Shown one piece after another: positions 1-64,000 of a stretch of DNA of 64,000 nt; the stretch's first letter is position 1; each line of letters opens with the position of its first letter. The stretch lies in NCBI RefSeq assembly GCF_001536285.1, contig NZ_FAOZ01000014.1, positions 1 through 64,000 on the forward strand, written 5' to 3'. Below the pieces are notes generated by a model that did no database searches, was not told the origin of the DNA, and was given only the letters and a program-made list of their open reading frames with translations. The position numbers and the translations under genes were made by a program. Origin of the DNA: Parafrankia irregularis. Its GTDB lineage: Bacteria > Actinomycetota > Actinomycetes > Frankiales > Frankiaceae.

Positions 1-462
1 ATCGGCTGGATCCCGTTCTACCTCGACCGCTGCGACCGGCACTACACCAACCAGAAGTGGCTACGCCGCGACTTCGGTGGCCGGCTGCCCAGCGAGGTGT
101 TCCGCGAGCACTCCCTGGCCTGCTACGTCACCGACCCGACCTCGCTGAAGCTGCGCCGCGAGATCGGCATCGACAACATCGCCTGGGAATGCGACTACCC
201 CCACGCCGACTCGATCTGGCCGGACGCGCCCGAGTTCGTCCTCAACGAGCTGAACGGCGCCGGAGCGACCGACGAGGAGATCAACAAGATCACCTGGGAG
301 AACGCCTGCCGGTTCTTCAACTGGGACCCGTTCGCCGAGATCCCCCGCGAGCGGGCCACCGTCGGCGCCCGGCGCGCCATCGCGACGGATGTCGACACCG
401 CCATCCGCTCCCGCAAGGAATGGGCACGCCTCTTCGCGGAGAAGCAGGGCCAGAGCGCCTGA
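1..462 (+). CDS. Amidohydrolase-2 family protein, C-terminal part
   Basis: The frame is open from base 1, so the gene begins before the window; 153 residues remain. The run CDYPHADSIWPDAPE is typical of the C-terminal metal-site region of the amidohydrolase_2 (PF04909) TIM-barrel hydrolases and decarboxylases, with the Asp of the DYPH motif as the expected metal or catalytic residue. The remaining tail is short and charged. It is followed by a strong hairpin terminator and then by an acyl-CoA dehydrogenase operon on the same strand, so a role in catabolism of an organic acid is plausible but not shown. The substrate cannot be told from this fragment. Confidence 0.8.
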   Translation: MGWIPFYLDRCDRHYTNQKWLRRDFGGRLPSEVFREHSLACYVTDPTSLKLRREIGIDNIAWECDYPHADSIWPDAPEFVLNELNGAGATDEEINKITWENACRFFNWDPFAEIPRERATVGARRAIATDVDTAIRSRKEWARLFAEKQGQSA

Positions 463-523
463 GTCAGGGCCGGAGTGCCTGGGCGAGGTAAGCGCCCAGC
501 GCCCTGGCGAGGCAGCGAGTGCA

Positions 524-555
524 GGGGGCCGCCGGTTGACCGGCGGCCCCCTTTT
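524..555 (+). terminator. Rho-independent terminator after the amidohydrolase
   Basis: A perfect 12-bp GC stem (arms 524-535 and 540-551) with a TTGA loop is followed directly by TTTT. It separates the amidohydrolase from the acyl-CoA dehydrogenase operon. Confidence 0.85.
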
Positions 556-678
556 GCATGCCCGGCCACCCGCATGCCCGATCGCCGGCGTGCAGGCGGT
601 GCCGGCGTGCCGGCGAGCCGGCTGGCGGGACGTCGGCGAGGATCGAAGTTCCAGAACCTCGGAAGTTGTGTTCTGTAC

Positions 679-699
679 TGCGAGAACGCTATTCTGAGC
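679..699. promoter_or_regulatory. Candidate TetR operator in front of the acyl-CoA dehydrogenase operon
   Basis: The core AGAA-N5-TTCT (683-695) lies 25 bp before the acyl-CoA dehydrogenase start. Its right arm TTCTGAGC differs by one base from the right arm of the palindrome at 5726-5746 in front of the tetR gene. The left arm is poorer (TGCGAGAA). The proposal that the same regulator binds both sites is inference. Confidence 0.4.
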
Positions 700-720
700 G
701 GGCCGAGAGGAGTGCCGACG

Positions 721-2022
721 ATGGCGTGGGATTTCGAGACGGAGCCCGAGTACCAGGCCCAGCTCGACTGGGCGGACGAGTTCGTCCGCGAGGAGGTCGA
801 GCCCCTGGATCTTGCCTGGCCGAACCTGCAGTTCGTCCCGCCGGACGAGAACCTGCGGCGGGTCATCGATCCACTGCGGGCGCAGGTCAGGGAGCGTGGG
901 CTGTGGGCCACGCATCTCGGCCCCGCGCTGGGCGGTCAGGGGCATGGGCAGCTGAAGCTGTCGCTGCTCAACGAGATCCTGGGCCGCTCGAGCTGGGCGC
1001 CGCTGATCTTCGGCTGCCAGGCGCCGGACACCGGCAACGCCGAGATCATCGCGCACTACGGCACGGAGGCGCAGAAGAAGCAGTACCTGCAGCCCCTGCT
1101 GGACGGCGAGTGCTTCTCGTCCTACTCGATGACCGAGCCGCAGGCCGGTTCGGACCCGACCCAGTTCACCTGCCGGGCGGAGAAGGACGGCGACGGCTGG
1201 GTCATCAACGGCTGGAAGTTCTTCTCCTCGAACGCCAGCACGGCGCGGTTCGTCATCGTCATGGTGGTCACCAACCCCGACGCAGGCGCGTACCGGGGCA
1301 TGTCGATGTTCCTGATCCCGACGGACACGCCGGGCATCAACATCGTCCGCAACGTCGGGCTGCCGGGCGAGCCGCTGGGCGAGGGGCATCACGCCCTCAT
1401 CCACTACGAGAACGTGCGGGTTCCCGACGACGCGCTGCTCGGTGGCGAGGGCCAGGCGTTCGCGATCGCCCAGACCCGCCTCGGTGGCGGGCGGATCCAT
1501 CACGCCATGCGCACGATCGGCCTGGCGCAGAAGGCGCTGGACATGATGTGCGAGCGGGCGCTGAGCCGGCGTACCCAGGGCAGCCTGCTGGCCGACAAGC
1601 AGTTCGTCCAGGGCTTCATCGCCGACTCGTACGCGCAGCTCAAGCAGTTCCGGCTGCTCGTGATCCACACCGCGTGGGCGATCGACAAGCACAACGACTA
1701 CCGCAAGGTCCGCAAGGACATCGCCGCCGTGAAGGTCGTGATGCCCGCGGTCCTGCACGACATCGCGTCGCGTTCGCTGCAGGTCCACGGCGCGCTGGGT
1801 GCCAGCAACGAGATGCCGTTCCACCAGATGGTGATGGGCTCGTACGTCATGGGCCTCGCCGACGGGCCCACCGAGGTGCACAAGGTCACTGTCGCCAAGC
1901 AGGTCCTGCGGGACTACAAGCCCAGCGACGACATCTGGCCCACGCAGCACCTGCCGAAGCGCCTCGCCGCGGCCAAGGAGAAGTACGCCGAGTTCCTGGA
2001 CCACGAAGTGGGGAACCTGTGA
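721..2022 (+). CDS. Acyl-CoA dehydrogenase
   Basis: This 433-residue flavoprotein should oxidise an acyl-CoA to the 2-enoyl-CoA and pass electrons to ETF. The family signature MTEPQAGSDP is present near residue 140, followed by the mid-domain beta-sheet region with FFSSNAS. The C-terminal helical domain carries QVHGALGASNE and DGPTEVH. DGPTEVH is the form seen in ACAD10/11-like and FadE-type enzymes rather than the YEGT form of medium-chain enzymes. ATG 721 is preceded by GAGAGGAG; the longer open frame upstream covers the terminator and operator and is not used. The stop overlaps the GTG of the next gene by 4 bp, indicating translational coupling. The chain-length preference is unknown. Confidence 0.93.
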   Translation: MAWDFETEPEYQAQLDWADEFVREEVEPLDLAWPNLQFVPPDENLRRVIDPLRAQVRERGLWATHLGPALGGQGHGQLKLSLLNEILGRSSWAPLIFGCQAPDTGNAEIIAHYGTEAQKKQYLQPLLDGECFSSYSMTEPQAGSDPTQFTCRAEKDGDGWVINGWKFFSSNASTARFVIVMVVTNPDAGAYRGMSMFLIPTDTPGINIVRNVGLPGEPLGEGHHALIHYENVRVPDDALLGGEGQAFAIAQTRLGGGRIHHAMRTIGLAQKALDMMCERALSRRTQGSLLADKQFVQGFIADSYAQLKQFRLLVIHTAWAIDKHNDYRKVRKDIAAVKVVMPAVLHDIASRSLQVHGALGASNEMPFHQMVMGSYVMGLADGPTEVHKVTVAKQVLRDYKPSDDIWPTQHLPKRLAAAKEKYAEFLDHEVGNL

Positions 2023-3041
2023 TCGACATCGATCGCCTTGCGACCTGGCTCGACGAGACCGGCCTGCCCGGCAAGGGCGAGCCGATCGAGGCCCGGTACG
2101 TCTCCGGCGGCACCCAGAACGAGATCTACGAGATCCGGCGCGGTGAGCTGCACGGCGCGCTGCGGATCCCGCCGGCGACGGCGCCCGCCAGCCGCGACGC
2201 CGGCATCCTGCGGGAGTGGCGCATCATCGAGGCCCTCGACGGGACGGACGTCCCGCACACCGAAGCCCTCGGCATGTGCGACGATCCCGCGGTTCTCGGC
2301 CGCACCTTCTACCTGATGGGCTTCGTCGACGGCTGGTCGCCGATGGACACCCGCGGCGCCTGGCCGGAGCCGTTCGCGTCCGACCTGGAGGCCCGCAAGG
2401 GGCTGTCCTACCAGCTCGCCGAGGGCATCGCGCTGCTGTCGAAGGTGGACTGGCAGGCCAAGGGCCTGCACGACCTCGGCCGGCCCGACGGATTCCACGA
2501 GCGGCAGGTCGACCGCTGGACGGCCTTCCTCGATCGGATCAAGAAGCGGGAGCTGCCCGGCTTCGACGTCGCCGCGAACTGGCTGCGCACCCACCGGCCG
2601 ATCGACTTCGTCCCCGGGCTCATGCACGGCGACTACCAGTTCGCGAACGTCATGTTCCGGCACGGCGCGCCGGCGAAGCTGGCCGCGATCGTCGACTGGG
2701 AGATGGGGACCGTCGGCGACCCCAAGCTCGACCTGGCCTGGATGCTGCAGAGCTGGCCGGAGGACACCAGCTCACGCGAGCTGACCGGCAAGGGCTACGC
2801 GGATCTCTACGCCATGCCGACGAGGTCCCAGCTTCTCGCGCACTACGCGGAGGTTTCCGGCCGGCAGGTCGACGACTTCGACTACTACCTGATCCTCGCC
2901 AAGTTCAAGATCGCCATCGTGCTGGAGCAGGGCTTCCAGCGGGCGGGTGACGACGTCAAGCTGCAGTCGTTCGGGCCTGTCGTGCTGGGCGCGATGAAAG
3001 AGGCGGCAGACCTGGCCGAGACGACAGACTACCGGTCATGA
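2019..3041 (+). CDS. APH/ACAD10-type phosphotransferase
   Basis: This 340-residue protein has the aminoglycoside-phosphotransferase fold (PF01636). The catalytic loop MHGDYQFANV and the metal-binding DWEMGTVGDPKLDLAW motif are both intact. Members next to acyl-CoA dehydrogenases resemble the kinase domain of human ACAD10/11, which phosphorylates 4-hydroxyacyl-CoAs; here the neighbours on both sides are acyl-CoA enzymes, so a hydroxyacyl-CoA kinase role is a better guess than antibiotic resistance. Start GTG 2019 forms a GTGA overlap with the acyl-CoA dehydrogenase stop, and its own stop overlaps the next ATG as ATGA. The substrate is inferred from context only. Confidence 0.88.
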   Translation: MIDIDRLATWLDETGLPGKGEPIEARYVSGGTQNEIYEIRRGELHGALRIPPATAPASRDAGILREWRIIEALDGTDVPHTEALGMCDDPAVLGRTFYLMGFVDGWSPMDTRGAWPEPFASDLEARKGLSYQLAEGIALLSKVDWQAKGLHDLGRPDGFHERQVDRWTAFLDRIKKRELPGFDVAANWLRTHRPIDFVPGLMHGDYQFANVMFRHGAPAKLAAIVDWEMGTVGDPKLDLAWMLQSWPEDTSSRELTGKGYADLYAMPTRSQLLAHYAEVSGRQVDDFDYYLILAKFKIAIVLEQGFQRAGDDVKLQSFGPVVLGAMKEAADLAETTDYRS

Positions 3042-3829
3042 GCGATACATCCGAAATCCTGCTGGAGCGCGTCGGCGCCACCCTGGTCATCCGGCTGAAC
3101 CGGCCGGAGGCGCGCAACGCGCTGACGCCCTCGCTCCTGAGCGCGATCGGCCTGGCGGTCATCGAGGCGGAGTCCGATCCCGAGATCCGGGCGGCGATCC
3201 TCACCGCCACCGGCGATCGGGCGTTCTGCGTGGGCATGGACCTCAAGGCCTTCACCAAGGGCGCCAGCTACGGCGGCGGCTCGGAGGAGGACAAGAAGGG
3301 CCTCGAGGCCTTCGGGCGGCTGACGAAGGGGGAGGTGACCGTCCCCCTCATCGGCGCGGCGAACGGAACCGCGGTCGGTGGCGGCTTCGAACTGCTGCTC
3401 TCCTGTGACCTGGTTGTGGCCTCATCCGCGGCGAAGTTCGGCCTGCCCGAGGTGAAGCGGGGGCTGCTGGCCGCCGGTGGCGGTGCCGTCGCGATCGGCA
3501 GCCGGCTGCCGTTGGCACTCGCGCTCGAGCTGACCCTCACCGGGGACCTGTTCGACGCGGCCCGCGCGCAGCAGCTCGGGCTCGTCAACACGGTGGTAGA
3601 GCCGGCGCAGGTGCTCGAGGCGGCGCTCGCGCTCGCGGGGCGCGTCGCCGCCAACGGTCCGCTGGCCGTCGCGGCGACGAAGGAGATCGTCCGGGCCGCC
3701 GCGGCCGATCCGGCCCGTGGCCAGGAGCGGATGGCGCAGCTCTCACCGGCCGTCTTCGCCAGCGAGGACGCCAAGGAGGGCGCGATGGCGTTCATCGAGA
3801 AGCGTGAGCCCCAGTGGAAGGGACGCTGA
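3038..3829 (+). CDS. Enoyl-CoA hydratase/isomerase (crotonase family)
   Basis: This 263-residue crotonase-fold protein is the usual length. The acyl-CoA oxyanion-hole segments are visible as FCVGMDL and GGGFELLLSCDLV. Glu in GGGFEL and Glu in GLPEV correspond to the two catalytic glutamates of true hydratases (Glu144 and Glu164 in the rat enzyme), so hydratase activity is likely retained. ATG 3038 overlaps the previous stop, making this the third gene of a coupled operon that could carry out dehydrogenation and hydration of an acyl-CoA. Confidence 0.92.
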   Translation: MSDTSEILLERVGATLVIRLNRPEARNALTPSLLSAIGLAVIEAESDPEIRAAILTATGDRAFCVGMDLKAFTKGASYGGGSEEDKKGLEAFGRLTKGEVTVPLIGAANGTAVGGGFELLLSCDLVVASSAAKFGLPEVKRGLLAAGGGAVAIGSRLPLALALELTLTGDLFDAARAQQLGLVNTVVEPAQVLEAALALAGRVAANGPLAVAATKEIVRAAAADPARGQERMAQLSPAVFASEDAKEGAMAFIEKREPQWKGR

Positions 3830-3937
3830 CCTTGCCGGAGGCCTTCGCCCGCATCCCACGCATCGCAGCCGCCCCCGTCGTCGCCCCAGCCCCCGCCGCC
3901 AGCGGCCGGGGCCGGGGCTGGGGCCGGGGCCGCTGAG

Positions 3938-4930
3938 ATGCGGGCCGCTGTCTGCCGTGAGTACGGCCCACCGGACGTCGTTCGGGTCGAGGAGTTCCCG
4001 ACCCCGGTTCCCGAGGCGGGCCAGGTCGCCGTGCGGGTGCACGCGGCGGCCGTGAACTTCTCCGACGTGCTGCTGGTCGCCGGTGAATACCAGATCAAGG
4101 TGCCGCCGCCGTTCGTGCCGGGCAGTGAGTTCGCCGGAGTGGTCGAAACGGTCGGGGAGGGCGTCACCGGCCTGGCCGTCGGCGACCGCGTCTTCGGTTC
4201 CGGCATCGTCGGCGGGTTCGGCGAGGTGGCCATCGGCCGCGCCGAGGGTGTCACCCGCACCCCGGACGCGATCTCCGATGATGTCGCCGCCGCCTTCGGG
4301 GTCGCGCACCGCACCTCGTACCACATGCTCCGGTCGGCGGCCGCCCTGGCGCCGGGCGAGCACCTCGTCGTGCTCGGCGCCGGTGGTGGTGTGGGGCTGG
4401 CCGCGGTGCAGCTCGGCGTGGCGCTGGGAGCGACGGTGACGGCGGTGGCGTCCTCGGCGCGGAAGCTGGAGGTCGCCGCGGCCAACGGAGCCACCAACCT
4501 CATCGATCATCGTTCGACGGACCTGCGCGCGGCGCTGAAGAAGACGCTTCCCGACGGGGCCGACGTCGTGATCGACCCGGTCGGAGGCGACCTGGCCGAG
4601 CCGGCGCTGCGTTGCCTGCGGTGGCGCGGCCGGTTCGTCACGGTCGGCTTCGCGGCGGGCACGATTCCGCGGATTCCGCTCAATCTGGTGCTGCTCAAGG
4701 GCATCCAGGTCACCGGGATGCAGCTGCGTGACTTCGGAACCCACGCTCCGGAGGAGATGCGGCGCAACGAGCGGGAGCTCATCGAGCTCTTCGCCGCCGG
4801 CAAGGTCAGTCCGCACATCGGCGCGACCTTCGCCTTCGAGGAAAGCGCGGCCGCCCTGCGCTATGTGGCCGACGGCCACGCGATCGGAAAGACGGTTCTC
4901 CGCATCGCCGGCAACAACGGCTGGGGCTGA
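3938..4930 (+). CDS. NADPH:quinone-reductase-like MDR oxidoreductase
   Basis: This 330-residue protein is a zinc-independent medium-chain dehydrogenase/reductase. It has an N-terminal GroES-like fold (VPGSEFAGVVE near residue 65) and a Rossmann domain with GAGGGVGLAAVQLG near residue 150. No structural or catalytic zinc cysteines are seen, which fits quinone oxidoreductase or enoyl reductase types. It lies 108 bp after the hydratase on the same strand and probably belongs to the same transcript. A stem-loop follows the stop. The substrate is unknown; an enoyl-CoA or quinone substrate would fit the context. Confidence 0.88.
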   Translation: MRAAVCREYGPPDVVRVEEFPTPVPEAGQVAVRVHAAAVNFSDVLLVAGEYQIKVPPPFVPGSEFAGVVETVGEGVTGLAVGDRVFGSGIVGGFGEVAIGRAEGVTRTPDAISDDVAAAFGVAHRTSYHMLRSAAALAPGEHLVVLGAGGGVGLAAVQLGVALGATVTAVASSARKLEVAAANGATNLIDHRSTDLRAALKKTLPDGADVVIDPVGGDLAEPALRCLRWRGRFVTVGFAAGTIPRIPLNLVLLKGIQVTGMQLRDFGTHAPEEMRRNERELIELFAAGKVSPHIGATFAFEESAAALRYVADGHAIGKTVLRIAGNNGWG

Positions 4931-4951
4931 TCAGGGCTGACCGGCTCCAAC

Positions 4952-4985
4952 GGCGCTGGCCCCGGTAACGGCCGGGGTCAGCGCC
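4952..4985. terminator. Bidirectional terminator between MDR and tetR
   Basis: A 14-bp stem (4952-4965 with 4972-4985, one G-T pair) with a 6-nt loop sits between two convergent genes. There is no clear T-run on the plus strand. Confidence 0.65.
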
Positions 4986-5009
4986 AGCGGAACCGCCCTG
5001 GCGCGGACA

Positions 5010-5672
5010 TCACTCGCCGCGGGCTGCCGGTGGGTGTTCGATGACCGCGACGCAGAAGTCGACGAGGTGGCGCTGCTCGTCCTCGTCGGGGATCGTGCCG
5101 GGCTCCACATGTCGCTGCATCGTGCCGAGCACCGCGTCCTGGATCACCCGGGCGTCGAGGTCCGGCCGTGGGCGGCCGGCCGCGGTCAGCGGAGCGATGA
5201 GCAGGTCGCCGAGCTGCCCGTCCAGGGTGGCGCGCCCCGGAGCGGACTCGCCGGCGCGGGCGAGCAGCCGGTTCACCGTGGTGCCCTGCTGGGCCACGGT
5301 CGGCCGGGTGATCTGCGCGATCATGCCTTCGACCCACGCGGTCAGCTGGTCGACCGGCTCGGAATGCTTCGCCATCTGGTGGCGCAGATAGGAGTTCACG
5401 AGCATGATCCCGCGCTCCAGCACGGCGTGCATCAGCTCGTTCTTGCCGGCGAAGTACCGGTAGAAGGTCTGGTTGGACGTGCCGGCCTCGGCGACGATGT
5501 CGGCGACTTTCGGCTCGGCGGGCGAAACACGTACCGCGACCCGCAGCGCGGCGTTGAGGATCTGTTCGACCTCGCTCAACGCATCCCGCTGGTGGCGGTT
5601 CAGTGCACGGTCGACCGCGGCACGCACCGACGTCGGCACATCGTGCCATTCCACTCCGGTAGTGTCGCTCAC
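5010..5672 (-). CDS. TetR family transcriptional regulator
   Basis: This is a 220-residue repressor-type protein. The helix-turn-helix is in the N-terminal quarter, with VADIVAEAGTSNQTFYRYF followed by the typical GKNELMHAV recognition-to-core transition. The C-terminal two thirds is the variable ligand-binding and dimer domain. GTG 5672 is chosen because AAAGGACGG lies 5 bp upstream; longer frames to 6287 run through the operator and into uppP. A near-perfect palindrome at 5726-5746 suggests autoregulation. A related site before the acyl-CoA dehydrogenase suggests it controls that operon, possibly with an acyl-CoA ligand (inference). Confidence 0.88.
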   Translation of the reverse strand: MSDTTGVEWHDVPTSVRAAVDRALNRHQRDALSEVEQILNAALRVAVRVSPAEPKVADIVAEAGTSNQTFYRYFAGKNELMHAVLERGIMLVNSYLRHQMAKHSEPVDQLTAWVEGMIAQITRPTVAQQGTTVNRLLARAGESAPGRATLDGQLGDLLIAPLTAAGRPRPDLDARVIQDAVLGTMQRHVEPGTIPDEDEQRHLVDFCVAVIEHPPAARGE

Positions 5673-5725
5673 GTCGCCGTCCTTTGGATGCGGGATGGAA
5701 CAGGCGCGGAATTTTCTTCTGTTCC

Positions 5726-5746
5726 GCGCAGAAGTATATTCTGCGC
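5726..5746. promoter_or_regulatory. Palindromic operator upstream of tetR
   Basis: GCGCAGAA-N5-TTCTGCGC is a perfect 8+8 palindrome with a GTATA centre, 54 bp upstream of the tetR start in a locally AT-rich patch. The size and symmetry are typical of a TetR dimer site. The 5673-6032 gap between tetR and uppP should hold both divergent promoters. Confidence 0.65.
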
Positions 5747-6032
5747 CGCGCCGGCGGAGGGCCTCCCGCGGGTGGGGAGCAGCAGGCGGGCGCAGGCCGC
5801 ACGACAGGCCGCGGCGTTGCCGGCTGTGGTGGTCGCTGTCCGCGCTGATGTCGCTGCTCGCGGGCGTCTGCTGCTTGTCGTGGCTGGTCGTCGGCCTGGT
5901 CGTCGGCCTGGCCGTCCGCTGAGACCAGCCCGCGGAAGCGGCCCGTGGCGGACCCGGTGCGAATAGCTGATCTTTCCCGGCATACACTTCTGCCGTCCGC
6001 TGGCCGGAGGTGGGCACCGAGGAAGGACTTGG

Positions 6033-6869
6033 ATGAATATCGTCGAAGCGGTTTTCTTCGGTGCGGTCGAAGGGCTGACCGAGTTTCTCCCGATCTCCAG
6101 CACCGGTCATCTGACGATCATGGAGAAGGCCCTCGGTTACGAGATCGACAGCCCGGACATCACCGCCTTCACAGCGATCATCCAGGTTGGTGCGGTCTTT
6201 GCCACGCTGCTGTATCTCCGGCACGATTTCCGGCGCATCATCGCGGCCCTGGGTCGCGGGGCGACGCGCCCGGCATACCGGGATCATCCGGACTTCCGGT
6301 TCGGTGTGGCCGTGATCGTCGGGTCAATCCCGATCGGGATCGTCGGGCTTCTGTTCAAGGACCAGATCGAGACGACCCTGCGGAGTCTGTGGTTCGTCAG
6401 CCTCGCGCTGGTCGGGTGGAGCGGGGTCATGGCCTATGCCGACCGCGTTGCCACCCAGAAGCGCCACGAGGATGACGTCACCTGGAAGGACACCCTGGTC
6501 ATCGGGGTCGTCCAGTGCATGGCCCTGATTCCCGGGATCTCACGTTCCGGCTCGACGATGTCGGCCGGTCTGCTGCGCGGGATCGACCGCGTCACGGTGA
6601 CCCGGCTGTCGTTCTTCCTCTCCATCCCCGCGCTTTTCGCCGCGGCGCTGCTCCAGGTCGTCACAGAGTCGGCCAACATCTCGAACGGTGTCGGCTGGAC
6701 CATGACCATCACCGCGACGGCGGTGAGTTTCGTGACCGCCTATTTCGCCATCTCCTGGCTGCTCAAGTTCGTCGCGCGGCACAGCTACAGCGTCTTCATC
6801 ATCTACCGGCTCGCCCTCGGCAGCGTGCTGCTCTTCCTGCTGGGAACCGGCCTCATTTCGGCCACCTGA
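6033..6869 (+). CDS. uppP: Undecaprenyl-diphosphatase
   Basis: This 278-residue integral membrane enzyme dephosphorylates undecaprenyl pyrophosphate to recycle the lipid carrier for peptidoglycan synthesis; loss of function or overexpression affects bacitracin sensitivity. Both family signatures are present. EGLTEFLPISSTGHL (residues 10-24) carries the catalytic Glu residues, and PGISRSGSTMSAG (about 170) carries the phosphate-binding Arg and Ser. Length and hydrophobic profile match BacA/UppP. ATG 6033 follows GAGGAAGGA. It stands alone, divergent from tetR. Confidence 0.96.
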   Translation: MNIVEAVFFGAVEGLTEFLPISSTGHLTIMEKALGYEIDSPDITAFTAIIQVGAVFATLLYLRHDFRRIIAALGRGATRPAYRDHPDFRFGVAVIVGSIPIGIVGLLFKDQIETTLRSLWFVSLALVGWSGVMAYADRVATQKRHEDDVTWKDTLVIGVVQCMALIPGISRSGSTMSAGLLRGIDRVTVTRLSFFLSIPALFAAALLQVVTESANISNGVGWTMTITATAVSFVTAYFAISWLLKFVARHSYSVFIIYRLALGSVLLFLLGTGLISAT

Positions 6870-7121
6870 TCTCGGCCATCGGACCGTCTCGGTCACCGGG
6901 ACGTCTCGGCGACCGGAGCGCGGCCAGCGGCCCGCCGGCCGCATACAGGCGCTCCGTCTTCGGTAACCCGCCGCACCTCCAGTGCCGGTTTACCGCCAGG
7001 ATGTAGGGCCGCGCTGACGGCGCTGGCCGCGTGGGCAGCGCTGTGCGCCGATGAGGCCCGGTCGGCTCCTGGCGGGTGCGCAGGCTCCCCGCCGCCGCCG
7101 CGGCCGGCGTTGTCAACGGAC

Positions 7122-7169
7122 AAGAGTGGAGGATTTTGGTCGTCAGGACGACCAAAATCCTCCACTCTT
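7122..7169. repeat. Long perfect hairpin, copy 1 of a palindromic repeat family
   Basis: The arms 7122-7143 and 7148-7169 are perfectly complementary over 22 bp with a CAGG loop. The copy at 57956-58005 shares the frame AAGAGT-n-GAGGAT-nn-TGGTCGT, and the three differing positions are changed on both arms. It lies in the 6870-7370 gap between uppP and the ABC operon, which otherwise holds only a small hairpin (GGCAGA, 7308-7323) shortly before the ABC gene. It could be a terminator for uppP or a mobile palindromic element. Confidence 0.8.
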
Positions 7170-7370
7170 CGGGTCGGCGCGCCCCTGAATGAGACAGGAT
7201 CCAGCCGGTGGATGCATGAATGAGCGAAAACGACCAGTTCTACGCTCTCCCGGTGGCCAGCTGCGTCCCGGTGCATGGCTGGTCGAGCGGCGATTCGACA
7301 TCAAAGTGGCAGAACTTTCTGCCGTTACGATGTCATCGACCGCGCGTCGGGGGCGATCCGGAGGTGGCTG

Positions 7371-8453
7371 ATGGCGAACAGGCGTCTGGAGATCGACGGC
7401 GTTCGCAAACGCTACGGCGAGGTGACCGCTCTCGACGGCATGACGTTTGACGTGCGCGCCGGGGAGCTTTTCGGTTTCGTCGGCAGTAACGGCGCTGGCA
7501 AGACGACGACGATGCGGATCGTGCTCGGGGTGCTCGCGGCCGACGCGGGTGAGGTCCGCTGGGCCGGTCGGCCGGTCGACCTCGCCGTCCGTCGCCGGAT
7601 CGGCTACATGCCGGAAGAGCGGGGTCTTTACCCCAAGATGAAGGTCCGGGACCAGATCGTCTACCTGGCCCGGCTGCACGGGATGCCGTCCGGGGCCGCC
7701 CGACGCAGCGCCGAGGCGTGGCTGGAGCGGCTCGGTGTGGCGGCACGGCGCGACGACGAGGTCCAGAACCTCAGCCTCGGCAACCAGCAGCGCGTTCAGC
7801 TCGCCGCGGCGCTCGTCCACGACCCGGAGGTCCTCGTGCTCGACGAGCCGTTCTCCGGCCTGGACCCGGTCGCGGTCGACGTGATGAGCCAGGTGCTGCG
7901 CGAACGCAGCGCGGCCGGGGTCCCCGTGGTGTTCTCCAGCCACCAGCTGGAGCTCGTCGAGCGGCTCTGTGACCGGGTCGGCATCGTCGCCTCGGGCCGC
8001 ATGGTCGCCTGCGGCACGGTGGATGAGCTGCGCAGGGCCGGGACCGAGCAGATCGTGGTGGAGGTGCCCGGCGCGCCCGCCGGGTGGGCGCTCGACCTGC
8101 CCGGAATCACCGTCCGCCACACCGAGGGGGACCGGACGACCGTCGATCTCGCCCCGGGAGCGGACGATCAGGATCTGTTGCGCCGGGCGCTGGCGGCCGG
8201 GCCGGTGCGCGAGTTCCGCCGCCGCAGGCCGACGCTGGCGGAGCTGTTCCGCTCGGTGACCACTGTCTCCGCCGTGGCCACCGTCCCCGCTGCGGCCGGT
8301 GGCTCCGCCGGCGGGCCGGGTGACGTCCCGAGCCCTGCTGGGCGGACGGGGCCAGCCGGGCTAGCTGGGCCTGCCGGGCTTACTGCGTCTGCCGGGCTGG
8401 GGAGCTCCGGCAATGACGACGTGCGGGCGGCAGATGAGGAGACGGCGGTATGA
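7371..8453 (+). CDS. ABC transporter ATP-binding protein
   Basis: This 360-residue ATPase has Walker A GSNGAGKTT near residue 42, a signature region NLSLGNQQRVQLAAAL (LSLGN in place of LSGGQ), Walker B VLVLDEPFSGLDP and a switch His in SSHQLE. The C-terminal 80 residues resemble the DUF4162-type extension of NatA-like exporters, then become Gly/Pro/Ala rich. ATG 7371 is chosen because GGAGGTGG lies just upstream; a longer frame to 7275 lacks this. The stop overlaps the permease start by 4 bp, so the two form an exporter. The cargo (ion, drug or peptide) is not evident. Confidence 0.92.
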   Translation: MANRRLEIDGVRKRYGEVTALDGMTFDVRAGELFGFVGSNGAGKTTTMRIVLGVLAADAGEVRWAGRPVDLAVRRRIGYMPEERGLYPKMKVRDQIVYLARLHGMPSGAARRSAEAWLERLGVAARRDDEVQNLSLGNQQRVQLAAALVHDPEVLVLDEPFSGLDPVAVDVMSQVLRERSAAGVPVVFSSHQLELVERLCDRVGIVASGRMVACGTVDELRRAGTEQIVVEVPGAPAGWALDLPGITVRHTEGDRTTVDLAPGADDQDLLRRALAAGPVREFRRRRPTLAELFRSVTTVSAVATVPAAAGGSAGGPGDVPSPAGRTGPAGLAGPAGLTASAGLGSSGNDDVRAADEETAV

Positions 8454-9811
8454 GCACCGGAGCCGACGGCGGGTCCGGCGGAGACAAGGGACAGCTCCCC
8501 AGCGTCCCGACGCAGGGTGGCACGCCGCCGGACGACCGTGGGGCGTGGGTGACCGGGCCGCCGGCCGCCTCGGCGTCCGGACGGGCGGCCGCCGGGACGC
8601 CCGAGCACGGCGGGTTCCCGCCCCTGGCCGCCTGGGTGGTGGTGCGCCTCGTCGCCGGGCGGGAGCTGGCCATCCGGCTGCGTTCGAAGGTCTTCGTGAT
8701 CACGACGGCCGCGTTCCTGGTGCTGCTGGTCGGAGCTTCGGTGGTGATCAGCATGCTGGGTGGGCACGAGTCCGCGAAGTCGGTCGGTCTCCTCGCGGCG
8801 GAGTCCGTGCTCGCCGATCCGCTTGAGGCCGTCGCCGGTGGCCTGGGGGTTGACGTCGCGACCCGTGAGGTGCCCGACGAGGCCACCGGTCTGCGCGAGG
8901 TCTCCGACGGTGATCTCGATGTGCTGGTGACCGCCGCTCCGAGCGGTCTGCGGGTCGCGGTCAAGGAGGAGCTGGGCGAAGACCTGCGTGGGGTCCTCGC
9001 GGTGCTGGCCCGGCAACAGGTGCTCGACAACGAGATCAGCGTGCTCGGCGGGGATCCGGCCCGGGTCAACGAGACCGTCGCCGCCGCCGGCCTGGACGTC
9101 GCGGAGCTCGACCCCGTACCGGATGACCAGGACGAACGGCTCTTCCTGGGGCTGGCATCGGCCTTCCTGATCTACATGGGCCTGATGCTCTTCGGACCGG
9201 CGGTCTCGCAGGGCGTGGTCGAGGAGAAGTCGAGCCGGGTCGTGGAGCTGCTGTTGTCGACGGTCCGGCCGTGGACGCTCATGGCGGGCAAGGTCCTGGG
9301 CATCGGGCTGGTCGCGCTGATCCAGATGGTCGTGATCGCCGGCGGTGGGCTGGTCGCCGCGCTGACCACCGGCGCGCTCGAGCTGCCGTCCAGCGAGGCG
9401 ACCGGCACCGTCGTCTGGTCCGTGGCCTGGTACGTGATCGGATTCTTCCTGTACGCGCTGCCGTTCGCGGCGGTCGGCGCGATGGTGTCCAGGCAGGAGG
9501 ATCTCGGCGGGATCTCCAGCCCCATCGTGCTGGCGCTCATCGTCCCCTGGGTGGTCGGGGTCTCGATCGTGCCCGGTGATCCCGACAACGGCCTGGTCGA
9601 GATCCTCTCCCTGGTTCCGTTGTTCTCTCCGCTGCTCATGCCGATGCGTATCGCGCTCGGGGTGGCGCCGCTCTGGCAGCTCGTCCTGTCCGTGCTCCTG
9701 GCCCTGGCCCTGATCGGCCTGCTCATCCGGATCACCGGCCGGATCTACCACAACGCGGTCCTCCGAACCGGTGCCCGTGTCGCGTTCAAGGAGGCCGTGC
9801 GCCGGGCCTGA
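8450..9811 (+). CDS. ABC-2 family transporter permease (NatB-like)
   Basis: This 453-residue membrane protein is the partner of the preceding ATPase (ATGA overlap). About 75 hydrophilic N-terminal residues precede the first membrane helix (VFVITTAAFLVLLVGASVV). A large extracytoplasmic loop of about 150 residues follows, then a cluster of five or six helices typical of ABC-2 type exporters. The motif VEEKSSRVVELLLSTVRP is the conserved cytoplasmic segment of the NatB/YhaP group. The cargo is unknown. Confidence 0.9.
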   Translation: MSTGADGGSGGDKGQLPSVPTQGGTPPDDRGAWVTGPPAASASGRAAAGTPEHGGFPPLAAWVVVRLVAGRELAIRLRSKVFVITTAAFLVLLVGASVVISMLGGHESAKSVGLLAAESVLADPLEAVAGGLGVDVATREVPDEATGLREVSDGDLDVLVTAAPSGLRVAVKEELGEDLRGVLAVLARQQVLDNEISVLGGDPARVNETVAAAGLDVAELDPVPDDQDERLFLGLASAFLIYMGLMLFGPAVSQGVVEEKSSRVVELLLSTVRPWTLMAGKVLGIGLVALIQMVVIAGGGLVAALTTGALELPSSEATGTVVWSVAWYVIGFFLYALPFAAVGAMVSRQEDLGGISSPIVLALIVPWVVGVSIVPGDPDNGLVEILSLVPLFSPLLMPMRIALGVAPLWQLVLSVLLALALIGLLIRITGRIYHNAVLRTGARVAFKEAVRRA

Positions 9812-9916
9812 GCGGCCTGTGTCCCGGGGTCCGCCGTGTTCCCGGAGTCCGCCGTGTTCCCGGGGTTCCCCAGGCCGTTCGAAGAGGAGAGGATTCTCGT
9901 CTTCCCGCCGCCCGCG

Positions 9917-10711
9917 CTAAACCTGCCGGTTCATGCCGGTGAGCACATATCCGATCTTGCGCCAGGTGTTGGGGCCGCAGACGCCGTCGTCGGGAATGCG
10001 TCCGAACCATGGCGTGGCATAGCGCTGCACGGCCGCCACCCGCGTGGTCGTCAGCGGCCCGTACACCCCGTCGGGGACGAGCCGGTAAGGGTCGCCGGAT
10101 GTCGCCTCGTGACCGAAGATGATGTTCAGTGCGTTCTGGAGGGTGACGACCTCGAGCCCGCGGGACTTCTCCCGCAGGGTTGGCATGCCCGCGTAGCGCT
10201 GGCGGGGGTCCGCCAGCGTGGCGGGGCCCAGCGCGGCCGCAAGGATGTCTCCTCTGCGGTTGGCCCGGATCTCCCCGGGGCAGGAATGCGCTCCCCACGC
10301 CGCGCCACCCATGCGGTGGGTGCCGAGCCCGTAGCCGTTCACCGAATCGGTGATCTCAGCCCGCCAGCCGAATTCGCGGATTCCCCACGCGAAGAACTCG
10401 CCGAGCCGGGTGATCTGGATCGGTGTGTAGTCCTCGGTGTCGTACCCCTCGCACTCGACACTGATCCAGAACGAGTTTCCCGCGGCCTGCGCCCAGGCTC
10501 GACGGTCGAACGGGACGTACTGCTCGAACTCGCCCGTCTTCGCCAGCCACAGATGTGCGCTCACCTCGCTGGCCGGGTTGTCGAACCATCCGAACAACGA
10601 TCCGTTGCCGACCTGGACGTGCGGAATCAGACCGCGGGTCGGCTGCGTCGTAGTGCCCGAGGTGTTCCGGACCGGGCGGTAGGTCGCAGGTGGGTAGAGA
10701 GTGGTCGCCAT
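9917..10711 (-). CDS. Endolysin-like N-acetylmuramoyl-L-alanine amidase with peptidoglycan-binding domain
   Basis: This 264-residue protein has an amidase_2/PGRP-type catalytic domain in the first 165 residues and a PG_binding_1-like repeat in the last 80 (DGVYGPLTTTRVAAVQ, DDGVCGPNTW). Candidate zinc-site residues are His in IPHVQVG, His in GTHRMGG and the HSCPGE motif. ATG 10711 follows AGAGGAAA; a longer frame to 10870 adds a basic leader without a convincing signal peptide. With no export signal it resembles phage endolysins, but no holin or phage genes are nearby. It may be a domesticated lysin or be exported by a non-classical route. Confidence 0.8.
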   Translation of the reverse strand: MATTLYPPATYRPVRNTSGTTTQPTRGLIPHVQVGNGSLFGWFDNPASEVSAHLWLAKTGEFEQYVPFDRRAWAQAAGNSFWISVECEGYDTEDYTPIQITRLGEFFAWGIREFGWRAEITDSVNGYGLGTHRMGGAAWGAHSCPGEIRANRRGDILAAALGPATLADPRQRYAGMPTLREKSRGLEVVTLQNALNIIFGHEATSGDPYRLVPDGVYGPLTTTRVAAVQRYATPWFGRIPDDGVCGPNTWRKIGYVLTGMNRQV

Positions 10712-10905
10712 TTTCCTCTTGTTCCACAGATGTCCGCCGGCACGCATGGCGCCTGCCCGGCCCGGCCTGGCCTGCCTCGCTGAGGGATTCCTACCGCTAC
10801 GCTTCAGGCGCGCCGCATCTGGGTCATTCATGTCATGGGGTGGATGCCGCCGGTAAGTGAGCACCGACATCCCATTTCTGGCGGTGTATGAAGATTGTCA
10901 TGGTT

Positions 10906-10949
10906 GTCACGCGGTTCCGCGGCGTGTGTCGGCGGCGGAGCCGCGTGAC
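10906..10949. repeat. Imperfect inverted repeat in the divergent gap
   Basis: Fifteen-base arms (10906-10920 and 10935-10949) match at 14 positions around a 14-nt spacer. It lies between the amidase and the secreted-protein gene, about 115 bp before the latter, in the 10712-11063 gap. It could be an operator or a hairpin; nothing else is recognised in this gap. Confidence 0.55.
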
Positions 10950-11063
10950 GGTGTGACGGGGCTGGTGTCGTCAAGACGACAGCGCGTGTGTTGCCCGGCA
11001 GCTGGGCGTCGACGTCCGTCCGACATGTTTGTCTGACTACCTGTGCAGGGGGAGGTGTTCACG

Positions 11064-11726
11064 GTGACAGTCATGCGATCAGTTCGGATCGGCAGGATGG
11101 GGCTCGCCGCTGTTCTGACCGTCGTGGGCGGGCTCGCGGTGGCCGGTCAGCCGGCCGCCCAGGCGGGTGGTACGCCGGCAGCCGAATGCCCCAGCGGGCG
11201 GGAGTACACGGTGAGCGCCCCGGGCGACGAGCCGGATGCCGGCACACCGGTGCAACTCGCCGCCGGGTACTACGCGCAGACAGCGTCCTTCTGGCCGCCG
11301 CGGTCCGCCATCCTGTGCGAGACGGGCTCGGGCCGAGCCCAGCCGAGCGCAGGGGTGGCCGCGTCCAACGACGTGGGCTGCGGCACTGGGGCCCGCGAAC
11401 TGCTGGTACCCGACGAGATTCCGGCCGGCTTCGAGTCCGCGGAGGTGGCGCGCTCCGGGGCCTACCTGCCCGCGGGCTGGTACACGCTTGCCGCAGAGCT
11501 GGACGCGTCGGAGCTGGACGCGCAGGCCGCTGGCAGTGCCGGCACCGCGCGGTCGGCGCACGCACCGTCACATCCACACACGAAGATCACCTGGACGGCG
11601 GTGTGCTGGTACCGCACGGCCCCGCCCGCCGCTACGCCTGACCCCGCGAAGCCTGACGTGGTGAAGCCTGACGTGGTGAAGCCGGAGTCGGCGAAGCCTG
11701 ACGCCGTGCAGCCTGACGTGGGGTGA
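11064..11726 (+). CDS. Secreted hypothetical protein with Lys-Pro-rich tail
   Basis: I do not recognise a family. The protein is 220 residues with a Sec-type signal peptide (basic start, then GLAAVLTVVGGLAVAGQPAA and a likely cleavage after AQA). Four Cys in the mature part could form disulfides. The C-terminal 35 residues are a repetitive K-P-D/E segment (KPDVVKPDVVKPESAKPDA), which may be a wall-spanning or binding tail. GTG 11064 is chosen because GGGGAGG lies 8 bp upstream; ATG 11073 and GTG 11043 are alternatives. It is followed by a strong hairpin shared with convergent ahcY. Confidence 0.7.
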   Translation: MTVMRSVRIGRMGLAAVLTVVGGLAVAGQPAAQAGGTPAAECPSGREYTVSAPGDEPDAGTPVQLAAGYYAQTASFWPPRSAILCETGSGRAQPSAGVAASNDVGCGTGARELLVPDEIPAGFESAEVARSGAYLPAGWYTLAAELDASELDAQAAGSAGTARSAHAPSHPHTKITWTAVCWYRTAPPAATPDPAKPDVVKPDVVKPESAKPDAVQPDVG

Positions 11727-11728
11727 CG

Positions 11729-11769
11729 CGACGAGGGCCGCCCCCCGGGAACGGGGACGGCCCTCGTCG
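11729..11769. terminator. Bidirectional terminator between the secreted protein gene and ahcY
   Basis: A perfect 12-bp stem (11729-11740 with 11758-11769) whose loop is C/G-rich lies between convergent stop codons. Confidence 0.8.
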
Positions 11770-11783
11770 TCGAACCTGGAAGA

Positions 11784-13220
<1,437 letters not shown>

Positions 13221-13354
13221 GCCTTCTCCTCGTTGCGCTCGGATGGCTGCCGAGCCTCTGTGGCGGTGTCACGTTCCGCTGCCGGCCGGCTCTGTGACCG
13301 TCATTGGCAGACGGCGGTGTGAGCTTTGAGCGTGCCATAGGCGTGAGGAACCGC

Positions 13355-13394
13355 GAAGACCCGGCCCGGTCGCGTCACATCGGGCCGGGTCTTC
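13355..13394 (-). terminator. Terminator downstream of the MMPL gene
   Basis: A perfect 14-bp stem (13355-13368 with 13381-13394) with a 12-nt loop lies about 70 bp after the MMPL stop and before ahcY, both on the minus strand. It should insulate ahcY from the transporter transcript. Confidence 0.75.
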
Positions 13395-13461
13395 ACCGGA
13401 TAGCGCGTTGTCCCGCGTCACGCGGAGCGAGCCACCGCACTGTTTCGAGCGCTCGAATGTC

Positions 13462-16230
13462 TCAGCTCTCGGCCGTGTCACCAGCCGTGGGCCTGGCTGT
13501 GTCACCAGCCGTGGGCTCGGCCGTGCCACCAGCACTGGCGTCGGCGCTGGGGCCGGCGCTGGGGCCGGCCACGTCGTCGGCCGGCGCGGCGGCCGACGGC
13601 ACCACGGCCGACGGCACCACGGCCGACGGCACCACGGCCGACGGCACCACGGCCGACGGCACCACGGCCGACGGCACCACGGCCGCCGGTGCCGCGGAGG
13701 CGGGTGCCGCGGAGGCCGGTGCGGGGGCGTTCGGCACCGCGGAGGCCGGCACCGGCGCGGCGGGGCTGGTGCCCGCGGGCACCAGCTGCGGGCCGCGGTA
13801 GACCCAGCCGCGTTCGTCCGCCCACAGCAGCAGCGGCGGCAGCACGATCAGTGCCGAGAGCAGGGCCACCCCGACGTTGAGGGCCACCACGAGGCCGAAG
13901 TCGCGCAGCAGCGGCAGCGAGCTGAACGCCAGGACCACGATTCCGATCACGGCGGCGAGCGCCGAGACCATGAAGGCGACTCCGGTCCGGGCCGCCGCCT
14001 CCTCGGTGGCTGCCAGCGGGTCCCGTCCACGCTGTCGTTCTTCGACGTGCCGCATGACGATCAGCGTGGTGAACTCGGTGCAGAGCGCGATCACGAGTGG
14101 TCCGCCGACCGCGGTGAGCGGGCTGAGCTCGAAGCCCGCGAGACGGGAGATGATGGCCGTCAGACCCACCGCGATCAGCACGGGAACCACCGACACCACC
14201 GCGCGGACGATGTTCAGGTGGCGCAGCAGCAGGATGATGAAAACGCCGATCAACGCGAAGTAGGTCAGCTCGACGCGGTTCTTCTCGAAGTTCTCCAGCA
14301 GCCCGGTGCCGACGACGGCGAGACCCGATGGTGTCGCGCGGATTCCCTCCGGGGGAGTGACCGTGTCCCGGATGTCGTTCACGACGACGGCGCGTTCCTC
14401 CAGCGCTCCCGGCCCGGTGCGGAAGATCAGGTTGAGTGCCTTCCCGTCGATGTCGACGGTGCTCTTCCTGATCGGTTCCGGTGTGACGTCATACGCCAGC
14501 CGGATGTCTTTGCCGGTCGGCGCGAGCAGGGTGGTGTTCGGCACCTCCATGAGGAAGCTGACCGTGGTCACCAGGCTCGAAGCCGTCAGCAGCTCGTTGG
14601 GGTGCTCGTCGAGCTGCTGGTAGGCGAGGTCGTGGACGAACTTGACGGTCCTGTCGTCGAAGATGTCGTCCGACTGGATGAAGATGCCCAGCTCGCTGCT
14701 GGAACCGGTCTGCGCCTTGAGGTACTGGATGTCGTGCACGACCTGGGAGTTCTGGTTGACCCACTTCTCCGGGTCCGTCTGGACCTTGAGGTCACCTTCG
14801 ACGACGAGCCCGCCGGCGAAGATGCCGGCGGCGATGACGACGAGCGGGATCGCGGCCAGCCGGGGCAGGGATCCGAGCCAGACGACGGTGTGGCCGAGCG
14901 CGCCGCGTGAGGCGTCCTTCGGCGCGGTGGGGGAGCGGCGCTCCCGGAAGCCGAGTGAGGCGGTGCTGAGCAGCACGGTCGCGAGGACGATGACCGGCAG
15001 TCCGATGGCGAGCAGGACGCCGAAGTCACGGATCATCGGGACCTCGCTGAACTCCAGCGCGAGGAACGCGACGACACCGGCGACGGTGGCCAGCGCCAGC
15101 GCCGGCATGAGGTGGCCCAGCGCCGCCGCGACGGGTTCCCGGGCCCGGTCGAGCTGCGCTTCCTCCTGTACCCGGCTGTGTAGCTGCACGGCGAAGTCGA
15201 TGCCGACGCCGAGCAGGACGGGCATGCCGGCGATGGTGACCACCGAGAGCGGGATGTCCAGGTAGCCGGCCAGCCCGAAGGCCCACACCAGCCCGATGCC
15301 CACGACCGCCAGGGGCAGCAGCCGCCAGCGGACGGCGAACGCGATCAGCAGCAGCGCGGCCATGATGAGCAGCGAAATTCCACCCAGAGTGAGGAAGCCG
15401 CCGCGCAGGTAGTCGTTGATGTCACGGAGCAGGACCGCCGCGCCGGTGGTCATGACGTCGGCGTTGTCGAAGGTCAGCCCGTTCATGGCGTTCTCGACCG
15501 CGGTGGCGCCCTTGCCCTCGTCCTTGATCGAGGCGTTTCCGGTCAGCCGCACGATCATCTGCGCGTTCTTGTCCGTCGGGAAGAACGACTGCAGTGACTT
15601 GCGGATGCCCCCGGAGTTGTCATGCAGCAAGAAATCAACCCACGCCGGATCATCGAACGTGCGCTGATCCTGGGGAATCGCGTTCGCCCGCTCCAGCGTC
15701 CGCAGCGAGTCCGCGAGCCGAACTGCCTGGGACTTCGGGTCGGGATCACGCTGCTGCGCCGCCAGCAGGATCTTCCCGGCCGCGCTGTTGATGATTTGAC
15801 CGTCCGAGCTCGTCACGAGATTCGCGGTGAACTGGAGCGCCGTGAGCGGCGTGATCACGCTCTCGATGCGAGGGTCCTTCTCCAGGGTGGCCGACAGATC
15901 CCGGAACTTCTTGACGTTGGCGGCGGTGAAGAGATCGACCAGGTCGGCGTCGGGCTTCGTCGTGAAGAGCGTGATCATCGCCTGGCCGCCGAAGAGGTCC
16001 TGGTAGGCGACGTTGTCCTTCGCGACCTGCGAGTCCGCGTTGAGGTAGTTCTCCTGACCGGTGGTGAACTCCAGCCTGGTCAGGCCAAGTCCGAGTGCCA
16101 CCGTGACGATCGCGGTGACGGCTGCGACCAGGCCGGTTCGGCTACCGACCACCCGCCCGACGCCGAACCAGAAACGGGCCGTGCCGCCTGGTCGGGAAGA
16201 CCTGTCAGACGGCACTGACGAACTTGGCAT
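13462..16230 (-). CDS. MMPL/RND family transporter
   Basis: This 922-residue membrane protein has two MMPL halves. Each half has a helix, a large extracytoplasmic domain and a bundle of about five helices (for example LGVGIDFAVQL in the first half and the ALCTEFTTLIVMRH region in the second). The architecture fits RND-type lipid transporters such as mycobacterial MmpL or hopanoid-linked HpnN; the lipid cargo here is unknown. The last 100 residues are disordered and contain six exact PSAVV repeats encoded by a 15-bp tandem array, then T-A-G-D repeats. ATG 16230 has GGAG eight bases upstream; a TTG codon directly precedes it. It appears monocistronic. Confidence 0.88.
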   Translation of the reverse strand: MPSSSVPSDRSSRPGGTARFWFGVGRVVGSRTGLVAAVTAIVTVALGLGLTRLEFTTGQENYLNADSQVAKDNVAYQDLFGGQAMITLFTTKPDADLVDLFTAANVKKFRDLSATLEKDPRIESVITPLTALQFTANLVTSSDGQIINSAAGKILLAAQQRDPDPKSQAVRLADSLRTLERANAIPQDQRTFDDPAWVDFLLHDNSGGIRKSLQSFFPTDKNAQMIVRLTGNASIKDEGKGATAVENAMNGLTFDNADVMTTGAAVLLRDINDYLRGGFLTLGGISLLIMAALLLIAFAVRWRLLPLAVVGIGLVWAFGLAGYLDIPLSVVTIAGMPVLLGVGIDFAVQLHSRVQEEAQLDRAREPVAAALGHLMPALALATVAGVVAFLALEFSEVPMIRDFGVLLAIGLPVIVLATVLLSTASLGFRERRSPTAPKDASRGALGHTVVWLGSLPRLAAIPLVVIAAGIFAGGLVVEGDLKVQTDPEKWVNQNSQVVHDIQYLKAQTGSSSELGIFIQSDDIFDDRTVKFVHDLAYQQLDEHPNELLTASSLVTTVSFLMEVPNTTLLAPTGKDIRLAYDVTPEPIRKSTVDIDGKALNLIFRTGPGALEERAVVVNDIRDTVTPPEGIRATPSGLAVVGTGLLENFEKNRVELTYFALIGVFIILLLRHLNIVRAVVSVVPVLIAVGLTAIISRLAGFELSPLTAVGGPLVIALCTEFTTLIVMRHVEERQRGRDPLAATEEAAARTGVAFMVSALAAVIGIVVLAFSSLPLLRDFGLVVALNVGVALLSALIVLPPLLLWADERGWVYRGPQLVPAGTSPAAPVPASAVPNAPAPASAAPASAAPAAVVPSAVVPSAVVPSAVVPSAVVPSAVVPSAAAPADDVAGPSAGPSADASAGGTAEPTAGDTARPTAGDTAES
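13591..13680. repeat. Six exact 15-bp tandem repeats inside the MMPL gene
   Basis: The unit GGCCGACGGCACCAC occurs six times without a mismatch (13591-13680), with a decayed seventh unit after it. Read on the minus strand it encodes PSAVV-type pentapeptides in the cytoplasmic tail. The unit length is a multiple of three, so copy-number change keeps the frame. Confidence 0.95.
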
Positions 16231-16634
16231 CAAGTTGCTCCGGGATCAGCGTTGCGCTCGGTGCACCCCCACAGGGGCACACCCGAGACGGTTTCCATGG
16301 TGTATAACGCACATCACATCCAGGAGCCGACCCCTGGCGTACGGCAATCTTTCCGGACCGGAGTCGAACCGGGACCCGGACAGACCGTACGTGCCAACAG
16401 GTAGTCGTTTCTGTCGCGCACCGTGGTGATTTGGTCCGGGTCGGCACAATTACCTTGGCGGTGGTGGGGTCGGTGCCCCGATCGGGCGATTGATCTGGCT
16501 GAACCGACGTCCGGGCCGCCCGGAGGCGGGTGGACGTCCAGCCCGTGGCGGACTGCGCGTGGGTGGGCCTCCGGCGCCCCAGAGGCCATGAGCGGGTGCT
16601 GGGGAAGTGGGCCGTGGGGCGCCGGGGCCAGTTC
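16231..16634. other. Intergenic gap upstream of the MMPL gene
   Basis: Presumed promoter region of the MMPL gene. A T-arm-like motif near 16360-16380 on the minus strand does not fold into a complete tRNA. No coding frame here looks convincing. Confidence 0.4.
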
Positions 16635-16841
16635 TCAGACGGTCACATGCTCACGTGCCGGCCGCAGTTCGATGTTCGAGTCGGCGCCAGGGAAGAAAAG
16701 GCCCTCGTGGCCGTCGTCCCAGCGGACCATGAACGGCGGCCCGCCGGCTGCCCCGCGGACCTCGATGATCACGCCGTGACGCTCGGGGTCCCCTACCGTC
16801 CGGCCGTGGACGACGAAGCGGTCGCCTACCGATGCGTACAT
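16635..16841 (-). CDS. DUF1918 small protein
   Basis: This 68-residue protein has an SH3-like beta barrel pattern. The lines VGDRFVVHGRTVGDPERHG, VIIEVRG and PFMVRWDDGHEGLFFPG are the DUF1918 (PF08940) fingerprint common in actinobacteria. ATG 16841 follows GGGAGAAACATC. Its function is not established; some members are fused or adjacent to stress and regulatory genes. It stands alone here. Confidence 0.88.
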   Translation of the reverse strand: MYASVGDRFVVHGRTVGDPERHGVIIEVRGAAGGPPFMVRWDDGHEGLFFPGADSNIELRPAREHVTV

Positions 16842-17630
16842 GATGTTTCTCCCTTCGGCCTCGGTGCGCGATGCCAGCGATCGAGGTGGCACGCCCGGAG
16901 CAGCCGTCCCGCCACCATCGCCCGGCGGCTCCGCCGGTCGCGGCCTCCGGGGTCATGGCGTCCTGGGACGTGGCGCCCTGGGCCGTTCGGGCGGAGCGGT
17001 AGTTCCGGGGTAACACGGTTCGCGGCCACCGGCAGGTCGGAAGGGACGCATGCCGTAAAGGTCCGCTTCATCAATTTTGCGTGCTTCGCCGGGCGTGTGG
17101 GTTGATCGAGGGATGTTCCTGCGTCCCTGCTGCTGGCAACCCATGTGATATAGGCCACGATCGGCCCGGTTGGTGTGGGTCGTGAGAGCGACGTCTCCTG
17201 CGGCTTCGGATGGGGCGGCGGTGGCTGCGCCGGGGTGTGCCTGTTGCCAGGGAAGGCGCGGAGTGGCACGTTGGCAGCCGCTGGCGACAGTGCAGGCCTT
17301 GCGTGGGGGTGACCGTTCGGTGTCGCCCGCCTGACAGAGCGACGGGACAAGCGCGCCCATGTGGTGGAAATAGCCGAGGGTTGTTCGCTGTTGGTTTATC
17401 TCACTGTCACTTCACCGCCGACCGGTGCGACATGTCGGCGAGTCACCGCGGTGACCCTGACCGGGCGATCCGCCGGGGGTGGTGACGGAGTGTCAGTACC
17501 CGGCCGTGTTGTGGGATGAGTGGGGCATCACAGGGATTCGATCCTTGCTCTGCTTACCGATCGGCCGGTAGGAACGGGAGGGTTAACAGGGCATGTCGTC
17601 GGGAGGGCGTGAGACGCGCCGGGAGGGCTC
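16842..17630. other. Long gap with no recognised gene
   Basis: About 790 bp separate the DUF1918 gene and the PAP2 gene, which are divergent. The stretch includes less GC-rich patches near 17380-17420. Short open frames exist on both strands, but none has a good ribosome site or domain. It probably holds the two divergent promoters. Confidence 0.4.
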
Positions 17631-18818
17631 ATGGTGAGCATTCCGATTCCTTCGCGTGACCAGGCACGGTCCGCGACCGGGCCGGTGGCGGTGCCGCCGC
17701 TGGCGGTGACCTGGCGGACGTCCTGGCTGCACGCCACCCGGCTGGGTCGGGCAACATCCTCGGCGCTGTTCTACAGCGGTCAGGTGCTGCTCATGGCCGC
17801 GTTGTTCATGGTCTACCGGCTCGGCCGCCAGCTCGCCGTCGGCCGGGAGCCGCAGGCGCTGGCCAACGCCCGGGACGTCTGGAGCTTTGAGCGGCTCATC
17901 GACCTTCCCGACGAATCCGCGCTGCAACGCCTCGCACTGCACTCGACGGAGTTGCTGGAGCTGGCGAACCGTTTCTACATCGGCGTGCACTTCCCGGCCT
18001 CCATCGCGTTCCTGCTGTGGGTCATGCTCCGGCATCGGGACGCGTGGCCGCGGGTGCGGATGGTCATCCTCGCCTCGACAGGCGCCGCGCTGGTGATCCA
18101 CATGCTGTACCCGCTGGCGCCGCCGCGTTTCCTGCCGCAGGTGCTGCCGCACGTGTCGCTCGTCGACACCGGCGCGGTCTTCGGTCCGTCGCCCTACTCG
18201 GGCGGCGACAAGGTGGCGAACCAGTACGCCGCGATGCCGAGCCTGCACGTCGGCTGGTCGATCATCGTTGCGTGGGGGACGGTCACCATCCTGCGGGCCC
18301 GGGCGCGCTGGTTGATGATCCTGCATCCGGTACTGACCGTCATCGTTGTCGTGATCACGGCGAACCACTACTGGATGGACGGCGTCATCGGTGGTGGCCT
18401 GGTCGCGATCGCGGTCCTCATGACCAGGCCGGAAGTGCAGACCCGGCTGCGCTCCGTGTCCCGGACGGCCTGGGCCGGGGTACGGTCCGGCGCTCAGGTC
18501 CCGGTGGCGGTTCAGGTGCCGGTCGTGGCTCAGTCGCCGGCAGGGGCTCAGTCGCCGGCAGGGGCAGCACAGCTGCAGGTGGGGGCCCAGGCAGGGCCGG
18601 AGGGACAGCCTGACCGGAGTGCTGCGGCGGTGGCGACGGAAAGCCCACTTTCGGTTCCGGCCGCTCGGAACAAGCCTGGCGGAACCGAGGCGACGTCCAT
18701 CGGCCTGCCCGATCAGCGAGCGCTCGTGGACGGCAGCCCGTCTGCCGACCTGAGCGGCCCGTCCCTCGACCTGGTGGAGCCGCCGGGCGCGGAGCCTGCC
18801 AGCGGGCTGGCTGGCTGA
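17631..18818 (+). CDS. PAP2 superfamily / inositolphosphotransferase-like membrane protein
   Basis: This 395-residue protein has about six membrane helices in residues 40-270. The phosphatase motifs are AMPSLHVGWS (the PSxH element) and ANHYWMDGVIGG (His and Asp of motif 3), the pattern of PF14378 (PAP2_3). This family includes inositol-phosphoryl transferases and lipid phosphatases. The active site should face the extracytoplasmic side. The last 120 residues are low-complexity, with repeats of QVPV/AQSPAGAQSPAG. ATG 17631 is preceded by GGGAGGG. A role in phospholipid or phosphoinositide headgroup metabolism is an inference. Confidence 0.85.
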   Translation: MVSIPIPSRDQARSATGPVAVPPLAVTWRTSWLHATRLGRATSSALFYSGQVLLMAALFMVYRLGRQLAVGREPQALANARDVWSFERLIDLPDESALQRLALHSTELLELANRFYIGVHFPASIAFLLWVMLRHRDAWPRVRMVILASTGAALVIHMLYPLAPPRFLPQVLPHVSLVDTGAVFGPSPYSGGDKVANQYAAMPSLHVGWSIIVAWGTVTILRARARWLMILHPVLTVIVVVITANHYWMDGVIGGGLVAIAVLMTRPEVQTRLRSVSRTAWAGVRSGAQVPVAVQVPVVAQSPAGAQSPAGAAQLQVGAQAGPEGQPDRSAAAVATESPLSVPAARNKPGGTEATSIGLPDQRALVDGSPSADLSGPSLDLVEPPGAEPASGLAG

Positions 18819-18925
18819 CCATCCGCCCGCCGCACCCGACAATCGTCTGTCGTACAAGGGATTCTTGATTGTTCCCGGGGCCGTCCGGGCTCCCCGAACG
18901 GCAGCCTGAGCACTAGGCTCTACCG

Positions 18926-20116
18926 ATGGCCGTGGATGATCTGGCGGGGTCACGCCCGGTGCGGGACGAGGACGCGCTCGACATACCCGCAGTGGACGAC
19001 TGGTTGCGCCAGTACCTTCGGAAACAGACCGATCCAGTGACTTCGGGCGCCGCGACGCCGGCCGTCGTTGCAGAGGGCCTCGGCACACGGGCGGGCGATG
19101 CGGTCGCGAGCGAGGTCCAGACTGTTCCGCCTGCTGGCCGTCCCGAGGTCCGGCAGTTCTCGGGCGGCGCCTCCAACCTCACCTATCTGCTTCGCTACCA
19201 GGATCGGGATCTTGTTCTGCGTCGTCCGCCGCAGGGGCGGAAGGCGACCGGCGCGCACGACATGGCACGTGAGTTCCGGGTGCAGACCCGGCTGCGGCCG
19301 GCGTTCCGGTACGTGCCCCGTATGGTCGCCTTCTGTGATGACCCGACGGTGATCGGCTCGGACTTCTACGTCATGGAGAAGGTGCCCGGCGTCATCCCCC
19401 GATCGGAGTTCCCGCGCTCGCTCACGCTGGATCCTGTCCGGACCCGCCGGCTCGCCTTCAAGGTTGTGGATCTGCTGGTCGAGCTGCACGACATCGACCC
19501 GGCCGCCCACGGGCTCTCGGACCTCGGGCGTGGCGTCGGCTACGTGGACAGGCAGATCCGCGGATGGACGCGTCGCTACCGGGATGCGCGTACGCCGAAC
19601 GTCCCGTCCTACGAGGCGATCATGAGCTGGCTCGCCGAGTACGCGCCGGAGGACGTCGCCTCCTGTCTGATTCACAACGACTTCCGGCTGGACAACGTGG
19701 TCTTCGATGTGTCCCATCCGACCGCAGACGGCCTACCGCGGATCAGCGGAGTGCTGGACTGGGAGATGGCGACGATCGGCGATCCACTGATGGATCTCGG
19801 GGGCGCGCTCGCCTACTGGGTCCAGGCGGACGACGACGAGATCTACCGCCTCACCCGGCGCCAGCCCAGCCACAGCCCCGGGATGCCCACCCGGGCCGAG
19901 ATAGTCGAGTACTACGGGGCGCGCCGCGGCGTCGACATCGGCCGGTGGCCCTTCTACCAGGTGTTCGGGCTGTTCCGGCTGGCGGTGATCGCGCAACAGA
20001 TCTACTTCCGCTACCACCACGGACAGACCACGAACCCGGCGTTCCGTGACTACTGGAAGATGGTCTGCCACCTGGAGACCCGCTGCCTCCAGGTGATGGC
20101 GGCAGCCGGACTCTGA
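18926..20116 (+). CDS. APH/ACAD10-type phosphotransferase (second copy)
   Basis: This 396-residue protein has the aminoglycoside-phosphotransferase fold. The motifs are the nucleotide-binding FSGGASNLTYLLRY, the catalytic LIHNDFRLDNVVFD and the metal-binding DWEMATIGDPLMDLG. It is the same family as the protein at 2019-3041 but has an N-terminal extension of about 70 residues. No acyl-CoA dehydrogenase is adjacent here. ATG 18926 is used. Its substrate is unknown; the DWEMATIGDP form groups it with acyl-CoA-linked kinases rather than resistance enzymes. Confidence 0.87.
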   Translation: MAVDDLAGSRPVRDEDALDIPAVDDWLRQYLRKQTDPVTSGAATPAVVAEGLGTRAGDAVASEVQTVPPAGRPEVRQFSGGASNLTYLLRYQDRDLVLRRPPQGRKATGAHDMAREFRVQTRLRPAFRYVPRMVAFCDDPTVIGSDFYVMEKVPGVIPRSEFPRSLTLDPVRTRRLAFKVVDLLVELHDIDPAAHGLSDLGRGVGYVDRQIRGWTRRYRDARTPNVPSYEAIMSWLAEYAPEDVASCLIHNDFRLDNVVFDVSHPTADGLPRISGVLDWEMATIGDPLMDLGGALAYWVQADDDEIYRLTRRQPSHSPGMPTRAEIVEYYGARRGVDIGRWPFYQVFGLFRLAVIAQQIYFRYHHGQTTNPAFRDYWKMVCHLETRCLQVMAAAGL

Positions 20117-20222
20117 TCAGCATCGGCGGCTCCGGGCCGGCCCGGGACGGGGGCGGGCGATCCGGAACTCGTTGTTGTCTCTTGCTGAACGCCCCGTCAC
20201 GGTGGGCTGATGACCATCTAGC

Positions 20223-21959
20223 GTGACGAACGTGGCTGCTGTCGGTGAGGGAGAATCTGCGTCGCGCCGCGGCCTCGCCGCTGCCCTGCGTCGCGCGGCA
20301 GCGGAGAGCCTCCTGCTGCTCGTGCCGGTGATCGCTCTCGACAACGACAGCACCTGGCGGTCGCCCTGGCAGCGGCGGTGCCACGCCCGCATCGGTGCCT
20401 GGTGGCTGGCACTGGTCATCGGTGCCCGCCGGGCCCGGGAGCGGGCCGACGCGCTGGATTCCCGCCCGGAGCCCTTTCCTGCTGGCATGGGGGAGCAGGC
20501 TTCCGGTGTGGCCGGTGCCGGTGTCGCCGCGGCTGGTGTGGCTGCAGCCGCCGGCCTGGGTGGCGGCCCGGGGGCGGCTGTCGCCGTTGATGACGCCGTC
20601 TGTTTCGAACCGGAGCGGCTCGCGGAGCTGGCTCGCCGATTACGGGTCGCCGAGCGTCAGGCGGCCCGTCTCGCCGGCGACGTGGGCCCGCTGGGTCGGG
20701 CCGCCGGAGCCTGCCAGGGCCTCGACCTGGTGCGTGCCGAGGCTGGGGTCATGGCTGCGGCGATCGACCGCCGACTCGCCGCCTCCGCTGCTGCGGAGGC
20801 CTCGTCGCCTGGCTGGGGTGGGGCTGGGAGCATCCTGGTCCGGCCGCATGCGCCGCCGGCCCGTCCGCGTGCCGAGAAAGCGAGTTCCGCCGTCGCCGAG
20901 CTGGTCACGGCCATCGGCACCAACCCGTTGGAACTGGGTGTTCGTGAGCTGCGGGCCATCGCCGAGCAGCTGGCACGGCTGGAGGCGGGCGTCGCGTCGC
21001 AGGTGATCAGCGGGTTGCGGGGGCGTCCGCTCCAGGTGCTGGCCACCGCAGTGGCCCTGGCGCCCGCCCGGCTCGATCTCGGCACGCTGAACCTCCTACC
21101 GGCAGTTGTCTCGATCGCTGACGTGATCCTTCGGGTCGCGCCGTCGTCGATGCTCGGCGAGATCGTGCAGCTGTTCCCGTGGCTCGACCCGCCCCCGGGT
21201 GCTGGCTACGGGCCTTGGCACCGGGCGGGGAGCTCGGCCCGCAGCGCCGCCGCCGGGCTCGTCCTCCACGACCACACCGGCGAGCCGGTCTGGGTCCGGG
21301 GCGCGACCCCGTCGGACGTCCGGCAGGGCCGAGTGGGTGACTGCTACCTGCTCGCCGCTCTCATCGGCATCGTTCGCGCGGATCCAGGGCTCCTGCGCCG
21401 CAATCTTCGCGAGAACCCGAACGGCACGGTCACCGTCACCTTTCCGGGCGGGGCGGGCTCAACCCCGGGCCCAATCGCGGTGACGATCACCAGGAGCCTG
21501 CCGGAGGAGGCGGAGACTCAGCGGGAGATCGGCGCGGGTGCGGAGAACGCCGACGGTGATCCGGAGCTGTGGGTCGCCCTGTACGAAAAGGCCTACGCGC
21601 GGCTGGCCGGAAGCTACGCGGGCACCGACGGCGGTGATCCGGCGGTCGCGATGCGACAGCTGACCGGAGTGGAGGCGGATCGGGTCGATCCGGACCAGAT
21701 CTCGGTCGAGGGCATATCCGCGAGGCTTGCGGCAGGTGACGTGGTTACCTTGTCGACCCGCGCTCGTGCGACCGGCTCGTCGGGTCTTGTCCCTGGGCAC
21801 GCCTACGCGATCCTCGCCTCGGACCCTCCCACGGGGCGGGTCCTCGTCCGGAGTCCGTGGGATCAGACCGCCTCCGACGACCGGCCGGTCTGGCGCCAGT
21901 GGGCGAGCCTGCGCCCGGACGTCCGAACAGTCCAGCTCGGCGCGACCGGCCGCGGGTAG
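20223..21959 (+). CDS. Calpain-like (peptidase C2) cysteine-protease homologue
   Basis: This 578-residue protein has a C-terminal calpain-type catalytic domain from about residue 345. QGRVGDCYLLAAL places the nucleophile at Cys374. GHAYAI places His526. The position of the usual catalytic Asn (NPWG in calpains) reads RSPWDQ, so the Asn appears to be Ser. The N-terminal 340 residues are Ala-rich and helical, without a signal peptide. The GTG 20223 start has no strong ribosome site; no better in-frame start is obvious. Its stop is 13 bp from the stop of the convergent universal stress gene. It may be a weak or inactive protease, or use another residue. Confidence 0.78.
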   Translation: MTNVAAVGEGESASRRGLAAALRRAAAESLLLLVPVIALDNDSTWRSPWQRRCHARIGAWWLALVIGARRARERADALDSRPEPFPAGMGEQASGVAGAGVAAAGVAAAAGLGGGPGAAVAVDDAVCFEPERLAELARRLRVAERQAARLAGDVGPLGRAAGACQGLDLVRAEAGVMAAAIDRRLAASAAAEASSPGWGGAGSILVRPHAPPARPRAEKASSAVAELVTAIGTNPLELGVRELRAIAEQLARLEAGVASQVISGLRGRPLQVLATAVALAPARLDLGTLNLLPAVVSIADVILRVAPSSMLGEIVQLFPWLDPPPGAGYGPWHRAGSSARSAAAGLVLHDHTGEPVWVRGATPSDVRQGRVGDCYLLAALIGIVRADPGLLRRNLRENPNGTVTVTFPGGAGSTPGPIAVTITRSLPEEAETQREIGAGAENADGDPELWVALYEKAYARLAGSYAGTDGGDPAVAMRQLTGVEADRVDPDQISVEGISARLAAGDVVTLSTRARATGSSGLVPGHAYAILASDPPTGRVLVRSPWDQTASDDRPVWRQWASLRPDVRTVQLGATGRG

Positions 21960-21972
21960 GCCGGCGGGTAGG

Positions 21973-23046
21973 TCAGACGTCCCGGACGATGGCGACCGGC
22001 GCGGCCGAGTGCAGCATCGTCTGATGGCTGACCGAGCCCAGGAGGAGCTCGGCGAACCCGCCCTTGCCACGTGCCCCGACGACCAGCAGATCGGCGTCCC
22101 GGCTCGCATCAAGCAGGGCTCGAGTCGCGGAGGCTGCCACCAGCAGCTTGTGAACGTCGATCTCCCGTACCTTCCGCGTGTCCGTGGTCTCGCTGGTACC
22201 GAGGGCTGCCTCGATCGATTCGTCCAGTACATGCCGAGCCTGATCCTCGAGCGCCGGCAGGATCTCGGCCGAGCTCTCGGCGAACGGAAGCGGGATCGCC
22301 GCGAGCCAGGCGTGCACGACATGCAGCGGTGCGCCGCGCAGCGCTGCCTCGCTCGCCGCCCAACGCAGCGCCGCGAGTGAGTTCGGCGAGCCGTCGACCC
22401 CGACGACCACCGGGTGCACGGCGTCCGCCTCGGTCTCGGGTGCTGAGCCGGTTGGCGCTTGGCCGGCTGATCCGGTGGGCTCGCTGTCGGAGGAGTCTAC
22501 GCGGCCCGCTTCGGCGTCATCCGACGGCCGGCGTGTGCGGGCGACGACGACAGGCACCGGTGAGTGCACGGCGACGGAGGCGCTCACCGACCCGATCCGG
22601 AGGCGATGAAGCAGTCCACGGCCTCGCGTACCGACGACGATCATCGCGGCGTCCCGGCCGGAGGTGAGCAGCGCCTCGGTGCCCGAAGCGTCGACGACCT
22701 CCTCGACGATGTCGAGTCCCGTCGGAATCGGCACGGCGTCGAGTTCCTCATGCAGGATCTGGCTGGCGGCCCAGGCCAGCGCCTCCTCGTCATGCGGACC
22801 GGCGACTGCCTCGGCAGAGCGGCGAACCGTGGGTGGCTGCTCCCCGGCGCATGACCCGAGAACCGCACGGATCCGCGCGCCCCGCCGGACGGCCTCGTCG
22901 ATCGCCCACCGCAGCGCGGACTCGGATCCCGGTGAACCGTCGATCCCGACGACGATGTCGGTCTTGGCGGTACCGCTGGAAGCGCTGCTGCCACGGGTGG
23001 AGGCGACGCCGCCGACGCCACGGCTGCTTCGGATGTCGTCGGTCAT
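21973..23046 (-). CDS. Tandem universal stress protein
   Basis: This 357-residue cytosolic protein has two UspA domains. The first (about residues 28-170) starts with IVVGIDGSPGSESALRWA and ends with the ATP-binding GTRGRGLLHRL...GSVS motif. The second (about 215-355) starts with VVVGVDGSPNSLAALRWA and ends with GARGKGGFAELLLGSVS. Both keep the G-x2-G-x9-G-S/T nucleotide pattern, so ATP binding is expected. Tandem Usp proteins of this size are typical of actinobacterial hypoxia or dormancy responses. ATG 23046 follows GGGAGGGAG. A 60-residue linker between domains is acidic and disordered. Confidence 0.93.
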   Translation of the reverse strand: MTDDIRSSRGVGGVASTRGSSASSGTAKTDIVVGIDGSPGSESALRWAIDEAVRRGARIRAVLGSCAGEQPPTVRRSAEAVAGPHDEEALAWAASQILHEELDAVPIPTGLDIVEEVVDASGTEALLTSGRDAAMIVVGTRGRGLLHRLRIGSVSASVAVHSPVPVVVARTRRPSDDAEAGRVDSSDSEPTGSAGQAPTGSAPETEADAVHPVVVGVDGSPNSLAALRWAASEAALRGAPLHVVHAWLAAIPLPFAESSAEILPALEDQARHVLDESIEAALGTSETTDTRKVREIDVHKLLVAASATRALLDASRDADLLVVGARGKGGFAELLLGSVSHQTMLHSAAPVAIVRDV

Positions 23047-24048
23047 GGAGCTCCCTCCCGCGATGGCATGACGGGGGCCGGCACACAGGGCTGACCCCGA
23101 GCCGGCACGGTCCCTGTGGCGGACCTACCCGGCCTGCCTGAGTGGAACCTACGGGCGATGCTGAGCTCTGGCCGCTCTGGCCGGTGGCTGTGGCCAGCGA
23201 CGTCTCAGCCTGGGCGCAGCCACCGGGCCGAGTGTCAATCGGTTGTCGCTTTTGTGGTGAGTGGCGCCACGGGTGTATGTCGATGATTGCGTATTTAGAT
23301 CTTCATCGTTGTGTTGCGTGTGTACTCTCGAGTGGCGATTTTCGGAGAAAATCGCCTCGGATCAGGCGTACCGCCGCCGGGCGTGTGCGGCCGTGCGCGC
23401 TCCGCTTTGTGATCTCTCTGTGTCCGCGCGCACTGCGCGTTCCGCACCGGTGTGCTGCGCGGGAGTCATCCGGGGTGCAGCTTTCCGGGCCATCCGCGTC
23501 CATTGGGATGCCGGCGGCTGTGTGCTCATTGTGTACTTCCAGTTGCCTTCTCAGGCTGCCGGCCCGGCTAATGGGCGCGCTGGGATCGTGGCTGGCCGTG
23601 AGTGTGATGAACAGACTGTGTTCCCCGTGTGGGCGGGGGGTGACTGCGGCCGGCGTGTCCCGTGGTGCGGCGGAGTAGCGTGCGGGTCCGGCCGAGGGCC
23701 CGCGTATCGTTGTCTCTTCCCTCGGGGCTGACTGAGAAGCCCCGGCTGGTTACGGATGACAATGCTGCATTCGACGAGACCCGCTCTCGGGTGATGGTGT
23801 TGCGTGCCCGGAGTCATACGCACGCGACAGTCAATTGCTCGAAAATTCGATCGGACAACGGTGAGACCTCAGAACAACGCGATCTAGCCGCCATGGAGGC
23901 CCTCCGCGACTGATAGCAAAGACCATCGAACGCGCCGACCGGCAGTCGTCGCTGCGTGACCACCCGGTCGCGGGCACGGGAGTTGACGGGGCTCAGTGCC
24001 CCGCGCACCAGGCGACCACAGGCCACCAGGAAGGAGGAAGGAGGAACC
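23047..24048. other. One-kilobase gap with atypical composition
   Basis: This is the longest stretch without a convincing gene. Frames here (for example 23142-23678) give Cys/Arg-rich products with no domain or ribosome site. The section 23230-23360 is clearly less GC-rich than the rest of the window and contains a hairpin. It should contain the promoters of the divergent stress-protein and winged-helix genes; it might also hold a non-coding RNA. Confidence 0.4.
23334..23356. repeat. AT-containing hairpin in the long gap
   Basis: A perfect 10-bp inverted repeat, GGCGATTTTC-GGA-GAAAATCGCC, lies about 290 bp upstream of the universal stress gene. It is possibly a terminator for a short transcript or a protein-binding site. 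Confidence 0.5.
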
Positions 24049-26232
24049 GTGGAATCCGACGCCACGACCCAGTTGCTCATTCCCGGCGCGCTAGTGATGG
24101 TCTGCACTCCCGACCGAGGAGTACCCGTCGCGGATGTGAAGGCCTGGCACGACGCTGTCATCCAGGCCAACTCGGGCGTGACACCGGCGATGCGGCTCGT
24201 CGCCACCTTGGTCGCCAACCTCGCCAGCCCGGCGGGTCCACCCGCGCCCAGCGGGTCCTACATCGCCTCGCCGGGCCTGCCGGACCTCTGCGGGATGACC
24301 AACTTCAGCCGCACCCACTCCCAGCGCCAGTTGTCGGCCCTGCGTGCCAAGGGCTGGCTGGTGACGATCATCCGTCCTGCGGCGGGCCGGCCGGCACGGT
24401 ACCTGCTGAGCGTGCCCAGCACGGTCGCGCAGGCAGGGGAGATCGCCCTCGCCGGTCCGGCTGTCGGATCCGGTTCGGGTGCCGACCTCGGCGCGGCTGG
24501 CGAGCCCGGTCCGGCCGAGGGCGTCGCGGATCCCGGCCGGGCGGAGTCGGCCATGTCGTCGGGCCAGGCTGCGGCGTCGCCTCGGGCTTCGATCCAGGCT
24601 GCGCCGCCCCTGGAGGATGACTTCCCCACGGGCACGGCGGCCGAGCGGCCGGCGCTGCTACGGCGTCGCAAGCGTGCGACGTACAGTTCGGCTGGCCGTG
24701 GGGTCGTCCGGGTCCGTCGCAAGCCGCGAAACCTCGAGCCGGCGGCTGTGACGGACCCGCGTGCGGCGGCCATACAGTCGCCCGCCGCCGTGGGGCGCGG
24801 TGCTGCCGCTCCCACCGGTTCGGCGGCGGGGCCCGAGACCAACTACGACGAGCGCGCCGCCGCTGTCGGCGAGACCGCCTACGTGCCCTTCGGCTCGGCG
24901 GGCTCCACTGTGGTCCCGGCGCCGGGGAGCCAGCCCGGGCCCGCTGCGGCCGGGCACCTGCACGCGGTCTCCGGCTCGGCCGGCCTGGCCGGGTATGCGG
25001 CGTCGACCGGTGGTTCGCCAGTCGTGGGGGACACAACGCCGGCGGTCACGGCCGGCGGTTCGTCGGCCGGCGCGGTGACGTTCGGCGCGGGAGCAGACAC
25101 CGAGCCACGAACCAATGCTGGTCCGCCCCTCGCCGGTCCGACGTCGCTGTTGGCCGACGTGCCGAGAGCGGCGGAGACCCGGCGAACCGAAGACGGTGAC
25201 AGCGCAGCGCTGGTATCCGGCCCGGTAGCACTCGGGTCGTCGATCGAGTCGGGCGGGCAGCCGCCCGGGTCGGAAGGCCGGCTGGAGCTGGACCCCGAGC
25301 CGACTCCCGAGGAGCCGACTCCCGAGGAGCCGACTCCCGCGCCCGAGCCGAAGGCCGAGGCCGAGCGTGAGCCGGAGCCCGAACCGGATCCCGCCATGGA
25401 GGAGATCCGTACGGCCACCCGCCAGGTGATCGACATCCTCGCGAACATGCTGCGCTGCCCGGCAGAGGACTTCGCCGAGCTGCACAAGAAAGTGTTCGAC
25501 GTGCTCTGCGAGAGCAACTGGGCGCCGGTCGAGTTGGCCACCCACCTGGTGAACTTCGTCGCCAACGGTGTCTGGGTGAACGACGGCGGGGTTGTGGACA
25601 ACATTCGGTGGCGCATGGACCGCCTGCCGCTGGGCGTGACCGAATGCAGTTGCAAGTCGTGCCTCGGCTGGCGAGCCATGCCGGACCGGCCATCGAAGTC
25701 GAAGTCGGCGGCTCGGCCCGCGTCACGTTCCGCAGGTGCGTCCGCGGCGGGCGGAAGCGGAGGAAGTGGTACCGGCTCACCGCCTGGTCCGGTGCGAGCG
25801 GTCACGACCTCGGCGACCACCAGGCCGGCGGCGGCGTCCGCCGGCAGCCCGACCGGAGGCTCTCCCGGCTCCGCCGCACCGTCTCGTCGACCCTCGGCCC
25901 AAGGTGGCCAGGCGGGCACGCGCCGGACGGGTGCGCGGGGCTCGGGTGCCCCACCCGCGTCGACGGCGGCGAACTCCAGCGCCCCCGCGGATCCGCTTCC
26001 GTTACCGACGCCACAGGCGTTGCCGCCACCGCCAGATCTGGCGGCGATCGTGGCCGCGGCGGAGGCCGGGGCGCAGGAAGCGCTGGAAAAACAGCAGGCA
26101 CAGGAGCAGCGCGAGAAGCAGGAGCAACAGCAGGCGCAGGAGAAGTGGGAGGTAGAGGAGCGGCAGGAACAACCGATGCTCGATCCTGAGTCGGCGATGG
26201 AGCCGCTGGAGGACCCCGCTCAGGAACCCTGA
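24049..26232 (+). CDS. Winged-helix-like protein with long disordered linker and Cys-containing C-terminal domain
   Basis: This 727-residue protein is not assigned to a named family. The N-terminal 130 residues look like a winged helix (PDLCGMTNFSRTHSQRQLSA then LRAKGWLVTIIRPA and RPARYLLSVPS). A disordered Ala/Gly/Pro linker of more than 300 residues follows, with an EEPTPEEPTPEEPTP repeat. A compact conserved-looking domain (about residues 450-545) ends in a CSCKSC motif that may bind metal. The tail is Pro-rich and ends in a Gln/Glu coiled segment. GTG 24049 is chosen for the adjacent GGAGGAAGGAGG. The architecture recalls replication or regulatory DNA-binding proteins of actinobacteria; this is inference. 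Confidence 0.6.
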   Translation: MESDATTQLLIPGALVMVCTPDRGVPVADVKAWHDAVIQANSGVTPAMRLVATLVANLASPAGPPAPSGSYIASPGLPDLCGMTNFSRTHSQRQLSALRAKGWLVTIIRPAAGRPARYLLSVPSTVAQAGEIALAGPAVGSGSGADLGAAGEPGPAEGVADPGRAESAMSSGQAAASPRASIQAAPPLEDDFPTGTAAERPALLRRRKRATYSSAGRGVVRVRRKPRNLEPAAVTDPRAAAIQSPAAVGRGAAAPTGSAAGPETNYDERAAAVGETAYVPFGSAGSTVVPAPGSQPGPAAAGHLHAVSGSAGLAGYAASTGGSPVVGDTTPAVTAGGSSAGAVTFGAGADTEPRTNAGPPLAGPTSLLADVPRAAETRRTEDGDSAALVSGPVALGSSIESGGQPPGSEGRLELDPEPTPEEPTPEEPTPAPEPKAEAEREPEPEPDPAMEEIRTATRQVIDILANMLRCPAEDFAELHKKVFDVLCESNWAPVELATHLVNFVANGVWVNDGGVVDNIRWRMDRLPLGVTECSCKSCLGWRAMPDRPSKSKSAARPASRSAGASAAGGSGGSGTGSPPGPVRAVTTSATTRPAAASAGSPTGGSPGSAAPSRRPSAQGGQAGTRRTGARGSGAPPASTAANSSAPADPLPLPTPQALPPPPDLAAIVAAAEAGAQEALEKQQAQEQREKQEQQQAQEKWEVEERQEQPMLDPESAMEPLEDPAQEP

Positions 26233-26350
26233 GCGGATGGCTGTCGAGGCCGGCGGTCCCCGTGACGTCGCGCAGCTGAGGGCGCCGCGGCGCTGAGGGC
26301 GGCGCGGGCATCCTCGGCGGGTTCCCAGCGACGTTCAGCACTCCGGCGGC

Positions 26351-28114
26351 ATGATGGGGCACATGGGCGGTGACGGGACCGAACGTGCAGGGGCGGCCGT
26401 CGAGGGGCCGGGCGGCGTCGCGGGATCGGCTGACTGCGATGTCCTGGTGATCGGAAGCGGCTTCGGGGGCAGCGTCGCCGCGCTTCGGCTCGCGGAAAAG
26501 GGCTACCAGGTCACCGTGGTCGAGGCCGGTCAGCGGTTCAGCCCCACGACCCTGCCGAAGACGAGTTGGGACCTCCGCAGCTACCTGTGGATGCCCCGGC
26601 TCGGATGCCGCGGCATCCAGAGGATCACACTGCTCGGCAAGGTGCTGGTGCTGTCCGGGGCGGCTGTCGGCGGCGGTTCCGTTGTCTACGCGAACACGCT
26701 CTACCGCCCGCTGGAGGCCTTCTACCGCGATCCACAGTGGGCCGACGTCACTGACTGGCGGTCAGAGCTCGCGCCGTACTACGACCAGGCCGAGCGGATG
26801 CTCGGTGCCACCCGGAACCCGTCGACGACCCTGGCGGACGAGGTGTTCCGGGCGGTCGCGGGTGATCTGGGCGTCGCGGACACCTTCCGTCTGACCGACG
26901 TCGGTGTGTTCTTCGGGCGAGATGGCCGGCGTGAGCCGGGGGTGACAGTCCCCGATCCCTACTTCGGTGGCGCCGGGCCGAGCCGCACAGGCTGCGTCGA
27001 GTGCGGCGAGTGCATGACCGGGTGCCGCCGCGGCGCCAAGAACACCTTGGACCACAACTACCTGTACCTCGCCGAGCGTCTCGGCGCTCGGATCGTGCCC
27101 GACACGACCGTGCGCGCCGTTTGTCCGGACGGCCACGGTGGCTACGAGATCGAGGCCGTGCGCACCGGCGGCGGTCGTCGCCGGGACGACATCCGCCGCT
27201 TCAGAGCTCGGCAGGTGGTGTTCGCCGCCGGCGCCCTGGGCACCCAACGGCTGTTGCTGGCCATGCGGGACGAGGGGCAACTGCCTGCGCTCTCCGCGCG
27301 GTTGGGCTATCTGACCAGGACGAACTCCGAGGCCATCCTGGGCGCGAGCAAGATGCGGCCGGACAGCCGGATTCCCCGCGGTGTCGCGATCACCTCGTCC
27401 TTCTATCCCAACGATCACACCCATGTGGAGCCGGTGCGCTACGGCCGGGGCAGCAACCTCATGGCGCTGCTGTCCACTGCCATGACCGACGGCGGTGGGC
27501 GGACGCCCCGCTGGGTGAAGTTCCTGCTGACCGTGGCTCGCCGCCCCCAGCGGCTTCTGCTCACCCTGCCCTGGCGCTGGTCGGAGCGAACCATGATCGC
27601 TCTTGTCATGCAGTCACGGGACAACTCGTTGACGGTCCGCCGGCGCCGTGGTCCGTTCGGGATCTCATGGCTTACCAGCCGGCCGGGGCACGGCGAGCCG
27701 AGCCCGACCTGGATTCCGGAGGGCAACCGCGCCACCCGGCTGGTCGCCGAGCGGATGGGCGGCCAGCCCGGCACCGCGATCACCGAACTCGCGGACATCC
27801 CCATCACCGCGCACATTCTCGGTGGCGCGGTACTTTCCACCGATCCCTCACGTGGCGTGGTCGATCCATACCACCGAGTGTTCGGCTATCCGGGCCTGCA
27901 CGTGGTGGACGGTGCCGCGGTGCCGGCAAACCTGGGGGTCAACCCGTCCCTGACCATCACGGCCATGGCCGAGCGGGCCATGGCCTGCTGGCCGAACCGG
28001 GGCGAACCCGACCCGCGCCCGGAGCTGGGCGCACCATATCGGCGGATCGCCCCGGTCGCACCGGCCAACCCGGCTGTCCCGGCGGGCGCGCCAGGACGCT
28101 ACGACGTCGGGTGA
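26351..28114 (+). CDS. GMC-type oxidoreductase, cholesterol-oxidase-like
   Basis: This 587-residue flavoprotein has an N-terminal FAD dinucleotide fold (DVLVIGSGFGGSVAALRLAEKG, cut here to DVLVIGSGFGG as the core). The C-terminal GMC segment contains ITAHILGGAVLSTDPSRG and VDGAAVPANLGVNPSLTI. A cysteine motif CVECGECMTGC (about residue 217) followed by RRGAKNTLDHNYL resembles that of mycobacterial ChoD-type enzymes. No signal peptide is seen, so it is probably cytoplasmic. ATG 26351 is the first of three nearby ATGs (26354, 26363) and the exact start is uncertain. The substrate could be a sterol, hopanoid or another hydrophobic alcohol. Confidence 0.85.
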   Translation: MMGHMGGDGTERAGAAVEGPGGVAGSADCDVLVIGSGFGGSVAALRLAEKGYQVTVVEAGQRFSPTTLPKTSWDLRSYLWMPRLGCRGIQRITLLGKVLVLSGAAVGGGSVVYANTLYRPLEAFYRDPQWADVTDWRSELAPYYDQAERMLGATRNPSTTLADEVFRAVAGDLGVADTFRLTDVGVFFGRDGRREPGVTVPDPYFGGAGPSRTGCVECGECMTGCRRGAKNTLDHNYLYLAERLGARIVPDTTVRAVCPDGHGGYEIEAVRTGGGRRRDDIRRFRARQVVFAAGALGTQRLLLAMRDEGQLPALSARLGYLTRTNSEAILGASKMRPDSRIPRGVAITSSFYPNDHTHVEPVRYGRGSNLMALLSTAMTDGGGRTPRWVKFLLTVARRPQRLLLTLPWRWSERTMIALVMQSRDNSLTVRRRRGPFGISWLTSRPGHGEPSPTWIPEGNRATRLVAERMGGQPGTAITELADIPITAHILGGAVLSTDPSRGVVDPYHRVFGYPGLHVVDGAAVPANLGVNPSLTITAMAERAMACWPNRGEPDPRPELGAPYRRIAPVAPANPAVPAGAPGRYDVG

Positions 28115-28118
28115 TCAG

Positions 28119-28181
28119 TGAGCCTTTTCCATCGTCGGCTCAGACCTGCGGCTTCTGTGCCGTGGAGAGGGAAAAGGCTCA
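28119..28181. terminator. Inverted repeat between convergent genes
   Basis: Perfect 12-bp arms TGAGCCTTTTCC (28119-28130) and its complement (28170-28181) enclose 39 nt. The right arm overlaps the stop codon of the minus-strand membrane-protein gene. The long loop makes it a weak terminator candidate. Confidence 0.45.
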
Positions 28182-28889
28182 GATGCGGCGGCCGGCTTCG
28201 GTCATCGCGTCCACACCTGGCATCTCCTCCAGCCCGGAGGTCGCCTCGGGCCCGACCCCGTCCGTGATGTTGCTGCGCACCGGCGGAACGGGCTCGGCGG
28301 TGATCGTCGCCTCGTCGCCGGACGAAAGGTAGCGGCGCGCCGCGACAGCGGCGACCGCACCCCCGGCGAGCAGGAACAGGGCGACGAACTCGCGCCGCCG
28401 CCGCCGGTGCACCCGCGCGAGCCGTGCCTCCGCCTTCTCCAGCCGCTTCTCGAGCAGCTCCTGCGCACGGTCGGCCCGCTCGCGGGCCTTCGACTCCGAG
28501 CGGATCGCGCGGCGTGAGCGCGACTTCTCGAGCCGCAGCTCGGTGGCCATCCGGGCGCGCTCCGCGGAGATCTCCGCGCTGGTGCGTGCCTTCTCGATGC
28601 GCCGCGAGGTCCGCCCCGAGACGTCCGAGGCCTTGCCGGCCGCGAGCCCCGCCGCCTTGCTGGCCGCCGCGCCGCCGGTGGCGGAGACGTCGGTGACCCG
28701 GTGCGCGAGGGTGCTGCCCACACCGCGAGTCGCCTGCGCCGCGGAACCGGCTGTGCTGCCTGCCTTGAAAGCGGCCTTCGTCGCGGCGACACCGGCGCGG
28801 TCGGCCACGGTGCGCGCGGCGCCCGGGAGCCCGCTCGCCGGCGCACTGTCCGTCACGTGCGCCAGTCTGTCCTTGAGTGTTGTGCTCAT
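28179..28889 (-). CDS. Membrane-anchored coiled-coil protein (position of cwsA)
   Basis: This 236-residue protein has an Ala/Gly/Thr-rich first 95 residues, a charged Glu/Arg heptad-like coiled segment (about 95-160, for example RAQELLEKRLEKAEARLARV) and one membrane helix (FVALFLLAGGAVAAVAA, about 170-186). An acidic C-terminal tail follows. ATG 28889 follows AAGGGAA. I do not recognise the sequence. In mycobacteria the gene divergent from ppiA is cwsA, a membrane protein working with CrgA; here the neighbour order is the same, so an analogous role is possible but rests on position and architecture only. Confidence 0.65.
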   Translation of the reverse strand: MSTTLKDRLAHVTDSAPASGLPGAARTVADRAGVAATKAAFKAGSTAGSAAQATRGVGSTLAHRVTDVSATGGAAASKAAGLAAGKASDVSGRTSRRIEKARTSAEISAERARMATELRLEKSRSRRAIRSESKARERADRAQELLEKRLEKAEARLARVHRRRRREFVALFLLAGGAVAAVAARRYLSSGDEATITAEPVPPVRSNITDGVGPEATSGLEEMPGVDAMTEAGRRI

Positions 28890-29236
28890 GGGTTCCCTTC
28901 CGCTGACTGCGTCGTCTGACTGCGTCGTCGGGTGTCGCGATCGGAGGTGAGGGCGTGCGCGTGATGGGAGCCCCACCGGTGAAGCGCTCCGTCAAGATCT
29001 GTGCAGTCTCCCGTACCCCGTGCGCCGGCTCTTACAACCGCGGCGGCCCACAGTGCCGTGTCACCTACGCTTGCGACACATGCCCGGTGCTGTCCCCGGC
29101 GGACCCGTCGGGCGGGATGGTGCCTCCCTGCCCGGAGCTGGCACGCCACGTGACCGATGCGGCTCGGTGGGGCGGCATACGATCGGGCGAGACAAGCGGT
29201 ACGTGATGAAAGACGAAGACGGAGAGAAGGCAGGCC
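28890..29236. other. Divergent intergenic region before the cyclophilin gene
   Basis: It should contain the promoters for the coiled-coil membrane protein and the cyclophilin. A TACGAT hexamer at 29178-29183 could be a -10 element for the cyclophilin gene, but no well-spaced -35 is seen. Confidence 0.35.
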
Positions 29237-29764
29237 ATGGCCGAGGAGCTGTACGCGACGCTGCGCACGACTCAGGGCGACATCGAGATCAGGTTGTTCC
29301 CCGATCACGCGCCGAAGACGGTCAAGAACTTCGTCGGGCTCGCCACCGGAAGCCGGGAGTGGACCGACCCGAACACCGGTGAGAAGAAGAACGGAGTTCC
29401 GCTGTACAGCGGGACCATCTTCCACCGCGTGATCCCGAACTTCATGATCCAGGGCGGGGACCCGCTGGGCAGCGGCCGCGGCGGCCCCGGCTACAAGTTC
29501 GCGGACGAATTCCACCCCGACCTGCAGTTCAACAAGCCCTACCTGCTCGCGATGGCGAACGCCGGGCCCGGCACCAACGGCTCCCAGTTCTTCATCACGA
29601 CGGTCGCCACCGACTGGCTGAACCGCAAGCACACGATCTTCGGCGAGGTCACCCGGGGCACCGAGGTCGTCGACGCGATCGGCAAGGTGGAGACGGGCGC
29701 GCAGGACCGTCCGAAGACGGACGTCGTGATCCAGGAGATCGTCATCGACCGTCGGCCCGTCTGA
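29237..29764 (+). CDS. ppiA: Peptidyl-prolyl cis-trans isomerase, cyclophilin type
   Basis: This 175-residue cytosolic cyclophilin accelerates proline isomerisation during folding. The conserved catalytic elements are [14 protein letters not shown] (Arg/Phe/Met/Gln of the active site), [15 protein letters not shown] and the HTIFGEV segment. The Trp that confers cyclosporin affinity in eukaryotic enzymes is not at the usual place (LNRKHTIFG). ATG 29237 follows GGAGAGAAGG. It is followed 10 bp later by the rhomboid gene, so the two are probably co-transcribed, as in other actinobacteria. Confidence 0.95.
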
Positions 29765-29774
29765 GAGTCGGGCC

Positions 29775-30998
29775 GTGACCGAACCGTCGGCGGGTGACGG
29801 CGGCCGTGCCCCGGCTGGCCCGCGGGATGTGACGCCGTCGCCGCCCGGCGGTGGCGGTGTCGAGTCGGGCCCGGTCACGGCGGGATCCTCCGGGGAGGTC
29901 TCGCCCGGCGCTGTTCCCGCGCCTGATCAGCCGGGTCGGTGGGGTGGGCCGATCACGCCCGGGGGCGCCGTTCTGCCTGGCCAGCCGACTCCCCCGAACG
30001 AGTCCGGTCAGTCCGGTCAGCCTGGGCCCTGGGGCCAGCCCGGCCCCGCGGGCCAACCTGGTCAGCCCAGCTCCTGGAGCCAGCCCGGTCAGCCCGGTCA
30101 GCCAGGTCAGCCAGGTCAGGCTGGTCAGCCCGGCTCCTTGGAGCAGCCGCACTGCTACCGGCATCCGGAGCGCGAGACGTACGTCTCCTGCCAGCGATGC
30201 GGGCGACCGATCTGCCCGGACTGCATGCGGCCGGCGGCCGTCGGCTTTCACTGCCCGGAGGAATCCGGCGGCTCCGGGCGCGCTGGCACGGCTCGGTCCG
30301 GCAGCCGGAGCAGGCCGGGCTTCGGGAGCCGGGTCGGGCGTGGCCGGCAGGGGCTGGTCACCCAGGTGCTCATGGGCCTGTGCGCGGTCGCCTACGTCCT
30401 GCAGGGCCTGCCCGGGCTCGACCGGAGCGGGAACAACCTCAACCAGTTCAGCCAGGACTTCCTGCTCAGCGGCGTCGACATCGCCTTCGACGACCAGTAC
30501 TACCGGATTGTCACGGCCGCCTTCCTGCACGGGAACTTCCTGCACATCCTGGTGAACCTGTACGCGCTGTTCATCATGGGTCACCAGCTGGAGGCGGTCG
30601 TCGGGCGACTTCGGCTGATCGGGCTGTTTCTCGCCGGCGCGGTCGGGGGAAACGTCCTGAGCTATGTCGTGAACGGCCTGGAGACGAGCTCGCTCGGCGC
30701 ATCGACCGCGATCTTCGGTTTCTTCGGCGCGTTCTATGTGATCGCCCGCCGGATGCGGGCCGACACCACCCAGATCCTGATCCTTATCGTGCTGAACTTC
30801 GCGATCACGTTCTCGCTCAGCAGCATCGACCGCTGGGGCCACATCGGTGGGCTGGTGGCCGGGACCATCGTCGGCGCGATCTACGCCTACATGCCAGCGC
30901 GCCGCGGGGGTGCCCAGGCGGCCGCGGTGCTGACACTCATCGGTGTTCTCTTCGCGGCGGCGGTCGTGAAGACGTCCTCGCTGGGGCTGCCGGTCTAG
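29775..30998 (+). CDS. Rhomboid family intramembrane serine protease with N-terminal zinc finger
   Basis: This 407-residue membrane protease has a catalytic dyad visible as Ser310 in SLGASTAIFG and His356 in RWGHIGGLVAG. The HGNFLHILVNLYALF segment supplies the oxyanion His/Asn residues. About six membrane helices span residues 195-400. Before them are a Gly/Gln/Pro linker (GQPGQPGQPGQAGQPG) and a B-box-like zinc finger (CYRHPERETYVSCQRCGRP region with four or more Cys/His). GTG 29775 lies 10 bp after ppiA. Substrates are unknown; the zinc finger may present or recruit them on the cytoplasmic face. Confidence 0.92.
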   Translation: MTEPSAGDGGRAPAGPRDVTPSPPGGGGVESGPVTAGSSGEVSPGAVPAPDQPGRWGGPITPGGAVLPGQPTPPNESGQSGQPGPWGQPGPAGQPGQPSSWSQPGQPGQPGQPGQAGQPGSLEQPHCYRHPERETYVSCQRCGRPICPDCMRPAAVGFHCPEESGGSGRAGTARSGSRSRPGFGSRVGRGRQGLVTQVLMGLCAVAYVLQGLPGLDRSGNNLNQFSQDFLLSGVDIAFDDQYYRIVTAAFLHGNFLHILVNLYALFIMGHQLEAVVGRLRLIGLFLAGAVGGNVLSYVVNGLETSSLGASTAIFGFFGAFYVIARRMRADTTQILILIVLNFAITFSLSSIDRWGHIGGLVAGTIVGAIYAYMPARRGGAQAAAVLTLIGVLFAAAVVKTSSLGLPV

Positions 30999-31046
30999 GG
31001 CACTCGCCGCGTGCGCCCGGGACGCTCGCCGCGTGCGCGGTGGAGG

Positions 31047-31493
31047 TCAGCCGAGGCGCGCGCGGTGCTCCTCGATGATGGTCGCGATCGGCGCGGGGTC
31101 CGTGCCGAGCTGGCGGCGGCTGAGGAACACCGGGCCGTCAAGCGTCTCGATCTCCAGCGTGCGCACGTGCACGAGGCGCCGGCCGTGACTCAGGGCCGAC
31201 GCGTGCACACCGATGATCGCCGCCCAGGGCAGGTGCCGCCGGCGTAGCCCGTCCACGAGGTCGAGGCCGCCGGATGTCAGCCGCAGCGCCGGCCGCGCCA
31301 CCGCGTCGCGCACGGCCAGGCCCACCAGGCCCAGGCCCACCAGGCCGACGAGCAGGCGCCCCGCGTTGTCCAGCGACGCGACCCGCCAGGCGAGGTCGGC
31401 CACCGCCGCCACGACAAGCAGCACGAGGCCTCCCACGGCGTACCCGGCGCAGCGCAGCAGCGGAGGGGACCAGGACAGCTCGGCCGGCGTCAT
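31047..31493 (-). CDS. PH-domain membrane protein
   Basis: This 148-residue protein has two hydrophobic segments (AGYAVGGLVLLVVAAVADL and LLVGLVGLGLVGLAV) followed by a bacterial PH-like domain (ALRLTSGGLDLVDG, LPWAAIIGVHA, LEIETLDGPVFLSRRQL). Low-molecular-weight antigen-6-type proteins of actinobacteria look the same, and the mycobacterial ppiA-crgA interval has a protein of this kind at the same place. ATG 31493 follows GGGAGCG. Convergent with the rhomboid gene. The role is unknown; membrane-surface scaffolding is a guess. Confidence 0.8.
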   Translation of the reverse strand: MTPAELSWSPPLLRCAGYAVGGLVLLVVAAVADLAWRVASLDNAGRLLVGLVGLGLVGLAVRDAVARPALRLTSGGLDLVDGLRRRHLPWAAIIGVHASALSHGRRLVHVRTLEIETLDGPVFLSRRQLGTDPAPIATIIEEHRARLG

Positions 31494-31708
31494 CGATCGC
31501 TCCCTTCGCCGGTGCCCTTCGCCCGGGTGCCCTTCGCTCAGTGCCCTTCGCTCAGGATGCCCGGTGACGGTGTCAGTTTGCCGACGTCCCGGCACGTGCG
31601 CTTGCGCCGCATGACGCCGTGATTACCATTCGCGTTCTTAGCCTTACTGAAAGTTGCGGCCGTTTTGTGGCGGTCGTTCCGGGTGTCCGGACCGGTGAAG
31701 GGGGAACG

Positions 31709-33631
31709 GTGGCGAAGATACCGATGCGACGAGGTGGGGGCAGTCCCTTCCCGCCGATCGCCGAGTACGGGTTCCTCTCCGACTGCGAGTCGAACTGCCT
31801 GGTAGCCCCGAGCGGCAACGTCGAGTGGATGTGCGTGCCCAGACCGGACGCGCCGAGCATGTTCGGTGCCGTGCTGGACCGTGCCGCGGGCGGTTTTCGC
31901 TTCGGTCCGGATCGGACGTTCATCCCGGCCGGGCGGCGGTACCTGCCGGGCACCAACGTCCTGGAGACCACATGGCAGACACCGACCGGCTGGCTCATCG
32001 TCACGGACTGCCTGGTGGTCGATCGGTGGCATCGAACCCACCGGCGCTCCAAGACGCACCGCCGCACACCGGGTGACTGGGACGCCGCCCACGTCCTGCT
32101 GCGGCTGGCCCGCTGCGAGCACGGGGAGGTCGATCTGAGCCTCGTCTGCGAACCCAACTTCGACTACGGCAGAAGCCCCGAATCATGGCGCTACGAAGGA
32201 AATGACTACTCCACAGGGGTCATCTCCCACGCCGGTTCGGACCCCGGTCCGTCCTCGCTGCTCTCCCTGCGGCTGCGCACCGACCTGCGGCTGGGCTTCG
32301 ACGGCCGGCGGGCCCTGGCCAGGACGACCCTGCGGGAGGGGGACACCGCCTTCGTCGCGCTGACCTGGCGCGCGGAGGACCCGATGCTGCCCGACAGCTA
32401 CCAGCAGGCCTGCGCGGCCGTCGAGCGCACCACCGAGTTCTGGCGGCAGTGGCTCTCGCGCGGGACGTTCCCGGATCACCCGTGGCGCCAGCACCTGCAG
32501 CGCAGCGCCCTGGCGCTCAAGGGCCTCACCTACGCCCCCACCGGCGCGCTGCTCGCCGCCGCGACGACGTCGCTGCCGGAGACCCCGCAGGGAGAACGGA
32601 ACTGGGACTACCGGTACAGCTGGATCCGGGACTCGACGTTCGCGCTGTGGGGTCTCTACACCCTCGGGCTCGACTCCGAGGCCAACGACTTCTTCTCCTT
32701 CATCGCGGACGTCGCCGAGAACGCCGACGACATCCAGGTGATGTACCGGGTGGGTGGGGAGCCCCGGATCGACGAGGAGATCCTCGGACATCTGTCCGGG
32801 TATGACGGTGCCACGCCCGTCCGGATCGGCAACGAGGCGGCGAAGCAGCGCCAGCACGACGTGTGGGGCGTCATCCTCGATTCGGTCTACCTGCACACCC
32901 GCTCGCGGGACTACCTGTCGGAGCGGCTGTGGCCGGTGCTCGTCCGGCTGGTCGAGGCTGCCGCGGAGCACTGGCGGGAGCCCGATCGGGGCATGTGGGA
33001 GGTCCGCGGCAAACCGCAGCACTTCACCGTGTCCAAGATGCTGTGCTGGGTGGCGTTGGACCGTGGACGGCGCCTCGCCCAGATGCGCGGCGACTACGCC
33101 ACCGCCGAGCGCTGGAGCGAGATCGCCGCGGAGATCCACGCGGACGTGCTGGCCAAGGGCGTCGACGACCGCGGCGTGTTCACCCAGTACTACGGTTCGG
33201 CCGCGCTGGACGCCTCCGTGCTGCTGATGCCCCTGCTGGGCTTCCTGCCGCCGACGGACGACCGGGTCAAGGCGACCGTGCTCGCCATCGCGGACGAGCT
33301 GACCGTCGACGGCCTGGTGCTGCGCTACCGGACGGACCAGACCGACGACGGCGTCGCAGGCGAGGAAGGCGCGTTCCTCATCTGCTCGTTCTGGCTGGTC
33401 TCGGCCCTGGTGGAGATCGGCGAGGTGACCCGGGCCCGCCAGCTCTGCGAACGGCTGCTGAGCCTGGCGAGCCCGCTGGATCTCTACGCCGAGGAGATCG
33501 ACCCGGCCGACGGCCGGCACCTGGGAAACTTCCCGCAGGCCTTCACCCATCTGGCGTTGATCAACGCTGTCATGTATGTGATCAGGGCGGAGGACGGCGA
33601 TTCGTACACACGGCCGTCCTCCGCCGGATGA
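31709..33631 (+). CDS. Glycoside hydrolase family 15 protein (glucoamylase/trehalase-like)
   Basis: This 640-residue cytosolic protein has an N-terminal beta-sandwich (about 1-250) and a C-terminal (alpha/alpha)6 barrel. Barrel motifs include ERNWDYRYSWIRDSTFALW, the GH15 active-site stretch with the catalytic-acid neighbourhood, and GEEGAFLICSFWLV near the end, which carries the second carboxylate. No signal peptide. In actinobacteria this subgroup includes trehalases and intracellular glucoamylases, so trehalose or maltooligosaccharide hydrolysis is likely. GTG 31709 follows AAGGGGGAAC; a frame from 31619 is possible but has no ribosome site. Confidence 0.9.
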   Translation: MAKIPMRRGGGSPFPPIAEYGFLSDCESNCLVAPSGNVEWMCVPRPDAPSMFGAVLDRAAGGFRFGPDRTFIPAGRRYLPGTNVLETTWQTPTGWLIVTDCLVVDRWHRTHRRSKTHRRTPGDWDAAHVLLRLARCEHGEVDLSLVCEPNFDYGRSPESWRYEGNDYSTGVISHAGSDPGPSSLLSLRLRTDLRLGFDGRRALARTTLREGDTAFVALTWRAEDPMLPDSYQQACAAVERTTEFWRQWLSRGTFPDHPWRQHLQRSALALKGLTYAPTGALLAAATTSLPETPQGERNWDYRYSWIRDSTFALWGLYTLGLDSEANDFFSFIADVAENADDIQVMYRVGGEPRIDEEILGHLSGYDGATPVRIGNEAAKQRQHDVWGVILDSVYLHTRSRDYLSERLWPVLVRLVEAAAEHWREPDRGMWEVRGKPQHFTVSKMLCWVALDRGRRLAQMRGDYATAERWSEIAAEIHADVLAKGVDDRGVFTQYYGSAALDASVLLMPLLGFLPPTDDRVKATVLAIADELTVDGLVLRYRTDQTDDGVAGEEGAFLICSFWLVSALVEIGEVTRARQLCERLLSLASPLDLYAEEIDPADGRHLGNFPQAFTHLALINAVMYVIRAEDGDSYTRPSSAG

Positions 33632-33709
33632 CCATCAGCCGGTCCGGACGCAGCGGGTCCGGGCGCCGGAAGGGGCTGGCACATCGGGCATAAGAGCTCG
33701 AGGCACTGG

Positions 33710-33741
33710 ATATCCACATTGTGGACAACGGTTGTGGACGA
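33710..33741. other. Cluster of three DnaA-box-like 9-mers
   Basis: TGTGGACAA (33720-33728) is a perfect reverse complement of the actinobacterial DnaA box TTGTCCACA. ATATCCACA (33710-33718) and TGTGGACGA (33733-33741) each differ from a DnaA box at one position. All lie in the short gap between GH15 and crgA. No dnaA, dnaN or gyr gene is in the window, so this is not shown to be an origin; a DnaA-titrating or regulatory site is possible. Confidence 0.5.
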
Positions 33742-33792
33742 ACAACACGCGTGGAAGTCACACCGTTGGCACAGTGGGCAGTCGTCGGGTGG

Positions 33793-34059
33793 TCAACGCC
33801 ACTGGGTCGACACGGCGAGGCCGATGACCACGAACCCGAACCCGATGAGGATGTTCCAGCCGCCGAGGCTCTCCATCCCCAGCACGCCGCCGTTGGAGAA
33901 GTAGTAGACGAGCAGGTAGGCGATCCCGATCAGGAAGAACGCCAGAATCATCGCGCCGAACCAGGGCGGCGACGGCGGCTTGCGCTTGGGCGCGCGCGTA
34001 CTGCCCCCGGGGGCAGTCGCCGTCGACTTCTTCGGCTTCCGGGATCGGGATTCGGGCAC
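33793..34059 (-). CDS. crgA: Cell division protein CrgA
   Basis: This 88-residue membrane protein coordinates septation and is part of the actinobacterial divisome, interacting with FtsZ, FtsI and PBPs. A basic N-terminal 30 residues (RSRKPKKS, RAPKRKPP) precedes two helices (AMILAFFLIGIAYLLVYYF and NILIGFGFVVIGLAVS). The linker has GMESLGGWN, typical of CrgA. GTG 34059 follows GAGGAGCTCGCA. The position next to DUF881-trpG-pknB matches mycobacteria and streptomycetes. Confidence 0.95.
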   Translation of the reverse strand: MPESRSRKPKKSTATAPGGSTRAPKRKPPSPPWFGAMILAFFLIGIAYLLVYYFSNGGVLGMESLGGWNILIGFGFVVIGLAVSTQWR

Positions 34060-34315
34060 TGCGAGCTCCTCGTGACCAGGTTCACACGGCGCGCCGACCG
34101 GGTCGCTTGGTCGACGTCATCTCCGAAGTTCGTCACCAGGGTAGACAGGGTGACCGTGCGGAAGCTGTGGGCACGGCCGACATGTCTGCGCCAGATGTCA
34201 TGATGCCGCCGCCGTAGCCCGGCAGGCCCTGGCACCGCAGCATCCAGCGCCATGCCCGGCGTGGTCCTGTCGGTGTGCGAGGTGTGGCACGCGGCGTAAC
34301 CTGCGGCGGGGAATC

Positions 34316-35431
34316 GTGGTGGTTGACGTCCTGCCAGCTGCGGCCGGTTCCCGGGCTGCGCCACACAGAAAGGCCCGAAACGCGACGGACGACATGACAG
34401 GCGGCGCGGACGAGAGCGGCGGCGCGGACGAGAGCGGCGGCGCGGACGAGAGCGGCGGCGCGGACGAGAGCAGTAACCCCTGGGAGGCCAGCAGCTCGGG
34501 CGAGAGTGACAGCTCGGGCGAGCGCGGCGACCCGGGCGAACGCGGCGACCCGGATGAGAGCGGCGGCCGGGCTGAGAGTGGCAGCGCAGGCCAGCGCGGT
34601 GGGGACGCGCGCGCCGCGACCGGGTGGCGGGTCCTGGCGGCGGCGCTGGTCGCCGTCGTGGTCGCCGTCGTGGTCGCGGAGGCGGTCAGCGCGCCCCGGA
34701 GCGGCCGGGCCGGGGGAACGGGTGTGCTGAGCGCCGCTGGCTTCGTGGCGGCGGAGCGCCGTCGCCTCGACGAGGAGTCCGAACGGGTCCGGGCCGACCG
34801 GGAGGCGCTGGAGCCCGCGCCAGGGTCGCTAGCGTCGGCGCCGTCCGAGCCGGCACCGACGCGGTCCCCGGCGCCGGTCGGGGGTCAGCCGGAGCCCTCC
34901 GTCACCGCCCCTGTTCCCGTCCCCGGTACCGCCCCGGCCGCGCCGGTGGACCCGCTGTTTCGGCGCGCGGATCTCGCGGCGCAGGTCGGTCTCACGGCGG
35001 TGCGTGGGCCGGCGGTGACTGTGGAGCTGGACGACGCGCCGCGGGAGAGCCGAGGCGGGCCCCTGCCCGCCGGTGTTCCCTCTCCCGGCCCGAATGATCT
35101 CGTCGTACATCAGCAGGACGTCCAGGCCGTGGTGAACGCGCTGTGGTCGGGCGGTGCGGAGGCGATGGCCATCATGGGCCAGCGGGTGACCCCCCGGACG
35201 GCGGTGCGCTGCGTGGGGAACACCCTCCTGCTGGAGGACCAGGTCTACTCACCCCCGTTCCGCATCAGCGCGATCGGTGATCCGCGCGCCCTGCGGAACG
35301 TGCTGGACACGGATCCGGGGGTGGCGCTCTACCGGGACTACGTAGCTGCCTACGGCCTGGGCTACCGCGTCACCTCCGAGGCGGATCTGGTGCTTCCGGC
35401 GTACACCGGCGGATCACTGACCGGACCCTGA
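34316..35431 (+). CDS. DUF881 family membrane protein
   Basis: This protein is 371 residues from GTG 34316, or 345 from ATG 34394; the true start is uncertain, with GGGGAATC before 34316. An acidic, Ser/Gly-rich cytoplasmic region contains four exact GGADES repeats. One membrane helix follows (VLAAALVAVVVAVVVAEAV), then an extracytoplasmic DUF881 domain with TAVRGPAVTVELDDAP, LVVHQQDVQAVVNALW and GNTLLLEDQVYSPPF. DUF881 proteins sit beside crgA and trpG throughout the actinobacteria and are thought to act in envelope or division biology; the biochemical role is unknown. The first 120 residues look like a lineage-specific expansion. Confidence 0.85.
   Translation: MVVDVLPAAAGSRAAPHRKARNATDDMTGGADESGGADESGGADESGGADESSNPWEASSSGESDSSGERGDPGERGDPDESGGRAESGSAGQRGGDARAATGWRVLAAALVAVVVAVVVAEAVSAPRSGRAGGTGVLSAAGFVAAERRRLDEESERVRADREALEPAPGSLASAPSEPAPTRSPAPVGGQPEPSVTAPVPVPGTAPAAPVDPLFRRADLAAQVGLTAVRGPAVTVELDDAPRESRGGPLPAGVPSPGPNDLVVHQQDVQAVVNALWSGGAEAMAIMGQRVTPRTAVRCVGNTLLLEDQVYSPPFRISAIGDPRALRNVLDTDPGVALYRDYVAAYGLGYRVTSEADLVLPAYTGGSLTGP
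34400..34471. repeat. Four exact 18-bp tandem repeats in the DUF881 gene
   Basis: The unit GGCGGCGCGGACGAGAGC occurs four times (34400-34471), encoding GGADES in frame. The unit is a multiple of three, so copy change would preserve the frame. Confidence 0.95.
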
Positions 35432-35542
35432 GCCGCCGGCGTGGGCTGGACGCGCCGAGCGTGCGGCAGGATGGATCCAGCACCTGCCGGCTGGCGGCGC
35501 GGTGCGGTGTCTTTGCGCGGTGCGGTGCCTGTAGGAGGTCCG

Positions 35543-36211
35543 ATGCGGATCCTGGTCGTCGACAACTACGACTCGTTCGTGTTCAACCTGGTCCAGTACC
35601 TGGGCCAGCTGGAGACGGAGTGCGTGGTGCGCCGCAACGACGAGATCGACCCGGCCGCCCTCGACGGGCTGGACGGCCTCGACGGGCTCGGCGTCGACGG
35701 CGTGCTCCTCTCCCCGGGCCCGGGGACTCCCGAGGCGGCCGGGGTCAGCATCCCGATGGTGCACGCCTGTGCCGAGCGTCGCCTTCCGCTGCTCGGCGTC
35801 TGCCTGGGGCATCAGGCGCTCGGGGTGGCCTACGGCGCCACGGTCGACCGGGCGCCGGAGCTGCTGCACGGCAAGACCTCGGTGGTGCACCACGAGCAGG
35901 TCGGTGTGCTGGCGGACCTGCCCTCGCCGTTCACCGCGACGCGCTACCACTCGCTGGCGGTGGAGGAGCACACCCTGCCCGCGCAGATCCAGGTGACGGC
36001 GCGCACCGAAAGCGGTGTGGTCATGGCCATGCGGCACCGCGAGCTGCCGCTGGAAGGCGTCCAGTTCCATCCCGAGTCGGTGCTGACCCAGGGCGGGCAC
36101 CTCATGCTCGCCCGCTGGCTGGAGACCTGCGGTGACGGCGGCGCGGCCCGGCGGATCGCCCCCGCCCTGTCTGCGGAGGTCGAGACGCTGCGCCTGGCCG
36201 CCTTCGCCTGA
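35543..36211 (+). CDS. trpG: Anthranilate / aminodeoxychorismate synthase glutaminase component
   Basis: This 222-residue class-I glutamine amidotransferase supplies ammonia for anthranilate (tryptophan) or 4-amino-4-deoxychorismate (folate) synthesis. The triad is Cys in GVCLGHQALG (near residue 90) and His/Glu in VQFHPESVLTQGG. VDNYDSFVFNLVQYL starts the domain. ATG 35543 follows GTAGGAGGT. The gene lies in the crgA-pknB interval as in mycobacteria, where it is called trpG, and is not near other trp genes; the pabA assignment is equally possible. Confidence 0.93.
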   Translation: MRILVVDNYDSFVFNLVQYLGQLETECVVRRNDEIDPAALDGLDGLDGLGVDGVLLSPGPGTPEAAGVSIPMVHACAERRLPLLGVCLGHQALGVAYGATVDRAPELLHGKTSVVHHEQVGVLADLPSPFTATRYHSLAVEEHTLPAQIQVTARTESGVVMAMRHRELPLEGVQFHPESVLTQGGHLMLARWLETCGDGGAARRIAPALSAEVETLRLAAFA

Positions 36212-36217
36212 GAACGG

Positions 36218-36246
36218 CCGAGCCGGCGGCATGGCCGCCGGCTCGG
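36218..36246. terminator. Bidirectional terminator between trpG and pknB
   Basis: A perfect 13-bp stem (36218-36230 with 36234-36246) with a 3-nt loop lies between convergent trpG and pknB. It is followed by a short direct repeat of TCGGATCAGGTCAGAC. Confidence 0.8.
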
Positions 36247-36286
36247 ATCAGGTCAGACATCGGATCAGGTCAGACGGTTGCTGCCG

Positions 36287-38371
36287 TCAGCCGCTGCCGG
36301 GCCGGCCGCCGCCCAGACCCAGGCCCCCCAGGCCCGACCCTGCTGTCGCCGTCGCCGTCGGAGTAGTGCTCGTCGGCGGCGTGGTGCTCGCTGGGGGAGT
36401 CGTGTGCTCGGGAGACGGCGTCTCCTCAGGCTCACCCGAGTCGCTGGTCGGGGTCGGTGAGGTCGTCTGCTGGCTCGCCGAAACGACGATGATCTGCACC
36501 GTGCTGCCGCGGGGGACAGCGCTGCCGACCGGGTTCTGGTTGGCGACCGTGCCGGCCTGCCTGGACGGATCCGGCCGCAGCACCTTCTCGACCTTGAGCC
36601 CGTAGGACTCGAGCTTCAGGGTGGCCGTCTGGACGTCCAGGTTCCGCACGTCCGGCACGTTGACGTTCTGGTTGACCACAGAGATCGTCACAGTGGACAT
36701 CTTGTCGACAGGGGACCCAGCCGCCGGGTTGGTCTGCTCGACCTCGCCCACACCCTGCTTGGCGGCCTCGAAGAACTTCTCGACGTTGACCTTGAGGCCG
36801 AGCTCGGTGAGGGCACCCGTCGCCGCCTGTTCGGTCATCCCGACCAGATTGGTGGGGATGGTCACCTGGCCCGGTTCCGCCGCCACCGTGAAGTTGATCG
36901 TGGCATCGGAGTCGATCTTCGAGCCCTCGTCGGGATCGACCGCCAGGACGGTGCCGGCCGCCTGATCGCTCTCCTTGGGCGTCGTCTGAGGCTGCCCTTC
37001 CCAGCCCTGGCTCCTCAGGAGGCGCGTCGCGTCGTCGAAGAGGCTGCCGACGACGGTCGGGATCGTGAGCTGACCTGCGGCGACCGTGTTGTCATCGTTC
37101 TTCTTGTTCCCGAACATGGACGAGGCGAGCAGCGCCACCACCACGAACACCACGACGGCGCCGAGCCCGGCGAGCACGAACTTCCAGACGGGTGAACCGC
37201 CGGAGCGGTCGTCGTCGCGGTGCCCGCGTCCGTTCCCCTGCCCGGGGTCGGCGTAGCGGTCGTCGTCGTCGAACCGGCCAGGCTGGTCGTAGCGGTCGTA
37301 TGGGCCGGTCTGCTCGTAACGGTCGTAGGGCGCACGGCCCACCTGCGTACGGTCGTCGTAGTCGTCGCCCTGGTAACGGCCGCGGTCGTCGTAGCGGTCG
37401 TCGTAGCCGCCGCCCGACCGGCCGAGCAGTGCGGTGCCGGCTGTCGCCGTGCTCTGTGCGCCGAGCATCGTCTGGTCGGCACCGCCCATCAGCATGGCGT
37501 GTACCCGCTGCCCGCTCAGCGCCCGTTCCAGGTCGTCGCGCATCTCGCCGGCGGTGGCGTACCGGTCGTCCGGCTCCTTCTCCATGGCCTTGAGCACGAT
37601 GGCGTCGGCCTCTGGGGAGATGCGCGGGTCGTGGCTGGACGGCGGCGGCGGGATCTCCCGCACGTGCTGGTAGGCGACCGCCACCGGGTTGTCACCGCGG
37701 AACGGCGGCTCTCCGGTGAGCAGCTCGTAGAGGAGCACCCCGGTGGAGTAGACGTCGCTGCGCGAGTCCACCCGCGCGCCACGGGCCTGCTCCGGGGAAA
37801 GGTACTGCGCCGTCCCGATCACAGCGGACGTCGCCGTCATGGTGGAGGAGGTCGCGGTGGTCGCCCGGGCGATGCCGAAGTCCATGACCTTGGCCGCGCC
37901 GTCCGCGCCAACCATCACGTTCGCCGGCTTGATGTCGCGGTGGATGATGCCCATGCGGTGGCTGTAGTCCAGCGCCGCGCAGACCTCCGCGGTGACCTGC
38001 AGGGCGTAGCGCTCATCGAACGGGCCGCGGGCCTGGAGCAGGTCTCGCAGGGTCTGGCCCTCGACGAACTCCATCACGATGTACGGGAGCTGCGTCCCGT
38101 TGATGACGTCCTCACCGGTGTCGTACACGGAGACGATCGCCGGGTGGTTCAGTGAGGCCGACGACTGGGCCTCGCGGCGGAAGCGGGCGAGGAAGGTCGG
38201 GTCACGCGCCAGGTCGGCGCGCAGCGTCTTCACCGCCACCTCGCGGCCCAGCCGGATGTCGCGCCCCCGGTAGACCTCGGCCATGCCGCCGTAACCGATG
38301 CAGCCGCCGAGCTCGTACCGCTCGCCGACAAGTCTCGGCTGAGCGTCGTATCTCTCAGTTACATCGGTCAC
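36287..38371 (-). CDS. pknB: Serine/threonine-protein kinase PknB with PASTA domains
   Basis: This 694-residue membrane kinase couples muropeptide or lipid II sensing outside to phosphorylation of growth and division proteins inside. The kinase domain (about 18-280) shows a Gly-rich loop IGYGGMAEVYRG, Lys48 (VAVKTL), HRDIKPANVM, DFGIARA and a Thr-rich activation loop (TSSTMTATSAVIGTAQY). An Arg/Asp/Tyr-rich juxtamembrane linker precedes the helix FVLAGLGAVVVFVVVALLA. Three PASTA repeats (not four as in M. tuberculosis) follow, then a Thr/Pro tail. GTG 38371 overlaps the pknA stop as GTGA. Last gene of the fhaA-to-pknB operon. Confidence 0.96.
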   Translation of the reverse strand: MTDVTERYDAQPRLVGERYELGGCIGYGGMAEVYRGRDIRLGREVAVKTLRADLARDPTFLARFRREAQSSASLNHPAIVSVYDTGEDVINGTQLPYIVMEFVEGQTLRDLLQARGPFDERYALQVTAEVCAALDYSHRMGIIHRDIKPANVMVGADGAAKVMDFGIARATTATSSTMTATSAVIGTAQYLSPEQARGARVDSRSDVYSTGVLLYELLTGEPPFRGDNPVAVAYQHVREIPPPPSSHDPRISPEADAIVLKAMEKEPDDRYATAGEMRDDLERALSGQRVHAMLMGGADQTMLGAQSTATAGTALLGRSGGGYDDRYDDRGRYQGDDYDDRTQVGRAPYDRYEQTGPYDRYDQPGRFDDDDRYADPGQGNGRGHRDDDRSGGSPVWKFVLAGLGAVVVFVVVALLASSMFGNKKNDDNTVAAGQLTIPTVVGSLFDDATRLLRSQGWEGQPQTTPKESDQAAGTVLAVDPDEGSKIDSDATINFTVAAEPGQVTIPTNLVGMTEQAATGALTELGLKVNVEKFFEAAKQGVGEVEQTNPAAGSPVDKMSTVTISVVNQNVNVPDVRNLDVQTATLKLESYGLKVEKVLRPDPSRQAGTVANQNPVGSAVPRGSTVQIIVVSASQQTTSPTPTSDSGEPEETPSPEHTTPPASTTPPTSTTPTATATAGSGLGGLGLGGGRPGSG

Positions 38372-40032
38372 AGATTGTCACCCGTCGTCGGCTGGGTACC
38401 GCCGGCCACCACGGTGCCAGCCGCCTCGCCGCCCGCAGCGGCGATCTTTCCCGCTTCGGGTGTGAGATATAGCACATGTTGGGTGGCTGCCGCCGTGTCG
38501 TTATCGGAGTTGCCCGCATTCGCGAAGGTCCGGGTGATAACGGCGACCACCAGCACGGTGAGGATCAGCAGCGCGATGAGGACGGGCAGCGGGAGCCTGC
38601 GCCGGCCCGCCGGGGCTGCGCCGCGCCGCCGGCCTGAGCGGCCACCCACCGGATCACCCGGGTCGTTCTGCCAGGCCGGTGCGGACGGCTGGTAGAGCGT
38701 GCTCGCCGGGTCGGGCCGCCCACCGTCCCCCCGTTCGCCCGGAGCCCGCGAGCCACGGTCGCCACCGGAGGAGTAGTTGGCCGCGTAGTCGGCGAACTCG
38801 CCAGGGCTGTACAGGCGCCCGGTGCCACCGCGTGACCCGCCGGGTCCACCGGATCCGGGTCCACCGGGTCCGGGCCCATAGCCCGTTCCGGGACCGGGGC
38901 CGGCTGGGCCGGGGCTCGGGTGCAGCGCCGTGGCCGGCATACCGCCGGGGCCGACGCCCGCGGGGTCCGGCATCGGCGGCTGCTGCGGCCACGCGGCGCC
39001 GTTGTTGGGCCGGTTCCACGAGGGTGTCCGCGGCACGCTCGGAGCGCGTGAGTGCCCCGGCCCGAAGGCCGGCGGCGCCGACGGAGCGGGGTGGCGAGCG
39101 GTCAGGTCCGGGGCGCTCGGGCCACCGTTCCACCGCCCGGCCTCGGCGTTCCACAGGTTGCGCCGGATGCTCGCCGCGGAGCGGGCGAACGCGCCCGCGG
39201 AGCTCGGCCGCCGCGAGGCGTCCTTCGACATCGCGGACTCGACCAGCGCCCTTACCTGGTAAGGGATGTCGTTGGGTAGCGGCGGGGGGGTGTCCTGCTG
39301 GTGGGCCATCACGACGACGATCGGGTTCCGGTCGTCGAAGGGCCGCCGCCCGGCCAGACACTCGTAGGCCACGACGCCGAGCGAGTAGACGTCACTCGCC
39401 GGTGTGACAGGGCGGCCGGACGCCTGCTCGGGGGAGACGTAGTAGGCCGTCCCCATCATGATCCCGGTCGCGGTGAGCGGGGCCGCGTCGACCGCGCGGG
39501 CGATCCCGAAGTCGGTCACCTTGACCGCGCCGTCATGGCGGATCAGCAGGTTGCCGGGCTTGACGTCACGATGCACGACGCCGAGCGCGTGCGCCGCCTG
39601 CAGCGCGTCGGCGGACTGCCCGAGGATGTCGAGCATCCGGTCGGGAGTGAGGCGCTTCTCCCGGTGCAGCACGGCGGAGAGCGGCTCGCCCTCGACCAGC
39701 TCCATCACCAGGTAGGCGGTGGGGTAGTCGTCGGCTGTCGACACCTCGCCGTAGTCGTACACGGAGGCGACACCGGGGTGGGAGAGCCGGGCCGCGTGCC
39801 GGGCCTCGCCCCGGAAGCGGACCAGGAAGGACTCGTCGCTGGCGTACTCGGGGCGCAGCAGCTTCACGGCCACGGGCCGGCCCAGCGTCTGGTCGAGGCC
39901 GCGCCACACCTCGCCCATGCCGCCGGTCGCGATACGGCCGTCGAGCCGGTAGCGGTTGTCGAGCACGGTGTTGGGAGACGCTGCGCCGGCGAACGGCTGC
40001 GACGGAGACGGGCTGTTGGCAGATGTGCTCAT
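38368..40032 (-). CDS. pknA: Serine/threonine-protein kinase PknA
   Basis: This 554-residue membrane kinase regulates cell shape and division together with PknB. The kinase domain (about 28-290) has GRIATGGMGEVWRG, Lys57 (VAVKLL), HRDVKPGNLL and DFGIARAV. A Pro/Gly-rich linker of about 200 residues precedes a single helix (LPVLIALLILTVLVVAVI) and a short extracytoplasmic tail without PASTA repeats. ATG 40032 overlaps the pbpA stop as ATGA, and its stop overlaps the pknB start. Operon with pbpA, rodA, pstP and the FHA genes. Confidence 0.95.
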   Translation of the reverse strand: MSTSANSPSPSQPFAGAASPNTVLDNRYRLDGRIATGGMGEVWRGLDQTLGRPVAVKLLRPEYASDESFLVRFRGEARHAARLSHPGVASVYDYGEVSTADDYPTAYLVMELVEGEPLSAVLHREKRLTPDRMLDILGQSADALQAAHALGVVHRDVKPGNLLIRHDGAVKVTDFGIARAVDAAPLTATGIMMGTAYYVSPEQASGRPVTPASDVYSLGVVAYECLAGRRPFDDRNPIVVVMAHQQDTPPPLPNDIPYQVRALVESAMSKDASRRPSSAGAFARSAASIRRNLWNAEAGRWNGGPSAPDLTARHPAPSAPPAFGPGHSRAPSVPRTPSWNRPNNGAAWPQQPPMPDPAGVGPGGMPATALHPSPGPAGPGPGTGYGPGPGGPGSGGPGGSRGGTGRLYSPGEFADYAANYSSGGDRGSRAPGERGDGGRPDPASTLYQPSAPAWQNDPGDPVGGRSGRRRGAAPAGRRRLPLPVLIALLILTVLVVAVITRTFANAGNSDNDTAAATQHVLYLTPEAGKIAAAGGEAAGTVVAGGTQPTTGDNL

Positions 40033-41480
40033 CGTTGCGTGTCCAATGCGGCCTGCATGACTTTCTGGGCAACGGGCGCTGCGACAGCGCCGCCGGTTCC
40101 GAGCTCCCCGCCTCCGTCCTCGACGATCACCGCTACGGCGACCTCCGGCGCGCTGGCCGGGGCGAAACCGACGAACCAGGCGTGCGGATCCTCGCCGTCA
40201 CCGTGTTCGGCGGTACCTGTCTTACCCGCGACATTGACACCGCTGATCTGGGCCTTCCGCCCGGTGCCGGAGGTCACGACACTTTGCATCATCGTGGTGA
40301 GCTTGGCCGCGACCTCGGGAGTGATCGGCTTGCTGAGCACGGTCGGCTCGGTGCGGCTGATCCGTTTCGTATCCGGACCGCGCAGCTCGGAGACGAGATA
40401 CGGCTTCATGCGGACACCCCCGTTGCCGATCGCCGCGGCCACCTCCGCCATCTGCAACGGCGTCGCCTGGACGTTGAACTGGCCGATCGCTGACTGTGCC
40501 GTCTGGGCCCCGTCCAGGTCGTTCGGGAAGATACTGCGTGCCTGCTGGAGGGGGAAGTCCTCGATCGTCGAGTTGAAGCCGAAGGCCTCGGCCTGGGCCC
40601 GCACCGCGTCGTCACCCAGTTCGATCCCCAGCTCGCCGAATGCTGTGTTGCAGGAGATGGTCAGTGCGTGGATCAGAGTATCGGTCTCGCCGTCCCCACA
40701 GGTTTCCCCGTCGAAGTTGGGTAGCACCGTGGTGCTCTGTGGAAGTGTGAGTTCATCGGGCGCGGGAACCCGGGTGTCCGGCTCGTACCGACCTGACGAC
40801 AGCGCCGCGGCAGCGGTCACCAGCTTGAACGTGGAACCGGGCGGATAGGTCTGCTGCGCCGGCCGGTTGAGCAGCGGCTGGTTCTTGTCGGTGGACAGCC
40901 CCTGGTATGCGTCCGTCGCGGTGGAGCTGCTGTGGGAAGCCACCGTGTTCGGGTCGTAGGTGGGGCTGGTGACCATGGCCAGGATGGCGCCGGTGCGGGG
41001 ATCAAGCGCGACGACGGCGCCCTTGCGCCCCGCCAGCGCCTCGGTCGCCACCTGTTGCAGGCGCGGAACGATCGTGGTCACGACGGTGCCGCCGCGCCGG
41101 TCCTCGCCGCTGAACAGGTCGGTGACCCGGCTGGCGAGCAGACGGTCGTCGTCGCCGGAGAGGAACACGTTCTGAGAGTCTTCGAGGCCCGCGGTTGTGA
41201 AGAGCGAGTAGTAGCCGGTGACGTTGGCGTAGAGCTGGCCGGCCGGGTACTGGCGCTGGTACTTGTACTCGTCGTCGACCGGCACCGAAAGTGCGATCTC
41301 GGTGTCACCGGCGATGATCCCGCCGCGCTGCCGTTCGAGGCGATCCGCGATCTGGCGGGCGTTGGTCGGCTCCTTCTTGAGCCGGTTGACCTGACCGACC
41401 TGAATCCAGTTCGCGTTCACCAGCAGGGCGGCAAACAAGATCATGCAGGCGATGGCGACCCGGCGGATAGGGCTGCTCAC
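40029..41480 (-). CDS. pbpA: Penicillin-binding protein A (transpeptidase)
   Basis: This 483-residue class-B penicillin-binding protein forms peptidoglycan cross-links and pairs with the RodA/FtsW glycosyltransferase encoded upstream. The N-terminal helix (AIACMILFAALLVNANWI) anchors it. The transpeptidase motifs are STFK (PPGSTFK), SCN (TISCNTAF) and KTGTAEHG. The length matches mycobacterial PbpA. GTG 41480 forms a GTGA overlap with the rodA stop; the longer open frame upstream reads through rodA in another frame and is not used. The PknB/PstP context suggests phospho-control. Confidence 0.96.
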   Translation of the reverse strand: MSSPIRRVAIACMILFAALLVNANWIQVGQVNRLKKEPTNARQIADRLERQRGGIIAGDTEIALSVPVDDEYKYQRQYPAGQLYANVTGYYSLFTTAGLEDSQNVFLSGDDDRLLASRVTDLFSGEDRRGGTVVTTIVPRLQQVATEALAGRKGAVVALDPRTGAILAMVTSPTYDPNTVASHSSSTATDAYQGLSTDKNQPLLNRPAQQTYPPGSTFKLVTAAAALSSGRYEPDTRVPAPDELTLPQSTTVLPNFDGETCGDGETDTLIHALTISCNTAFGELGIELGDDAVRAQAEAFGFNSTIEDFPLQQARSIFPNDLDGAQTAQSAIGQFNVQATPLQMAEVAAAIGNGGVRMKPYLVSELRGPDTKRISRTEPTVLSKPITPEVAAKLTTMMQSVVTSGTGRKAQISGVNVAGKTGTAEHGDGEDPHAWFVGFAPASAPEVAVAVIVEDGGGELGTGGAVAAPVAQKVMQAALDTQR

Positions 41481-42958
41481 GTGGTCTTCACCACCTGCGT
41501 CGGGCTTTCGGAGACTGCGCTCGGGTCGAACAGCGGGGCATCCGGGACGGGTTCCTCCAGCCGCCGGGCAGCGTCGCTGATCCGCAGCAACAGCGCGATG
41601 ATGGCGGCGTTGGCGACTATCGACGATCCACCGTAGGAGACGAACGGCAGCGTCAGACCGGTCAGTGGGATAAGCCGCATCACGCCGCCGACCTGCACGA
41701 ACACCTGAAGTGCCAGGGTCGCGGACAGGCCGGTGGCCAGCAGCTTGCCGAACGGGTCCTTGGCCCCGAGCGCGGCCCGGATCCCACGCGCCGCGACGAG
41801 CGCGTACAGCAGCAGGATCGCCATCACACCGGTCAGCCCGAGCTCCTCGCCCAGGCTGGCCATGATGAAGTCGGTGTTTGCGAAGGGCACCCGCTGCGGG
41901 CTTCCCTGGCCGATACCGGTGCCGGTGATGCCACCCGCCGCGAAGCCGTACAGGCCCTGGACGAGCTGGTACGACGTGCTGGACGGGTTGTCCCCGTCGA
42001 AGGCGTGCAGCCAGCCGTCGACGCGGATCTGGACATGGCCGAACAGGCTGTGCGCCACCACCGCGCCGAGCATGAACAGCGCGAGCCCGATGGCCACCCA
42101 GGACGCCCGCTGGGTCGCCACATACAGGATCACCAGGAACATCCCGAAGAACAGCAGCGACGAGCCGAGGTCCTTCTGGACAACCAGGACGCCGAGGCTG
42201 GCCGCCCAGGCGACGAGGACGGGCCCCAGATCGCGGGCGCGCGGGACCTTCATGCCGAGGAAGGACCGCGACGCCACCGACAGCACGTCCCGCTTGTTCA
42301 CGAGATAGGCGGCGAAGAAGATCATAAGAATGATCTTCGAGACCTCGCTGGGCTGGAACGAGAACGGGCCGACCTTCAGCCACAGCCGGGCGCCGTTGAT
42401 CGTGGCGCCGATGCCGGGCGCGATCGGTAGCACGAGGAAGACCAGACCGACCAGCCCCGCGGTGTACCCGTACCGGGCGAGGCTTCGGTGGTCCCGCACG
42501 ACCGCCAGGACCAGGATGAACACCACGACCGCGAGCAGCGTCCACACGAGCTGGGTCTGCGCCGCCCCGGTGGGTACCTCGCCGCCCGCCCGCCGGGCGG
42601 CGTCGGCCTTCGCCAGATCGAGCCGGTAGATCATGACCAGGCCGATGCCGTTGAGCGCGGCGACCACCGGCAGCAACACGGGGTCGGCGGCGGGCGCGAA
42701 GCGGCGGACGGCGAGATGCGCCAGCGCCCACAGCGAGAAGAAGCCGAGGCCGTAGGTGAAGACCTGGAAGCCGATCGTCCCGTCCCGGGCGAGCGTCAGC
42801 GCCGCTAACGCCGCGGTGGCGAGGATCCCCGCGTAGCCGAGCAGAAACAGCTCGCGGCGGCGGTACGGCGGAAGTTCGAGCCCACTCGGTAGCGGGAACC
42901 CGGCGAACGTGGCTGTCAGGTCAGCCGACCTGGGCCTGCGGAGTGGGGGGAGGGTCAT
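41477..42958 (-). CDS. rodA: RodA/FtsW family peptidoglycan glycosyltransferase
   Basis: This 493-residue SEDS polytopic membrane protein polymerises lipid II. About ten helices are evident. The family motifs are GINGARLWLKVGPFSFQPSE shortened here to ARLWLKVGPFSFQPSE (the conserved Trp/Pro/Glu loop), GLYGFAAGGITGTGIGQGSP and FVSYGGSSIVANAA near the end. ATG 42958 starts 13 bp after the pstP stop, with only a weak ribosome site, so it probably depends on coupling. Partner of PbpA. Confidence 0.95.
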   Translation of the reverse strand: MTLPPLRRPRSADLTATFAGFPLPSGLELPPYRRRELFLLGYAGILATAALAALTLARDGTIGFQVFTYGLGFFSLWALAHLAVRRFAPAADPVLLPVVAALNGIGLVMIYRLDLAKADAARRAGGEVPTGAAQTQLVWTLLAVVVFILVLAVVRDHRSLARYGYTAGLVGLVFLVLPIAPGIGATINGARLWLKVGPFSFQPSEVSKIILMIFFAAYLVNKRDVLSVASRSFLGMKVPRARDLGPVLVAWAASLGVLVVQKDLGSSLLFFGMFLVILYVATQRASWVAIGLALFMLGAVVAHSLFGHVQIRVDGWLHAFDGDNPSSTSYQLVQGLYGFAAGGITGTGIGQGSPQRVPFANTDFIMASLGEELGLTGVMAILLLYALVAARGIRAALGAKDPFGKLLATGLSATLALQVFVQVGGVMRLIPLTGLTLPFVSYGGSSIVANAAIIALLLRISDAARRLEEPVPDAPLFDPSAVSESPTQVVKTT

Positions 42959-42971
42959 CGCGTATGCGTGC

Positions 42972-44378
42972 TCACGGGGAGGTGGGCACGGCCAGCGACG
43001 GGCAGCTCGCCAGGGCCTGGGTAACCGCGGACGGGCAGGTGAGGACCACAGTGGGTGACGGATTGGGCCCGGCGTTCTTCGTCTCGGGCGTCGCGGTCGG
43101 GGACGGGGACGGCTTCACGGCCGAGTTCCCGTCCTCCTCCGCGCTGGCCGGCCTGGCCAGCTCGGAGACGATCTTTTCGGCATCGTCGAGGTCGTCGGCG
43201 GCTATGCCGTGGCGCAGCTCTTCCTGAAACGGTGCGGAGACCTCGGACAGCGGCTGGTGGTGGGACCGCACCGTCGACAGCGAGATGCCGACGATGCTGC
43301 CCTTGAGCCCCTGGAACACCGCCACGCGGTCGTCATCGACGCCGACGTAGTACTGGCCCCGCACATAGGTCCAGCCGGCGGCCGCTCCCGCGACCACCAG
43401 CACCAGCACCACCGTCGACACGAACAGCCGGCGCCGGCCCCCACCGCTCGCCAGGGCTCGTTCAGGGTCCTCGTCGGCCTCGTCGCCGCCGTCGTCGGAA
43501 CCACGCCGGTGGAAGCCGGTGCGGCCGATGCGGGCAGCCTTCGCCGCCGCCGACTCACCGTCGGCGTTACGCGGGTTCGGGCCGGACCGGGCCGCCGCGG
43601 CGCCAGGCACCACCCGCTTCTCCGCCGCCGCGCCCGCCACGAGCGGTGAGTCGTCCGCCAGCGTGTCGTCCAGGACGTCCGCGACGACCACGGTGATGTT
43701 GTCCGGCCCGCCGCCCTTGAGCGCCAGCTCGACCAGCCGGTCCACCGCGTCCTGCGGCTCGGGGAGCAGCAGCGCCTCCAGGATGGTCTCCTCGCTGACC
43801 ACACCGGAGAGCCCGTCGGTGCACAGCAGGTACCTGTCCCCGGCGACCGCCTGGCGGATGGAGAGGTCCGGATCGACCTCGCGGCCGTCAAGCGCCCGCA
43901 TCAACAGGGACCGCTGTGGATGGGTGTTCGCCTGCTCCGGGGTGATGCGGCCCTGGTCGACCAGATCCTGGACAAGGGTGTGGTCATGGGTGATCTGCGA
44001 GAGCTCTCCGTCGCGCAGCAGGTAGGCACGGGAGTCGCCGACGTGCAGCAGCCCGAGATGGTCTCCGGAGGAGAGCATCGCCGTCACCGTCGTGCCCATC
44101 CCGTCGAGAGCACTGTTCTCGATCGCCATGTCACGCAGACGCCTGTTGGCGTCCCGGACCGCCTCGGACAGCTCCTCGAGCAGGCTCGCGGGCTCGACGT
44201 ACCCGTCGAGCTCGGCCAGCCGGGAGATGACGGTCGAGCTCGCGACCTCACCCGCGGCATGACCACCCATGCCGTCGGCAACCGCGAGCAGGCGGACTCC
44301 CGCATAGGCGGAGTCCTCGTTCCCTTCTCGGACATGCCCGATGTCCGAGCGGACGGCGAAGTGAAGCCTGAGGCTCAC
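42972..44378 (-). CDS. pstP: PP2C-type serine/threonine phosphatase PstP
   Basis: This 468-residue membrane-anchored metal-dependent phosphatase reverses PknA/PknB phosphorylation. The PP2C domain (1-240) contains VADGMGGHAAGE, GMGTTVTAML, LLHVGDSRAYLLRDG, CTDGLSGVVSEE and GGPDNITVVVADV, with all metal-binding Asp residues present. A linker of about 90 residues, one helix (FVSTVVLVLVVAGAAAGW) and an extracytoplasmic region of about 130 residues follow. GTG 44378 overlaps the fhaB stop as GTGA and begins exactly at the PP2C domain (SLRLHFAVRSD); the longer frame upstream lies in fhaB. Confidence 0.95.
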   Translation of the reverse strand: MSLRLHFAVRSDIGHVREGNEDSAYAGVRLLAVADGMGGHAAGEVASSTVISRLAELDGYVEPASLLEELSEAVRDANRRLRDMAIENSALDGMGTTVTAMLSSGDHLGLLHVGDSRAYLLRDGELSQITHDHTLVQDLVDQGRITPEQANTHPQRSLLMRALDGREVDPDLSIRQAVAGDRYLLCTDGLSGVVSEETILEALLLPEPQDAVDRLVELALKGGGPDNITVVVADVLDDTLADDSPLVAGAAAEKRVVPGAAAARSGPNPRNADGESAAAKAARIGRTGFHRRGSDDGGDEADEDPERALASGGGRRRLFVSTVVLVLVVAGAAAGWTYVRGQYYVGVDDDRVAVFQGLKGSIVGISLSTVRSHHQPLSEVSAPFQEELRHGIAADDLDDAEKIVSELARPASAEEDGNSAVKPSPSPTATPETKNAGPNPSPTVVLTCPSAVTQALASCPSLAVPTSP

Positions 44379-44917
44379 CGGTGAAGCTCCAGGACGGTCT
44401 TCCCGATCCTGACCGGCGCGCCGAGAGGTACCGGCATGGGACTCGTCACCTTCGTGCGGTTGAGGAATGTGCCATTGGTGGAGCCAAGATCCTCGACGAA
44501 CCACTGCCCGTCGTGAGGAACGAGTCTCGCATGCCGTCCTGACGCGAAGTCATCCTCGAGGACCAGAGTCGAGTCCGGTGCCCGTCCGATGGTGATTCCC
44601 TCGGGACCCAGTGGGATTGTTGTGCCTGCAAGGTGTCCCTTTGTGACCACGAGGCGGGTCGGGGTCGCATCGGCGGCCGGCGGCGCGGGCGGTGGCGGCC
44701 GCGGGTCCTGCCGGGGCGGCCGGACGCGGGCCGGTGGCCGCCCCGCCGGCGCCGGTGCACGGGCCGCGACCGGCTGGCGGCGGCGCTGGCGTTGCGTCGG
44801 GCCGAACATGTCCAGCCGCACAGCACGAACCGCGACCAGGACGAAGCCCCAGAGCAGAGCCAGGAAGCCGATCTTCACCAGCAGGAGGACAAGCTCGCTG
44901 GGCTCGGTGGGGTCCAC
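44375..44917 (-). CDS. fhaB: FHA-domain protein FhaB/FipA
   Basis: This 180-residue protein has an N-terminal membrane helix (LLLVKIGFLALLWGFVLVAV), a Pro/Arg-rich linker and a C-terminal FHA domain (about 88-180) that binds phosphothreonine. Core residues are GRAPDSTLVLEDDFASGRHA and STNGTFLN. In mycobacteria the homologue links PknA/PknB signalling to FtsZ and FtsQ at the septum. GTG 44917 lies 2 bp after the fhaA stop (TAG at 44920-44922), and the stop overlaps pstP. Confidence 0.95.
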   Translation of the reverse strand: MDPTEPSELVLLLVKIGFLALLWGFVLVAVRAVRLDMFGPTQRQRRRQPVAARAPAPAGRPPARVRPPRQDPRPPPPAPPAADATPTRLVVTKGHLAGTTIPLGPEGITIGRAPDSTLVLEDDFASGRHARLVPHDGQWFVEDLGSTNGTFLNRTKVTSPMPVPLGAPVRIGKTVLELHR

Positions 44918-44919
44918 AG

Positions 44920-46416
44920 CTACCAGCCCCCACGGCGGCCGTCGTCACCGTAACGCTCTGCCGGCCCGCCAGCGCGGCGGGAACCGTGGGAACCGGCGTC
45001 GTCGACCGGCTCCAGGGCCTCCAGGCCGTCGTCGGATCGAGCGGCCGGACGCTGCCGGGGATCCGGCTGGGAGCGGTACATCTCATCACCACCCGCGTCT
45101 CTCGCGCCGCCAACGGATGACTCGGCACGATAGCCGCGACCGCGTTCACGCTGCGGATCACGCCCATGACCCGGGCCCCGATCCGACCCGGCACCCGGCC
45201 AGCCACCACGGTCACCGCCGCGCGGCGGCGGCGGACCGTTGTCGCGGAATCGGGCGGACGGGCCTTCGCGGTACTCGTCGGCTCCGTAGCTGTCGGGGCG
45301 TGGGCCGCCGTCGCGTCGGGCCGGTCGAGGGCCGGAGTCGTCGCGGAATCGGGCCGATGGGCCTTCGCGGTACTCGTCGGCTCCGTAGCTGTCGGGGCGT
45401 GGGCCGCCGTCGCGTCGGGCCGGTCGAGGGCCGGAGTCGTCGCGGAATCGGGCGGACGGGCCTTCGCGGTACTCGTCCCCACCACGCCCCGGACGGTCGG
45501 CGAACCCCGGCCCACGGCCACCGGGCGGTGGAGTCGGACTGCGCCGACCTGGCGAGGTCGGCTGGTGCGGATCGAACGGCGGCGGCGTCCGCTGGTCGGC
45601 CGGCGCGAGCCCGGGGCGGCCCGGCGGGTTGGACGCACGGGCGGCCGGTGGCGGTGTGCGCGCACCCCGTGGGCCGCCGCCGCGGGACTCCTCCCGGCGA
45701 AACTCCACGATCGCGGTGCCGAGCTCGACGCGGTCGCCGTTCATCAGCTTCACCTGGGTCGCCGCGCGCCCGTTCACGAGGCTGCCGTTGGTGGAGCCCG
45801 CGTCCACGTAGAGGAACTGCCCGTCCGGCAGCCGGCGGATCTCGCCGTGCCGGCGGGACACCCCGGTGTCGTTGAGCCGGATGTCGCACTCGACGCTGCG
45901 GCCGATCACTGTGATCTCCGCGTCCAGCGGATACTCCCGCTCGCCGCTGGCGCCACCGGCAGCCCGCGTCGTGATCAGCAGATGCGGAGTGCCCGGCGCG
46001 GCGGGGCGGCGGGGACCTGCCCGGCGACCACTGACCACCGCCGGATCGGCCGAGGCGACGCTGCTGCGGATACGGAAGACGCCGATGTCGAGATCGTCGG
46101 CCTCCGCGAGCCGAACGGTCACCGGGCCGACGAAGGTGTAGCGCTGCTCCGCGGCGTGCTCGCGGACCATCTCGGCCAGCCCGTCGCAAAGCTCGCGGGT
46201 ATAAGGGGCCAGCCGGGCGAAGTCGCCCCCCGCCAGCTCGACGGCGAACTCGTTCGGGACCAGAACCCGGTTGGAGCTCTGCGCGCGCCGATCGTCGGTC
46301 TCCCGAGCGAGCGCGCTGGCGATCTCGACAGGTTCGACCCCGCCCTTGAAGACCTTCGCGAACGCACCCTCGACGAGGCCGCCCAGGCGCCGCTCGAAGC
46401 GCTGGAGCACGCCCAT
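44920..46416 (-). CDS. fhaA: FhaA-like protein: DUF3662 plus FHA plus repetitive tail
   Basis: This 498-residue protein is the first gene of the kinase operon. The DUF3662 domain (about 1-120, starting VLQRFERRLGGLVEGAFAK) is followed by the FHA domain (about 146-242; VIGRSVECDIRLNDTGVSRR and STNGSLVNG). A disordered Pro/Arg/Gly tail of about 255 residues then contains a 33-residue tandem repeat (EYREGPSARFRD start). Mycobacterial FhaA has the FHA domain at the C-terminus, so this tail is an unusual addition. It binds phosphothreonine targets of PknB, such as the lipid II flippase partner in mycobacteria. ATG 46416 follows GGGAGGTC. Confidence 0.93.
   Translation of the reverse strand: MGVLQRFERRLGGLVEGAFAKVFKGGVEPVEIASALARETDDRRAQSSNRVLVPNEFAVELAGGDFARLAPYTRELCDGLAEMVREHAAEQRYTFVGPVTVRLAEADDLDIGVFRIRSSVASADPAVVSGRRAGPRRPAAPGTPHLLITTRAAGGASGEREYPLDAEITVIGRSVECDIRLNDTGVSRRHGEIRRLPDGQFLYVDAGSTNGSLVNGRAATQVKLMNGDRVELGTAIVEFRREESRGGGPRGARTPPPAARASNPPGRPGLAPADQRTPPPFDPHQPTSPGRRSPTPPPGGRGPGFADRPGRGGDEYREGPSARFRDDSGPRPARRDGGPRPDSYGADEYREGPSARFRDDSGPRPARRDGGPRPDSYGADEYREGPSARFRDNGPPPPRGGDRGGWPGAGSDRGPGHGRDPQRERGRGYRAESSVGGARDAGGDEMYRSQPDPRQRPAARSDDGLEALEPVDDAGSHGSRRAGGPAERYGDDGRRGGW
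45241..45477. repeat. 99-bp tandem repeat in fhaA (two full copies plus partial third)
   Basis: Copies start at 45241, 45340 and 45439 with an exact 99-bp period. Copies differ at only a few bases (GGGCGGACGG against GGGCCGATGG). The unit encodes 33 residues in frame, indicating recent in-frame duplication within the disordered tail. Confidence 0.95.
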
Positions 46417-46576
46417 GCCCGACCTCCCTTCTCCCGGTCTGTGAGATCGTATGCCCACCGACGGGTCCGTCCCACGGCTCGGCAGCTTGACATGGCAACC
46501 CGGTCAGCCGGGGGGCGTTGCCCGAGTGCACCGCCCACGTGATAGCGTGTGCCACGACAAGTTGATAGTCCCACTC

Positions 46577-46659
46577 GGGCGAGTGGCGGAATGGCAGACG
46601 CGCACGGTTCAGGTCCGTGTGTCCGAAAGGACGTGGGGGTTCAACTCCCCCCTCGCCCA
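46577..46659 (+). tRNA. tRNA-Leu (anticodon CAG)
   Basis: The gene is 83 nt. The acceptor stem GGGCGAG (46577-46583) pairs with CTCGCCC (46652-46658), with A as discriminator. The anticodon loop TTCAGGT gives CAG (46610-46612) on a CACGG/CCGTG stem. A long variable arm typical of class-II tRNAs and a GGGGG-TTCAACT-CCCCC T-arm follow. CCA is not encoded. The same tRNA follows fhaA in mycobacteria. Confidence 0.97.
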
Positions 46660-46663
46660 CGAG

Positions 46664-46739
46664 CTGGCTCGTCGTGGTCGTCGAACTTTGTTCGGCTTCC
46701 CGGCGGGCCGCGATTTTTTCGGGGGGGCGACCCCCCGAG
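46664..46739. repeat. Direct repeat copy A behind tRNA-Leu
   Basis: This 76-bp block starts 5 bp after the tRNA and ends in a G7/C6 hairpin (CGGGGGG-CGA-CCCCCCG type). It is repeated at 46845-46919 with a single-base difference in the G-run. A T-run precedes the hairpin instead of following it. Confidence 0.85.
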
Positions 46740-46844
46740 TGTCTCGCTTCGCTCGACCAGCGTGCGGTTCGGGGTCGGTGTGGTGGGGCTGACCACCTGG
46801 TTCGGGTGAGCGGCGGCGGTTTTGGGCTCGTCGTGGTCGTCGAA

Positions 46845-46919
46845 CTGGCTCGTCGTGGTCGTCGAACTTTGTTCGGCTTCCCGGCGGGCCGCGATTTTTT
46901 CGGGGGGCGACCCCCCGAG
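46845..46919. repeat. Direct repeat copy B behind tRNA-Leu
   Basis: This 75-bp copy of the block at 46664-46739 has one G fewer in the hairpin stem. An extra 20-bp piece of the repeat start (CTCGTCGTGGTCGTCGAACT) precedes it at about 46827. The rest of the 46660-47148 gap has no convincing gene; frames across it are low-complexity. Confidence 0.85.
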
Positions 46920-47148
46920 ACCCCCCGCGGTCTTGCGGGGGTCGTTGTGGTTGCGGGTCTTTGGGCGGTTTCCCAGTAGGCGTGATGTCTGTCGGGGGCT
47001 GGTTGCCTGAGGCCTCCCAGAGCCTTCCACCCCAGGCGTCCGAGCAGTGCGGTGCTCCGGTGGCTCGTTGGTGTTGATCGGCGATTTTTGGTGGGTGTGC
47101 CGGCGGGCCTTTTCTGCGCGATGATGGCGGAGGCCTGGGGGGAACGTC

Positions 47149-47463
47149 ATGAGAGCATCGGTGTCTCCGCGCAGTAGCGTGCTGGTCGCTCTCGCTGTTG
47201 CCGTTTCCGTCGGCGGAACCGTGATCGCACGCCGCCGCGGATATGCCGTCGGTGGCCGGACGATCGTCCGCTGCCGTCAGGGCCACCTCTTCACAACCGT
47301 GTGGATCCCCGGAGTGTCACTGAAGGCGATTCGTCTCGGTTGGCTGCGGTACCAGCATTGCCCGGTGGGCCACCACTGGACGTTTGTCAGCCCGGTCCGG
47401 GCGAGCGATCTCACCGACGCGGACCGGGCTGCCGCTGCCGTCCTGGACACGTCCGTCCCGTAG
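47149..47463 (+). CDS. Small membrane protein with Cys/His pairs
   Basis: This 104-residue protein is not assigned to a named family. A hydrophobic N-terminal segment (SVLVALAVAVSVGGTVIA) is a likely signal anchor. The remainder contains VRCRQGHLFTTVW and YQHCPVGHHWTFV, two C-x2/3-G-H elements that could form a zinc site. ATG 47149 follows GGGGGGAAC. Similar short proteins are common in actinobacteria, but the function is unknown. Convergent with the HNH lipoprotein gene. Confidence 0.7.
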   Translation: MRASVSPRSSVLVALAVAVSVGGTVIARRRGYAVGGRTIVRCRQGHLFTTVWIPGVSLKAIRLGWLRYQHCPVGHHWTFVSPVRASDLTDADRAAAAVLDTSVP

Positions 47464-47515
47464 TGCGTGAAGGGCCGGGTGGAGACCTTCGTCGAATCGG
47501 CGGGTGTCGGTCGGG

Positions 47516-48313
47516 TCAGCGGGCGGTTGTCGTGGTCAGGCCGAGAGGTGGCTGGTCGGGGCAGGACTGCAGGACCCCGCGCATCGCGGTGGCCTCAGGC
47601 TGCTCGACCCAGAGACCGTAACGGGCCTTCAGCCCGACCTGGCGGGCCACATATGCGCAGCGCGCCCCCGGGCTCGGCGGCAGCCACTCGGATGCGTCCT
47701 GGTCGCTCTTGGCCTGGTTGGTCGGGCCGTCGACCGCCAACAGGTTCTCCGGGTCGTTCGCGAAGGCCAGCCGTTCCTGGTCGGACCATTCCAGCGCCCC
47801 CGTGCGCCAGGCGTCGGCCAGCGCTACGACATGATCGATCTGCACCGCCGAAGCGTTGCGTTCGCGGTTGAAACGTATCGTGCGAGTTGTATACGGATCC
47901 CTGAGCTCGCCAGTCAGGACGATGCAGTCATCCGACCGGCGGGTGGTGATGCTGCGAAGATCGCGGTGAAGGATGTCGTTGCGGGTGTCGCACCCGTTCT
48001 GATCGACGTCTGACCAGGCGGTACCGAACTTGTCGCGCCGATAGGCGGGCGAGTTGTCGGCCGCTCGGACGGACAGTGTGCCGAGCAGTTCCAGCGCCGA
48101 TCCGGCCCCCGCCCCCGGTGCGTTTTCGTCACCGAAGCCGGCCGTGCCTGGGGTGGCGGAGGTGGTGGGTGTTCCCGAGGCGACGTCGAGTACCTCGCCG
48201 CAGCCGCTGGCCAGAAACGCGAGGAGAACCGCGACCAGGACGCCGGCTCCCCGTGGCAGCGGGCCGGATGCCGATCGGCTGCCCTGCACAGCAGCGGTTG
48301 GCTGCGTTTCCAC
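47516..48313 (-). CDS. HNH/DUF1524-type nuclease-like lipoprotein
   Basis: This 265-residue protein has an N-terminal signal with a lipobox-like end (AVLLAFLASGC, Cys at about 38), so it is probably anchored outside the membrane. The C-terminal domain is DUF1524/GmrSD-like, an HNH relative. VQIDHVVALADAW carries the Asp-His pair, and LLAVDGPTNQAKSDQDASEW carries the Asn and downstream residues. NGCDTRNDILHRDL is also typical. GTG 48313 follows GGGGACA. Secreted relatives are thought to degrade extracellular DNA. No restriction partner gene is nearby. Confidence 0.85.
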   Translation of the reverse strand: METQPTAAVQGSRSASGPLPRGAGVLVAVLLAFLASGCGEVLDVASGTPTTSATPGTAGFGDENAPGAGAGSALELLGTLSVRAADNSPAYRRDKFGTAWSDVDQNGCDTRNDILHRDLRSITTRRSDDCIVLTGELRDPYTTRTIRFNRERNASAVQIDHVVALADAWRTGALEWSDQERLAFANDPENLLAVDGPTNQAKSDQDASEWLPPSPGARCAYVARQVGLKARYGLWVEQPEATAMRGVLQSCPDQPPLGLTTTTAR

Positions 48314-48485
48314 TCATGTCCCCGATCTGCCTGGCCCGGCGGTATGCCTGCTGCGCCCGTCTGCGGGACGTGATGGTCGACTTTCCCTCGCGGAGATCAC
48401 CGTAACCTGCGGTGTGGCAGACCCCACGGCCGGACGGACCTGAAGCCGGACAGGGAGGTGCTTGGGCCAGCCGGCGGCGGTGGCG

Positions 48486-50420
48486 TCAGGGGGTGATCAC
48501 GACGCCGAGGCTCTCGGGCCGTTCGTGTAGCTCCAGCGACTTCGCCTTCTCGTCGGCCGGGATGTCGAAGACAAACGTGCCGGTGACCGTGTCGCCGGGT
48601 TTGATGGTGTCCCAGATACCGCCGTTCAGGCTCGGGTAGAACCGCGCAACAAAATCGGCGGAATGGCGTTCACCGGCCGATGTTGTCAGATACTGCTTCG
48701 AGCTTTCCAACAGACGGGCGGTCGTTCCCCTGTTTGTGACCGTGATATCCACCAGGCAGAACTGCCCAGTGGCTCGGCGCGCGAGAAACGATTCGCCGAT
48801 CTGATGTTCACCACATTTGATCTTGTTTGCGCGAAATTCCAGCTGGTCGTCGCGGACCGGTGAACCCACCTTCGCCGTCCTGGGCGCGGTCGGCGCCTGG
48901 GCGGACTCGCTCCGGTCTCCGGACCGGAGGTCATTCGCCCCGCCGTCGGAGTCGGCACCGGTGATCGAGCTGATGAACCACGCCGCGAGGACCACGACGA
49001 GGGCTACGGCGGCGAACCCGAGGATGCGCTGCGGGGTGAAGCGCGGCGGACGTGACTGATCAGGAAACGCGTCAAGGCCGGGAGGATGGTGTGGACCACC
49101 GCCCGGTGAGCGTGCCGCGGGCCAGCCTCCGGCGGGCTGCCCCGCGCCTGCGGCTCCGGAGAACGACGGCGCCCCGGCCGGGACGGGAACCGGCAGCCCC
49201 CCCGGCTGCGGCGGGCCGGCCGGCGCCGCGCCGGCGTTCGGACGAGCGGCGCCGGCGGCCGCGCCGCTCGGTCGGCCATGCGGTCCCAACTGGCTGGGTG
49301 GCCGGGCCACGGGTGGTTGCCACCTGCCCGGGCGCGCGGCCCGCCAGCGGTCCCCTCGACCGCGTGGCGGTGGCGGTGGGGGCGGGGCACCCGGGCCCAC
49401 CCCGATCCGCCTGTCGATGGACTCCGCCGGTTCGGCCCGGCGCAGCGACACGTTCGGCAGGCTCACGCCCTGCGTCAGGTGCAGCAGTTCCTCGGCCTCG
49501 TCGACGGCGGTGGGGCTCGGCCGCCACGCCCGGTCCTCGCCGCTCTCCGAAGGCTGCGTGGGCGGTAGCGCGATGAGGCTCAACAGCAGGTCGCGCGCGC
49601 TCGGCCGGGCGTCGGGGTTCTTGGCGAGGGCGGCGGCCACCAGGGGTTTCAGGCTCGGTGAGAGCCCGACGAGATCCGGCTCCCGGCCGACGATGCGGGT
49701 GCTCAGCTCGAGGTCGGTTCCGGTACCGAACGGATGGCGGCCGGTGCCCGCGAAGGCCACCAGGATGCCCCAGGTGAAGACGTCCGCCTCCGGCCCGATC
49801 GGCTGACCGTTGACCTGCTCGGGTGCCATCCAGCCAGCGGAGCCGAAGCCCCAGGCGGTCGGCTTGGCCTTCGCCCCCTCCAAGGCCTGCGCGATGCCGA
49901 AGTCGATGACCCGTGGGCCGGACATCGACAGCAGGACGTTGCTCGGCTTGAGGTCGCGATGCACGAGGCCGGCGCTGTGAATGGCGGTGAGCGCCGTCGC
50001 CACGCCGACGGCGAGCCCGGTGAGGGTCGACCCGCTGATCGGGCCGTTCTCCACGGCGTGGTCCAGCCGGACACCGTCGATGAACTCGGTCACCAGGTAG
50101 GGGGCTGCGGCGTCGGGATCAGCGTCGAGCACCTCGGCGGTGCAGAATGGCGCGACTCGGCGGGCGGCGTCGACCTCCTGGCGGAACCGTCGACGGAACT
50201 CCTCGTCGGCCGCGAGGTCAGGTCGGACAATCTTGACGGCGACCCGCCTGCCCGCGGTCTCGGAGAGGTAGACCGTGCCCATGCCACCCGCGCCGAGGCG
50301 GCGCAGCAGGCGGTACGGGCCGATCACTCGGGGCTCGTGCGGGTGCAGGGTCTCGCCGGGAGGCGTCAGGCCTTCCGGTTGTCCGCGCGCCGCCGGGGCG
50401 TGTTCCCCGTTGTGATCCAC
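48486..50420 (-). CDS. Ser/Thr protein kinase with C-terminal DUF4352-like domain
   Basis: This 644-residue membrane kinase has its kinase domain at about 30-285: LGAGGMGTVYLSETAGRRVAV, HRDLKPSNVLL, DFGIAQAL and APEQVNGQPIGPEADVF. A Pro-rich linker of about 190 residues precedes one helix (ILGFAAVALVVVLAAWFI). The extracytoplasmic end (about 520-644) matches the DUF4352/telokin-like pattern (FCLVDITVTNRGTTARLLESS, DTIKPGDTVTGTFVFDIP), with two Cys likely disulfide-bonded. GTG 50420 follows AAGGTGG. It is outside the pknA/B operon. The ligand of the sensor domain is unknown. Confidence 0.92.
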   Translation of the reverse strand: MDHNGEHAPAARGQPEGLTPPGETLHPHEPRVIGPYRLLRRLGAGGMGTVYLSETAGRRVAVKIVRPDLAADEEFRRRFRQEVDAARRVAPFCTAEVLDADPDAAAPYLVTEFIDGVRLDHAVENGPISGSTLTGLAVGVATALTAIHSAGLVHRDLKPSNVLLSMSGPRVIDFGIAQALEGAKAKPTAWGFGSAGWMAPEQVNGQPIGPEADVFTWGILVAFAGTGRHPFGTGTDLELSTRIVGREPDLVGLSPSLKPLVAAALAKNPDARPSARDLLLSLIALPPTQPSESGEDRAWRPSPTAVDEAEELLHLTQGVSLPNVSLRRAEPAESIDRRIGVGPGAPPPPPPPRGRGDRWRAARPGRWQPPVARPPSQLGPHGRPSGAAAGAARPNAGAAPAGPPQPGGLPVPVPAGAPSFSGAAGAGQPAGGWPAARSPGGGPHHPPGLDAFPDQSRPPRFTPQRILGFAAVALVVVLAAWFISSITGADSDGGANDLRSGDRSESAQAPTAPRTAKVGSPVRDDQLEFRANKIKCGEHQIGESFLARRATGQFCLVDITVTNRGTTARLLESSKQYLTTSAGERHSADFVARFYPSLNGGIWDTIKPGDTVTGTFVFDIPADEKAKSLELHERPESLGVVITP

Positions 50421-50913
50421 TATGACGTTCCACCTTCGGTGCCGGGGTAGCGGCGTCTATGGTCTGTCCGCAGTCTGCACCAACACGTGGGCGGCTCCGG
50501 CCGGCCCGAAGCTATGGCCGGATTTTCCGACTACGCGGCGGGGCACCGTCCGCGTGGAGTGGACGGAACTGCCGTCACTGTCGTCGATACACGACCAGAT
50601 GGGCGGTCTGCCGGAATCTCGTAGTCGTTGATCCGACAGGTTCGCCGGTGCCCCGTCGCGCGCGCCGCCTGCCAGGGCGTATCTGTGCCGCACGGCCGCG
50701 CTGTGACGGATCGTCCGCCGTGGCGGACCGCGGTGTCCTGCGGGAGACCACGGTGTCCTGCGGGGCAGGGCGTGATCAACGGTGCGCGGGCGTGAAACCA
50801 TGGGCAGCCCGGTTCGGGACGATCCGGACCGCGGCTGACTGCTCGGGGCGGTCCGTCCCGGAAGCCGATGCCGTTGGCGGCCGGCCAGGCCCCGGAAGTG
50901 GGAGAGCGTGCGG
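50421..50913. other. Gap upstream of the kinase gene
   Basis: About 490 bp separate the kinase and a small zinc-ribbon gene, which are divergent. It contains an imperfect direct repeat of GTCCTGCGGG near 50735-50765. No convincing gene. Confidence 0.4.
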
Positions 50914-51087
50914 ATGATCGACACCCACGGCCCGTGGCTTGACTGCCCGTGGTGCGGCGGCCGGGTGCCGCTGGCCTACCTCGCCCCGTCGGACGAGGAG
51001 CCCGGCGCCGCTGCCGGGGTCTGCACGGAATGCCGGCGGCGGGTGACCATCACGCCGCCGGACGACCCCTTCGCCCCGGCGCGCTGA
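50914..51087 (+). CDS. Small zinc-ribbon-like protein
   Basis: This 57-residue protein starts MIDTHGPWLDCPWCGG. It has CPWC (residues 11-14) and CTEC (37-40), a C-x2-C / C-x2-C arrangement expected to bind one zinc. ATG 50914 has GGGAG ten bases upstream; GTG 50908 is an alternative. No family is recognised. It may be a small nucleic-acid or protein adaptor. It lies upstream of and convergent to the cold-shock gene. Confidence 0.6.
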   Translation: MIDTHGPWLDCPWCGGRVPLAYLAPSDEEPGAAAGVCTECRRRVTITPPDDPFAPAR

Positions 51088-51252
51088 CGTCCGCGCCCGG
51101 AGCCGATGAACCGGCCGGAGCATTCGGGCTGGGCCAGGCCCCCGCACCTGACCCAGCGTGGCGGCCAGGTCGGCCTCGACGGCCTGGCGTGCCTGGCGTG
51201 CCTGGCCGGCCAGCCGGCAGGTTACGTGCCTGGCCGGCCAGTCGGCAGGTTG

Positions 51253-51648
51253 TCAGCGTTCGAGCTCGTTGGCCACCGCGTGGACGACCTTGGCGACCTT
51301 CTGCGCCGCCCTCCGGTCCGGATAGCGGCCCCGGCGGAGATCGCGCTGGACGTCGTCCAGGATCTTGATCATGTCTTCGACCATGCTGTGCAGTTCGTCC
51401 GGGCTGCGCCGAGCCGCGTTCGCGGCGGCCTTGGCGACGGACGGGGGAGCGGCCAGAATCCGTACCGACAGGGCCTGGTCCCCGCGGCGCCCGGCGGCCA
51501 CGCCGAACTCGACCCGGTCGCCGGGCTTGAGCCGGTCGACGCCGGCTGGCAGGGCCGCCTTGTGGACGAAGACATCGTCGCCGTCGTCACGGCTGAGAAA
51601 ACCGAAACCCCTGTCAACGTCGAACCACTTGACTTTGCCGGTGGGCAC
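51253..51648 (-). CDS. Cold-shock domain protein with helical extension
   Basis: This 131-residue protein has an N-terminal cold-shock domain (1-67) with the RNP-1-type [15 protein letters not shown] and the RNP-2-type [10 protein letters not shown] motif. A basic/acidic helical extension of about 60 residues follows ([23 protein letters not shown]). The two-part form resembles mycobacterial CspB (about 135 residues) rather than the 67-residue CspA. It binds single-stranded RNA and DNA. GTG 51648 follows ACGAGGTCG. Confidence 0.92.
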
Positions 51649-51964
51649 GGGCGACCTCGTTCTGCGTTGCGGATCGGTGGGTTGACGCGCGGTGACGAAG
51701 TCCCAGGCTATCGGGCCTCTGCGCCAGGTGTAGTCGCTTCGCGGACGATGACACTGCGTGGTCGGAGCGGCCGGGCCGCCCCTGCTGGAGGCACTGGGAC
51801 GTACCTGCAGGTCCGACGTGTGTGGGATCGCGGAATACCGACGAATTGACCGCATTAATCGGTTCTTCCTGCCCCTGTCGACGTTACGGAAGGCGTGCCC
51901 GGGGCAGGACGCCGGGCGTAGGGCGGGCTGGATCCGTCCGATCTTTTTGAGGAGTGTGATTGTG
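51649..51964. other. Divergent gap between cold-shock and small-protein genes
   Basis: It should contain the leader of the cold-shock gene; the section 51830-51960 is somewhat AT-richer. No clear cold-box or hairpin is recognised. Confidence 0.35.
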
Positions 51965-52192
51965 ATGCCGAAGCTTGGCCACGACCTCGACTTCCGTGAC
52001 GCCGGCGCATTCTCCGAGGCCGAGGACAGCCGTCGTCGGGATGCGAAGGCGCACGCCAGTGGCGGTCCCGTTGATCCCGAGGCGATGCGGCACGCCGACG
52101 GTCTCACCGTTTCCGCCGAGGAGGCGGCCGCCTATCGGGAGCACGTGGAACGGGGCGCCCGCCAGAAGGGCGAGGGCGCGCCGATCTTCTGA
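51965..52192 (+). CDS. Small hydrophilic protein, unknown function
   Basis: This 75-residue protein ([20 protein letters not shown] at the start) is highly charged, with no membrane segment and no Cys. ATG 51965 has GAGGAG ten bases upstream; GTG 51962 is an alternative. Codon use and the strong ribosome site support a real gene. I do not recognise a family. Confidence 0.6.
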
Positions 52193-52313
52193 CCTCACGA
52201 GGCGCCTGCGCCGCACAGCCGCCGTGCAGCCGGCGCACAGCCGCCGGGCAGCACCGCACAGCCGGTGCACAGCACCGCACAGTCTCCACGGCGCCCGGCA
52301 GTCCGGGCGCGGA

Positions 52314-53756
52314 CTATCCGCCCGGCGAGAGCAGCTCGTTCATCGAACCGGAGCGGAATCCGCGCGGATCCACCTCCGCGCGAGCGAACCCGGCGTCGAC
52401 CACCAGGGCCAGCAGCTCGGGGTGGGCCGCCAACTCGGCGGTGCGCTCGGGATCGACCTCGATCCGGGCCAGCTCACCCAGATCACGCACCCGCAGGTCG
52501 CGGATCTTCAGGCCCGCCTCGGCGATGGCCAGGCGCAGGGCCGACTCGGCCCGCTCGACTCTTGCCAACCGGGCCGGGCTGACCTGCACCCCGTAGGCGA
52601 TCCGGCTTGCCAGGCAGGCCGCCGCCGGCTTGTCCCAGGTGGGCAGCTCCCACTGCCGGGACGCCGCACGGACCTGGGCCTTCGTCAGGCCGGCGTCGAG
52701 CAGCGGGGTACGCGCTCCCCGGCTCGCGGCGGCGCTGATACCGGGACGGAACCCGGCGACCGCGTCATCGGCGTTCGTGCCGGTCACCACGTGTGCCAGA
52801 CCCAGCTCGGTGGCCAGCGGGGCGAGCGTGGCAATCAGCTCAGACTTGCAGAAATAGCAGCGGTTGGCGTCGTTGGCCCGGTACGCCGGGTTGCTCATCT
52901 CGTCGGTTCGCGGCAGGAGGTGGCGAACGCCGAGGTCGGCGGCGAACCGGCGGGCCGCGGACAGCTCGTTCGCCGGCAGCGAAGCGGAGACGGCGGTGGC
53001 GGCGACCACCGAGGCGGGCCCCAGCGCACGCACCGCCGCGGCCAGCAGCAGCGCCGAGTCGGCGCCGCCGGAGAAGGCGACCAGCACCGAGCCGAGCTCC
53101 TCCAGCCGCGTCCGCAGCGCTTCCAGACGTCGCTGCAGGATCTCGCCGTCGAGCCAGGCCGGGAAGGTGGCCAGGTCGTCCAGCACGACGTGCGCGCCGG
53201 CCGCGGAGAGCTCGTCGGGCGGGCAGGGGCCGGTTGCGACCGCCACCGCCGTCGCACCGCCGCTGTGTGCCCCGCGGACGTCCCCGACGTGGTCGCCGAC
53301 GAAGACGTCGACTCCGTGCTCGCGGATCGCCTCGCCCTTGGCCTCCGCGAACAGCCACCCCGCGACGTCGTCCACGGTGAGCCCGATGTGCGCCAGGCTG
53401 GCCTCGGCCAGCGGACCGCTCTTGGCGGTGACCACCACGGCCCGCCCGCCGGCCGCCCGCACGGCCGCGACGGCCGCCGCCGCGTGCGGCATCGCGACGG
53501 ATACCGGGACCGCGTGCACCGGATAAAGCTCGCGATAGCGGACCGCCTGACGCGCCACCTCGTCCGCGGGGAACCAGCGGGCGAGCTCCTCTTCGAGCGG
53601 TGGGCCGAGCCGCCGGACCGCGGCCTCGCCGTCGATCGTGACGCCGGTCTCGGCGGCCAGCGCGGCGAAGGCCGCGACGATCCCGCGCCGGGCGTCCAGC
53701 AGCGTCATGTCCAGGTCGAAGCCGACGACCAGGGTGGATGTTCTCCAGGGGGACAC
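52314..53756 (-). CDS. HAD hydrolase - LarE (ATP-dependent sulfur transferase) fusion
   Basis: This single uninterrupted frame encodes 480 residues. Residues 8-200 form a HAD phosphatase (nucleophile GFDLDMTLLD with Asp14/Asp16, Lys112 in TAKSGP, acidic motif FVGDHVGDV). Residues 205-480 are LarE-like: PP-loop SGGADSA (229-235), RCYFCKSEL (299-307), GTNADD (326-331) and AACLASRIAYG with Cys381. Cys381 is about 176 residues into the LarE part, the position of the sacrificial Cys in L. plantarum LarE. LarE supplies sulfur for the nickel-pincer nucleotide cofactor. No larB/larC is in view. GTG 53756; a separate LarE start at the junction is not evident. A short 58-bp gap separates it from divergent purS. 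Confidence 0.85.
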   Translation of the reverse strand: MSPWRTSTLVVGFDLDMTLLDARRGIVAAFAALAAETGVTIDGEAAVRRLGPPLEEELARWFPADEVARQAVRYRELYPVHAVPVSVAMPHAAAAVAAVRAAGGRAVVVTAKSGPLAEASLAHIGLTVDDVAGWLFAEAKGEAIREHGVDVFVGDHVGDVRGAHSGGATAVAVATGPCPPDELSAAGAHVVLDDLATFPAWLDGEILQRRLEALRTRLEELGSVLVAFSGGADSALLLAAAVRALGPASVVAATAVSASLPANELSAARRFAADLGVRHLLPRTDEMSNPAYRANDANRCYFCKSELIATLAPLATELGLAHVVTGTNADDAVAGFRPGISAAASRGARTPLLDAGLTKAQVRAASRQWELPTWDKPAAACLASRIAYGVQVSPARLARVERAESALRLAIAEAGLKIRDLRVRDLGELARIEVDPERTAELAAHPELLALVVDAGFARAEVDPRGFRSGSMNELLSPGG

Positions 53757-53814
53757 TCGGTGAGCCTAACCAGCGTCATGGGCGCACCGCCCGAAGCCGG
53801 TAGGGTCCGCGAGT

Positions 53815-54066
53815 GTGACCAGGGTTGTGGTGGATGTGATGCTCAAGCCGGAGATCCTTGACCCGCAGGGCCAGGCGGTGCTTACCGCGCTGCCCCGGCT
53901 CGGCGTGAGCGGGATCAGCGGGGTTCGCCAGGGCAAGCGGTTCGAGCTCGACCTGGACGGTGAGGCCGACGCCGAGGTGCTCGCCCGCATCGAGCACCTC
54001 GCGTCGACGCTGCTCGCCAATCCGGTGATCGAGGACTACGTCGTCCGGGTGGAACAGACGTCATAG
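53815..54066 (+). CDS. purS: Phosphoribosylformylglycinamidine synthase subunit PurS
   Basis: This 83-residue protein bridges PurL and PurQ in the three-part FGAM synthase of de novo purine synthesis. The pattern VVDVMLKPEILDPQGQAV, LGVSGISGVRQGKRFELDL and NPVIEDYVVRVE is diagnostic, and the length is typical. GTG 53815 is used. purQ, normally the next gene, is absent here; the downstream gene is a convergent rhodanese gene. purL lies 7.3 kb away on the opposite strand. Confidence 0.95.
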   Translation: MTRVVVDVMLKPEILDPQGQAVLTALPRLGVSGISGVRQGKRFELDLDGEADAEVLARIEHLASTLLANPVIEDYVVRVEQTS

Positions 54067-54198
54067 CCCGGGAACGAACGTCGTGGCCGGGAACGAACGT
54101 CGTTGCGCAGAACGGACGGCTGGCTGCATAACGGACGTCGTCGCCCACGCCGGTCGCCGGTCGCCGGCCGCCCCGTGTGGGGTGGCCGGCCCCCGGTG

Positions 54199-54549
54199 CT
54201 AGCGAACGGTGGGCGCGAGGGATGTCTCACTGATCATCGGGCGCCCGGCGGCCTGCCAGGCGAGCATTCCGTCCTCGAGGTTGCGCGCCTGCCACCCGCC
54301 ACGGGCCAGGTAAGCGGTGACCTCGGCGGACCGCCGCCCGGAGCGGCAGACGACGACGACATCCCGATCCTGGGGGACCTCGTTGATACGAGCCAGGAAG
54401 TCGCCCATGGGGATGTGGATCGCGCCGTCGATGTGACCGGCGGCCCATTCGTCCGGCTCACGCACGTCGACGAGCAGCGGGCCACCCTCGGCGGGCAGCT
54501 GGACGGGAAGCTCCGGCACGGTGACAGTTGGTATCTGCTGGGGACTCAC
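54199..54549 (-). CDS. Rhodanese-like domain protein
   Basis: This 116-residue single-domain sulfurtransferase has the active-site loop CRSGRRS (Cys at about 68), the length-six form seen in thiosulfate:cyanide-type rhodaneses. VDVREPDEWAAGHIDGAIHI is the N-terminal CH2A-type motif. No signal peptide, so cytosolic. GTG 54549 is used. It lies close to the HAD-LarE fusion, which also handles sulfur, but purS separates them, so a functional link is speculative. Confidence 0.9.
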   Translation of the reverse strand: MSPQQIPTVTVPELPVQLPAEGGPLLVDVREPDEWAAGHIDGAIHIPMGDFLARINEVPQDRDVVVVCRSGRRSAEVTAYLARGGWQARNLEDGMLAWQAAGRPMISETSLAPTVR

Positions 54550-54597
54550 AGCGCCATCCTGCCACCCGTCGCGGCGAACAGTTGATGGGCCGTCACG

Positions 54598-55476
54598 CTA
54601 CTTGAGCAGCTTCGACAACCGCCGGTCGGCCAGCGGACGTCCATCTGTCTGGCAGGTCGGGCAGTACTGCAGCGAGCGGTCGGAGAAGGAGACCTCCCGG
54701 ATGGTGTCCGCGCACCGCGGGCAGGGTAGCCCGGTCTGGCCATGCACCTTCAGCCCCAGCTTCTTCTCCGCCTTGAGGTCGGCGGCGGCGAGGCCGCGGG
54801 CGGCGTCCGCTGCGTCGCGCAGCATCCCGGTGACGGCCGCGTGCAGCTGGTCGACCTCCGTGGCGGTCAGCGCCGTGGCGGGCCGGAACGGCGAGAGCCG
54901 GGCGACCCAGAGGGCCTCGTCCGAGTAGGCGTTGCCCACCCCGGCGATCTTCGACTGGTCGGTGATGACGCCCTTGATCTGCGCCCGCCCCGACTCGGCG
55001 AGCAACGCGGCGAGGACGTCCCGGGTGAACTCGGGGGAGAGCGGATCGACGCCGAGCCGGCTGATGCCGTCGACCTGCGCGGGGTCGCGCACCAGGTAGA
55101 CGGCCAGCCGCTTCTGCGTGCCGGCCTCGGTGAGGTCGAAACCGGAACCGTCGGTGAAGACCACGCGCAGTGCCAGCGGACCCCGGCCGGGCCTGGCCGG
55201 GGTCCGCGGCTGCTTCGCCTTCCACTGCAGCCACCCGGCGCGGGCGAGATGGGTGACCAGGTCGAGCCGCTCGCCGTCGGCCGCGGCGAACACGAGGTCG
55301 AGGAACTTGCCGTGCCGCTGCACGGTCACCAGCGCCGCGCCGACCAGCGTGGAGAAGGGTGGGTCGAACGTCTTCAGGGCGTTCACCGCGACCGGCTCGA
55401 CGCGAGCCACGGTCAGGTCGGCAGCGGTCTCCCGCAGGAAGGCCGCCAACGCCTCGACCTCGGGAAGCTCCGGCAT
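54598..55476 (-). CDS. Fpg/Nei family DNA glycosylase
   Basis: This 292-residue base-excision repair enzyme starts MPELPEVEAL, with catalytic Pro2 and Glu3 exposed after removal of Met1. The helix-two-turn-helix region contains QIKGVITDQSKIAGVGNAYSDE cut here to DQSKIAGVGNAYSDE. The C-terminal zinc finger has CPRC and CPTC. RHGKFLDLVF holds the Lys (beta-4/5 loop). ATG 55476 is fixed by the need for an N-terminal Pro; longer frames are not used. The QK(S)IAGVGN form fits formamidopyrimidine or Nei-like activity; which lesion is preferred cannot be told. Confidence 0.94.
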   Translation of the reverse strand: MPELPEVEALAAFLRETAADLTVARVEPVAVNALKTFDPPFSTLVGAALVTVQRHGKFLDLVFAAADGERLDLVTHLARAGWLQWKAKQPRTPARPGRGPLALRVVFTDGSGFDLTEAGTQKRLAVYLVRDPAQVDGISRLGVDPLSPEFTRDVLAALLAESGRAQIKGVITDQSKIAGVGNAYSDEALWVARLSPFRPATALTATEVDQLHAAVTGMLRDAADAARGLAAADLKAEKKLGLKVHGQTGLPCPRCADTIREVSFSDRSLQYCPTCQTDGRPLADRRLSKLLK

Positions 55477-55510
55477 GAACGCCAGTGTCGCACCGGAGCG
55501 GACAGCCGGG

Positions 55511-56398
55511 TCAGATTCGCGGGGGCCACGTGTCGAGGGACCCGGGCGGGAGCGCGGGCACGAGGCCGGCGGCCACCGCCCGCCCGAGAAGCTCACCGAC
55601 CGCGGCCATGCCCTCGTCACCGAGATCGAGCGAGAAGTCGTTCACATAGAGCTCGATGTGCGCGTTGACGACGTCCGGTGCCATCTCCTGCGCGTGTTCG
55701 ATCACGAAGGAGGCGCTCGCGGACCGGTCGGCGAAGGCGGCCGCGACGCTCGCCCGGACCAGCTCCGAGAGCGCGGCCGGGTCCAGCCCGCGGCGGCCCA
55801 GGATGCCGCCGAGCGGAATCGGCAGCCCGGTGTGGCCCTCCCACCAGTCGCCGAGATCGGCCACCGCCGTCAGACCGTAGGACGGGTAGGTGAAACGAGA
55901 CTCGTGGATGACGAGCCCCGCGTCGAACCGACCGTCGCGCACCGCGGGCATGATCTGATCGAAGGGCAGGACCTCGATCGAGCCGACGCCGAGCTTCTCC
56001 GCCCACAGCCGGAACAGCAGGTAGGCCGTGGTGCGGGTGCCCGGGATGACGACCGAGGCGCCGCGCAGGTCCGTCCGCCCCGCGGTCAGGACGAGCGGAC
56101 CACACCCGCGGCCCAGCGCGCTGCCCGCCCTGAGCAGGCTGTACTTGTCGAGCAGCCACGGCAGCGCCGCGTACGACACCTTGACCAGGTCGTCCAGGCC
56201 CTGGGCGGCGCGGGCGTTCAGCACATCGATGTCGGCGAAGGTCGTCGACACCGCGGGCGCCGCGGGCACCAGGCCGTGGATCAGCGCGTGGAAGGCGAAG
56301 GTGTCGTTCGGGCAGGGGGAGATCGCGAGGGCCAGCGTGTCGGCGGCCGGTGAGCTGCCCGCGGAACTGGCCGTTGCCGCGGCGGATGACGTACCCAT
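55511..56398 (-). CDS. mqnD: 1,4-dihydroxy-6-naphthoate synthase (futalosine pathway)
   Basis: This 295-residue periplasmic-binding-fold enzyme converts cyclic dehypoxanthine futalosine to 1,4-dihydroxy-6-naphthoate in menaquinone synthesis. The family signature SPCPNDTFAF is at residues 27-36. Other conserved parts are VSYAALPWLL, IPGTRTTAYLLFRLW, VIHESRFTYPSYGL and WWEGHTGLPIPLGGI. A 20-residue low-complexity N-terminal extension precedes the domain; ATG 56398 is the available start. It is followed by the DNA glycosylase gene and preceded by mqnB on the same strand. Confidence 0.94.
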   Translation of the reverse strand: MGTSSAAATASSAGSSPAADTLALAISPCPNDTFAFHALIHGLVPAAPAVSTTFADIDVLNARAAQGLDDLVKVSYAALPWLLDKYSLLRAGSALGRGCGPLVLTAGRTDLRGASVVIPGTRTTAYLLFRLWAEKLGVGSIEVLPFDQIMPAVRDGRFDAGLVIHESRFTYPSYGLTAVADLGDWWEGHTGLPIPLGGILGRRGLDPAALSELVRASVAAAFADRSASASFVIEHAQEMAPDVVNAHIELYVNDFSLDLGDEGMAAVGELLGRAVAAGLVPALPPGSLDTWPPRI

Positions 56399-56520
56399 GC
56401 CGAGCCTCCTCGATCCGTCCTGCCCGTTGTTCCCCTGCCCCGTTGTTCCCCTGCCGGGTCCGTCAGGCCCGTCGGGCCGCTGGACCCGTCGCCGACGGGT
56501 CCAGCGCTGCTGGGTCCGTC

Positions 56521-57441
56521 CTACTCGGCGTCCACGACGGGCACCAGGCCCTCCGGGTGCGCGACGAGCGCCGCGGCCGCTGTGCGAAGGCTGCCCAGCG
56601 CCGCCTGCATGTTCCAGGACGCCCGGTCCCGCCGCCCGACCAGATTGCTGATCGCCCGGATCTCGATCACCGGCACTCCGAAGGCCCCGGCCGCGACGCC
56701 CACAGCGTGGCCTTCCATCGCCTCCGCGATCGGATCCAGCCGCGCCGTGAAGGTGGCGGCCCGCCGCTCGGTTCCGGTGACGGTCGACACGGTGATGACG
56801 GTGCCGCTGACAATTCTGCGCCCAGTGACGCCCAGCACCGATGTCATCCGCCGCACCAGGCCCGGGTCGGGCCGCACCGTCGACGATCCCAGCCCCAGGT
56901 CATCCATGGTCAGGAACGCGCCGGTCGGAGCCGAGCTGGCCGGTGGACCCGGCTGGGCCGCCGGTGCTCCGGCGGGATGGAATCCCAGGTTGCGGTCCAT
57001 CTCACTGATCCTGACCGGGGGGATGACTTCGGCCGGCTCGTCGAGCCCGGACTCGGCGCCCAGGTCGGCCGCGACCATCTGGTCGGCGATGACCAGGTCG
57101 CCGATCTCGGCCCAGCCGCGGAACCCGCCCGCGACCCCCATCGCGATGACCAGCCCGAACGGCTCGCCCGCCGCGCTCGCGACGGACAGCGCCACCGCGG
57201 TTCCGGCGGCGGCCGCCGCACCGGCCGGACCGGCCGCGAGCACGGTCACCGGGCCACGCCGCCGGCCGACATACGGGCCGAGGGTCGAGGTGGTCAGCAG
57301 CTGCCGGTCCCAGTCCGGAGAGACGAGCCCCCCGGGGCCGGACGGGGTGCGTGCGCGGCTGCGCGACCAGCTCCCCATCAGACCGGCGCACACCGCGTCC
57401 GCCTCGGCGTTCACCGCGGTGACGATGAGGGTGCGGGTCAT
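56521..57441 (-). CDS. mqnB: Futalosine hydrolase
   Basis: This 306-residue nucleosidase releases hypoxanthine from futalosine in the alternative menaquinone pathway. The phosphorylase-fold markers are VIAMGVAGGFRGWAEIGDLV and EGHAVGVAAGAFGVP, and EIRAISNLVGRRD is the futalosine-hydrolase form of the catalytic region. Two insertions (about residues 25-50 and 150-180, Pro/Ala-rich) make it longer than the usual 220-260. ATG 57441 (MTRTLIVTAVNAEA) starts exactly at the domain; longer frames are rejected. mqnD is 122 bp downstream, supporting a small mqn operon. Confidence 0.92.
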   Translation of the reverse strand: MTRTLIVTAVNAEADAVCAGLMGSWSRSRARTPSGPGGLVSPDWDRQLLTTSTLGPYVGRRRGPVTVLAAGPAGAAAAAGTAVALSVASAAGEPFGLVIAMGVAGGFRGWAEIGDLVIADQMVAADLGAESGLDEPAEVIPPVRISEMDRNLGFHPAGAPAAQPGPPASSAPTGAFLTMDDLGLGSSTVRPDPGLVRRMTSVLGVTGRRIVSGTVITVSTVTGTERRAATFTARLDPIAEAMEGHAVGVAAGAFGVPVIEIRAISNLVGRRDRASWNMQAALGSLRTAAAALVAHPEGLVPVVDAE

Positions 57442-57955
57442 GACCCGTTCAAGATCATGTTGTGGATGTGTCCTTCGTGTGCCGTCGTGCCGATGGGCTG
57501 CCGGCTGCGGGCAGGCGACCGTGCCGGACGGCGAAGTAACGCCACGATGCCTGGGAGGTGGTGCAAACCGGACTAGTTGACGGACCCTAGCACCGCGATC
57601 GACCCTCCGTGGTTCTGTGTACGCCATGTGATTTCGTCGTCACGACAAGTATGCGATCTGGGCTTCCGGGCAAGATCTGATGACGGTGCTCGCTGCGACC
57701 TGCGACCTCGGGATGTCGCTGCTGCCGAGCAAGGTCTGAGGGAGATGGTCGCCGGGGGCGCGGGGGAGCAGAGCGGAATCCCGATAAGTGGCGGATTCGG
57801 GGCCACCAGCATTGGCCTGGCGGTCCGAGGTCCGTGTCCATTCGCCGCACGGCCGCACGGCCGCACGCCGGGCATCCCTGCTGTCGCGCCGCCGTGCCGC
57901 GCAGGCAGTTCACATCAAGGGAGGTAAAAGGGGCGAGGAGCGACCTGGCAATCCG

Positions 57956-58005
57956 CAAGAGTTGAGGATCGTGGTCGTTTTTACGACCACGATCCTCAAC
58001 TCTTG
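57956..58005. repeat. Long perfect hairpin, copy 2 of a palindromic repeat family
   Basis: The arms 57956-57978 and 57983-58005 are perfectly complementary over 23 bp with a TTTT loop. It matches the copy at 7122-7169 except at three stem positions, each changed on both arms. It lies in the 57442-58073 gap between the mqnB start and the MFS gene stop; the rest of that gap has no convincing gene. Confidence 0.85.
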
Positions 58006-58073
58006 CCCAGCAGCAGTCGCAGGCCGAGGCTCGGCGTGGCGCCTACGGCGAACTGAACGAACGCCGATGGTGT

Positions 58074-59933
58074 CTAGTGCTGGCGACCACGGCGTGCGCG
58101 GCCACGTCCCGGGTGGTCGCCTACCGGCCGCGGCGGATCCGGCGCCGCGGGTTCGGGGCCGGGCGGGTCCGCCGCCGGCACGCCGAGATCCGGAACGGTG
58201 TGATCGGGCACGGTGCAGTCGGGCAGGCTGAGATCTGGAACGGTGCGATCGGGAACCGTGAGATCAGGCACGGTGAGATCCGGAAGCGTCGGGTTTCCGG
58301 CCGGCGACCGTGCGCCCCGCGGCCAGCCCCGCGGATCACGCCACCCGACCGGGACGTCGGCGCGCTGGTCGGGGGTGACGCCGACCGGGCCGGGATCGGC
58401 CATGGCCGTCACGGCGTAGCCGTCGCGGCCGGTCGCTGGCAGAGGCCCGCCGGTCGGGTGCGCGGCGCCTGTCGGGTGCGGGGTTGCTGGCGGGTGCGGC
58501 GTGGCCGGTGGGTGCGGTACGGCCGGTGGGACATGGAAGTCTGGCGTGGCCGGTGGTGCCAGGAGGTCTGGTGGGGCCGGTGGGCCAACCGGGGCGGCGG
58601 CCGACGCAGTCCGCACCTGCCGCTCGCGGGCGTGTGCCCTGGCCTGGCGCAGGGCACGGGCCTGCAGGATCAGAGTCAGCCCGACGGCTGCGGCCGCGAG
58701 GGCGAAACCGAGCGCTCCAGGCATCTCGATCAGCCCCAGCGCTCCGCCGAGAACCCAGCCGAGCTGCAGCGCTGTCTCCGAGCGGGCGAAGGCGGAGCCG
58801 CGGGTGTCCTCCACGATGTCGCGCTGGATGATCGCGTCCAGGGCGAGCTTGGCCATCGAGCCGGCGGTCATCGCCGCCAGCGCCGCCACCAGCGAAGTCA
58901 GCCGGGTGTAGGTCACCGCGGCCAGCAGGCAGCCGCTTGTCGGCAGCAGCAGGCTCAGCACCAGGATGCCCTCCGGGCGGCGGCGGCCGAGCCGGCCACC
59001 GATCAGCACGCCGATGCCGCTACCGACACCGGCGGTCGCCGCCAGGGCGCCGAGCCAGAGGTTGTTGCCGCCGTTCGTTCGCAGCAGGAAAGCCAGATAA
59101 AAGGTGAGAAAGCCCACCAGGCCGCGCAACACGAGCGTCGCCCGCAGCGCTACCGGAAGAGCGCCGAGCACCGCCACGACCCGGTTCCGCAGGTTGCCTC
59201 GCCGGCGCGGACCGGTCAGCTCGCGCAGCGTCCGCTCGCCGGCGGCGGAGTCGACATGACCGGGCAGGTTGAAGGCGAGCAGAACGCCGGCCATGTAGAC
59301 CAGTGCGCAGACCCGTAGAACCCACGGATAGCCGACGAATGGGATGTTGGCCAACCCAAGGCCCAGCGGGGCGACGATCGCGCCGGCCACGATGTTGACC
59401 AGTGAGATCCGTGAGTTGACTTTCACCAGGGTCAGTTCCGACGGTGTGACGCGCGGAACAACAGCGCTGCGAGCGACACCAAAGGCCCGGGAGAGCACGA
59501 GCAGACCCAGCGCGAGCGGGTAGACGGCGAGACCGTCGAGGGCACCGGCGAGCTGCCAGGCCAGCAGACAGCGCCCCAGGCAGATGGCCGCGAGCGCGGT
59601 GCGCCGGCCGTAGGCGACCCGGTCCAGCAGCGGACCCACGATCGGCGCCAGCAGGGCGAACGGAACCATGGTGATCAACAGGTACAGCGCGACCTTGGAA
59701 CGGGCCTCACCGGTCGGTACCGCGAAGAACAACGATCCGGCCAGTGCGACTGTGACAAGCGCATCACCGGCCGCGTTGACGAACGACAGCTCGGTCAACG
59801 AGGAGAGCCCGGACTGTTGCGCGCCGTCGCGGCGAATGGTCGCACGCAGGCGGTTCACTCCCTGGGTGAGCGTGCTTCCGAACTTCACCCTGACGAGTCT
59901 GCTCGCCGTCACCGCCCGAGACCACGACCACAT
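58074..59933 (-). CDS. MFS transporter with Pro-rich C-terminal tail
   Basis: This protein is 619 residues from ATG 59933; GTG 59888 (VKFGSTLTQGVN) is an alternative without the upstream Trp/Arg leader. About 12 membrane helices in residues 45-430 show the MFS pattern (LLDRVAYGRRTALA is the loop 2-3 motif; GGRLGRRRPEGILV its repeat). The C-terminal 190 residues are disordered, with PHPPATPHPPATPHPTG and repeats of VPDLTVPDLTVPDRTVPDL type. It is divergent from the DUF3027 gene, as its mycobacterial counterpart is. The substrate is unknown. Confidence 0.88.
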   Translation of the reverse strand: MWSWSRAVTASRLVRVKFGSTLTQGVNRLRATIRRDGAQQSGLSSLTELSFVNAAGDALVTVALAGSLFFAVPTGEARSKVALYLLITMVPFALLAPIVGPLLDRVAYGRRTALAAICLGRCLLAWQLAGALDGLAVYPLALGLLVLSRAFGVARSAVVPRVTPSELTLVKVNSRISLVNIVAGAIVAPLGLGLANIPFVGYPWVLRVCALVYMAGVLLAFNLPGHVDSAAGERTLRELTGPRRRGNLRNRVVAVLGALPVALRATLVLRGLVGFLTFYLAFLLRTNGGNNLWLGALAATAGVGSGIGVLIGGRLGRRRPEGILVLSLLLPTSGCLLAAVTYTRLTSLVAALAAMTAGSMAKLALDAIIQRDIVEDTRGSAFARSETALQLGWVLGGALGLIEMPGALGFALAAAAVGLTLILQARALRQARAHARERQVRTASAAAPVGPPAPPDLLAPPATPDFHVPPAVPHPPATPHPPATPHPTGAAHPTGGPLPATGRDGYAVTAMADPGPVGVTPDQRADVPVGWRDPRGWPRGARSPAGNPTLPDLTVPDLTVPDRTVPDLSLPDCTVPDHTVPDLGVPAADPPGPEPAAPDPPRPVGDHPGRGRARRGRQH

Positions 59934-59951
59934 CGGGCGGGGCGGCAGTCG

Positions 59952-61292
59952 GTGAGTGAGAATACGTGCGTGGAAACACTCGACGTTCGCTCCGAGTCGG
60001 CTGGGACTCGTGCATCTCGGGCCCCGTCGTCAGGCGCCGACGGGCCGGCAGCCGACACCGCGGCGGATCACAGTGAGGCCACTGGGCCGGCTGCATCGGG
60101 CTCGACGGATTCGACCGGCTCGACGGATTCGACCGGCTCGACGGACTCGGCACCGACGCGGCCCACGCGCCGCCGGTCGCCCCGTCGTGCCCGTGCGGCG
60201 TCTGACGCGGCCGGCACCGAGCCGGCTGTCGAGCCGGCCGCCGGCGTTACCGCCGCGCAGCCCGCGGCGGCCGTGAAGGGCGAGCCGGCCGTGAAGGCCG
60301 AATCCCCGGCGGCAGTGGAGTCCGGAGCGGCCGGTGAAGCTGCGGCGGCGGCCGGTGAGGCTGTGGCGGCTGGTGAGGCTGTGGCCGGCGACGCGGGCGC
60401 GGAGGCGGCTCCGCCGCGGCCACGGGCCGGTCGGGCGTCCCGCACCGCCCGGGAGCTGGTGCCCGACGCTGTGTGCGCCGCGGCGGTCGATCTCGCGCGC
60501 GCCGCGGCCGAGGAAGAGGCCGGCGACGCGGGCGCGGTCGGCGAGCACCTCGGGGTCGAGGCGGAGGCGGAGCGGCTGGTGCTGCACCGGTTCGCGTGCC
60601 TTTCGCCGGCCTACGCGGGCTGGGCCTGGACGGTCGCCGTCGCGCGCGCCTCCAGGATCCGCAAGCCGACCGTCAACGACGTCGTGCTGATGCCCGGCGA
60701 GGGCGCGCTGCTCGCACCGGCCTGGGTTCCCTGGTCAGAGCGTCTGCGGCCGGGAGATGTCGGCGTGGGCGACCTGCTGCCGACCGCGGTGGACGACGCC
60801 CGTCTCACCCTGCGGGCCGGCGACGCCCTTGAGCTGGACGACGCCGACGTCTGGATGGAACTGGGGCTCGGCCGCCCGCGGATCCTGTCGCCGGCGGGCC
60901 GTGAGGACACGGCGCAGCGCTGGTACGGGGGCGAGGCGGGTCCGGAGGCCTCCATCGCCAAGGTCGCGCCGGCATCCTGCCTGACCTGTGGTTTCCACGT
61001 CCGTCTGGCCGGCGTGCTGGGCCGGATGTTCGGTGTCTGCGCCAACGAGTTCGCGCCCGACGACGGCCGGGTGACGGCGATCGACCACGGCTGCGGCGCG
61101 CACTCGGAGGCCTTGGTGGCGCCGTCGGCCCATCCCGAGCCGGTGCCGTTCGACGAGGACCCCTCGGATCTGGTGCCGACGGACATCGAGCTCGTCGGTG
61201 TGGTCGCGCAGCACGCCCCGGGGTCGGTGCCGGACACCGCGAGGACACCTGGCGCCGACACCGCGGACCCCGAGCCGTACGGGCATTCCTGA
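59952..61292 (+). CDS. DUF3027 family protein
   Basis: This protein is 446 residues from GTG 59952; GTG 59970 is a close alternative. The first 170 residues are Ala/Glu/Pro-rich with GSTDSTGSTDSTGSTDS repeats. The DUF3027 domain (about 170-410) has NDVVLMPGEGALLAPAWVPW, RPGDVGVGDLLPTA, CLTCGFHVRLAG, FGVCANEFAPDDGRV and DHGCGAHSEAL. The conserved Cys residues (CLTC, VCAN, GCGAHSE) suggest a metal site. Function is unknown but the family is nearly universal in actinobacteria, often near cold-shock and MFS genes as here. Confidence 0.88.
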   Translation: MSENTCVETLDVRSESAGTRASRAPSSGADGPAADTAADHSEATGPAASGSTDSTGSTDSTGSTDSAPTRPTRRRSPRRARAASDAAGTEPAVEPAAGVTAAQPAAAVKGEPAVKAESPAAVESGAAGEAAAAAGEAVAAGEAVAGDAGAEAAPPRPRAGRASRTARELVPDAVCAAAVDLARAAAEEEAGDAGAVGEHLGVEAEAERLVLHRFACLSPAYAGWAWTVAVARASRIRKPTVNDVVLMPGEGALLAPAWVPWSERLRPGDVGVGDLLPTAVDDARLTLRAGDALELDDADVWMELGLGRPRILSPAGREDTAQRWYGGEAGPEASIAKVAPASCLTCGFHVRLAGVLGRMFGVCANEFAPDDGRVTAIDHGCGAHSEALVAPSAHPEPVPFDEDPSDLVPTDIELVGVVAQHAPGSVPDTARTPGADTADPEPYGHS

Positions 61293-61297
61293 CCCCC

Positions 61298-61322
61298 GCC
61301 GGCCCGGGTCGTCCGGGCCGGC
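61298..61322. terminator. Bidirectional terminator between DUF3027 and purL
   Basis: A perfect 10-bp GC stem (61298-61307 with 61313-61322) with a GTCGT loop lies between convergent stop codons. Confidence 0.7.
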
Positions 61323-61338
61323 GCCGGTCACACGGGTG

Positions 61339-63597
61339 TCAGCCGGTGCGACCGAACAGGCGAGGCAGCGTCCCCTCGTGTGCCGTCCGCAGCTCGTCCA
61401 GCGGGATGGTGAACTGGCCGGCGACCTCGAGGTCGACAGCCGCCGTCACAGCGCCGATTGGCCGCCACGGCAGACCACGTGAGGCACACAGGGCCGCGAG
61501 CCGATCCAGGTCGGCGGCGGCGACGGTCACGACCGCGCGCCCGGCCGACTCGCTGAACAGCTCGACGAACGGGTCGGCGTCCGCGGGGAGCTCGAGGCGC
61601 GCGCCGTGCCCGCCTCGCAGGCAGGATTCGACCAGGGCCTGCGCCAACCCGCCCTCGGAGAGGTCGTGCGCCGCGGTGAACACGCCGTCGCGCCCGCCGG
61701 CGACGAGTACCTCGGCGAGCGACTTCTCCTGGGCCAGGTCGACGGCCGGTGGCGTACCGCCGAGGTGACCGTGGGTGACCCAGGCCCACTCGGAGCCGCC
61801 GAGCTCGTCCCGTGTCTCACCCAGCAGGACGACGGTGTCGCCCGCGCCGGTGAAGGCCATGGCGGTGCGGCGGCCCACGTCCGGCAGCAGCCCGAGCACG
61901 CCGACGACCGGGGTGGGATGGATCGGAGTCGCCCCGGTCTGGTTGTAGAAGGAGACGTTGCCGCCGGTGACCGGCAGGCCCAGGCGCCGGCACGCCTCGG
62001 CGAGGCCCGCGCAGGCCTGGGCGAACTGCCACATGACCTCCGGGTCCTCGGGCGAGCCGAAGTTCAGGCAGTTGGTCACCGCGATCGGCTCGGCGCCGAC
62101 GGCGGCGACGTTGCGGCACGCCTCGGCGAGGGCGAGCTGGGCGCCGGCGAACGGGTCCAGCCGGGCATAGCGGCCGTTGCCGTCGGTGGCGAGCGCGATG
62201 CCGAGCCCGGAGGCTGACAGCCGCAGCACGCCGGCGTCCTCGGGCTGGGCCAGCACCGTGTTGGCCTGTACATACCGGTCGTACTGCTCGGTCACCCAGG
62301 CCCGTGAGCACAGGTTCGGCGAGGCGACCATGCGCAGCAGCGTCTCCCGCAGCTCGGCACCTGTTCCGGGACGTACCAGGGCAGTCGGTGCGTCCGCGTG
62401 CAGCAGGTCCAGATCGGCCGGGCGGCGCAGCGGGCGCTCGTAGACGGGCCCGTCGTCGGCCAGCGAGCCGGGCGGGACGTCCACCACGACCTCGCCGTGC
62501 CAGCGGACGATGAGGCGACCGCTGTCGGTCACCGTGCCGATCCGGGTGGCGTGCACGCCCCAGCGCTCGGCCAGAGCCAGCACCTCGGGCAGCACGTCGG
62601 GGGTGACGACGGCCAGCATCCGCTCCTGCGACTCGCTGGCCAGCACCTCATGGGCCTCCATCGACGCCTCGCGCAGCGGGACGAGGTCGAGGTCGACGTC
62701 CATGCCGCCGGGCTGGCCGGTCGCGATGCCGGCGGCCGTCGTCTCGGTGAGCGCGCAGGTGAGGCCGGCGCCGCCGAGGTCCTGGATACCGACGACCAGC
62801 CCGCGGTCGAAGAGCTCCAGGCAGCACTCGATGAGGATCTTCTCGGTGAACGGGTCGCCGACCTGCACCGACGGGCGCCGGGCCGGGCCACCCTCCGCGT
62901 CGAACGTCGCCGACGCCAGGACGGACACCCCGCCGATGCCGTCCCGACCCGTCTTCGCGCCGAGCAGGACCACGGCGTTGCCTACGCCGGTGGCCGCGGA
63001 GGTCTGCACCCGGCCGACCGGCATGACGCCCACGCACAGCGCGTTGACCAGCGGGTTACCCGCGTAGACCGGGTCGAAGACGACCTCGCCGCCGATGTTC
63101 GGCAGGCCCAGGCAGTTGCCGTAGCCGCCGATTCCGGCGACGACACCGGGCAGCACCCGGGAGGTGTCGGGGGCGTCCGCGGCACCGAAGCGGAGCGGGT
63201 CGAGGACGCCGATCGGCCGGGCCCCCATGGTCAGGATGTCGCGGACGATGCCACCGACACCGGTGGCCGCTCCCTGGTAGGGCTCCACGAAGCTGGGATG
63301 GTTGTGTGACTCGACCTTGAAGGTGACGGCCAGGCCTTCGCCGACGTCCACGACACCCGCGTTCTCGCCCATCCCGACCAGGAGCCGGTCGGTGGCCGGG
63401 GTGTCCCGGAACTGGCGCAGATGCACCTTGGAGGACTTGTAGGAGCAGTGCTCGCTCCACATCACCGAGTACATGGCCAGTTCGGCGTCGGTCGGGACCC
63501 GGCCGAGGGTCGCGACGATCCGTTCGTACTCGTCGTCGGTGAGGCCGAGCTCGCGGTAGGGCTGGCTGGTGGTGGGGGCGGAGGGTGTTCCGGTCAC
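61339..63597 (-). CDS. purL: Phosphoribosylformylglycinamidine synthase subunit PurL
   Basis: This 752-residue protein is the small, PurS/PurQ-dependent form of FGAM synthase. It uses ATP and ammonia delivered by PurQ to convert FGAR to FGAM. Recognisable parts are [12 protein letters not shown] (residues about 46-57), [21 protein letters not shown] cut here to [34 protein letters not shown] and [10 protein letters not shown]. The length matches bacterial small PurL. GTG 63597 is used. The gene stands alone; the partner purS is 7.3 kb away and purQ is outside the window. Confidence 0.96.
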
Positions 63598-63669
63598 CGC
63601 CCCATCCTGGCGGATCCGCGGGCGCAGGGTGTCGGCGACGCCCGGGCCGTCCGCCTCGATGAGGAGGCG

Positions 63670-64000
63670 TCAGCCCTCGAGCAGGCCCTTGTCGGCGAGG
63701 TAGTCGCGGGCGACGTCCTCGGTCTTCTGCTGCTCGGCGTCCACCTTCTTGTTGAGCTCAGCCAGATCCGCCGTGGTGAGCACCGGTGCCAGCGCGTTCA
63801 GTGCGGACGTTATCCGCGGGGTGAGTGAGGCGGAGTTCACAATGGGCACCAGGTTGTCGGCGTTCTGGAGCTTCTTGTCATCCGTGAGCACGACCAGGCC
63901 GTAGTCGGTGACGGTCGCGTCGGTGGTGAGCACCAGCCCGAGCTGCGCTTCGTCGTCCCGAACGGCGGCCTTGGTCTGCCTGGTCGCTACCCCGGTCTCG
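63670..64000 (-). CDS. Glycine-betaine/choline-type ABC substrate-binding protein, C-terminal end
   Basis: The frame is open to the right edge, so the N-terminus is outside the window; about 109 residues are visible. The sequence LVLTTDATVTDYGLVVL, QNADNLVPIVNSASL and LNALAPVLTTADLAELNKK is characteristic of the OpuAC/ProX substrate-binding domain (PF04069). The C-terminal segment ends in VARDYLADKGLLEG. It should bind a compatible solute for osmoprotection. The partner permease and ATPase genes are expected beyond the window edge. Confidence 0.87.
   Translation of the reverse strand, partial: ETGVATRQTKAAVRDDEAQLGLVLTTDATVTDYGLVVLTDDKKLQNADNLVPIVNSASLTPRITSALNALAPVLTTADLAELNKKVDAEQQKTEDVARDYLADKGLLEG

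Follow-up and report, generated by a model that had tools for sequence, protein, structure and literature searches.

Two long hairpins of Parafrankia irregularis as probable members of a lineage-specific, REP/BIME-like family of palindromic repeats

The window, which refers here to the whole 64,000-nucleotide stretch of Parafrankia irregularis DNA analysed (contig NZ_FAOZ01000014.1, positions 1 to 64,000), contains two long hairpins, each of which lies between called genes, as a preliminary description of this DNA had stated. Copy 1 is located in the spacer between a BacA-family gene (ORF 6033-6869, + strand) and an ABC-transporter ATPase gene (ORF 7275-8453, + strand, scanned from 7371), and copy 2 in the spacer between a PNP_UDP_1-domain gene (56521-57627, − strand) and an MFS gene (58074-59933, − strand). 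The features of the two copies are as follows.

7122..7169, no strand: copy 1 stem-loop, 22-bp perfect stem, loop CAGG
7104..7177, − strand: copy 1 profile match, hairpin and short flanks with no left module found (62.6 bits, model positions 197-269)
57736..58033, + strand: copy 2 full-length family element, consisting of left module, hairpin and start of right module (iterated nhmmer, 215 bits, model positions 2-280 of 281)
57736..57954, + strand: copy 2 left module, with the conserved stretch ..GTTCACATCAAGGGAGGTAAAAGGGGCG..GACCTGGCAATCCGC adjoining the stem (alignment of 32 long copies)
57955..58006, no strand: copy 2 stem-loop, 24-bp perfect stem, loop TTTT

In an inverted-repeat scan of the window, the two copies come out longer than any other perfect inverted repeat, in agreement with the claim that both hairpins are perfect. 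The arms of copy 2 (57955-57978 and 57983-58006) are 24 nt each with a gap of 4 nt, and the stem, rightly called perfect, measures 24 bp where 23 bp had been given, one pair short; the 22 bp given for copy 1 is correct, with arms of 23 nt (7122-7144 and 7147-7169) and a gap of 2 nt, equivalent to 22 bp and a CAGG loop whose outer C and G are paired. The arm frame common to both copies is also as described, and so are the three positions at which they differ with pairing retained. Folds of 91-101 nt around the two copies have z scores of −6.3 to −9.5 relative to shuffles, with copy 2 (101 nt) reaching −61.3 kcal/mol on the + strand and −62.3 kcal/mol on the − strand (z −8.6 and −9.5). No match to an Rfam model attains the gathering score in the window, and at copy 2 there are only three sub-threshold look-alikes of miRNA precursors. 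A scan of the window for intrinsic terminators lists neither copy, and neither stem is followed by a T-run.

With up to 3 mismatches allowed, the arm pattern has five matches in the window, four of which are the arms of copies 1 and 2, compared with 0.01 expected from shuffles. A lone arm-like match with 3 mismatches lies at 9882-9903 (+ strand) and is not among the loci of the element profile. Within the MFS gene, near-tandem 15-bp units at 58185-58290, read by eye, would encode a repeated TVPDL-like pentapeptide in the C-terminal tail of the transporter; repeats resembling these units are found in the corresponding region of another genome of the genus (G005).

The two hairpins are part of a large set. 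In the window's genome (G000, 9.54 Mb) there are 191 forward and 174 reverse arm matches at up to 3 mismatches, where the reversed control gives 1 and 0. These 365 matches against a single control match, together with a REP-like placement, bear out the suggestion of a dispersed intergenic palindromic family; many further copies are present genome-wide, whose absence the preliminary description had named as a refutation. The full palindrome with the frame originally described occurs at two places in the genome, only copy 1 and copy 2. Parafrankia sp. EUN1f (G001) has 163 and 162 arm matches (control 0 and 1), four other genomes of the same genus (G002-G005) have 0 to 3 (controls 0 to 2), and across the 58 genomes examined, the window's included, the count beyond G000 and G001 is at most 4 in any genome. 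These counts add a large family of palindromic repeats from an actinobacterial lineage, present within the genus in only two of the six genomes examined, and both carriers, the window's species and EUN1f, are closely related plant-symbiotic bacteria.

A covariance model was built from 76 hairpins, the rows that remained of 79 once one out-of-register hairpin, one half hairpin and one duplicate were dropped, and 105 candidates were scored per genome. Matches extend up to the 105 scored candidates in G000 and likewise in EUN1f, and there are none in G002-G005 at E ≤ 0.001 or at E ≤ 0.1. Copy 1, itself one of the 76 training rows, has the highest score among the matches listed (74.3 bits). The iterated nhmmer profile, in which copy 2 has 215 bits, was itself seeded from this copy; a blastn search with the copy 2 spacer gives about 40 further places in EUN1f, spanning window positions ~57707-58034. 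Profile loci number 62 in G000, over 1.25 Mb that was partly selected for matches and partly contiguous, and 15 in 0.375 Mb of EUN1f. Scaling by arm matches gives an estimate of ~260 (263) loci in the window's genome, a figure that is rough because the G000 stretches were partly chosen for matches. The family is sparse in G000:C1:40001-400000 (3 profile loci in 360 kb), and its distribution along the chromosome appears uneven.

Beyond the two carriers, the covariance model has matches in one further genome, G011, which belongs to a different genus of the same family: five at three places, and 8 rows at five places at E ≤ 0.1; two of these hairpins (L188 and L189) have GAGGATTnnGGTCGC and a 4-nt loop in common. 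G011 has a few such long hairpins (L188-L191) with a core near GAGGATTnnGGTCGC/GCGACCnnAATCCTC, the L189 one lying between convergent ORFs. In a one-per-species genome collection, from which records of the window's genome or of very close ones were possibly left out, the core palindrome is found at 9 loci, all in EUN1f, and the exact full palindrome at none. Among 393 genomes sampled from the class, the core pattern has 67 matches in G000 and 46 in EUN1f, with 14 others having no more than 2 each; seven of these 14 have a single motif in common (identical in six, a variant in one) with the look of a conserved coding site, presumably gyrA, and chance hairpins of terminator type may explain the matches in G250 and G330. 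Searches of viral contigs with the core pattern, and of plasmids and phages with the copy 2 element, gave no match.

Family units take the form of a hairpin alone, of pairs spaced by ~95 bp, or of a hairpin inside a modular element of ~280-330 bp. The stem is 22-24 bp, and the loop is 4 nt in all 44 facing-arm pairs. Long copies have a left module ahead of the stem, with a consensus near GCAATTCACCTCAAGAGGGACAAAAGGGGC...GGCAACCCGC, which is present in copy 2 and absent from copy 1; across 32 long copies the left-module consensus is GCAATTCaCc.CAAgAGgG.CAAAAGGGGC...CcTGGCaAtCCGC. Enriched words define right modules with GCTCGGCAGCAG and with CCGAGGCTCGGG / GCTCGGGATTCTGC. The stems fall into subtypes, among them AAGAGTTGAGGAT, AAGAGTGAAGGAT, AAGAAGTGAGGAT and AAGATCTGAGGAT, each with its matching arm, and hybrids also occur. 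A 48-row alignment has no conserved GTAG/CGTC tag at the foot, in the columns beyond the stem.

Placement relative to genes was counted with gene positions from a simple custom gene caller. Seventy-four of 77 element loci do not overlap a called gene, and the remaining three overlap by 0.05 to 0.23. By type of spacer, 32 loci are convergent, 36 tandem, 5 divergent and 4 untyped, and the available spacer bases amount to 48 kb, 155 kb and 96 kb for the convergent, tandem and divergent types respectively. In G000, 82 of the 120 adjoining gene ends are 3' ends, compared with 41% expected from spacer length, and the median distance to the element is 72 bp from 3' ends and 199 bp from 5' ends. This placement, in which gene 3' ends and convergent spacers are favoured and divergent spacers depleted, is the pattern of REPs. 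Clustering of the 116 flanking proteins, which leaves room for a lone transposase neighbour, gave no recurring neighbour gene, the largest cluster having five members (ABC ATPases) and the next four.

G000 and EUN1f are ~95% identical over aligned blocks, and for 41 of the 62 G000 loci a place between matching flanks was identified in the EUN1f sequence covered (for the other 21 it was not). A family element is present at the matching EUN1f place for 34 of the 41, or at 33 of 40 distinct sites when two inverted copies on C23 that both map to one EUN1f copy are merged, and is absent at 7. Ranked against all 40 distinct EUN1f copies, the orthologously placed copy comes first in 16 of the 34 cases; in the other 18 it ranks from 4 to 40, one of them having no match, and the ranks for copies 1 and 2 are 32nd and 28th. 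Comparing the hairpins alone, at 27 of the 34 loci, gives a mean identity of 36.4 of 48 positions versus 33.0 for random pairs, with nine pairs at 38 or more and two further out-of-register pairs seen by eye. The combination of 34 occupied sites in 41 with only 16 best matches in 34 implies that sites are mostly inherited and their contents often replaced; independent insertions at the same spacers would be rare, given ~260 loci among several thousand spacers. In the copy 2 spacer, the hairpin score, on its own scale, is 39.2 in the window and 24.2 for the family hairpin of EUN1f, and four sister species have imperfect hairpins at 21.0-26.4.

Four of the seven loci lacking an EUN1f element were aligned (three were skipped as too long), and one gave a clean join: a G000-only insert of 440 bp that carries a family element (G000:C2 271,662-272,102) has TGACGT on both sides, a sequence that is single in EUN1f. 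The ends of this insert are not recognised in other copies. On C23 of G000 (22,473-24,400), a 1.9-kb segment has inverted family elements of ~350 and 410 bp around a gene; their aligned parts are 94% and 100% identical, EUN1f has a single element there, and the pair is a recent inverted duplication. Pfam gives no match for the gene inside the segment, and the C-terminal part of its protein has what we take to be the look of a DUF559/VSR-type nuclease. For the 62 loci, C23 pair aside, the best match within the G000 sequence covered has a median identity of ~82%, and no locus has one of 90% or more over at least 80 bp; with such a median, recent spread looks slight.

Pairing in the stems was compared at two depths. 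Across the 76 distinct hairpins, 86.1% of cells are paired, versus 80.3% when shuffled and 34-51% when slid, and 138 cells are changed on both sides, versus a shuffled mean of 62.7 (none of 500 shuffles as high; best slid version 65), although kinship inflates such counts. Paired variation, noted at first for two copies, therefore extends across the family. The selective reading then placed on it fares less well, as copies 1 and 2 belong to different palindromic subtypes and there is no support for the view that their paired differences track selection on the stem at each site. Nor do true orthologs support per-site selection, since their changes are mostly one-sided and about half of the common sites, those of copies 1 and 2 included, hold different family members: in nine ortholog pairs (at least 41 of 48 positions identical), 44 stem pairs have changed, of which 3 are compensatory; 16 changed on one arm and still pair, 22 changed on one arm with a pair broken or restored, and 3 are other. 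Paired change at single sites is thus not the rule on a recent time scale. In the same nine pairs, differences amount to 48 of 396 stem positions, 3 of 36 loop positions and 244 of 1201 aligned positions in the 70-bp flanks, and because the stem has diverged less than the flanks some constraint on it is possible. Diversification of the family kept pairing, and the stem may be somewhat constrained.

A separate idea, that a perfect stem marks a young copy, found no support. The 41 placed loci were used, three having no in-register hairpin and one out-of-register vertical locus being removed by hand; non-vertical loci have a median of 17 of 22 pairs (24 loci) and vertical loci 19 (13 loci), with p = 0.64. 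Every one of the five stems that have 21-22 pairs belongs to a non-vertical locus (5 of 24 versus 0 of 13), too few for a claim.

We consider it probable, at roughly 70%, that the hairpins are members of a lineage-specific, intergenic, non-coding and non-autonomous family of REP/BIME-like palindromic interspersed repeats; the assignment of the family to the class of REP/BIME-like mosaic repeats is well supported. The family would have spread on the stem lineage leading to both species and would since have been rewritten by copying between members, through ectopic exchange or through insertion into or beside a resident member, with individual copies drifting after copying. The palindromic form may have been kept because the source copies were themselves palindromic. 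The 3' bias could reflect loss of copies that harmed genes or promoters, and an incidental effect on transcript ends is possible. Mobility may be at work, but only one of the seven loci without an EUN1f element gives a clean join, and its 6-bp TGACGT direct repeat would suit a deletion in EUN1f equally well.

Which enzyme could have done the copying bears on one of the alternatives, a REPIN/RAYT system in which the palindromes are moved by a genome-encoded Y1 tyrosine transposase. Copy number, extragenic placement and palindromic form are all as such a system would have them, and G000 has two matches to PF01797, which we take to comprise the Y1 transposases, RAYTs included. A REP-associated tyrosine transposase, suggested in the preliminary description, does not hold up as the mover of the family, however: EUN1f has no PF01797 match at a similar family copy number (in a 400-contig draft, where a gap is possible), and G002, G003 and G004 have 4, 3 and 9 matches without the family (G005 has none), so that the family does not track the Y1 transposase. 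One of the two G000 genes (L061) adjoins an ORF with a CxxC...CxxC end, an arrangement seen in ordinary IS605-type elements, and the stem foot has no GTAG/CGTC tag. This system is highly improbable; no candidate enzyme emerged, and the copying enzyme was probably other than a Y1/RAYT transposase. A DDE-type transposase acting in trans on MITEs, which derive by deletion from an insertion sequence and carry terminal repeats and target duplications, would suit the modular unit of ~300 bp, the TGACGT-flanked insert and the C23 segment with its gene between long inverted element ends. Against it, the C23 protein has no Pfam match, many copies are hairpin-only or mosaic, and the four aligned loci gave no common termini and no second direct repeat; a MITE origin is doubtful, if possible.

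Two further explanations concern the stem itself. Bidirectional terminators or 3'-end stabilisers, in which a long stem without a U-tract ends or protects the flanking transcripts and is kept for its usefulness, would account for elements behind stop codons and between convergent genes, for very stable folds on both strands, for structure preserved across subtypes and for the lower divergence of stems than flanks, and similar-core hairpins in other genomes (L189, L200) likewise lie between convergent ORFs. Such a role is nonetheless unlikely, with no T-run after either copy, mostly one-sided stem changes between orthologs, and the same placement reported for known REPs in the accessible text of PMC3733652. 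Hairpin-templated repair, whereby a polymerase switches template and rewrites one arm from the other, making perfect palindromes without selection, fits perfect stems of different sequence and two-sided differences between copies, but only 3 of the 44 changed pairs in true orthologs are compensatory and the subtypes recur at many loci, which calls for spreading rather than local correction; we regard it as very unlikely. Against the odds, the palindromes may be landing pads or exchange sites, at which a non-Y1 enzyme or hairpin exchange would repeatedly swap the resident member for another at fixed 3'-end sites. The core GAGGATTnnGGTCGYC would be the recognised part, since G011, of another genus, has a few hairpins with the same core, and site occupancy would be inherited while the sequence is swapped.

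Set beside known systems, the preferred reading of a REP/BIME-like repeat family has several points of contact. ERIC, Correia elements and MITEs are intergenic elements of ~100-300 bp with stem-forming parts, and the Parafrankia family, compared by description only, is like them in size, intergenic position and stem-forming parts and differs in that no constant target duplication or terminal repeats are established for it. REP and BIME sequences are short palindromes that lie outside genes in many copies, on the downstream side of coding regions and in convergent or unidirectional spacers, occurring as singles, pairs and mosaics (accessible parts of PMC3733652 and PMC1525189). The Parafrankia family is likewise extragenic, high-copy, 3'-biased and single, paired or mosaic; in contrast, it has a stem of 22-24 bp, a constant 4-nt loop and a larger, asymmetric unit of ~300 bp, and it has neither the GTAG/CGTC foot tag nor, in the EUN1f draft, a detected Y1 transposase. 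In Pseudomonas fluorescens SBW25, REPINs take the form of inverted doublets linked to RAYT genes beside them (PMC3116915, in the part available), and the comparison with the Parafrankia family is mixed: both are non-autonomous palindromic units that replicate within the genome, whereas no RAYT-type gene tracks the Parafrankia family.

Among the matches listed from the Frankia/Parafrankia repeat literature in the PMC open subset, there is no description of the family. The portions available of a survey of Frankia insertion sequences (PMC2770080) contain no word beginning with palindrom, no MITE and no EUN1f; those of PMC4447401 give a general tally of perfect palindromes in ACN14a, CcI3, EAN1pec and Dg1, with EUN1f not among them; and those of PMC6735867, PMC3188489 and PMC3733652 do not describe the family, Frankia being unmentioned in the last. 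The family resembles known palindromic repeats, apparently without the enzyme that explains classical REP families. Small variable segments, in which intergenic content, palindromic units included, differs between close strains (PMC2884548, accessible part), differ in that both alternatives at a Parafrankia site belong to one repeat family. With most sites in common and about half of their contents, G000 and EUN1f offer a ready system for the spread and turnover of repeats that have no known enzyme.
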